NCBI RefSeq assembly: GCF_028858725.1
Contig: NC_084781.1
Coordinates: 7,138,513-7,202,512, forward strand
Source of the DNA: Colius striatus
Taxonomy: Eukaryota; Chordata; Aves; Coliiformes; Coliidae
Length of the DNA stretch: 64,000 nt
Reading direction: 5' to 3'
Shown here: piece by piece, positions 1 to 64,000 of the stretch
Layout: the number at the start of each line of letters is the position of its first letter
How positions within the stretch are numbered: the first letter of the stretch is position 1
The notes under the pieces: model-generated
The model's input: the letters and a program-made list of their open reading frames with translations, nothing else
Told to the model about the DNA's origin: nothing
The model's database searches: none
Position numbers and translations under genes: made by a program

Positions 1-201
1 AGCAAGTGAATTCTGATATAACTCAACTTTGTTAGAGGGCTTTTTTTAAAAAAAAGTTGATCCACAGTGCATCAGAGCAAGTTACTACTTTACTTTTGAG
101 TGACTTACAGGTGCTTGCCTGCATTGCAATAAAGGACTCATATATTGAGCAAGACTTATTTATCTCTTCGTTTTGGAGAGTCTAATAAACTGTTATTACA
201 G

Positions 202-7444
<7,243 letters not shown>

Positions 7445-8748
7445 ATGTGTGAGTATGTGAATGCTTTCCTGGATAGAGAAGTTGTGCTGCGTGAAAGAAA
7501 AGCTGATGTGGGAATGTTAACATGGGGGAAAGAGGGCAACCGATGCACCAAAGGGGCTTTGACTGTGAAGCCGAGGGTTTGAAATAGATTGGTGGTGTGA
7601 GAAACTGAGAGCGTGTGTGGAAATTGGGAGCAGGGGATGAGCAATTTGTAGCTCATTCAATGGAAATGCTGACCGTGTGCTGAGGAGATCAAACACAAGG
7701 GGAGAGGAGGAGCGGCGAATCGTGTTTGGAGAGGCCAGGATGGCTGCTTGTAGCCTAAGGACTTCTTTCTGTATTGCTTAGTTAAAAAGAGAAATTGTTG
7801 AGAGTCTGAGAGGAGGATGGTTCTCAAAAAGTCGGGGAGAGAAGATGACTAGCTTTGAGAACTTATGGAAGAGCCTGAGCACCTCATAGGTTAGAGGGAC
7901 CAGTTTTGAGCTAAAGGTACTGCATCTTGTGCTTCCTTGGGTTTATAGAGCTCTTGCGAGTTTTCAAAGTGGGTAGCAAAGCTGTAATTCATCTGTGCTG
8001 CCACTCGAGGTCGTCTACTTAGCTTTACGTATCTGTAAGAGGGAACTGGATTTCACTGTCACACACTTCCAAGGGAGCCTTTTCTAATTAGCATCTGAGG
8101 AGAAACTGCTGAGTCGAGTCCTTTTGCCAGAAGAAAACTGACCCTGAAGTACAGTCCAGCAAAATAGCTACGGGGATGACGTCTGATCTGGTTTTGGTGA
8201 AGACGCCCTATAGCACAAGATCAGACAGCATAGGATCTGGGGTTGGAAATCGCTCTTTCGCGTCATCTTCTCGGAGATGGCAAATTAGAAAGAGATTCCC
8301 AAGGAAGCTGGTGAAATTCTTTTCAGGTGACCAAAAAACCCCTTGAACGGCTGCTCTCCAGTGGCAGACCTTGGCATTCAAATGAACTCATGTCTCTTTG
8401 CAATGGTTTGAGGACAGCCCTAGCCGGTCACGTCGGGCTGGACTTTCTCCATGTTGTAGAAACAAACAAACCCCAAGTGGTGGACTTGGAAAAGGCTCTT
8501 GGGTGGCATCCTTAAGGGGAATTAAGGAGGAGATGTCGGGGCAGTGCAGAGGGCCGTGTGGTAGGTATCATGGGGCATTAGGGATGGCTCTTTTTGTGAA
8601 GGTGAGGTCGAGACCGAGCAACTCCAGCTGTGCTTTGCTTTTCCAGAGCTGCTGTATCATCCATGTGATTTATTTTTTGCCTTCGGTCTTTGCCCAGAGT
8701 CTATTTAACTATGGGTGTTGTGATTGTTTTCTTGATTTGTTTTTTTAG

Positions 8749-11700
8749 GCTTTGATTACATATGCCAGAAGGTGAAGCCCTTTGATCCGGATCTGTGACA
8801 CATCGTTTCTTTGGGGATACCCTTCTCTTTGTGGGTTTTTCTTCATCTTTTCGTTTCGGACCTATGAAGACTAAAGAGCTCGGCCTTTTTTCTTTTTAAA
8901 TTTGGCATCAAGGAAGAAAGAAGATCAAAGGAGGAATGTCTTTTTGTTTTTCCACTTGTTTGCACTGTGTGCTGATTGAACATTAGTTGCACTAACTGCT
9001 GGTTTTAAATCGTTTTTTCTTTGGGTGGGAGGGACAGCAAGGGAAGAAGAGAAACCCTGAAAAGAGAAGAATCTTGACGAACACGAGCTTGTCTGCTATT
9101 TCAAATTCTTCGACCGTCGACTGAGTGCATTTCAACTTCTCCCTGGTTACTCATCTGTTTTTAAGCTAAAGAGCTTGTTACTTATTCGTGCAAAGTGCCT
9201 TATGCTATGAGACCATTCAGAGTATCACCTTTCCGACACAGCCCAAGGAATCAGCAGCTGTTTTTCGTTTCAGGTCAAAGTTCCCCTCTCTTCCCCCTCT
9301 CCTCCTCCCGGAATACTCGAGCCCAGGGCCGGGAGGTGAAACGTATTGGTAATACTACTTTTTCCTTCGACTTGTTTGGGTTTTGTTGGGTTGGGTTGTT
9401 TTTTTTGGTTGTTTATTTGGAAATTGGAGGAGTTGATATGCATCTGCAGTTCACCCACGCTGTAAATACCTGTATTTAAAACAAAACCAACTTAAAATCT
9501 GGGCTGATTAGGCGCAGCATCGTAGCTCCAGAAGGAAAGAGTAGCCTGTCATCCTTTGCGGGAGCCATAAGAAAAGCCCTGTGCTCTAGCAGAACACTAA
9601 AGACTGGTTTCCATAAGAGTCTCCATTAGTAGTTACAGCACTTGATATGTAGACTTCTTTCAGAGCCATGGCCCTCTTTCCTCTGGTGCAGTGTGTCCCA
9701 TAGAAAATCAGATGTGTATATTGTACAAACTTTGTAAATATTTTTTTTTTCCTGTTTGGGTTCATATATAACTTTTTCTTTTGTGATGAAGGTTGCCGGG
9801 GTTAAAGGGATTAGACTGATTATGGGAGCAGCTAAAGATGAGAGGGGCTCAGTTTTCTGCAACACTAAACAATGAGAAGCGCTCTGACCCCCAGAGGAGT
9901 GGCCCGCCGCGAGCGTCCCTTGCCAGGGTGGGTTTGCTCTGGTGCCGGCAACGCCATCCTCTGCCACTCGGGAGGCGGCGAGGCCTCAGACTCCGTAGCT
10001 CTGTAGCCTCTTGGGAGATGCTCTTCGATTTTCCCCCCTAGAAACCTCAGGGACTCGACGAGCTCTGAAGGGGGCTGTGGTCCATGTTCCGCCTTGGCGT
10101 GAGGGAAATCCGGCGGCTAACAGCATCGCTGAGCCGTGAATGCATAAGGTGTGATCGGCGATGTGAGAGAAACCGTAGAAAACCGATTTACGTTTGTGAA
10201 CCGACAGTTCCGGAGCCTCGTGGGCTCAGTTCGCTTCCTGCAGCGTGCATTTTTGGCCCAGAGTGGCCTCCGTACGGACTTGGGAGTGGGTGAGGGCAAA
10301 GCTCTGTTAGCGTTGGGAGCTGCAGAAAGCCACTTGCCATTTCCTCCGTTCTGGCCTGAAACGCTCGCTGTTGTTTTGCGTTGTGTATTGCTGAGAAATG
10401 CTGTTGGGTCGAGTAGTGTTGCTTTAAATTGTGCCCCTCCCAACATGCTTGATGTTTGGCCTGATCTACAGGCAAAAGGAGTGAGACAAATCAAAAACCG
10501 CTTTCTGGTTTTTTTTGTGTTTTTTTTTTAAATCCCTTGTAGCCTGTTCACCGACACTGTCAGGAGGCACCCGGGCAGACGCGTCGTCCCTTTTGCTCTG
10601 TCTCTTACTGCATATACAGACGCTGCACTCGCACCACGCTTGCTTACCTTTTGGGCGGCAATGAATTGTCTTAATTTCCCCCCAGTTTTGACCCTTCTTC
10701 TCTAAAATTTGAGTCAAATCTTTTGGAACCGCAAGGTGGACATACTCATCTGTTGCCTTGAGGATCGTACGTAGAAGCCGGGTGCCTCCCGACAACAGCT
10801 TTACACGATGGGAAGGTTTTTGCGTTTGGGATTTTTGGTTTTTTTTCCTTTTGTCGGCAGTGACTCCGTAATTGTAGCAAATGCTGCCCTCGAGAGCAAA
10901 CTCGAGAGCTCGGTCGCAGATGCACTGTGACCCACACAGCTTACATCTGACTGGCAGGTACTAAATGTAAACAATCGGGGCGGAGGGAGGGGGGCTTTTT
11001 GGGGGTGGGGGGGGGGGGAGTTTGGGAGGTGGTAACTTTGACCAAAAGTAAAATCTTGCTCATGTACTGCAGCCAGCTTAAGGTTTTCCAGAGCGACAGA
11101 AGAGGGATCATTGTAGCGAAAAATGTAAATAAAAGTTTTGTATCTTGCCAGGGCAGGTGCACGTCCCAGGAACAGGAGAGCGGTGTCAAGTCAGACGTGC
11201 GTGCTCTGTTTGGTTTGTGGTAGGTTAGCCTGGTGCCACGCATCGATGGTCCCTCTCGAAGCACAGAACTTTTGAAAGTATTACTTTAAACTCAGCCTCT
11301 AGTTGAGGATTGGCACTTACCTAAACGATCGGGGGCACCAAGTGTAGGTGGCTTCTTGTCAAGAAGGAAGCAGCCTGGTTTTGGTGCTAGTAGGCTATCT
11401 CTAACAAACAGATAGGATCTTGCAAATGGAAAGATGCTCCAAAGGACTAGGATAATCCTAGTTTTTTTGGGTTTAGGGTTTGTTTTGGGGTTTTATTTCT
11501 TTTAGTCTTTTTTTTTTTTTTTTTTCTTTTGTTTTGGGGTTGTTTTTGTCATTTTTTTCCCCTGCCCAGCAAGGAGCGGATGTAAGTCTCGACTTCCCGA
11601 GATTTCTCCCGAGCTCCTGTTTTAGCCGGTCGCATACCAGCCTTTGCATTGGCGCGTTAGTTGGGGCATTCAGTGATAAGGCCTAGGTCAGATACTTCCT

Positions 11701-13060
11701 CTGGCAAAGGTGACGTGATAGAACATCTGACATGTTCCGCGCTTCTCCCCTTGGAGGTCTATGTGCGTCCGACGCAATGGAGCTTCATGGCTGAGCGAAG
11801 TGACTGTGAGGAGGGAGATGCACATCTTCAACCGGCTTTGCTGGGCGTGCACCGAGAGGAGTGCGCCGCAGATGCAGGATGACTTTTCCCAAAGGGAGGG
11901 GGGTTGGTCGGTCTCAAATTGTTGTTTCAATTTCCAGAATGAGATGGGAGCATCTTTCCTTTGTCCTGTGACTGTTTTTGTGGGTAAGAACAGGGAAGCT
12001 CAACATGGATTCATGTTGCATATATGTTGGTATCAAATCATCTCATTCTGATCTTTTGTTCTTTATTTTTACTTGGGATGGGGGAGGGTGTCTGCTCCAA
12101 GGATTTAAAAATGCTTCACACTCTCCATCTGGGGACTTGTTTGATTCTTTTTTTCATTGGTTTCTTTCCCAAATGACTGATAGGAAGCGAACCTGAGCAG
12201 ATGACCGTCTCGCCTCGGTTTCTGTTCATGAGGTGACAGCATCTCCTGACTGTGTGGCGCTGCTGTGGCCGAGTGGCTGTTGCTTTCTGAGGATGAAGCG
12301 AGTTTTCTCCCCGGGAACTGCAGCAGTTTGGCTGTTGTGCCGCAGGCTGGGCGACAGTAGTCCACGCGGGGCGTTTTCAGACCGCTGTGCACTTCTGGTC
12401 CATCTTTTCAGAGTCATGGTTTCTCTTTGGAATAAACTGGGACTCTGGACCGAGGAGCACGCGTTCAGCCTTAAAACCGAGGCTTTGACAGGTTATCCCA
12501 TAGATTTTCCTCGTTCATTGTTGCATTGCTAAAACATGCCCACGTGGAAGCATTATTAAATTCTGCTGTAGACAAAAGTTAGGGAAGGGTAAGGAGGGGT
12601 GGGGGGAGGGATTGGTTTATTAAGATACAGCCTTGCTGTATTTTAACCAGTAATTATGGGGAAGGGGTGTCAGGAGAAGAAAATAGTTGCTGTTCCCTTT
12701 ATTGAAAAAAAATGGAACTTTTATTTCAAGACGAGAAATTCTTTGCGATTTTGGTGGAGTATCACAAGCCACCAGTCCCTAGTTGAGAAGTTGGTATTCT
12801 TACTGTTAACCAGCAAACAACGTGGACTAGTCCTTAAAAACATTCAGGGGAGGGCGGGGAAAATTGGCTTTCTGTTAAATTGGTAATACGGCAAATTCTC
12901 CAGTGGAGCTCAGATTTCATTGAGAATGTATTTTCTCTGGCTGAATGTGCGTCGTGGCGCTGACTTGTGAAGAGCTTCATGAGTTACGAGTGCAAAAAAG
13001 ATGAATGGAAAAATCCTGTTTTTGTTGATTAAACTCAATAAAAGCTCCCTGGAACTCCAT
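8749..13060 (+). other. DDX6: Probable DDX6 terminal 3' UTR exon
   Basis: A strong polypyrimidine tract and TTTTTTTAG acceptor end at 8748, and no credible coding frame follows for 4.3 kb. AT- and GT-rich sequence with T-runs continues to an AATAAA at 13037. An earlier AATAAA lies at 11128-11133 and could give a shorter message. DDX6 in other vertebrates has a long 3' UTR. That this whole stretch is one exon is inference; it holds no recognised repeat or second gene. Confidence 0.55.
13037..13042 (+). terminator. DDX6: AATAAA poly(A) signal, probable DDX6 3' end
   Basis: This is the last AATAAA before VPS11, followed within about 30 bases by a GT/T-rich stretch. It leaves roughly 560 bp between the DDX6 3' end and the VPS11 start codon. 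Confidence 0.5.
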
Positions 13061-13303
13061 GAGGGTCTCTGTTTTTCTTTTAACCGTGCTGAGCAAAAAG
13101 CTTGATGACTTCGTTGTACAGAACCCGGGCACGTGGCACAGATAAGCAGTGAGCAGCGTTCGTCTGGGTGAAGAGAAAAGCTCTCTTAGCCTGCATGAGC
13201 GACACAGCGCGAGCGGCTGCCCAACGCCAGGTGAAGGTGTGTGAGACAGAAGGTAAGGCCGTGCTAGGAGCTTGCCGTTAATTCCTTTGGTGGCGAAGAG
13301 GGG

Positions 13304-13432
13304 AACGTGTGTGTCTGTGTGTGTACAGGGGGTGGGGTGTGTGGATGGTGCCGGACACCACGGGGGGGTGTGTGTATGCGGGGGGTGGGATGTGTGTTTG
13401 GTGCGGGTCTGTGTGCGTGTGGACGCGAGGCG
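13304..13432 (+). repeat. GT/GGG-rich simple sequence upstream of VPS11
   Basis: Imperfect (GT)n mixed with repeated G-runs of 3 to 7 on the + strand, ending just before the CpG-rich VPS11 promoter. The G-runs could form a G-quadruplex. Open frames on both strands here are composition artefacts. Confidence 0.7.
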
Positions 13433-13439
13433 CGGGTTG

Positions 13440-13619
13440 GTGCCGGACGCCGCCGGAGCGAGGGACGCACGCGCGGCGCCGGCCCGAGGCGCGCGACCGG
13501 CCCTGGCGCAGCTGTGCGCTCGCGCGCCGCCGCCTCCTGGCACGTCCTCTGCCTCGTGACCGGAACGGGACCGGGAAGCTGGTCACGTGAGGAGGGCGAG
13601 CGCTCGGCCCACTCCCAGC
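13440..13619 (+). promoter_or_regulatory. VPS11: VPS11 CpG promoter with CLEAR-like E-box
   Basis: GC- and CpG-rich, TATA-less sequence directly before the VPS11 start codon. At 13582-13591 stands GTCACGTGAG, nine of ten bases of the TFEB/TFE3 lysosomal CLEAR consensus GTCACGTGAC, about 30 bp before the ATG. VPS11 is a lysosomal fusion gene, so TFEB control is plausible. The binding itself is inference. Confidence 0.6.
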
Positions 13620-16600
13620 ATGGCTGCCTACCTGCAGTGGCGCCGGTTCGTCTTCTTTGACAGAGAGTCGGTGAAGGAGCCGCCGGGGCCGGATGGGGCC
13701 GGTGCGAAGCCCTTCGCGCTGCCCGCGGGCATCACGGTCTGCGATTCGGGCCGGGGAAGCCTCGTGTTCGGGGATATCCTGTGAGGCGGCCGGGCCGGGC
13801 GCCTTGGCCTTTGCGGGTCTCGGTGGGGCCGGGAGCTGCGGCGGGACTGGACGGGGCCGGGTCTGGGCTGCGCCTCAGGCGAGTCGCTGCCCCCCGCGGG
13901 GGGATTGCGGGCGTGGGGGATGCTCCGGCCTTGGGAAGGCCGCAGCTTCTTGCACCAGGCAGTGTTTTGACTGTTAAAAACAAAAAAAAGCCTTTAGTCG
14001 TTTTAGGGTTCTTGGATTAATCTGCCTACTTGTGTTTATTGTAGCATTGCCAGAGGTCAGCGAAAAGCATTAGGGTTTTGTTTCCGGTGTGCTTGGGGTG
14101 TGGGTCCGGTTTGTTGGTTTGGTTTTGTTCCTTAACCTTGATCTACATATGGAAGGTCAGATTTGGTTTCTGCCTCGCTCACTCCAACTCAGTAGTTTCC
14201 AAGCTTACAAGCTAAGGGTCACCCATCTGTACCAGCTGAAACAGCACAGTATCTTGGTTTCTGTTGGTGAGGATGAAGAGGGCATCAATCCCTTGGTAAG
14301 TCAAATGGGAAAGAGAGGAAAATGCATGTGTATTGTGGGTCATTCTCAAGACTGCTGTGAGTACCTCGGCTGACTTATTATGTTAAGTAGCTTGCTCATT
14401 TGGGGCACGTTGCATTTAATGCCAGGTCTTATTGTCCCGGTATCTTGTGTTCTGTTTATGCTGGGTCATCGTCATTTGTAGGTTAAAGTCTGGAACCTGG
14501 AGAAACGAGATGGTGGCAATCCTCTTTGCACACGAATTTTTCCAGCCATACCAGGTAACAAGCCCACAGTTGTGTCCTGCCTAACCGTCCACGAGAATCT
14601 TAACTTCATGGCTATCGGTAAGTAAAAGATTACGCTCCTTAAAAAAATCCCGTATGCTTTGTGACGCCAGTATTACAGAGATACTTGTTTTTCAAACAAG
14701 TGGTGTACAGAGACCTTTTTTAACAAGAAAAAAGCCAGTTTCCCTTTTCGGAAGTAACTCTTTTTTCGCATTAGTTTTTGCTTTGCTCCTGACGGAGGAA
14801 GAGGGGTAACAATACAAGGTTACGAACCAATTTGGTGGCTTTGTCCCAACACTGGTCGAAAGGCTTTCCGTGCGCACGTGTGCGGCTTCTGCCCTGGTTT
14901 TCTCGCACTTAGGAAACATTCTTCTGTTTCTCGTGGTGCATTATATGTCCTGAGTTGTAGTTAGTTGGGGAAGAAAGCTAGTTGTAAAACAAAATGCAGA
15001 CAGGCTCCAAAAACAATAACCCACATGTGAAGTCTGTGTGCGGAAAGCAAGTCGAACCCGGCGAGCGGTGGCAGCCCGCGCCATCGTCAAGTTCAGACCT
15101 TTCAGAGAATCACAGAGCGGCAGGGCTTGGAAGGGACCTTTAGAGATCATCTAGTCCAACCCCCTGCCGAGCAGGTCCCACCTGGATCAGGTTGCATGGG
15201 AACGTGTCCAGGATCTCAAAGGCCTCCGAGGAATGGGACTCCACGCCTTCCCTGGGCAGCCTGTCCCAGGGCTTCGTCACCCTCACAGTGAAATAGCTTT
15301 CCCTTATGTTTAAATGGAACTTTTCCTGTTCCAGCGTCTTCCCAGTACCCCTTGTCCTGTCGCTAGATATGATAGAAAAAGGGATGCCCCAAGTTCCTGA
15401 CACCCATTTAGATATTTGTAAATATTAATCAGATCCCCTGTCAGTCTCCTGTTCTCCAGACTAAACAGCCTCAGTTCCTTCAGCCTTTCCTCCTGAGAAA
15501 GATGCTTCAGTCCCATCAGCATCTTGGTAGCCCTGCACTGGACTCTCTCCAGCAGTTCCTTTGAGCTGAGGAGCCCAGAACTGGATACAGGACTTCAGAT
15601 GAGGCTTTGCCAGGGCAGAGCAGAGGGGGAGCAGAACCTCCCTCGACCTGCTGCCCACACTCTTCTCGATGCATCCCGGGAGGCCATTGGCCACAAAGGT
15701 GCATTGCTGGCTCATGTTTATTTGCTGCGCACCAGCACTCCCAGGTCACTCTACTGGAGCTGGTCTCCAGTGGGTCAGTCCTCAGCCTGTACTGGTGTGT
15801 GGGGTTGTTCTTCCCCAGGTGCAGGACTCTGCACTTGTCCTCGTTGAACCTCATGAGATTCCTCTCTGTCCAACTGCAGCCGGTTGAGATCCCGACAAGT
15901 GGCTTTGCAGCCTTCTGGTCAGTTGGCCAGATGTTTGCTTCCTTGATGAGAACCTGTGGAAATCCTACCGATTAATACCTCGCTGGCGAGCACGGCGCTG
16001 TTGTTGACTGGAGCTGCCCTAGTTTAATGTTAGTTAATATGTCAGGCATGCCAGGTACGTAACAGCTCAGTCCATCTCCGTCCCCAGGTTTTGCGGATGG
16101 GAGCGTAGTGCTCACAAAAGGAGACATCACTCGGGACCGTCACAGTAAGACGCAGATCCTACACGAAGGCAGCTATCCCGTTACCGGCCTCGCTTTCCGA
16201 CAGTCTGGCAAAACGACGCATCTGTTTGTGGTGACCACAGAGAACATCCAGGTGCGAATTTATTTGGTAAAAATGAGACTCTGATGTGCAAATCGCGTTG
16301 GCTTCCGAGCCTGGTTTTGAGTGATTCCCGAAACCTCGTGTTTCCTTTGTAGTCTTATATGCTTTCAGTGAAAGATTATCCTCACCTGGAGCTGGACACT
16401 CATGGTTGTGGATTGCGCTGTTCATCTCTCAGCGACCCCTCCCAAGATCTCCAGTTCATTGTGGCAGGAAACGAATGCGTGTACCTTTATCAACCGGACG
16501 AACGTGGCCCCTGCTTTGCCTTTGAGGGACAAAAGCTGATCGTTCACTGGTATCGAGGGTACCTCATCATTGTTTCCAAGGACCGGAAGACTTCTCCAAA

Positions 16601-19600
16601 GTAAGACTGCTTGGAACAGATGAGTTCACTCTTGCAGCTTTTTGCTTGCTTGCTTTTTCCTTTTTCCCTGGGAAGCTTCTTTGTTCTCGGGGGCTGATTG
16701 CAATTTTGTTAGAGGTCGTTAAGATTTATCCGGACCCATATATTAATTAACTTCCTTTAAGAGAGCAGCGCGGTTAAGTGTCCCAAGGGAGCGGGTTCTT
16801 GGTCTGAGGGGCAGACAGAATTTGTGTGTAAACATGTGGTCTTTCGCCCCTGGGTCCGCTTAGCGTAATCGCCCAAAGGAACTCTCACTCCCTGGACGTC
16901 TCTGCTTTGTGTAGTTATCGAGCATTTGAGTTATGCTCCTCTAGTTTCCTTAAACGTTCTTCTGCTCCCCAGGTCAGAGTTTGCTGGGAATGAGGCACAG
17001 AATTCAGACAAACAAGTCCTGAATATCTACGACTTGTGCAACAAATTCATCGCATACAGTTCGATCTTTGATGACGTAGTGGACGTCTTGGCAGAGTGGG
17101 GTTCTCTGTACGTACTGACCAGAGATGGGAAGATTCACGTACTGCAGGAGAAGGATACGCAAACCAAACTCGAGGCACGTAAATCTGTCTTGTTATTAGT
17201 CTCTGCCTTGCACCTGCAAAATTGCAGTGGCTCTGGAGATTGACAAGTGAAACCGTTGAGGTAGACGGGGAGTAGCACAACGAGTCGCCAGTACCTTTGC
17301 AGTGTAACCTGTTTCATAAGGCATTTGCTGTATAAAATCCTGAGCGTGTGTACCCGTCCCGCGCCAAACACCGGAAAGGACTTGTATCCCGGATGCACTT
17401 GAACATGTTTGGCGGGGTGGAATTTCTCTCATGCGGGTCTCGCTGTGTATTTGACAGATGCTGTTCAGAAAGAACTTATTTGAGATGGCCATTAACCTGG
17501 CGAAGAGCCACCATTTGGACAGCGACGGCTTGTCGGAGATTTTCCGGCAGTACGGTGATCACCTCTATAACAAGGGGAACCATGATGGAGCCATCCAGCA
17601 GTATATCCGGTAAGCGGGGGGGCCTACGGAGCTGTGATTGGGGTGGTACAGATGAGAGCGCAGAGGCATCCGTCTTCTCGCTGCCTTCTTTAAAGGAGGA
17701 TCAACTGCTTGCGTGGCATCGTCCCGATCGCGGCCTTCATAGAGGGCCCTTTGTCTCCCTGCGCGTGCGGATGGGCGGTCTTACGTCGGGACGGGTCGTT
17801 ACTTCCAATGTGTAGCTGAGTGGTCCCGAGCGCCTCCTGAAGTTGAGGCTTCTCTGTACTCTGATGTCGATCGCTCCATTTATTTTGACTTCCTGGGTGT
17901 ATGATGACTCTTCCCTCCCAGAACTATAGGGAAGCTGGAACCGTCCTACGTGATTCGGAAATTCCTGGATGCTCAGCGTATTCACAACCTCACCGCTTAC
18001 CTGCAGACGCTCCATCTGCAGTCTCTGGCTAATGCAGACCATACTACGCTTCTGCTGAATTGCTACACCAAACTCAAGGACAGCTCCAAACTGGAAGAGT
18101 TCATTAAGGTATCGGGGGAAGGTGAAATCATGCAAAGTCGTTATGTCTTTGTAACAAATACGAGGGGATAGCGGTGATGTTGTAAACCGGCTCCTGTGGG
18201 GCTATCGGGAGAAAGGAGGATAGATTCGTCCTTCGGTACCCCATCTTTGTTCCTCTTTTTCCAAGCTCACTGTTATGTTCTCAGTGTGGCTGCCTTGCCA
18301 TCTGATTTTGGAGCTCGTTGGTGTTTGCCGGTGTGACTGGCAAGCTGAGAGGCGGCTAGTCTATTTCCTTTCTGCACGTGTGATATTTCTCTTGCATGAA
18401 GTGAACTGAATCATCCCCGCTCTGGCTTTCCTCCTTTTATAGAAACGTTTGCTGCTTGAGAGCCGTGGGAACATTGCTGAAGGACCGTCTTTCTACTGTT
18501 GTTCTTGTAGACGAGCGAGAGTGAGGTCCGCTTTGATGTGGAAACGGCAATCAAGGTGCTTCGTCAAGCGGGTTACTACTCCCATGCCGCGTACCTGGCA
18601 GAGAAGCACGGGCATCATGAGTGGTACCTCAAAATCCAGCTAGAGGATGTCAAGGTGAGGTGATGTGATTGCTCCCGTGTTCTTATGAAGGAGAATGCCG
18701 CATCGCTAGCCTCCTCTTTGGCGAGAATAGCGTTTCACTGACCTCTTCCCTGGGGCTAACGTGCCACCGAGACCGCCGAGGGGGCGGTGACGATACCTAC
18801 TGCCCCTCCTGTGTTGGCTTTCTGCCTTTGGCTTCTGTGGTAGGCTAGAGGTGGAAATCCGAGGGTCGTATCTGTTACGGGTGTGACATTTTAGAACGGT
18901 CTTTAGGAGGAGGGAGGGTTGTTTGTGAGGAGGAAAAGGACGGGGAATAGTGAGCTAGGTGATAATCGGGCGTGTCTTCGAGGCTTTCTGTCCTAATGTC
19001 TGAGTGGAGAGCGAAGGCCAATGTCGTGTAACTGTTTTGCTGGCTGCCTCCTCAGAATTACCAAGAGGCTTTGCGCTACATTGGAAAACTGCCTTTTGAT
19101 CAGGCAGAGAGTAACATGAAGCGGTATGGTAAAACCCTGATGCACCACGTTCCTAATGAGACCACGGAACTGCTGAAGATCCTTTGCACCGATTACCGGC
19201 CATCGGGAGACAATGAAAGCTACGGAGTGCCGAAAGGAAACGAGGTACAGTTCATGTTGGCCGAGAGTCGTGGCTGTCGAATCGCAATTTCGTGGCAAGC
19301 AAGTGCTCTCGCACACACCATCCTGGCAGTCCCAGAGATGAGAGACCGCTTAAAGCCGTCACTCGAAACTGGTTCCGACCGGGGTCGGCGTCCCATGCCA
19401 TACCATGGCGTCGTGGGCTCTGGGAACGAGCACTCTGCTTGGCGGGGAAGAAGCGCTGATCTGACTGAGACCGATTTGAGCGCTTTACTTGTTCTGCCTG
19501 TGTTTTCAGGCTAACTCAGAGGAGTTCATTCCAGTTTTTGCAAACAACTCCCGAGAACTGAAGGCTTTTTTGGAGCATATGATTGAGGTGCGGGCTGACT

Positions 19601-22600
19601 CTCCACAGGGTGTCTATGACACTTTACTGGAACTTCGACTCCAGAACTGGGCGCATGAACGAGACAAGCAGGTTTGAGATCCTCCCACTTGTGTTTTGGG
19701 AGGGAGATGTGGTGTCTTTGAGTCCTTTTTGTGTTCTTGCCAACCCACAGTAACCTTTCCAGATGGGCGTCAGTAATGTGGGGCGATACGTATGTTGTGC
19801 CGGATGAGTGGCATGCGAATGGGGAGGTCGTCTGCAGGCTGGGAGAATGCTCTTTTCGGCAAGCTTAAGCTTCTTTTGTATGACTGTCATTTAAGAAGAG
19901 ATTCTGGGCAATGTAGCCTCTGTGAGCACATGCCTCGCCCACAAAAGCAGGCACTCGGCAGCATGTCTGAGGAGGCCGGCCGTTTGGGTCAAAATAATCA
20001 CATCCAATTTGCTTGAAAGAGATAGAGGGCGAACAGCAAAACTGACCCGCTCTCGAAAGAGTTGCAAGTCGTCGTTGGGTCTCGGCGCACAATGTTGTCT
20101 GTGTGGGTATGTGTTGCTCTACCTGACCCTTTCCTCTTCTCTGCAGATCAAGGAGAGGCTGCACGATGAAGCCCTCACCCTCCTGAAGAGCGGAAGGTTC
20201 AAAACGGTGTTTGATAAGGCCTTGGTCTTATGTCAGATGCACAATTTCAAGGACGGCGTCCTCTACCTCTACGAACAGGGCAAACTGTGAGTGTTGCTCT
20301 TGTCTGTCCGCTCTCGCTGCCTCTTGCCTTCTTGTCCTTGCCTGATGACGGTAACAGCTTCTTTAGCTTTTCAAGACAGGAACTGTAGATCATCACTCAG
20401 CCGAAAATATCTTCTCGTTAGAGCCAGGGTAGTTATGTGCATAGTGAATGACGCACCCGTGTCGGCTTTAGCGTGAATTGGCTCTGGGGTTTGCGTCACT
20501 AGGTGAAGACCTGAGGTGCCTGTAATGACTCGAAAGGAAAACTGGATCATTGCACCTGACAAGTCTCTTTTTCTCTCCCAGTTTCCAACAGATCATGCAC
20601 TACCACATGCAGAACGAGCAGTACAAGAAGGTGATCGAGGTGTGCGAGCTGTATGGAGACCAAGAGGTTTGTCTCTGGGAACAGGCTCTTGGCTACTTCG
20701 CACGAAAGGAGGAGGACTGCAAAGAGTATATTGCTGCGGTGCTGAAACACATCGAGAACAAGAATCTTATGCCTCCGCTGCTTGGTAATAATGACACGTG
20801 GCACCTGCGAACCATCCCTCCCCAAACCTAGGCTGCTTGGCAGCACTCTCCATAGATTAGGAATTTCGGATGCATGATGGTGAAATTTGAGACCGGTATT
20901 TGAAGTAACAAGTTCCCTACTTCAAATGTAGGGAAAAGTGAAGCCGGTCATGGCTCCCCAAAAAAAGATGTGCTGTATGGGTCACGGACATCTGCGTACG
21001 TGGTTTCTGTTCCGTCGCCGTGGGGAGGTTGAAGGGCTTGCCGAAACTCCGGCCGTGCCTCGGTCGAGTGGTCAAGCTGGAATGTGGTCTGCTAGATCCT
21101 TGACTAGGTTAGAGGTCTAACCGAGACAGAGTCATTAAATGAGCTCTTCAATTCAGTAAGGGCACTGGCTCTTTGCCTGTACGCGGCCTTTAATGGGAAA
21201 GCGGTCTGTCTGGGCGGGACTAGCGTCACTGCCGGTTTTCTGCTTGCATTTAAACTAACATATCGGTTTCTCAGTCGTGCAGACGCTAGCTCATAATTCT
21301 ACAGCCACGCTGTCAGTGATTAAGGATTACCTTGTCAACAAGCTGCAGAAGCAGAGCCACCAGATAGAGCAGGATGAGCAGAGAATTCAAAAATACAGAG
21401 AAGAAACTACAAGGATCCGCCAGGAGATAGAAGAGCTAAAAGCAAGGTGGGGGTGTCTCATCCCGTCTGAACTGGGATAGAACTGTTGTTTTATTTAGTT
21501 AAGGAAAAGTACTCTTCCTTGTCCTCACGTGTCCTGTTTCCCTCTCAGTCCCAAGATCTTTCAGAAGACCAAGTGTAGCATTTGCACCAGTGCCCTGGAG
21601 CTGCCTTCTGTGCACTTCCTGTGTGGTCATTCCTTCCACCAGCATTGCTTCGAGAGCTACTCTGAGAGCGATTCAGAATGTCCTACGTGCATGCCGGAAA
21701 ATCGCAAAGTGATGGACATGATCCGAGCCCAGGAGCAGAAAAGAGATCTACACGATCAGTTTCAGCATCAGGTAGGATAATGTTGCCTGTCTTGCCAAAT
21801 CGATTTAGATTTGTTTTAGGTTTAGATTTGTGCATGGCTCCCCCGAGGCTGGTAGGGAAGGGTGAGGGTGAAAGTATTTTGTACACAGGGTTACATTTCC
21901 TGGGAGTGATGAGCTTTTAGGCTCTAAGGTGACTGCATTATCTATAAAGAGTTCTCGGTGCTCCCTAACGATGAAGAGGAGACTGTTCTCAGCCGACCCC
22001 GAAATGGGTCGAGACCCACGGGTCGGTGTGACGGCCGGTTGAGGAGCCGTACAGAACAAGGAAGCGGAAAAACGAGTGCTGGGAATCATAACGGGGCTGG
22101 GACGGTGCGGTTGGGGTATGCCAAAAGCGTTGAGTCTGCATCGTGTTTCCCACTGATGGGGCAAGAGTGAGAACATGTATTCCTTGTGGAAGTGGGGGTA
22201 GCTGAGGCCATCGCTTTCCCACTCGGGATAATCGTTCGTTACTTTTTCATCGCATGGCTCAAACGTAGGATTGAAACAAAGGGTGATGGCCAGTGGCATG
22301 ATACTTTAGCAGAGTAAGTAAGCACTGCTTAACGTGGCATTTGTTTTGAACTAATGGGACAGGAATAGCCCAGGAGCAACTAGGGTTGCCCTATCTCTAA
22401 TAGAGAGGCCCTAACCGAAGGGGGTTGAAGGGAGCGGGGCCAAGAGGTGCTGGAGCAGTTTGCTGACGATGCTGCTTTGTGTCTGGCAGCTCAAGTGTTC
22501 CAATGATGGCTTTTCTGTTGTTGCCGACTACTTTGGCCGAGGTGTCTTCAATAAGCTGACCCTCATCACGGACTTGCCCTCGGGAAAGGCAGCTACGACG

Positions 22601-22654
22601 ATTGAGGCCGGCCTGCAGCGGGAGCTGCTCATCCACGCGAAGCGCAGTACCTGA
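13620..22654 (+). CDS. VPS11: VPS11, core subunit of HOPS/CORVET, complete CDS
   Basis: Core scaffold of the CORVET and HOPS tethering complexes, which dock endosomes and lysosomes before SNARE fusion. Sixteen exons join in phase to 929 residues (human 941): 13620-13773, 14147-14295, 14482-14617, 16088-16251, 16353-16600, 16973-17174, 17458-17609, 17922-18108, 18511-18654, 19056-19244, 19510-19671, 20147-20286, 20582-20784, 21275-21446, 21549-21771, 22490-22654. The start [14 protein letters not shown] is conserved. The N-terminal part is a beta-propeller, the middle an alpha-solenoid, and exon 15 encodes a C-terminal RING-type zinc site (about 810-850) with [13 protein letters not shown] and CPTC. 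The ~12-residue deficit is mostly in the Ala/Ser-rich loop after the start. Intron 1 is AT-AC U12-type and intron 6 needs a GC donor. The 3' UTR is very short. Confidence 0.96.
13774..14146 (+). other. VPS11: U12-type AT-AC intron (VPS11 intron 1)
   Basis: To keep the conserved GD(M)EGQIWFLP junction, exon 1 must end at 13773 and exon 2 begin at 14147. The intron then starts ATATCCTG and ends CTAC. A perfect minor-spliceosome branch site TTCCTTAACC lies at 14128-14137, about 11 bases before the AC. All three elements match U12 AT-AC consensus (donor ATATCCTT with one mismatch). Confidence 0.92.
15115..15960 (-). mobile_element. CR1 LINE fragment in VPS11 intron 3
   Basis: Reads as a CR1 on the minus strand. 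The 3' terminus (AGAATCACAGAGCGG on +) is at 15115, followed by the typical 3' UTR and the end of ORF2. It is 5'-truncated near 15960, as most CR1 copies are, and has several internal frame breaks, so it is inactive. The outer edge is approximate. Confidence 0.9.
17175..17457 (+). other. VPS11: GC-AG intron (VPS11 intron 6)
   Basis: The protein needs ...TKLE|MLFRKN, which places the donor at GAG|GCACGT with a normal TTTGACAG acceptor. A GT donor (GTAAAT) lies four bases further on, but using it would shift the frame. The GC site is therefore the productive one, with a frame-shifting competitor. Confidence 0.75.
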
Positions 22655-22757
22655 CCGGGGGCCGCGTCCCCCCGTCCTCTCGGGTTGTACGGGATTCCCC
22701 GTGTGTGTTCAGGCAGCCCCCACGCGGGCTAAGCCCTCCCGTGTCCTTCGGCCCCGC

Positions 22758-22763
22758 AATAAA
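22758..22763 (+). terminator. VPS11: AATAAA poly(A) signal of VPS11
   Basis: AATAAA about 105 bases after the VPS11 stop, inside GC-rich sequence. It implies a 3' UTR of only about 120-130 bases, ending about 120 bp before the HMBS start codon. Confidence 0.8.
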
Positions 22764-22794
22764 CCAGACCCGCTGCCCCCGGACGCCGAGAGTT

Positions 22795-22906
22795 CTGCGC
22801 GGGCGGGGGCGGGGCCGCCAGGGGCGGGGCCACGCGGCCGGACGTGACGCGCGGGGCGGGGCCACGGAGCGGTGCACCGCAAACGAGCGGACGGGCGGGC
22901 GGCATC
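22795..22906 (+). promoter_or_regulatory. HMBS: HMBS housekeeping promoter with GC boxes
   Basis: Three Sp1-type GC boxes (GGGGCGGGGC or close) occur between 22806 and 22862, plus a GACGTGACG element, with no TATA box. The whole promoter is squeezed between the VPS11 poly(A) signal and the HMBS ATG, so transcription termination of VPS11 and HMBS initiation must almost overlap. Confidence 0.7.
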
Positions 22907-31150
<8,244 letters not shown>

Positions 31151-31200
31151 ACCTGACATGCGGTCGGCATGATCAATAGGGCTCTAGCGAGTGTTTGCAG

Positions 31201-31554
31201 CTAAGCTGTCATCCCCCTCTGGAGGATGTGATTTTTTCCAGTGCTTGCATCAGTCTTACCTCGCCTTTGGGCACAAAAACTTGAAATGCTTACTAATTTA
31301 ACTAACTCAATTACTTTATGCTGTTGAGGGTTTTCATCCCATTTCTCTAAATTACAAAGTGTCTCTGTTAAGTTTTCATCAGTTTTTGTAGCTAGGAAGT
31401 TAATAAAAACCACATCTTTAAGTGTTCTCATGTTCCATTTAGGAACAAAGGCCTCTGACGTTTTACTTGAGGACTCACCCATGACAATAAAGTGCCGTAC
31501 TGTGCTGATGGTAGCATGGTACTCTTGGCAGTTGTTACTAGTATTGGGGCCCAT
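31201..31554 (-). other. Unidentified 117-codon open frame in HMBS 3' flank
   Basis: An AT-rich minus-strand open frame antisense to the likely HMBS 3' UTR. It has mixed, protein-like composition (Lys, Glu, Asn, Leu) without low complexity and contains a second internal Met-Gly. I do not recognise it. It could be chance, or a small fragment of an old inserted element. No splice sites or promoter support it as a gene. Confidence 0.2.
31402..31491 (+). terminator. HMBS: Two AATAAA signals, probable HMBS 3' end
   Basis: AATAAA at 31402-31407 and 31486-31491 are the first two signals after the HMBS stop, giving 3' UTRs of about 280 or 360 bases. Which is used cannot be told from sequence. Confidence 0.55.
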
Positions 31555-31789
31555 TCCCTCATCGGGATCCTGATAACGGTTTCCCTATGGTAGAGCAGCC
31601 TGCAGTTACTGGATCTGTGAACTGTAATGAGCGAGGAAGCAGACAGCCGGTCTAGTTTCCTTTTATGCTTGTCTACAAGGGTAACCTGGGATGGTCATTT
31701 GTCTATGCTAACTGCCAGCCTGAGGGGACACGACAATTTGGGCCGCTGTAGTTTTACCCAAAACTGTTACCGGGGGTAACGATGCATTG

Positions 31790-31795
31790 TTTATT
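31790..31795 (-). terminator. H2AX: Candidate H2AX poly(A) signal
   Basis: TTTATT on the + strand is AATAAA on the H2AX strand, about 345 bases past its stop. Mammalian H2AX makes both a stem-loop and a polyadenylated message, so a distal signal is expected. Confidence 0.5.
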
Positions 31796-32060
31796 CTCTG
31801 TGCAACGTCCAGCGAGTGTAAGGGACGACAAATACAGCTAAATTGTAAGCACCCATGCGTGAGTGCACATCATTGTGGAGCGGCTCTTCGTTTCTTCTGA
31901 CAGGACCCGAGCTGGCCAACCCCTGGCCGCCGCTTCCGTCGGCCCGCCCCCCCACCCTGGGTCCGGCCCCGCCTCCCCACCCTGGGTCCGGCCCCGCCTC
32001 CAGGCGCAACGGCGGGACTGGGACTCGCCCACTCCCCCCCCCACCCTTCCAGCGGATCTC

Positions 32061-32101
32061 AGCTCTCCTGGTGAGGAATTGGGGTGGCCCTGAAAAGGGC
32101 C
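32061..32101 (-). terminator. H2AX: Histone 3' stem-loop and downstream element
   Basis: On the minus strand, 32101-32086 reads GGCCCTTTTCAGGGCC followed by ACCCC: a six-base-pair stem with a TTTC loop, the SLBP-bound signal of replication-dependent histone mRNAs. It begins 40 bases after the stop codon. A purine-rich GGAGAGCTG at 32069-32061 fits the U7 snRNA histone downstream element. Confidence 0.95.
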
Positions 32102-32140
32102 TTTGTTTGGTGGTGGTGGTGCGTCGGCCAGCCGGCCGTC

Positions 32141-32575
32141 CTAGTACTCCTGCGACTGCTGCCCGCCCTTCTTGCCGGGCTTGGTGGGGCCCACGCCGCC
32201 GCCGCCGCCGCTCGTCTTTTTGGGCAGCAGCACGGCCTGGATGTTGGGCAGAACGCCTCCCTGCGCGATGGTGACGCCGCCCAGCAGCTTGTTGAGCTCC
32301 TCGTCGTTGCGCACCGCCAGCTGCAGGTGGCGGGGGATGATGCGCGTCTTCTTGTTGTCGCGCGCCGCGTTGCCCGCCAGCTCCAGGATTTCGGCCGTCA
32401 GGTACTCCAGCACGGCGGCTAGGTACACGGGGGCGCCGGCCCCCACCCGCTCCGCGTAGTGCCCCCGCCGCAGCAGCCGGTGAACGCGCCCGACGGGGAA
32501 CTGCAGCCCTGCCCGAGACGAGCGAGACTTGGCCTTTGCTCGGGCCTTACCGCCGCTCTTGCCACGGCCAGACAT
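32141..32575 (-). CDS. H2AX: H2AX, histone H2A.X variant, complete single exon
   Basis: Intronless gene for 144 residues (human 143). The core is a canonical H2A fold: MSGRGK start, [53 protein letters not shown]. The C-terminus ends SQEY, the ATM/ATR/DNA-PK phosphorylation site that marks double-strand breaks; this identifies H2AX rather than canonical H2A. The tail differs from mammals: a run of glycines from a GCC-type triplet repeat, then [12 protein letters not shown]. It is flanked by a TATA/CCAAT promoter and a histone stem-loop, and lies between HMBS and DPAGT1 as in mammals. Confidence 0.98.
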
Positions 32576-32657
32576 GGCGCCTCGCTACGCTGTAGGCACC
32601 CTTTCCACTCCTTCGGATCTCTGCGATGAAGTGAGGCGAGAGGCCTCGCACCCGGCG

Positions 32658-32814
32658 TTTTTATAACCTCCTGCGAAGTAGGGCTCGGCTCATTGGACGG
32701 CGCTACGGGGCCTCGCTATTGGTGCGTCCGGCGGAAGAAGCCTTTCGCTGACTGGTCGTCTGTGCGATACCACCGTGCTCGTCCAGGGACTATTGGCGAC
32801 GGGGATCGGCCAAT
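32658..32814 (-). promoter_or_regulatory. H2AX: H2AX promoter: TATA box and CCAAT boxes
   Basis: On the minus strand a TATAAAAA lies at 32665-32658, about 83 bases before the start codon. CCAAT boxes follow upstream at 32696-32692, 32722-32718 and 32796-32792, and one in the opposite direction at 32810-32814. Several CCAAT boxes plus TATA is the usual S-phase histone layout (NF-Y). Confidence 0.85.
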
Positions 32815-32839
32815 ACGAAGGTAAGGCGCCAAATTCATA

Positions 32840-33570
32840 CCTTGCCGAGGCGGTTGGCGGGCGCCGCCGCCGGGTTCGGGGGGGGGGGGGGGGCGTGGGG
32901 TCGTGCGCCCATATGTGGGGGCGCGGCCTCGCTGCGGCCACCGCCTCCGCCGCCCCCCTGGGCGGGACGCGGCTCGTCGGAAAGATGCGAGAGGACAGCG
33001 GAGGGGCCCGGCCCTGCCCGGCACGCTGCGCTTCTGCGGAGCTGGCTCTCGCGGGGCGCCGGTCGCGCTCCCTTTCGCCCGTGGGAGAGCCAGAGCACCG
33101 AGTGCGGGAGCGCTAGTGCTCCAGACCGGAGGCGGTAACGCTCAGACATCGGCTCCGTCTAAGGAGCTTTGGCCGTGTTTGCGTGAGGAAATTCTACTCA
33201 CGGTAACCCAATGCGGCAGAGTGAGGACAGTTGTTGGCGCTCCGATGACCGAACCGGCTCGGCCGGCTGCTCCCAGAGCTTTTAGAAGAGCTTGGTCGAC
33301 CCCCGGGCCAGGGCCTCGCTTCCTTCCGGAGGCAGAGGGGCTCTCGGAATGCCTGCAGACTGAGGGGGGTGTCCGCTACAGGGGTATTGGGTTTACAGCG
33401 GCGTACAGAAAGAGAGCATTCTCCATTTTAGAGGACTGCAGAAGTGTGCGAGATGTATTACGGTTTGTTTAAGGAAAGCAACAGAGGTGGGGAGAGCTAA
33501 GAGGAAAAAACTTCAGGAATGTAGAATGAGAAAGCGGTGTGAAGGCCATCGGTCACAAGTGAAAGAATTA
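32840..33570. other. CpG-rich then plain intergenic DNA, H2AX to DPAGT1
   Basis: GC-rich to about 33120, with a run of 16 G at 32878-32893, then ordinary sequence up to the DPAGT1 poly(A) signal. The many overlapping open frames here are CpG-island artefacts. I see no gene or repeat. Confidence 0.6.
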
Positions 33571-33583
33571 CCCACGAGCAGCC

Positions 33584-33589
33584 TTTATT
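33584..33589 (-). terminator. DPAGT1: Candidate DPAGT1 poly(A) signal
   Basis: TTTATT on + (AATAAA on minus), about 800 bases after the DPAGT1 stop. Another TTTATT near 33898 could end a shorter message. The 3' UTR would include an A18 run at 34205-34222 (T18 on the gene strand). Confidence 0.45.
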
Positions 33590-34387
33590 TCTGTGCTCTG
33601 TCCTGTCTCGCTGAAGACCATGTCTAGGTTTCTGGTTTTTTTACCCTGACAGGGTCCTAGGACTGTCTACCCTGTGCATTTAAGTACTTATACTTGGAGG
33701 ACTAGATACCCAGAACGGGCATTGACATGAGTCTAAGGGGCCGGCGTGTACACGGTAGCAGCAAATGGGAAGACCATAGCGGGTGCAGAGGGAGGCTGTG
33801 GCTAGAAAGCCATAGAGATGTACAGCGTCACCTGGTTTTGCTGCCTGTTGAAATTTTTGAGGCAAAGCACTGAAGGGGAAAAAGTGCCATGAATTGTTTT
33901 ATTCTCAGAGTGCTCCGAGTTTTGAGTGTGGTTTCCAGTGCGTCAGTCTGTGGAGCAAAGACCGTGTCTGGTTTACTCATTCTGCTGTATGGCGTGTCCT
34001 AGAAATCTAAGTTCCCGCTTTCTCTTTTGGGAACGGTCACAGTCAGATGTACGGAGATTTCCTTTTTACCGCTTTCCCTACGTGCTGCGAGCAAACCCTC
34101 GGGTCATTTACTTCCCCTCTGAAAGAGATTTCCAAGTAACGGTGGCGTCTGAGTAGCGGCGAGCATCTCCTGTCGGCAGACTTGGACAAAAGCCTTCCAT
34201 GCACAAAAAAAAAAAAAAAAAAGACGATTACGCTTTGAGACCGGCCCGTGCGGAACACTTGCTCGCATTTTGACAGGCATCCCGAGGTTCCCGAGAGGGC
34301 TCGAGTAAGATCTGTCGAATCGTCTGGTCGGCAACTGTGGAAAAGTGATTGCCACTACGGCTCTTTTCCCTGTCCCCGACAGCCCAG

Positions 34388-38597
<4,210 letters not shown>

Positions 38598-38599
38598 GG

Positions 38600-40095
38600 C
38601 CGCGGCGAACGCTGCGCCTCCCGAGGGCGCGGGGCGGGGCCGGGCGCGGAGAACCGTCCCCTAACCCTTATCATCCCCTGTTTGCAGCCGGACGCTAGAG
38701 AGACGGCACCGCAGGCGGAGATCCCGTTCGAGCGCCATATTTGGTTCTGGCAGGAGCTGCCCGCCCGAGGCCGTTGCCGATGGCGTTTTCGGCTACGCCG
38801 AGGCGTCCATGCCCGGCGCCGGAGCTCCCGTAGACCCGTGCGTGCCCCGCGGAGCGAAGTTATCTGCGTTCGCTCTGGCCTCCGACCCACGCTGCCCGTA
38901 ACCGCCATGGCCGTTTCGGCGAACCGCGCGCCGCCTGGATTCCGCCCCCGCGTACGTCATCTTCCCCCGCCACCCGCGGGGAGCGGGTGAGCAGAGGCGG
39001 AACAGCGGGCGGGGCCCCGGTCGCGGCCGCCCGCCCTGCATTCCTAGCAGCAGCCGAAATCGCATTTTGGCCGGGTCTGGGGAGAGGCGATTGGGGGCGG
39101 CTGCTGGCGCGGGGCACTGGGTGACTGGGGGGGGGGGGGGGGGGTCGCGAGAGAAGGCGGCAGCGGACGCCGGTTTCGTCTCCTCGTGTTTTAAACAAAT
39201 AATAAAATATCTAACTCGAGATCTTCAAGCTGCCAGGAACTCTGTAACAGTTGTTGGACCCCCAGGGGCTTGTTTTTGTCGGGCGGAGGGGGGGGGAGAG
39301 GAGGAACATCCGTGCACAGATGCTGCGTTCGGGTGCGAGACGGTGAGCAGGGGACCAGCAGCAGCATGCGCGGTAGCGGCAAGAACCTATTTCGCCTCAC
39401 CCGCACTTATTTTTAAGTGCTGCGCGGTAAACCCGTGGCTTTTTTCTGTGCTGCCTAGAGGGCCGCTGCTGCGTTGAGAGAGGCTGCTTCCGCTCTGCTG
39501 TCTGTTGAACTTCTGCAACATGGACTTTAGAAGCTTAAACAGAGCCTTGAACAAACTTTAAGCCCCCTGCGTGTTACTGCCAGGGAGGAAACCGCAACTT
39601 GCGGAAAGCTCGTCCCAGAAGAGAAGGCTTGTGGCGGCAGCTACGAGGTTGCCTGGACCGGCGGAGAGCTGTCAACCGCGTGGAGAGCCCGGGGGGAGAA
39701 GACTCACGTAGCCCGCAACCACGGGACGGGAAAGCGCGATGAACCGGGCGGTAAGCTGCGCGCCGGAGGTCGAGTCGCGGGGTTAGACCCCCTTCGGGCC
39801 GCTCCGCCGGGCCGCGGGGAGGCGCGCGCTCCACGGTGCCCCAGCACCGGAAGAAGGCGGCGAGGGGGGAAGTCGGCGCCGCGCGCGGTCCAGAGCGGCG
39901 GTGGCGCGCACGCGGGCCCGGGGCGCCGCCGAGCCCGGGAGAAGGGTGGCGGCGTGGTCTCCTCTCCCCATTCCTCCCCTCTCCCGGTAGGAGGCAGCGG
40001 CGAGACCGGCGCCGCAGCGCCGGGCCCAGGCGGCGGTCCGCCCGCCATGCCTGCCGGCCCGCCGTGAGTGGCTGCGCGCGGCGCGGCGCCGCGCC
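38600..40095. promoter_or_regulatory. CpG-island spacer between DPAGT1 and C2CD2L
   Basis: GC-rich from about 38380 to 40560 with a less GC-rich middle (39200-39600) and a run of 18 G at 39127-39144. DPAGT1 is transcribed leftwards and C2CD2L rightwards from the two ends, about 1.5 kb apart between start codons. No TATA box stands out at either end. The long open frames on both strands (for example 39574-40341 minus) are Arg/Pro-rich composition artefacts. Confidence 0.6.
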
Positions 40096-43000
40096 ATGGA
40101 GCCGGATCCAGTCTGGGCCGCGCTGGTGCTGCTCTTTGCCGCCTCGCTGTTCACTGTCGCGGCCTGGTTGCTTCAGTACTGGCGATCTGCGGGCCTGCGG
40201 GCGCCGCGGGGGCGCGGGACGGCGTCGGCGGAAGAGGCCGGCGCCCGGGCGCTGCTCGCCGCTCTGCTCTCTCTCCGGTCCCTGCGGGAGCAGTGGCAGC
40301 GGGCCTGGGTGCGAGCCCTCAACAGCCAGGCGCGTCGGCACGGGGTACGCCGGGGGCCGGAGGGGCGGTGAAGGGGGTGGGGGGGTGGGAGGCTATCGTT
40401 GGGGACAAATCGGGGAGGGGCGGCCTGCCCTTTGTTCGCGGGCACCGGGTCACTGGCCCCGGAGCGGCGAGGCCTCCGCCGAAGGAAGCCGGCAGGCGCG
40501 TGGGGAGCGATGCAATCTCTCAAGTGTTTATTCCTTTTAATCTCCTAGCGTTACGGTTGTATCGGTCTGTAGTTTTGAAGTTCACGAAGGCAAACGTGCC
40601 TTGCTGATTCCAGATGGAAATAACTGCCGGCTAGTTCGGGTTGTTGCGAGGCAGGGGCTTTTCCCCGGAAAAGCTGTGGGTTGAGAGTGTGTCACGGCGT
40701 CCTTCTTTTCTGTCTCGCGAACGTCAAGCGGCGGCCTTTCTGTGAAGTTGCACGGGAAAGGTAGAGGCTTTAAAAGATTAGTGTGCAGCTACCGTGTGTG
40801 AAGAAAAGGAAATGAAAAGTCTCGAGCAATGCGATGCGAAGTCACATCTGATGGGATTGGAACAGTCTCATTGCTTTTAACCGAGCGAGTTAAATTCCGG
40901 ATAGGGCAGAAAAGCAGATATCGTGGCGCAGTGTAACCATGTGAAAAAAATCGAGCGATGAGTGAAAGCGGGGAGGAACGAGAAATAGTCTCTCTGCTCC
41001 TGGCCGTCGTTCGTTGCGGCAGCGTAATAGGATTTAGGAAGCCTGACACTATACGTAATGCCCAGACTGTGATTCCTTTGGTGGTATTTGCACGGCAGCT
41101 TTTTCCCATGTTTTTATTTGCCTCGGTGCAACCCCGTGACTCTAATTGATTGATGTGACATTAGGAAATGAGCTCTTTCACTAAAGCGACCTACAAAGAG
41201 ATGATCATTTTTGTAACGTGTTGCCCCGTGGTATCTGTGTCTTTTTTGGGACGTCTTTTACGGGTATGAGGCGTGAGACGCACCTGTGCGATACAGCTGT
41301 GGAAGCCGAGCAAAAGGTTCTTTGTAATCGCTTGAGCTTAGTTATCTGCTAGTGTGAGAGCAGTCGGGTGCCCATCCAAAAAATAGGGCGAGAATTTTTC
41401 ATAGAGATCGGAAAAACTTTGAAACCATCCAGGATACGTTGACCATCGGGAGCTAATGGAGTTCTCTTTTCACAGAGTTCAGTGCAGATCACGTTTGAAG
41501 AGGGTCTTCAGTTACCGCTGGCCACGACTATAACTCGAGTGACGTGCGAGGGACGGTCGGACCACAGCATGGTAAGGCTTTACCGTTCCTAATCGTCCGA
41601 TTCGGAGTTTCTCCGCTGACCGACGGGCCGTTTTGCCGAGGTTGACGAGGGCCGGTGCCTGAAGGCGCCGGCGGAACCGCGAAACTTTAGGATGGGATCT
41701 GTGTTATTGAGTTTGGTGGCCCTTTGGGGTTCCTGAGGTCACAGCTCTAGGGCCACGCATCAGTGACAGGTGGGACAGGAATATCTTATCCTGGGTACTC
41801 TCTCCAGGCATTTAAAGGACGAGAGGATCATTAGAAGCAGTCATCGTAGCTTTACCGAGGGGATGTCACATTTGACCAACCTGATAACCTTGTATGAAGA
41901 TGTAACCAGGTGGATAAATGGTAGTAGTGCACTGGCTGTGCTTTACCTTGATTTCAGTAAAGTATTCGACACCGTCTCCCTTGGCATCCTCGCAGCAAAA
42001 CTGAGAAAGCGTGGGCCGGATGATGGGGTGATGAGGTGGCTCGTTGGCGGGAAGAAGGCAGAGAGTTTTGATGGAGGGGGCAGTGTCTATTTGGAGGCCT
42101 GTATCTAGCGGAGTTTCTCAGGGGTCGGTGCTGGGATCAATACTGTTCGATATATTCATTAATGATCTTGCTGAGGGAACAGAGAGCACTGTCAGCGAGT
42201 TCGCTGACGATTCTAAACTGGGGGGAGTGGCTGACACCCCAGAAGGCTGTGCTGCCATTCAGGGAGACCCAGACAGGCTAGAGGGTTGGGCAGGGAGAAA
42301 TCTAGTGAAATTCAACAAGGGTGAGTCTTGCATATGGGAAAGAATAACTGGGGTTTGACCTGCTGGAGAGCAGCTCTGCAGAGAGAAACCTGGGAGTCCT
42401 GGTTGACAATAAACTAAACACGAGCCAGCAATGTGCCCTTGTGGCCCAGAAGGCCAATGGCATCCTTGGATGCATCAGGAAGAGCATGGCAAGCAGAGGC
42501 TGTTTAGTCTAGAAAAGAGAAGACTGAGGGAGGGTCTTATTAATATTTGCAAATATCTAAATGGTAGTTGTCAGGAGGTTGGAACATCCCTTTTTTCTGT
42601 CGTAGCTAATGCCAGGACGAGGGGTGATGGGATGAAGCCGGAACACAAAAACATTCAATTTAAATATAAGAAAAAAACTATTTCACTGTGAGGATGACGG
42701 AGCAGTGGAACAGGCTACCCGGGGAGGATGTGGAAGCTCCTTCTTTGGAGGTCTTCAAGACCCACCTGGACTTGTTTCTATGCGAACTGAACTAGGTGGA
42801 CCTGCTGCTGCAGGGGGGTTGGACTGGATGATCTCTAAAGGTCCCTTCCAGCCCTACCATTCTATGATTATCACATGTATCAGTACAGGTTGGGGAATGA
42901 AGTCTTAGAGAAGCGTAGGGGAAAGGGATCTGGGGTTCTCGGTGAGTGGCAGGATGAGCATAAGCCAGCGACGTGCCTTTGTGGCCGAGAAGGCCAATGG

Positions 43001-46000
43001 CATCCTGGGATGTATTAGAAGGTCTGTGGTTAGTAGGTCAAGAGAGTTCCGTCTCGTCCTCTACTCTGGCCTCCTGGGACCGCATCTGGAATATTATGTC
43101 CAGCTCTGGGACCCTCAGTTCCAGAAGGACAGGTTGCTGCTGGAGAGAGTTCAGTATAGGGCCACCAAGATGATGAAGGGAGTGCAGCATCTCCCTTTTG
43201 ATGAAAGGCTGAGAGAGCTGGAGCTCTTCAGCTTGGAGGAGATCATAAATGTGTACAAATACGTAAAGGGAGGGTGTCAGGAGAATGGAGCCAGGCTGTT
43301 CTCGGTGATGTCCAATGACAGGACAAGGGACAACGGGTACAAGCTGGAACACAAGAGGTTCCAAAGAAATCTGAGGAACAATTTCTTCTCTATGAGGGTG
43401 ATGGGGCACTGGAACCGGCTGCCCCAATCGGTTGTGGAGTCTTCTTCTCTGGGGACTTTCAAAGCCTGCCTGGATGAGTGCCTGTGTGACCTACTCTGAG
43501 TGGCCTGGTGTGGCGGGGGGTTGGACTAGATGATCTCTTGAGGTCTCTTCCAACTCTTAACATTCTGTGACTTTGTGAGAGCCTCCATGGCAGACGTGTC
43601 GGTCGAGTCGGGGAGCACGCATGTTGAACCCGAATAGCGGGCTCCTGCGATGGAGAGGAGAGCTCCCGTCACCGATCCGTCTTTGCTACCTCACGTACGG
43701 AAGCTGAAGTGGGAGGTTTGCGGCACGGAACCGAGTCTGGCAGCAAGCGCGACTGTTTTTCTGGCCACGATGAGTCGATGTCACCCATTGTTCTTAAAGG
43801 TCTTGCCGTGGCACGGCTGCTTCTGGTTGAGGCTGTCAACTGATCTCCTTCCTTTTCTTTCTAGGTGCTGTGCTGCCACCTGTCAGCTGAAGCTGTGAGA
43901 TTCCCCGTCTCTGTTACTCAGCAGTCCCCGTCTGCCGTGTCCGTGGACACCTATCGCGTCACTTTGGCCGCGCTGCAGGCTCAGGTAACGGCTGCCATCG
44001 AACTTTTTTCTTTTTCCTGGCCTCGTGATGATCGAGGAACGTGGATTCCATTTAGCTCCGATAAAAGCTGCCACGTGCCAGAAGACAAAAGTGCTGAGGG
44101 AGAATGCTGAGGGAGCTGGCTGATGTGATTGCTAAGCCTCTCTCCATCATTTTTGAACAATCACGGAGGACAGGTGAGGTGCCTGTGGACTGGAGAAGGG
44201 ACAATGTCACTCCAGTCTTCAAAGAGGGCAGGAAGGATGACCCAGGAAGCTACAGGCCGGTCAGCCTCATCTCCATCCATGGAAAGGTGATGGAACAGCT
44301 CATCCTGAATGTTGTCGCAAAACATATGAAGGAAAAGATGGTTGTCAGAGGGAGTCAAAAAGGATTCGCCCAGAGGAAATCTCATTTGACCGACCCGATA
44401 GCCTTCTGTGATGGCATAACCGGCTGGCTAGATGAGGGGAGAGCAGCAGATGTCATCTACCTTGACTTCAGTGAGGCTTTTGACACTATCTCCCATAACA
44501 TCCTCCTCAGAAAGCTCAGGCAGTGTGGCTTGGACGAGCGGACGGTGAGGTGGATCGAGAGCTGGCTGAACGACAGAGCCCAGAGAGTGGTGATCAATGT
44601 CACGGAATCGAGTTGGAGGCCTGTGGCCAGTGGAGTTCCACAGGGATCGGTTCCGGGGCCGGCCTTGTTCAACATCCTCATCAACGACCTGGATGAGGGG
44701 ACAGAGGGATCCTCAGCGAGTTTGCTGACGACACCAAACTGGGAGGACTGGCTGATTCACCAGAGGCTGTGCTGCCAGTCAGCGGGATCTCAACCGGCTC
44801 GAGAGACGGGCAGAGAGGAACCTCGTGAGGTTCAACGAGGACAAGTGTGGAGTCCTGCATCTGGGAAGGAACACCCCCTGCACCGGTACAGGCTGGGGAT
44901 CGAACTGCTGGAGAGCAGTTCTGTAGAGAGAGACCCAGGACTCCTGGTTGACAATAAACACGAGACAGCAATGTGCCCTCATGGCCAAGAAGGCCAATGG
45001 CATCCTGGGATGCACCAAGAAGAATGTGGCCAGCAGGTCGAGGGAGGTTGTTCTCCCCCTCTACTCTGCCCTGACAAGACCTCATCTGGAGTACCGTGTC
45101 CGGTTCTGGGCTCTCCAGCTCAAGAGGGATGGAGAACTTCCAGAGAGAGTGTGGTACAGGGCCGCCAAGACGATCAGGAGACTGGAACATCTTTCATATG
45201 GGGAAAGGCTGCGGGACCTGGGGCTGTTCCGTCTGGAGAAAAGAAGACTGAGGGGGAATCTTATTAATATTTACAAATATCTAAATGGTGGGTGTCAGGA
45301 GGTTGGGACATCCCTTTTTTTCTGTTGTAGCTAGCAACAGGACGAGGGGTAATGGGATGAAGCTGGAACACAAAAAGTTCCATTTAAATGTAAGAAAAAA
45401 CTGTTTTACTGTGAGGGTGATGGAGCGGTGGAACAGGCTGGCCGGAGGGGTTGTGGAGTCTCCTTCCTTGGAGGTCTTTGAGGCCCGCCTGGACGTGTTC
45501 CTATGTGACCTGATCCAGGTGGAACCTGCTTCTGCAGGGGGGTCGGACTAGATGATCTCTAAAGGTCCCTTCCAGCCCTACCGTTCTATGATTCTGTGAT
45601 TCTAAGAGTCACCTCCTGGAAAGAGAAACCGACTGTGGGTATTTGTTCTGATCCAGGTGGAGATCCGCTTGGGGGAGGTAGAGAATGAAGGTCTTCTGGT
45701 GTCGTGGATGTTCAAGGACAGACCAGACCTGAACCTTTCAGTTCTTCCAAGACATCGGCCTGACGAGGTGAGCGGTAAACGACAGGAAGCTGGACCAGAG
45801 CGGAGGAAGGGCGGGAGGGTCGGAAGCGGCACTTGATGTGCTTGGAGGAAGGCCGCCATGGAGGGGAGATGTTATAGCGGCTCGCCAGGGGGTACCGGCT
45901 TGATGCTGTCAAATGAGTGTATCCTGGAGCGGGCCAAAGCGGTACCGATGCCCTTTGTCTGAGTCGATCCGACAGCCAAACAGTAGTCTGTGTAGCAGAC

Positions 46001-49000
46001 GAGTCTTTCTGTTTACGTAGGACCCCCGCAGTTGTCGTACGTAGAGCTGCAGAACGAGTTCGGTTGGTCTGTCGGTTTCAGTTTGAGGTTTGGGGCTGCT
46101 TTTTTGTTTGTTAGTGGGTTTTGTGGAGAAGTTAGCGCAGGGAACCGGTATGTTTTAGAGGCTTGTTGAGCTCCATGTGAGCGTGCTTGCGCTTCTGGAG
46201 CCCAGATAGGTTGGTCAATTTGTTTGTTTTATTGATGCGGGAATTCGACTGTTCTCTGGATGTCGCAATCATGCCATCTTGTGAGGCGGTTACTAGCTGG
46301 CAAACCGTCAAAGCTAATTTCCAGGCCACTTGTAGGAAGGAAACATATCTATCTCGTTATGACTTTCCTGCCATTCCTCTTGATTTGCCGAGGAAAGAAT
46401 GAAGGAAGAGTGGACCTGTCCACCATAAAGGATCTGATCGAGGATACCGTTGTCAGCACTCGACCGGCCGTGATGGTGAATATGAAGGCCTGCACTGCCG
46501 GAGCCGACGAGGTAAAGCGCTCTCCTTGTGTCTTTCTCGTGCCTTGAAGGCCGTGCCCTGGCATGGTCGCGAGGGCCGGGGCTCGGGCAGGAATCCAAGG
46601 TCGAGACCAGCCTCCAGGTGATGGCTGCACCTTGGCCTGTGCCATCGTAGGAGAGGGCTATGGGCATGGGGACTGAGCGCGATTAGGAAACCCTCCAAAG
46701 GGCACCTCTCCTTGAGCCTTGTTTCCCAAGCGCTGGTTGCGTCGAGACGGAGCCGTGCCGCCCGAGATGGGTGTCTTTTTACCCCGACGCCGAGGCTCCG
46801 TCCCGGACGACCTTTACGCACGTGGAGCGGTTCGTGGCTGTTTGTCCTCTTCGGTTGTCCGTCAGGCAACTGGCAAGCTTGCTGTTTTTCCTGTCTGCCT
46901 TAATCTGCCCATTTGAAATATCACGGGGGCTCGCCGGAGGTCCACGGCTTAGGGAACCCGCAGCATCTCTCGACTGGTCTGCGGCTGTTCCTCCGCGTCG
47001 GTACGAGGGATGACTCGGTAGACGTGCGGACGACTGTAGCGTGTCTCGCTGCCGTTCACCACTGACTGAGCGATCGGCATCTCTGTCATCGTTTCTCAGG
47101 TACCCGGCAATAAGTCGACTCGAGAGACCCCATCTGGAGCGGTGGCAGCCCCTCGGCCTTGCAAGCTGTTACTCAGAAACCTTCGAGTGCTGAACCTGGG
47201 CTGTCAAGGAAAGGGAGGTAAGCATGAGAACATTGCCAATCCGCGGGGTGAGGGCACGGGCGGTGAGATCAGAACGAGTGGAGATTTTGTGTGGATTTGA
47301 ATCGAAGAGAGGGGTGCGTGTCTGTCCAGCCATTGCCAGTCATTGACGAGCGGCGCATGCGCGCTCCGTTCCTTCCGCTGTAGGCATCGGGGAGATATGC
47401 TGCGTGGCAGAGCTAGACAGCCCAGCACAGCGGAAGCGGACGAGGCCGGTGATGGCCAGCGGTGCCGGCGCTGCGGCGGAGATGGAGTGGAACGAGGAGC
47501 TCTTTCTGTAAGTGCCTGCCTACCTCCCTCCGGCGTGGTCTCCGAGTGAGGCGGATGGCGCTGAGGCAAAGTCCACGGCGCGTGTTTATGCCGGCTGCGT
47601 CACGGGCTACTGGTTCTGGCGCTCGGCCTCAGCTTGTGTGCTTATTTCACACTCCCCTTGATGGTCTGCGTTTTAATGGGATGGGTGGAAGTGTCGATCG
47701 CGGGCAGCGTGTGGGAGCGGCTGGTGTGGAAGGCCTGTGGTGTAAATCTTGGCCTTGCGGGCGGATCGCGCTCTCAAATTCCGTGGCAGCCTACGCGATC
47801 CCGTGCGCAACGTGAACCAGAGTTCTCTGCTGTGTAGCTTGCTGCCCTTTTTTGCGTCTTCCGAAGTAGCTCACGTGCCCTGGAGGTTTGGAAACGAGAT
47901 GAGGCGTGTGACGTTTGAGCGGCAAGAGATATGGAAGGGGGTGGTTTGCTGCTTGGCTGCTTTGCAAAGATTGCCAGATAATGGCCTGTCTTCTTCTGTT
48001 TTGACAGGGAGCTGGGGCCAAGAAGTAAAGAGCTGAAGCTGCAGGTGCTGGGTAACAGAGACGGAGCGGGACGTGAGTACTAACTGCAGCATGTGTTTTT
48101 GATGGAGGCTGTGCAACAGCCACCTTTTTAAGGGAATCTCTTTGTAGCTTGGTAAAGACAAGCGGAGGGAAAGACTGCCACCCCTGCCCTTTCACCCATG
48201 CCTTCCCCGAGCCCAGGACCTGCCAAAGCGCCTCGGCCATCTTCATCGGCCCACGGTCCGCTTCCCTGAAGCGCGGGTCGCCGGATAGATGTCTGAGGTG
48301 CTGAGGTCACGTGGCGTGTCTTGTTTCCTCGCTTCTTGCAGATGTGCTGCTGGCACACACCACGCTTTTGCTTGATTCTTTCGGCAAACGACCCTCTGGG
48401 AGACAGGCCTGCTCGCTGGCCCCTGTATCCGGGCGGTCACTGGCGGCCGAAGCCACCGTTACGTTGGAGGTGAGCTCACAACTCTGTAAGGCCAATACGA
48501 ACGTGCGTTCTGTGAGCCGGAGATGAGTGCTGTCGGGCTGAGGTTCATCGCGGGGTATGGTCGCGGGCCCTCTAGGCCCGTAGGGGTGTTGCCTGGGCTT
48601 CGGTCCTCGAGCCTCCCTCTGTTTGAGTGGCCTGTGGTGGGGGTGGCTCCTCTGTGCCCGGAGCGATGGCTTTCGTCGCTCCTTGCGTGACTTTCCATCT
48701 CGGAGGAGGACAACCTCTCTGATCTGCGCTTTTCTCTTTGTAGCTGCTATTCCAGGAGTCTCCTGCATCTTTGAACACTCAGCACGCGACATCTCCACGA
48801 AGCAGCATCACCCCCACTAAGAAGGTGGAAATGGACCGGACTGTCATGCCTGACGGTACCATCGTGACTACCGTCACCACGATTCAGTCCCGGCCCAAGG
48901 TGGACTGCAAACTGGGTGAGGTCCCACCGTGACGCACGTCTCGTATGTACGTGTGGCTACTGCAGGTGGGCAGACTCGGCTCCGATGTTCTCGAGGCTGC

Positions 49001-51296
49001 TCTCATGGGCGGTAATGAAACTGTCTAGCCGTTGTGTGTTACAGTGCATCGGGCTAAGCGTGTTGCTGCTCTTCCTCTCTGTCGGCTTCGCTGCCAAAGA
49101 AGCCGTGTGTGCTGAACGAAAACATGTTGACTTTGCTCGTTAGCGGTCGTTGCCGCTTGCAGTCTGACGTCCAGCTGACTGCGGCGCTGTATCGTCTGTG
49201 AGGCATGGCTGGGAAATGGTGTGAATAGGGTCACCTCGGGTGTTTTTTTTTGCAATGGGCTTCTTACTGTTTTGTCATTGCGGAGCCGCACAGAGCTGGC
49301 CCCTGCTGCCTCTCCAGCCCGCTCGAGGCTTCGTGGGGGTCGCGTGTAGGACACCGTGATACGGCGGTGAAGTCACCTAAGCTTCGTCTCCGCTTACTGT
49401 TGCGTCTGTGTTTGCCTTTCTTTTCCTGTGAAGATTCACCTTCGAGGTCGCCTTCCAAGGTGGAAGTGACTGAGAAGAAGACGACGGTGCTTTTGGAGAG
49501 CGGCTGTGCTTGTGGCCACGTGGCCGGCGGTAGCCGTAAGTGCTTGGAAATCTGAGGCTCTTACCGGAGCAATTGCTCTCCTTTGTCTTTCCTGGAGAGT
49601 GACGGTCTGAATGTGGGTCTCTGTTTGCAGGGGAAGAGAATGTCTGAGTGCCTGAGCAAAGGCGGGAGGGAGAGGTGGGGGCGGGTAAAAGAAATTCTGC
49701 TTTGGCTGTCGGGTCTGTGAGTCTGTGTGTTTCCCTGCTCGATGAGAACGTTCTGGGCTATTGTGACCCAAAGGGCGTCACTCACCATGTTCCTTGTGTG
49801 GAGCGTCGTAGCTAGTTTGATGGTTTGCCAGGGAGGTTGCCTGGACTCGTGGCGATCTCTGGAAGTCTCTGTCGAGCGAAAAGGGTATTTTAACCTGATG
49901 GAAGTTAAGAAATAAAACTTCTCAGGCGTCTGGCAGCACCGAGAGATTCGAGGAGCTTCTGTCTTTTCTTTCTTTTCAACGGGTCCATGAAATTCCCATT
50001 CTGTTGCGCTTGGCAAATGGCCTCTTACCTGTGCCGCCGGTCACTGCCTCACACGTCGGTATCTTTCTCTTGCTCAGGGGACAGCCGTACGCCCGACGGC
50101 TTGGATCCGGTGGCTGAGACAGCGATCAGGCAGCTAACCGAGGCGAATAACAAGCCCGCCAAGAAGACACCGACAAAACGTAGCACGCTGATCATCTCGG
50201 GAGTTTCCAAGGTCTCTGGTGTTTAGGGGGCTCCACCTCAAATCTGGGAGGTTGTTTTGAGGGATGCATGCGTGAAACCACCCTATCCCGTAGGGATCGG
50301 TGCAAGAAGGGTCTGGCGTGGTCTCAGCGGCTCCAGAGAGCCTTTTCGTCCCTTCCTTGCGGCTCGTTGCCGTGTCCCGGTGGGTGTGGAAGGTACCTCG
50401 CCAGTCTGCAGGGTGGCTGGCGGCGGCGGTTTGCAAAGGGTGGGTGCGGAAAGGGAGGCTGCTACCCAAGCCCGTCGGGAACATTACGTAGATTCTAAGG
50501 AGTTCTCCTCGGACTTGCCTCGGGAGTGAGGGGGGTGCTGTGGAACACTTCGAAATCGGCCGCGTTCCCCTACATTTCGGCAAATGCATGAAGATAATAT
50601 GTCAGTGGCATCTAGTGTATGTAGATGTTGAGGGAAGAAAGAGATGGATGTGATCCTTCAGCTTTCGTCTTCCTCTCTCTCCCCTTCTTGCTCCCCTCTA
50701 GGTACCCATCGCTCAAGATGAAGCGGCACTTTCTCTGGGTTATGCCGCGTCTCTGGAGGCCGTGGCGTATGGGGATTCCACGTCAGAAGGCATGGCTGAC
50801 CGGACGCACGATTCTACCGAATTGTCGCAGCCGCCAGAAGCATCACTGTCGGGACAAAGGGCGGGTCAGGAGCCGGATGAGACGACGCGTTCGGACATCT
50901 CCGAGAGACCGTCGGTGGAAGACGTTGAGTCTGAGACGGGCTCCACGGGAGCCCTCGAGACCAGGAGCTTGAAAGATCACAAAGGTAAGGATGAACAGAT
51001 AGAGCGTACGCTTAACCTTAGTTCATCATACTCGACCAAGAGGCGTGGTTTTGGCGTCATTCCTTTTTGCATCCGCAGTTAGTTTTCTTCGGAGCGGTAC
51101 CAGGCTCATCTTCCGGAGGAGGAGCAAGCAGAAGGAAGTGGGCCTGAGCCAGTCGCATGATGACTTGCCCAACGTCACCGACTCCACCGTTGGGAAGAAA
51201 GGCAGCGGCTTCTCCCGCCGCCTCATCAAGCGCTTCTCCTTCAAGTCTAAGTCCAAACCCAAAGCTAGTGATGGCACGATGGCAGGTGAGAACTGA
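40096..51296 (+). CDS. C2CD2L: C2CD2L (TMEM24), ER-PM contact lipid transfer protein
   Basis: ER-anchored protein of ER-plasma membrane contacts, carrying an SMP lipid-transfer domain and a C2 domain; in mammals it moves phosphatidylinositol and supports insulin release. Exons: 40096-40344, 41476-41571, 43865-43984, 45657-45767, 46398-46511, 47100-47217, 47384-47507, 48008-48072, 48342-48469, 48744-48915, 49434-49535, 50078-50211, 50702-50984, 51079-51296; in phase, 677 residues (human 706). N-terminal membrane helix ([20 protein letters not shown]), SMP region exons 1-5, C2 region about exons 6-9, then the conserved [41 protein letters not shown] and [14 protein letters not shown]. The polybasic tail [13 protein letters not shown] is the PM-binding segment. 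The end is the least sure part: a GTGAGA donor overlaps the last codons and could splice on. The donor of exon 12 (GTCTCT) is weak and the acceptor of exon 5 is inferred by phase. Confidence 0.92.
41760..42870 (+). mobile_element. CR1 LINE in C2CD2L intron 2 (first copy)
   Basis: Plus-strand CR1. It opens in the reverse transcriptase region ([17 protein letters not shown], then [11 protein letters not shown] in another frame), runs into the 3' UTR, and ends CCATTCTATGATTA at 42870. It is 5'-truncated. About 200 bases near the end of ORF2 are missing around 42495. Several frame breaks; inactive. Confidence 0.9.
42880..43578 (+). mobile_element. CR1 LINE in C2CD2L intron 2 (second, older type)
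   Basis: Plus-strand CR1 3' portion with a long open stretch (42942-43499) covering the ORF2 end. It begins within about ten bases of the first copy's 3' end. Its terminus (CATTCTGTGACTTTG) and residues differ from the other copies, so it is another subfamily. 5'-truncated and inactive. Confidence 0.88.
44092..45604 (+). mobile_element. CR1 LINE in C2CD2L intron 3, longest copy
   Basis: About 1.5 kb of plus-strand CR1. An open frame from 44104 carries reverse transcriptase blocks [41 protein letters not shown] and [14 protein letters not shown]. The frame then shifts just before the catalytic FADD segment, so the enzyme is dead. A second frame (44948-45334) holds the ORF2 end. The 3' end is CTATGATTCTGTGATTCT at about 45603. 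5'-truncated, and relatively young from its intact stretches. Confidence 0.92.
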
Positions 51297-54200
51297 AGGA
51301 TGGAGAGGTCTGTCGGAAAGGTTGCGCAGAGATACTTTTCTAGTCTCTTGTCTTCCCGCTCCGTGGTATCTGTGACCTACGGTCTGGTTCCTTCTGACCT
51401 TGGCTGAGGGAAGATGCCCCGGTGCTTTATGCTATTTGGGGAGCGGAGGTGGAGAACCTGGGGCGTGGGCCGCTTGTTTGCTCTGGCTTAGCCTCCTCCT
51501 GCTCTCGTACCCCACTGTGCCGCCCTAGAAAATCCCGGTGGTGTTCCCGTCCCTGCGAAGGTCCCGGGAGCTGTGGAAGCGTCCCACAAAAGGGACGAGG
51601 GGCTCTCGAGCGACACCCTCGGAGTTAAAGATGAAGAGAGAATCGCCTCACCTATGTTGCTGAGGAGCGTGACGTAGCCTCGGTCGTCTCGCCGCTTCCG
51701 CTCGGTATTGAGGCCGTAACCAGACTGAGGTGCGAGGTGACGTGTTCCCGGGCTGTGAGCTGTCGGTAGAGTGAGTTGCGGTTGTCCCCCTCACTCTGCT
51801 GTTAGATCGGTCTTTGGTTTGAACGGGGTCAAGGTGTGTCTGCTCTCTGTGTTGTGCTGTTGAAGGAAGGCGTCTTTAAGGAGGTAGAGGTTGTACCTGC
51901 TGGGTGAGCTTCTGTAGAAGCCCAGGCCCTTGTGAGAACGTGCCGTTGGCTTTGCTGCCCTGTGAAGTTACGGCAGCTGCTCGGGCGCTGGTGTATTGCA
52001 AGACTTTTTCTGAGTCTAACGGTCCCGTACTCTTTTTCTTAAACGTGAGAGCGTGTCAAGCCGTCTCAGTACGCAACGGTCAGAGGCTGGCGCCAGAGGT
52101 TTTTGCCGCACTTCTGAAGCGTGATTCAGGGGTTCGCGTATGCGAGGAGGGCCGCTGGGGCTAGCGAGTGTCGTCCTCGTCGCTGTAGACTGGAGGTGGC
52201 AAATGCGAACGAGGTTCACGTCTGACACGCGCGCCTAGATCTCGACTGGAGTACGTCAGTCTGCTTCGGGGGAAGGAGGCGATAGGAAAGATAGGAGTAA
52301 AATTGAAACTCGAGTTTGTTGTGGTCTCAGAGACTGAGGATCTCTCTCTTTCTAGCCGTGTTTGATGGGCGATTACTACCGTGTGTCAGGGTGCTTTCCT
52401 GAATGCGGCTCATTGGCACCAGGACGAAAATGCTGGTTTTGGTTTCGAGCTGGTGGAAGGCTCATCTGGGCATCCCCCAGGCTGCCGTCTGTGGAAGGAG
52501 CGGCGCGTGGGATGCATGAGGGTCAGCGTGTATCTTCCCTTGAATTTTTAGCGTCGCTTTTTATCACGGGCAGTATATTGTCGTGAAGGTTTTTATGGGG
52601 CTAGGTGGCTCAGAAGGGAAAGAGATGTCATTGCGTTTCCTATCGGAGGTGTACTTTCTGCCGTTTCGTCGCTTCTCAAAGTCGTACAGCGTAGGACTGG
52701 TACCGCTTGTTGTCTTCTAAATATTCTCGCTGAGTACGCCGCTGTTTAAGGTGGCGCGGGGTAGGCAGGAACGGCTCAGGTTTGTGTGCCGTGAGTTCGG
52801 TTTCTCCGGTAAGCTCCTGATTGACGCGTCGATCCTTTCTCTTCAGGTCTGTCTGTGGCTTCCTTTCTGCACGCGTGGTCATTTTTGTCCCCTGAGTAGC
52901 AGGTGGCCGGTGCGGTCCATCCCAATTATGTGAGAGGGGGTGGCTCTCCCAGCTTCCAGCGATGAACCCCTCTCACGGGGGAGGTGTGAATACTGCCGTG
53001 AGAAACGGTTTTTTTCGTCCTCAGCTTCTCGGGAGGAAAGAGGAGGTCATGTAGTTCTTTGGCCTCTGGAGACTGTAAAGACGGAGTCCTGGGGAGTTTT
53101 CCCTTGTAGAACTTGTTGCTTATGGAAGTCTCTTTTGTATCTAATCTGTGGTTGTGCCTCTCCGCTTTGACACTATTTGAAATCTGCTTTTCCGTGCTCA
53201 AGTTCTTTTGGGTACCTGTGTCCGCTCCTCGGTGCCGTCGCGGGGTCCGCAGCATTGCGTCACGCCCGGGACCGTGAAGCGACCCTGGTGAGTGGTGCGG
53301 GCCACCGTCATGCTTTTTGGGTTCAAACACTATGTGGTTGTGAGGTTCCCATCTCGAATTGTAGGCTCATTGTTCGCAGCTTTTGGCCTTGGTATTTGAG
53401 AGAACACGTGGGGGAAGCAGAGCGGCGGGCTTGAATGCACGGAGGCTTCTGAAGGAGTTTGACCTTCTGAGGAGGGCCTGTGTTTCGATTGCTGTGTTTC
53501 ACTGATGGCTATACTAGTAGAAGCTGTGACTGGCAAATGAAGCATACATTGTTGGTGGATGGGCGTGTCTGGCGTTTTTGGGGTTTTTTTTTGGCTACGT
53601 CGACTGAACGGAGCTAGTCAGAAACAGTTAGGTGGCGAGAAGCATAGCAAAAACCTCTGACTGGTACTAGGGGGCCCTGGGCGTGTGCCATTTCTAGACC
53701 AGAACCCGGCAAGTGGCCGAGTGTATGTTTGGAAACGGTTGCGTTGTGCTTTTTTACGTCAAGCGATGCCACTTCCTTGTCATGATGGCCTTTCTCTGTT
53801 GTTTTCTGCATCTATGGACGAATCCTTTCTGGGTAGCTGGCAAGGTGCTTGTACGTCGGGTGGCTGCCATTTGCGTGTTACAAGGTCTTGTGCGTTGTTT
53901 TCCTCTCGCTCCTCCCCAGGTGACATAGAGTGTCACGGTAGAGTAATGACCGGCTGTGGCTAAACTGTTTCGGAAATGGTCTTTGTTTACTCGTGATATC
54001 GCAGCTCCTCCTACCGGCGTGACTGCTCCACGCCGCCTTTCCTCACTCGTGCGGGTACCGGACCAAATACCCATGCCGAATTTGAGTTGGCGCCCCTCCT
54101 CGTGCGTGCTCTTTTGTACTTGGATGCCTTCTCTCTGGGAGGATTATTTTAACCCCAGATTGTTTAGAAGAAAAAAAGTTTGGAATTATGTAGGTGTTTG

Positions 54201-54310
54201 AGAAGAAACGGAACTAATTTGGACTTAGTGAATGAAGTTCTTGCACCTTTGTCAATGTTGAAGAATAATTCCGTTGCTGTGTAATGGCTTGAACCTGTTA
54301 ACTTATTAAA
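51297..54310 (+). other. C2CD2L 3' UTR or 3' flank, no second gene seen
   Basis: Three kilobases of unique, moderately GC-rich sequence with no convincing exon chain. I see no AATAAA; the first plausible signal is ATTAAA at 54305-54310. Directly after it, a CCGCAG acceptor at 54317 could join the C2CD2L exon 14 donor in phase (see findings). Confidence 0.4.
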
Positions 54311-54317
54311 TCCGCAG

Positions 54318-54993
54318 GGAAATCAAAACTCGACTCTGAGTCTGACTTTGTACCTGCTGATGGCCGGCGAGGTGGGCTTTGGCTTTCTTCGATGTTTGAG
54401 GGAGTATTTTGTTCACGGCCCTCATTCATAAAACAATTGTCTCTGGAGAGTCCTTTTTGTTGACTGCAGACACTGCCTGGGGGAGTGTGGCTCATCTCCC
54501 ACATCGTTCCTGCAGCTCGAGGTGCCATCCGAGCGCCCACAGTCTGGACATTCTGAGCTGTGGAAGGGCCGGAAGGGGCTCGGAGAAAGAGGTGGGGCTG
54601 ACTGCAAGATGGAGACTGGGTCAGGGAAAAAGCGTGGCCTGCTTTTGGCTGAGCCATGGGAAGGGCAGGGCCGGGGTCGAGGAGACAGGTGTTGGTCTGG
54701 GGTTGGGAGTTGAAGAGCGTTGCCTCTGCAAGCTGTTGGAGGGCTTTGACCACCACCTGTGTGCATTTCTGGGGCATGTGGGGCCTAAGAGTCTCTGCAG
54801 TCCGCCGTGGGAGTTGCGCTGTCCCGCTCGCTCGGCGCATCGACTGGAAGCTGCCTCTGTCTGTGGAATGGAGCAGTCCCGCCTCTTCGAGGGAGGAAAT
54901 GATCCCTATTAATAGTCCTTGAGAGGCTACGTGTCTGACGCATAATGGTGGGTCTGCGTAGATATCTGAAGACGTGGTGTGCGCGTGGGTCAC
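54318..54993. other. Unassigned GC-rich stretch, open on both strands
   Basis: A minus-strand frame is open for 231 codons (54993-54298) and a plus frame for 167 codons (54409-54912). Both are Pro/Ser/Gly-rich without recognisable domains. Openness on both strands points to composition rather than coding. No repeat family recognised. Confidence 0.25.
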
Positions 54994-55189
54994 GTATGCC
55001 TCTGAGTGAGAGATGCTATGTATGTGTGAGCCCTGACATTTAAGAGAGCTGTAAGATGTTCGGTGTAATGTCTTGGATGGATGCCAGTTGAGTAACTGGA
55101 GCTATGAAGAGGAAGAGAGAGCACGAGAGGGAGAGAAACATCTGAATTGTATGGTTTTCTGGTCGTCACCGAGAGCAGAAGTTGAGGTG

Positions 55190-55590
55190 AGTGCCAGATC
55201 CTTAGGCACCTGTCTGTCTTCTCTGGTATCGTGATTCTGTCTCGCTCCCTCCATGTCTCCTCCTTCTTCCCAGATCCCTGCCGTTCTCTGCCTCTCTGTG
55301 ACTCGGTGTCTTTGTCGTGCCGTTGTTGGTTCTCTGCCGTTATCTTTTTGCCTGTCTGTCTGCCTGCCTCCCTGACCCTCTCTGTCAATTTTTTCACTTA
55401 CCTGTACTCTATGTCTTTTCCCTGTTCTTGTGTCCACCTCCTGGTCTGTCTCGTTATTCCTTAATCCCGGTCCCCGTTGCTTCTTTTTCTTTCTGCGTCT
55501 CTCCGTCCTTCTCCGTGTGTCTGTTTCCTCTCTCCCTGCTCTATCTTCTCATCCTGTTCACTATCCTTTCCCTGTCGGTCTCTTTACGAT
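55190..55590 (+). repeat. Pyrimidine-rich low-complexity tract
   Basis: About 400 bases dominated by C and T on the + strand (CTGTCTGTC, CTCCCT and CTCTCT runs), ending exactly where a CR1 begins. Open frames inside are low-complexity artefacts. Confidence 0.75.
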
Positions 55591-55593
55591 CTT

Positions 55594-56795
55594 AGAATCA
55601 CAGAATCATAGAACGGTAGGGCTGGAAGGGACCTTTAGAGATCATCCGGTCCAACACCCCTGCAGAAGCAGGTCCCACCTGGATCAGGTCACATAGGAAC
55701 ACGTCCAGGTGGGTCTTGAAGACCTCCGAGGAAGGAGACCCCACAACCCCTCCGGCCAGCCTGTTCCACCGCTCCGTCACCCTCACAGTAACACATTTTT
55801 TTCTTACATTTAAATGGAACTTTTTGTGTTCCAGCTTCATCCCATTACCCCTCGTCCTGTTGCTAGCTACAACAGAAAAAAAGGGATGTCCCAACCTCCT
55901 GACACCCACCATTTAGATATTTGTAAATATTAATAAGATCCCCCCTCAGTCTTCTCCAGACTGAATAGCCCAGGTCCTGCAGCCTTTCCCCATATGAAAG
56001 ATGCTCCAGTCCCCTGATCGTCTTGGTGGCCCTGTGCCAGACTGTCTCCGGAAGTTCCCTGTTCTTCTTGAGCTGGGGAGCTCAGAACTGGACACAGTAC
56101 TCCAGATGAGGCCTCAACAGATGTGGCAGAGCAGAGGGGGAGCAGAACCTCCCTGGCCCTGCTGCCCACACGCTGCTGGATGCCCCCAGGCTGCCATTGG
56201 CTTCTTGCCCACGAGGGCACGTTGCTGCTCATGGGCAGTTTATTATCCCCTGGCACTGCCAGGTCCCTCTCCTGGAGCTGCTCTCCAGCAGGTCACCCCC
56301 AACCTGTGCTGGAGCAGGGGGTTGTTCCTCCCCAGCTGCTGATTCCCCATGAATCTCAGCGGGTTCCTCTCTGCCCGACCTTCTCTGCATTCTCAGTGAC
56401 CAGGGCACCCTCTGTGTTCAGCAGCGGGCCCACATTCTCCCTCATCATCCTTCTGCTGGTAATGTACTTGAAAAATGCATTATTACTGCCTTTAACTTCC
56501 CTAGCTGGGTTTGATTCTAGAAGGGCTCTGGCCTTCCTAGTTACACCCCTGCATGCCCTGGCAGTGTTACTATACTCATCCCAAGCAGTCAGGCCCTGTT
56601 TCCACCTCTCATTGATGGCTGCTTTCTGCCTGAGTTGACCCGGCAGATCCTCGCTCAGCCATGGAAGCCTCCTACTTTTCCTCCTTTCTTGCATGTTGGG
56701 ACACCCTGATCCTGGGCTTGGAGGAAGTGGTGCTTGAAGACTGACTGGCTCTCTTGGGCACTTCTGCTTTCTAGAATCATATCCCATGGGATCCG
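55594..56795 (-). mobile_element. CR1 LINE with internal deletion
   Basis: Minus-strand CR1. The 3' terminus is at 55594 (AGAATCACAGAATCATAG on +), then 3' UTR and ORF2 end to about 56345. A jump follows to an ORF2 segment lying upstream of the reverse transcriptase (frame 56787-56356, with LRQKAAINERWKQG and NNAFFKYITSRR). The whole catalytic core is therefore missing. Inactive. Confidence 0.88.
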
Positions 56796-56889
56796 TCTAA
56801 GCGAGTCTTTGATGAGGCCAAAGTTAAAAAGGATAGAATTTGAATAAAATTTAGAGAAAAAGCTCAGTCGTCCGAAGTAGGGCTCTATT

Positions 56890-57010
56890 CCGGAAGTCCT
56901 CCAGAGCCCGGAAGCGACTGACAGTCCTCCAGCGGGTGCGCTTTGTATGCCGGAAGTCCTCCGGCTGATCGTCAGCGCTCGTCAGCCCCCCGGAACGCGC
57001 GCTCCAAGGA
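56890..57010 (+). repeat. 60-bp duplication carrying ETS-type CCGGAAGT sites
   Basis: CCGGAAGTCCTCC occurs at 56890 and again exactly 60 bases later at 56950, with a third CCGGAAGC between them at 56909. CCGGAAGT is the ETS/GABP core typical of housekeeping promoters. Whether this is a promoter is unknown; no nearby exon is evident. Confidence 0.5.
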
Positions 57011-57079
57011 AAGTTCCTACCACAAAAAAGGAGCAAAAAACTTAATAAAAAAGGAGCAAAAAACCCCACCTCCAGCAGT

Positions 57080-57307
57080 CCCCATCCTGCCGCGGTGCCA
57101 AGCAGTGGTGCCGAGACGGCCACATCCTGCCGCGGTGCAGAGCAGTGTTGGTGAGCAGGCCACATCCTGCCGAGGTGCTGAGCAGTGGTGCTGAGCGGGT
57201 CCCATCCTGCCAGAGGAGTCAGCGGTGGTGCTGAGCGAGCCACATTCTGCTGGGGTGCTGAGGACTGGTGCTGAGCGGGCTACATTCTGGCGGGGTGCTG
57301 AGCAACC
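57080..57307 (+). repeat. 40-bp minisatellite, about 5.7 units
   Basis: Unit starts (CCACATCCTGCC or close) fall at 57080, 57120, 57160, 57200, 57240 and 57280: six starts at an exact 40-base period with substitutions but no indels. Each unit carries a GGTGCTGAGC-type half. 40 is not a multiple of three, so the open minus frame across it is not a repeat protein. Confidence 0.92.
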
Positions 57308-57309
57308 CA

Positions 57310-58190
57310 CAAATATCTTAAACTTTCAGAATTAGTGTCCAAGAATTGGATTGCTATGCTGAATTTATTACGTACACACACATGAAACAGAACTTTTATC
57401 CCATAGAGTACTCCACTAAATTTATTTTGAATCTTTCATTATTTTTTTCAGAGCAGTGTGCTCAATTTCTCGTGAGCATGTAATTGTCATCTGAGGATTT
57501 TCTATCCGACAGAGCACTCTGCCAAATTTGTTACGTGCACACATCCAAAACTTAGAGAATTTTAGTCCTATAGGGTACTCTGCCAAATGTCTGCACACAT
57601 CTGAAATTTATAGAATTTCTGTCTGATAGAGTACTCTGCCATATCTGTGTGTGCAGTAATCTGAAACTTACAGAATTTTGTACATTAATTAGAATACTCT
57701 GCTGAATGTCTTTTGTGCAGCTGTTCAAACCTTACCGAATTTCTGCACGATAGAGTTTTTTTGTCGTGCGCACACTTCTGAAACTTAATGAGTTTATCCG
57801 ATAGAATGGTCTGCTGAATTTATAACATGCAGACATTTGAAACTTATAGAATTTCTGTACTATAGAGCACTTTACTGAATTTATCACGTGGACATTTTAG
57901 GAACTTAAAGATTTCTTCTATGATAGAGTACTCTGCTGTATTTTTTGCATCCATTTATGTGAAAGTTATGATTTTTTTTCCTGGTAATTGTCACAGTCAG
58001 CTGGAATTATTGTTGCCCATACATGAAAATTACAGAATTTCTGTCCAATTATTGGAGTACCGTACTGAGTTTCTTACATACATATACATGGAACTTACTG
58101 AATTGTTTTCCAATAGAGTACTCTACTGAATTTATCGTGTGCACACATCTGAAACTTACAGAATTTCTGTCTGATTTATATAGTTTTCTC
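57310..58190 (+). repeat. Diverged AT-rich satellite, ~60-bp unit, ~15 copies
   Basis: A tandem array of degenerate units of about 60 bases. Each reads roughly GAAACTTACAGAATTTCTGT, then a GATAGAGTACTCTGCTGAAT block, then a TTTATTACGTGCACACATCT block. Copies start near 57317, 57383, 57487, 57545, 57600, 57660, 57725, 57778, 57837, 57897, 57957, 58024, 58087 and 58148, with one weak copy near 57440. Identity between units is low, so the array is old. Confidence 0.85.
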
Positions 58191-58496
58191 TGCAGTTAAG
58201 TCTGGTACCTTTCTTTTTCTATTTACACCCCAGTATAGCTAAATATAAATCCTTATCTGATCACATCGTAGATCTTAGAGACCCAGTCAGCATCCGAGAG
58301 CAGTTCGTATCTAGCAGCTAGATGAGCTTTTAATATTTAATCCTTTATGCACCATAATCTTCTGGCAGAGCAGAAACCTCAACAGTCCTCCCTAGGAATC
58401 TTTTATGGCTGTGGATCGGTAACTCCTCCCCTTCCCCTCCCCTTCCTCTCCTCTCTCCCAGGTGTCAGCCATAAGAGCAGTGGGTGGGACTCGGGG

Positions 58497-58572
58497 TATA
58501 AGAGCCACGGCCCTGGCCAAGGGAGCTCATTCTCCTCCCAGGTTACTCCCAGTGCTTTTGGCATTCTCTTGG
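58497..58572 (+). promoter_or_regulatory. TATA/Inr core promoter and short first exon
   Basis: TATAAGAG at 58497-58504 lies 32 bases before the A of TCATTCT (58527-58533), a full match to the vertebrate initiator YYANWYY. The presumed exon, about 58529-58572, has no ATG and ends in GG|GTGAGT, a strong splice donor. A CCTCCCC-rich tract lies upstream at 58425-58460. It points straight into the tandem module array. Transcription is inferred. Confidence 0.6.
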
Positions 58573-58694
58573 GTGAGTATTAAGCTGAGGTTAAGCTATT
58601 CAGGCAGATGCATATTGCTATCAAGATAAGCAGAGGTAATCACTCAAAGCTGAATATCTAGTAGAAGTTAAAATTCAATAGATGTTTTTCAGGT

Positions 58695-60160
58695 CAGAGC
58701 TGAGACTGGGGGCTAAAGCAATTGTTTTCAAGGGTCATCGATGGTGAAGTTACAAGGTTCTGTCGTTTGGGTCTCACAGGAGGTCCCCGAGTCTGACGCA
58801 GTAGGACCGAGTGACCCAGGTGGAGGGATAGAGGTCAAGGTAAAGGATCCTAACACGGGGATCTGTGTGGGTTTGGACAGTATCTCATGTCTTTTAGTTT
58901 CATCTTTGTTTATGGTGTTTCTACAGATGGCATAAGACGCTTCGGAGGTGGGAAGCCATACACCAAGGAGGAGACTGAAAAGGTGAGGCAGATGTCATCC
59001 CTGATAGTCTTTAAAACTCTCTTACTCCAAGGCAGTGAATTGCTTTTTCTTGTTTTGCAGGAGCCATGAGGGCAGCCTTCGGAGCATTCGCAGTGAGCCG
59101 GGCCGGTAGGGAGGAGGGTATTGGGGCCGGTGCCTTTGCAGAAGTGCCGTGGTTATTTTTTGTCTTTGAATCTCAGGTGCCAAAGGCATGACAGCAGTGA
59201 TGTCAGACTCCGGGAGGAGCAGGTGAGCAGAACCCATCCGGCTACAGGGGGTGGTTGTCGGAACAGATGTTGACATGGGCTGCCCCAATGCTCCCCATTT
59301 GTGACGTTTCTTTTAGTGTCTTTGCAGATGCCTAAGAGTATCGTGGCACCTGCAGGTGGGCCCTAGTTTTAGTGGGGATGGACTCAGACTGTACGAGAGT
59401 TAAGTTGAGGAATGTGATCGGGGAGGGGCAGACAGCATCGACCATCTTGGGGTTGGGAGTTTGAAGGGAGTGGAGGAGAGAGAGTGTTTGGGAACCATCC
59501 CCTTTGGGCAAGGGAAGGGTTAGGTTTAGCTTTTAGCAGGCAGCTAATATAGGTTGGGCAGGGTGGCTCCAGCCTCTGTGTTGTCTGTCGTGTAATCTGT
59601 TTTCTGTGTCCCAGAACTTCCTCAGGTCCTGGAATCCTCTTAGTGCTCGAGCGCGGCACGCATCTCAGACTTCATCCATACCGTCTCAAATCACGGTCCT
59701 CACCGTTCCGGTGCCGGTCGGGCGCCGCTTTCCTTTTATCCGAAACTGTGGACCGGTTTCACATCTCTTAGTTTTCCATCGGTCCGGTTTCATGGCGTCG
59801 TCCACTGCGCTCTTGAGTCATCCTTTTCCAGACTGAGTTTTGTTTCCTTGATGTGTGACTTCCTCAGACTTGAAGCAGACTTCTCATGCATCCATGTCTG
59901 TCCTGACAGCAGCTTCTCATCCCAGGCTGTTATCTTTGCCCCTGTTTGGGGCTGCCCTAGAGCCTCCTCACTTTGCCATCACAGCCCCACGGGTCTTTTT
60001 GCTCAGTGGCATTTTCAATTTGGCGTCCTGTCTTCAGGACTCTTCTCCTGTTTGTATATCAGTGTCCACATTCCCTGAGGTGTCGATGTCAGCACATGGG
60101 TGTTGGGTTCAGAGCCACTCTGCCTGGGTGAGCGTGAGGTCCAGCACTAGGGATTTGATT
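58695..60160 (+). other. Module copy A (blocks 3-7)
   Basis: Starts within the intron after block 2; blocks 1 and 2 are absent and the TATA promoter stands in their place. Exon-like blocks: 3 at 58780-58839 (frame reading EVPESDAVGPSDPGGG), 4 at 58927-58982 (FGGGKPYTKEETEK), 5 at 59061-59092, 6 at 59177-59222, 7 at 59328-59355. A conserved spacer follows. Splicing blocks 3, 4 and 5 gives an early stop in every frame, so this is either non-coding or decayed. Confidence 0.5.
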
Positions 60161-60164
60161 TAAC

Positions 60165-61930
60165 GAGAGACTGGAGTTGAGTTCTGAATAGCTTTGTATA
60201 GTGTTGAGCTCTGGAACTGTTTGTTTGTGATTGGGCCTCTGGGTGGTTTGTTTTATATATGTTTTCACAGATGCTGAGGAACAAGCTGTGGATCGGGTAT
60301 TGAGTGGATTGCTGCGAGAAGGTGAGTGGTGACGTGGAGTGGGAGGGAAGGGGGGGATGAGTGACTGTATCGCTACGTGATGTTGTGTTTGTGTTCTGTT
60401 TTGAGGGTTTGAAAGCACAATGGAGGAAGGACTTTGGCACTGCAAAGGACTCAGCCAGGTGAGCAGAGACTGGGGGCTAAAGAAGCTGTTATCGGGGGTC
60501 ACGGATGATGAATTTACCAGATTCTCTTGTTTGTGTCTCACAGGAGGACCCTCAGCCTGATACAGCAAGACCTCATGAGCCAGGTGGAGGGCTAGAGGCC
60601 AAGGTAAAGGAGACAGATGGGGATCCCTGTGGGTTTGTTCAGTATCTGATTATGTGGTTTAGTTTCTTGTGGTTTTCTGCAGATGCCAAAAGATACCTTG
60701 GAGGGGTGAAGCCACACGCCGAGGAGGAGGCTGAAAAGGTGAGGCAGATGTCATCCCTGATGGTATTTAAAACTCTTCTGCTGAAAGGCAGTGAAGTGTT
60801 CTTGTTTTTCAGGGGCTGTGAGGGTAGCCTCCGGAGCATTTGAAGTGAGTCAGGCCAGTAGCAAGGAGGGTGTTGAGGGCGGTGCCTTCGGAGAAGCGCC
60901 ACAGTTATTTTCCACGTTTGAATCTCAGGCACCTAAGGGACAACCGCATCAGCGTCGGACTCTGGAAGGAGCAGGTGCGGGGAACCTCTCAGGCTATGGG
61001 GGGTGGTTGTCAGAGCAGAGGTTGACATCTGTCACCCCAATGCTCACCACTTGCCCTATTTGTGGGGTTTCTTTTAATCTTTTAATCTCTTTACAGATGC
61101 CCAAGAGGAGCGTGGCGCCCGCAGGTGGACCCCGGTTTTAGTGGATATGCACTTCAGACTGTACGAGAGTTAAGTTGAGGGACAGGATCGGGGAGGCAAG
61201 GGGCAGACAGCCTCTGACATCGTAAGGTGGGGGTTCTAAGGGAGCAGAGCAGAGAGGCTGTTCAGGACCATCTGCTTTGGGAAAGGGAAGGGTGAGCTTT
61301 TAGGAGAGAGCTAACATAGGCCGGGCAGGGCGGCTGCAGCCTGCGTGTGTGTGTTGTGCTGTAGTTTGTTTTCTGTGTCTTGGAACTTCCTCAGGTCCTG
61401 AAAGCCTCTTTGTGTTCAAGGAGCAGGGCAGGTGACTCGGGCGTCATCCCTACAGTCTCATATCATGGCCCTCACCATCCCGGTGGCGGTCAGCCGCCAC
61501 TTTTCTGGCATCTGAAACCATGGATCGGTTTCACATCTTGAAGTTTTCTATCGGTCCCATTCCACGACATCAGCCACTGTGCTCTTGAGTCATTCTTTTT
61601 CAGAGGGAGTCTAGCTCCCTTCATCTGTGACTTTCCCAGCCTCAAAGCCAGACTTCTCATGCATCAATCATCTGTCTGGACAGGAACATCTCATCCCGGG
61701 CTGTTACATTTGCCCCTGTGTGGGGCTGCCCTAGAGTCCCCTGGCTTCAGCATCGCAGCCCCACGGGCCTTTTTGCTCAGTGGCGTTTCCAATCCAGCGT
61801 TCTCTCACTGGGAGTTGTCTCCTATTTGTATGTCGGCATCCATGTTCCCCCCGGTGTCGGTCTCAGCACGTGGGTGTCGGGCTCAGAGCCGCTCTGCCTG
61901 GGGTATGTGAAGCCCAGTGTTAGGGATTTG
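60165..61930 (+). other. Module copy B (blocks 1-7)
   Basis: Most complete copy. Blocks: 1 at 60271-60321 (DAEEQAVDRVLSGLLREG in phase 1), 2 at 60406-60458 (FESTMEEGLWHCKGLSQ), 3 at 60544-60603 (EDPQPDTARPHEPGGG), 4 at 60683-60738 (YLGGVKPHAEEEAEK), 5 at 60813-60844, 6 at 60929-60974, 7 at 61097-61124. Blocks 1-2-3 join in one frame, and blocks 5-6-7 join in one frame (GAFEAPKGQPHQRR). The 3-to-4 and 4-to-5 joins are out of phase with those frames. Confidence 0.5.
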
Positions 61931-61934
61931 CTGT

Positions 61935-63730
61935 AATGCCAGCCTGGAGTTGAATTCTGAGCAGCTTTGTGGAGTGTTGAGCTCTGGAACTGTTCGTCTG
62001 TGATTGTGCTTCAGGGTCATTTGTTTTCTCTCTATCCTCACAGACACAGAGGAAACAAGCCGCATCCCAGAGAGCGACCCGGGGATGGAATGGATCGTCG
62101 AGAGAAGGTTAGCAATGATGTGGAGTGAGAGGGAAGAGTGTGATCGGCGGATGTACCACTACACAATGCTGTGTTTTGCATTCTGTTTTGAAGATTTGAA
62201 GGCACAATGGAGGTGGGACATGGGCACCGGAGAGGCTCTGCCAGGTGAGCAGAGACTGGGGACTAAAGCAGCTGTTTTCAGGGGCCATTGGTGATGAATT
62301 TACCAGATTCCCTTGTTTGTGTCTCACAGGAGGGCCCTCAGCCGGATACAGCAGGACCACGTGAGCCAGATGGAGGGCTAGAGGCCAAGGTAAAGGAGAC
62401 AGATGGGGATCCCTGTGGGTTTGTTCAGTTATCTCATCATGTCTTTCAGTTTCTTGTTTGTATCTTTTCACAGGTGCCATAATATACCTCAGAGGGGTGA
62501 AGCCACACACTGAGGAAGAGGCTGAAAAGGTGAGGCAGATGTCATCCCTGATGGTATTTAAAACTCTCTTGCTGCAAGACAGTGAATGGTTTTTCTCGTT
62601 TTTCAGGGGCTGTGAGGGCAGCCTTCGGAGCATTTGCAGTGAGCCGTGCCAGTAGCGAGGAGTGTGTCAGGGCCGGTGCATTTGGAGAAGCACCACGGTT
62701 ATTTTTTGTCTTTGAATCTCAGATGCCTAAGGGATGACGACAGCCACGTTGGACTCTGGAAGGAGCAGGGTGAGTGGAACACCTCTGCCTTTGGAGGAGG
62801 TGGTTGTCAGAGCGGAGGTCGGTGTAGACTGATGCGATGCTTACTATTTGCCCCATTTGTGGGGTTTTTTTTGATCAGGCTCCAGACACCCAAGAGGAAC
62901 GTGGCACCCGAAGAAAGGCCTCAGTGAGCGATGTAATTTCCACAGAGATGGACTTCAGAGCATCACACAAGTTAAGTTGAGCGATAGGATCGGGGAGGGG
63001 CAAGGAGGCGGAGGTGATGTTGAGAATTGCAGGATGGGGTTTTAAGGGTAGCAGTGGAGAGAAATTGTCTGGGAACCCTTTCCTTTAGGCAAGGAAAGAG
63101 TTAGGGTTAAATTTTAAGAGGCAGCCAGGATGTGCCGGGCAGGATGGTTCCAGCTTCTGTGTGGGGTGTAAGGTTGTCTGTCCTTTGCATCTCAGGATTT
63201 CCTCGAATCTCGGAGTCTTCTTTGCACTTGAGGACCACGACACGTGACTCGGGCACCTTCCCCGAGGTCTCAAAGAACAAACATCACAATTCGGTGCTTA
63301 TCAGGCGCCACTTTTATTGCATAAGAAGCTTAAACTGTGGATCTGCTTCATGTCTTGAAGTTCTGTCAGTCGTTTCCTCCAGTACGGTGTTCCAGGCTGT
63401 GTCAGCAGCTCTTCTCAGTAGGAATCCCTGTTCTGAGATTCGGTCTCATTCCCTTCATCGCTGTATTCTCTGGGACTCAGAGTCAGGCTTCTTGCTCATC
63501 CATCATCCCGGTCTCGACAGTAACTTCTCATCCTGGGCTGTTCCCTTTGCCTCTTTGCGTGGCTGCCGTGGAGCCTCGCTTCTTTGTCACGGCCCCGTAG
63601 GTCTTTGTGCTTTAGGACATCTCCAGTCCCAGCATCGTGTCACTGAGTCTTCTCACTTCTGTGTCGTGTCGTCTGTGTTCTGTGTGGTGTCGGTGTTTAT
63701 ATGTGTGTACTTACTTTAGAGCCGCTCTGC
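61935..63730 (+). other. Module copy C (blocks 1-7, block 7 degenerate)
   Basis: Blocks: 1 at 62044-62107 (DTEETSRIPESDPGMEW), 2 at 62194-62244, 3 at 62330-62389 (EGPQPDTAGPREPDGG), 4 at 62474-62529 (YLRGVKPHTEEEAEK), 5 at 62607-62638, 6 at 62723-62769. Block 7 near 62890 has lost its clean borders. Block 2 is one base shorter in phase than in copy B, and block 6 is one base longer. Confidence 0.5.
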
Positions 63731-63734
63731 CCGG

Positions 63735-63970
63735 GAGTGTAGAGTCAAGGGCAGATGGAGGAGCACTGAGTGTATGTCACTTTGCTTTTGGTGCATAGGC
63801 TTTGGGGTTTTGTTTACCGAGTGGGCTCTTCGGGGTTTTGTTCAGTGAGTGGGCTTTGCATCTGAGTGACTTGTTCTGTTTGCAGAGACAGAGACTGAAG
63901 TTGTGCTCCAAATAACGACCTGAGGGGCAAGCAGAGCGCCTCAGTGCTGCCGTCATGTGAACACAGCATG
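63735..63970 (+). other. Start of module copy D, cut by window end
   Basis: A TTTGCAG acceptor at 63885 is followed by a block-1-like sequence (ETETEVVLQ in phase 1) and then a stop. It shows the array continues beyond the window. The upstream GAGTGGGCT sequence is duplicated within this copy. Confidence 0.45.
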
Positions 63971-64000
63971 GTACTGCAACTTGGGAGCAGCGCATCGCAG

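Follow-up and report, generated by a model that had tools for sequence, protein, structure and literature searches.

The tandem array found in the 64,000-nucleotide stretch of Colius striatus DNA analysed here (the window) is not a single gene but belongs to a subtelomeric family as one of its copies. The family probably constitutes a non-coding transcription unit, present in many copies, directed at the telomere and spliced, which would be an analogue of TERRA or of the lncRNA-TARE of Plasmodium. A Pol II type TATA/Inr promoter, facing the chromosome end at at least 37 contig ends, would start a transcript whose first exon has 24 nt and is followed by many small exons in tandem modules of about 1.78 kb and by a terminal exon with clustered AATAAA. 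Copies might have spread, and become partly homogenised, through exchange between chromosome ends. Selection would appear to maintain outward transcription itself, by way of the promoter and the promoter-proximal 5' splice site, and not the exon sequence. Transcription and splicing of the unit are predicted here from its sequence, and the selection might well be acting at the present day.

A sequence-only reading had described a promoter-led array of more than three copies of a multi-exon module. The promoter, three units of about 1.78 kb and the AG/GT-bordered blocks were all seen again on re-examination of the window, and the array runs on beyond the window end. The promoter stands once, ahead of the array, and is not repeated in each unit. 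Unit starts at 58686, 60450 and 62236 are 1764 and 1786 apart, and the repeat families represented in every unit are spaced 1752–1837 apart. All units and blocks are on the + strand: unit 1 (58686..60449) holds blocks at 58780-58839, 58927-58982, 59061-59092, 59177-59222, 59328-59355, 60271-60321 and 60406-60458; unit 2 (60450..62235) at 60544-60603, 60683-60738, 60813-60844, 60929-60974, 61097-61124, 62044-62107 and 62194-62244; and unit 3 (62236..64000, with homology going on past the window) at 62330-62389, 62474-62529, 62607-62638, 62723-62769 and 62886-62913, the last without a donor. The last block of unit 1 and that of unit 2 extend 9 bases into units 2 and 3, respectively. As claimed, block 3 measures 60, block 4 56 and block 5 32 bases in all three units. 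The AG/GT borders stood for the most part, with AG before 19 of 19 listed blocks and GT after 18 of 19, the block-7 homologue of unit 3 lacking its donor. Upstream of the promoter and outside the unit lies a 40-bp tandem repeat (57074..57304, no strand assigned), which had no match in the seven other ends for which 2.3 kb or more of upstream sequence was examined.

Another 11 kb past the window, the 7.2-Mb contig finishes in TTAGGG repeats, and near dozens of contig ends the promoter, the units and the terminal exon recur. The genome holds at least 53 promoter copies, at least 40 of them no more than 30 kb from a contig end and distributed over at least 37 ends (four of which belong to contigs of 45–197 kb), counts that overstate the independent evidence because most copies are recent relatives. 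Among the matches listed, all 40 promoters that lie this close to an end point outward, an orientation that follows from end-to-end exchange and is thus no independent proof of function. The distance from promoter to contig end is 7.5–24 kb, except at C13R, where the contig breaks off 0.3 kb past the promoter, and the distance from TATA to TTAGGG is 11.9–14.2 kb (8 ends). Of 11 contig ends retrieved completely or almost completely, 8 carry TTAGGG arrays; of the remaining three, C14L terminates in Ns, and at C1L and C13R the contig stops within the element. A 35-place pattern, derived from known copies and matched exactly, gave 37 genome matches, all at already listed places, and its reversed control gave none. 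GC skew is negative before the promoter and positive after it in all five ends profiled, four being close copies of each other (values beyond about -5 kb for C6R, C48R and C39R were discarded as wrap-around artefacts). In the body, the CpG observed/expected ratio is 0.38–0.52.

The promoter core (58435..58531, + strand) consists of a C-rich box, CCAGGTGTCAG, the TATA box and the Inr. The TATA box TATAAGAG occupies 58497..58504 (+), a place where 43 of 46 promoters have TATA[AT][AG], and the initiator-like GAGCTCATT at 58523..58531 (+) contains an Inr-like TCATT with its A at 58529, 32 nt past the first T of TATA. The promoter alignment comprises 46 of the at least 53 copies, leaving out C8 47479136, C17 22567527, C19 16885133, C15 22926593, C15 362795, C14 28585842 and C8 22163. 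Relative to the mean, the substitution rate was 0.66 in the core vs 1.10 in the flanks, a slowness reached by 0 of 2000 column permutations, with core limits that were set after inspection of the conservation data. Among 10 divergent promoter copies, 45 of 97 columns were invariant in the core vs 61 of 334 outside, and the slower change of the core relative to the flanks holds over at least four promoter subfamilies. The first 5' splice site is similarly fixed: it lies 24 nt after the Inr A in 44 of the 46 promoters, representing at least four subfamilies, and one further promoter has a GC donor at this site. In the corresponding rate test, whose counts exclude C29R (45 tips), 4 of 50 adjacent site pairs were equally slow. 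The window copy, which at this position is some 5 bases shorter than C40R, has lost the 24-nt donor, so the donor TGG/GTGAGT at 58572 is private to it. The donor-ended first exon described earlier would span 58529..58572 (+) in the window copy if the private donor is used; the donor 58572/58573 occurred in none of the 45 other promoters examined. The window copy also lacks about 2 kb that follow exon 1 in C1L and C9R; with both losses, it may be weakened or may employ a substitute donor.

In the 7 kb after the TATA box of the window copy, the + strand has seven consensus donors ([AC]AGGTRAG) and the - strand one; dinucleotide shuffles give 0.96 +/- 1.0, none of 200 having as many as seven. Such a sense-strand excess was found at 11 of 11 ends, the count being reached by 0–6 of 200 shuffles. 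Polypyrimidine acceptors showed no excess in the window copy (12 vs 10.3; 66 of 200 shuffles reach it) and an excess at 6 of 10 other ends tested. A terminal exon with clustered AATAAA lies beyond the window on the same contig, at about C29:7206282-7206624, and the shared terminal acceptor with a triple AATAAA was present in all nine ends whose fetched stretch reaches it. Terminal-exon matches were taken as the best 40 of 50 candidates and reduced to 38 by dropping two 39-base matches (C17 22573539 and C16 22946272). Among these matches listed, 37 of 38 have a same-strand promoter about 5.6–12.6 kb upstream, as measured between match start coordinates and accurate to a few hundred bases.

The blocks do not show the conservation of coding exons. 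In unit alignments of 28 and then 34 rows, change is slightly faster in the blocks than elsewhere in the unit (1.15 vs 0.97 of the mean rate); gap openings are equally common (3.35 per 100 in blocks vs 3.22 outside), and insertion places per 100 sites number 0.30 in blocks vs 1.99 outside. No conserved element was detected within the unit, its slowest 30-nt windows (0.43 of the mean) missing the 5% permutation bound of 0.41. Splice dinucleotides are just slightly slower than other GT and AG (GT 0.71 vs 0.85, AG 0.75 vs 0.88). The lack of AG/GT conservation, which the sequence-only reading had named as evidence against its proposal, was found in part, in that the donor of block 5, the acceptor of block 6 and both borders of block 7 decay between copies. 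An excess of A>G over T>C, the footprint of germline transcription, was absent among polarised singletons from seven ends, with ratios of 0.73 upstream and 0.70 and 1.09 in the body (39, 138 and 94 singletons, which are small numbers). Such a pattern might also be left by a former gene family, active once and perhaps coding, that was carried to chromosome ends and amplified there, the signals being functionless remains. The rate of the blocks, the decaying borders, a one-base deletion in block 4 of 11 of the 34 units, the missing first donor of the window copy and the unbiased recent changes are all in keeping with this explanation, and the conservation of promoter and donor could reflect past function. 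We nevertheless consider it unlikely, because a dead family should lose the promoter core and the first donor at the general rate, whereas both have been kept across subfamilies; nor does any frame link the blocks.

An untranscribed subtelomeric macrosatellite, in which splice-like and promoter-like motifs would be incidental, could account for the kilobase tandem unit, the likeness between ends and the near-neutral change in units. It would not lead one to expect the donor excess on the sense strand, a promoter that heads the array instead of occurring in every unit, the slower core with its fixed first donor, or clustered poly(A) signals in a terminal exon that, among the matches listed, is nearly always paired with a promoter, and we regard it as improbable. 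The unit might also be the body of TERRA proper, with transcripts passing through the telomere unprocessed at the AATAAA cluster. The direction, the distance from TATA to TTAGGG and the strand, which would give UUAGGG, agree with this proposal, as do human TERRA starts reported, in the excerpted account, up to 5–10 kb from the telomere (PMC4992061). However, the triple AATAAA of the terminal exon would halt most transcripts, as would periodic AATAAA close before TTAGGG at three ends (seen in the letters themselves at C29R, the one end so inspected), which makes this proposal very unlikely. In the window copy, the poly(A) cluster sits 2.4 kb before the TTAGGG array, which argues for processing of a predicted transcript ahead of the repeats.

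Coding capacity was examined at the level of blocks, joined blocks and whole ends. Block 3 has one frame open in 33 of 34 units and is always 60 bases long, and block 4 has one frame open in 23 of 34. These frames, together with the few insertions in blocks and a 61-aa stop-to-stop ORF that spans the acceptor of the terminal exon, might suggest a live, fast-evolving protein-coding family growing by exon-set duplication. Against it, neighbouring open frames are out of phase, and in each of the 12 units tested the joined blocks contain stop codons in every frame; spliced ORFs sought by dynamic programming did not exceed local-shuffle controls in five of five ends; block 3 has no third-position excess of changes (1.35, 0.75 and 1.40 by position); and six ORFs gave nothing above the Pfam cut-off, two weak matches below it (E 0.0029 and 0.064) being taken as chance. 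The unit is non-coding as judged from frames, spliced ORFs and Pfam, none of which gave a coding signal, and a coding gene is accordingly the least probable alternative. A known RNA family was also rejected, as Rfam gave no match at gathering score within the 64-kb window. The earlier interpretation is partly supported: of its two options, a gene growing by whole exon-set duplication survives as a description of the unit array only, whereas a spliced repeat RNA led by the promoter is the better one and fits the comparative evidence.

Beyond the spliced non-coding transcription unit that we favour, it is possible, though rather doubtful, that this is a vertebrate gene family dedicated to transcribing its own chromosome ends and the main source, or by read-through a regulator, of the telomeric RNA of the lineage. 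A TATA promoter, aimed at the telomere at many ends and coupled to an obligatory promoter-proximal 5' splice site, would then feed the spliced array and, after it, AATAAA barriers ahead of the TTAGGG repeats; as selection would keep initiation and first splicing only, the act of transcription could be the function. The RNA or its read-through might act at telomeres as TERRA does, and because the poly(A) cluster precedes the telomere, TERRA-type RNA would require read-through. Telomere-directed subtelomeric RNAs are already known, and in vertebrates their loci are hard to define, the human TERRA loci being called elusive in the excerpted source (PMC4992061). Here, dozens of ends in one genome carry a single promoter type whose first splice site is fixed, so that who transcribes chromosome ends, and whether this is selected, becomes directly testable. 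If our reading is true, the unit would provide a spliced, poly(A)-terminated version of telomere-associated RNA, and its copies give markers for tracking exchange between chromosome ends.

Several known systems resemble the unit in part. CenTe_5k of chicken is also a conserved kilobase-sized block beside (TTAGGG)n on many bird chromosomes (PMC9974502); it is 5 kb long, lies on the short arms of 19 acrocentric chromosomes, and is set apart by description only, promoter or exon structure not being mentioned in the excerpted text. Transcripts likewise arise from the avian subtelomeric repeats PO41 and Z-macrosatellite, lampbrush subterminal transcription units included (PMC4301066). According to the same excerpt, the tandem unit of PO41 is 41 bp long and is transcribed from both strands, whereas our unit of about 1.78 kb has one directional promoter, exon-like blocks and a terminal exon; identity with PO41 was rejected on the spacing of the unit starts. 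Human TERRA, in the accounts excerpted (PMC4992061, PMC6600276, PMC13403905), has subtelomeric promoters facing the telomere, as does the bird unit; one human TERRA promoter class lies in CpG islands. The bird promoter is of the TATA/Inr type, and the bird unit differs in its splice sites and in poly(A) signals before the telomere. The lncRNA-TARE of Plasmodium falciparum, as far as it is described in the excerpted report (PMC3218844), has demonstrated transcripts of 1.5 and 3.1 kb, whereas the predicted bird unit extends over about 6–13 kb with tandem exon sets and, compared by description, differs in its TATA/Inr promoter and fixed first 5' splice site. Both systems comprise homologous non-coding loci at many chromosome ends, 22 of 28 in the parasite, where loci are on average 88% alike between ends (PMC3218844), and at least 37 contig ends here. 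Transcripts of lncRNA-TARE are read towards the telomere and stop before it (PMC3218844), as orientation, promoter and terminal exon would predict for the bird unit.

The promoter, tandem units and exon-like blocks that the sequence-only reading had described in the window were all borne out when the window sequence was re-examined, and they belong to a family with many copies in this 1.21-Gb genome. A DNA search with 58480-64000 as the query gave at least 56 matching pieces, 25 of them longer than 4 kb (the best 26 of 152 candidates were scored), and two promoter queries, with 40 matches listed for each, located at least 53 distinct promoter places. Forty of them are found 30 kb or less from a contig end, at 37 distinct ends, and all 40 face outward; the contigs C42, C48, C34 and C33, which bear such end copies, are only 45-197 kb long. 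Because ends exchanging sequence would also give outward orientation, orientation alone is no evidence of function. The 13 farther places among the matches listed are 39 kb to 18.5 Mb from a contig end; ten face the nearer end and three face away (C7 at 40.6 Mb, C15 at 363 kb and C32 at 3.90 Mb). An exact pattern of 35 places, derived from the known copies, matched the genome 37 times, always at a place already listed, and its reversed control gave no match. All family copy counts are minimum values. Of the 11 contig ends fetched, 8 have TTAGGG arrays (left, L, or right, R: C29R, which is the window's own copy, C7L, C48R, C6R, C3R, C3L, C39R and C23L), that of C3L behind 5 kb of N; there was none at C14L (N), C1L or C13R (both broken off). 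A promoter copy with a downstream terminal exon copy in the middle of the 59-Mb contig C7 (C7:40628276, minus strand), 18.5 Mb from the nearer end, marks either an earlier chromosome end lost to fusion or a join made in assembly. A large satellite of the 30-bp TCCCTGTGCCCACACCGTG family occupies the inner side of the promoter at the left end of C7 (L013:3604-8161), and the same family is on the other strand in the C48 stretch.

The window is C29:7138513-7202512; contig C29 ends at 7,213,672, and TTAGGG repeats make up most of its final 4.7 kb. Upstream of the array, window ORFs matched the Pfam families DEAD helicase, VPS11, porphobilinogen deaminase (HMBS), histone H2A and glycosyl transferase 4, which we read as DDX6, VPS11, HMBS, H2AX and DPAGT1, an order known from bird microchromosome 24. 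The single ORF tried from the presumed place of C2CD2L matched no Pfam family. A 389-aa ORF with a reverse transcriptase domain (RVT_1, E 1.6e-21) at 44098-45264 belongs to what we take to be a CR1-type retroelement. Immediately upstream of the promoter is an AT-rich array of degenerate ~56-61-bp repeats (57310-58200), unmatched in the seven other ends with enough upstream sequence.

Identity between the window copy and eight other ends is 82-83%, against 94-99% among those eight; the closest promoters to its own among the matches listed are those of C9R, C40R, C10L and C1L (78-81%). C9R and C1L carry about 2 kb between promoter and unit 1, made up of about 1 kb and a partial unit, which is missing from the window copy. 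The units fall into three groups in the tree. The first holds unit 1 of C29R, C9R and C1L; the second combines unit 2 of these three with the first and second units from the other ends; the third contains the last unit of every end. The block 3-4 stretch was also found downstream of the C30, C33, C34, C35, C37, C26R and C32 promoters.

The promoter was aligned for 46 of 53 places, and 43 of these 46 have TATA[AT][AG]. A 97-column core around the TATA box (from 58497 in the window) and Inr (A at 58529) evolves at 0.66 of the mean rate versus 1.10 outside, and none of 2000 column permutations yielded a stretch as slow, the limits of the core having been set after the rate profile was seen. The first 5' splice site lies 30 nt past the start of GAGCTCATT and 24 nt past the Inr A, and reads GTAAAT in 26 promoters, GTAAGT in 12, GTAGGT in three, GTGAGT in two, and GTAGAT and GCAAGT in one each, the last being a possible GC donor. 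Since 4 of 50 adjacent site pairs in positions 9-59 are as slow as its GT, the rate test by itself gives no more than a hint; the stronger point is that the spacing is fixed in 45 of the 46. The window copy alone is without this site. The first-exon donor previously placed at 58572 does exist there and is absent from every other copy examined.

Downstream, over 7 kb after the TATA box (6.7 kb for C9R), consensus donors on the sense strand number 3-9 per end at all 11 ends, versus 0.8-1.0 in shuffles and 0-1 on the opposite strand; 0-6 of 200 shuffles per end equalled or exceeded the sense count, C23L being the weakest. Looser donor rules at five ends gave 19-23 sense versus 1-7 opposite-strand donors. 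Acceptors clearly exceed shuffles at six ends (C7L, C14L, C48R, C6R, C3R and C39R), weakly at C3L (15 of 200 shuffles equal or exceed the count), and not at C29R, C9R, C1L or C23L.

The blocks themselves change at 1.15 of the mean rate versus 0.97 for the remainder of the unit, and the rate scan found no stretch within the unit slower than chance; splice dinucleotide rates were 0.71 versus 0.85 for GT and 0.75 versus 0.88 for AG. Insertion places are scarcer in blocks (0.30 versus 1.99 per 100), gap openings are not (3.35 versus 3.22 per 100). Across 34 units, the lengths of blocks 3, 5 and 7 are fixed in all, block 4 is one base short in 11, and block 1 varies. Every frame of the joined blocks contains stops in all 12 units tested out of the 34, and controls equalled or beat the longest spliced ORF in 6 of 40 cases for C29R, 14 for C1L, 28 for C9R, 16 for C6R and 35 for C39R. 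The family appears to be non-coding, with little constraint in its blocks.

The terminal exon (acceptor GTTTCCCTGCAG, with the exon beginning at A) carries a cluster of three AATAAA, packed into about 45 bases, about 300 bases past the acceptor. Acceptor and triple AATAAA are present at all nine ends for which enough sequence was fetched, the stretches of C42R, C9R and C1L stopping earlier, and a GT-rich stretch follows in seven aligned ends. Among the 38 terminal exon copies counted (40 matches listed, less two 39-base pieces), 37 follow a same-strand promoter copy at a distance of about 5.6-12.6 kb, with a median of 9.8 kb. The sole unpaired one, a partial interior match at C4:51897316-51897692 (51.9 Mb) with no promoter among the matches listed, might derive from an old insertion or represent a source gene. 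Conversely, 15 of the at least 53 promoters are without a terminal exon among the matches listed, including 8 of the 13 far from an end. There is no AATAAA in the first 8.9 kb past the TATA box in C29R and one in C9R, at 3.9 kb; composition predicts an estimated one per 10 kb or so, and this scarcity therefore means little.

Several repeats lie in the C29 stretch past the window (L009). T/G-rich degenerate minisatellites (GGGGTTTTG...) on the sense strand separate unit 3 from the terminal exon (L009:120-2010), and their RNA would be a potential G-quadruplex former. Before the terminal exon, a foldback-element-like palindrome, CCCCAGCCGG...CCGGCTGGGG, has T runs on either side (L009:3374-3432). 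The interval from the poly(A) cluster to the telomere includes a 1.2-kb nearly pure pyrimidine array (TCTCTCTCTCTCTTCTGTTTC; L009:4401-5619). A 17-bp minisatellite of 9.6 copies, each with AATAAA, directly adjoins the TTAGGG/TTGGGG array (L009:6281-6444; C29:7208793-7208956) and could act as a transcription-ending barrier; periodic AATAAA with the spacing seen here also occur close before the telomere at C3R and C39R.

At C29R, C7L, C6R, C48R and C39R, of which all but C29R are close copies of one another, G-C skew changes from negative in the 3 kb ahead of the promoter to positive over about 10-12 kb beyond it. This switch is the mark that transcription would leave; replication direction can also bias strands, and recent polarised changes did not show a transcription bias. 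No description of such a family in birds was found among the matches listed from the open-licence PMC literature. The sequences show the anatomy of the family and its conservation between copies; transcription, splicing and a function are inferred. Most likely, Pol II would initiate at the Inr, U1 would be recruited by the 24-nt first exon, and the transcript, spliced across tandem modules that vary in number, would end at the AATAAA cluster. Occasional read-through would yield UUAGGG-containing RNA.
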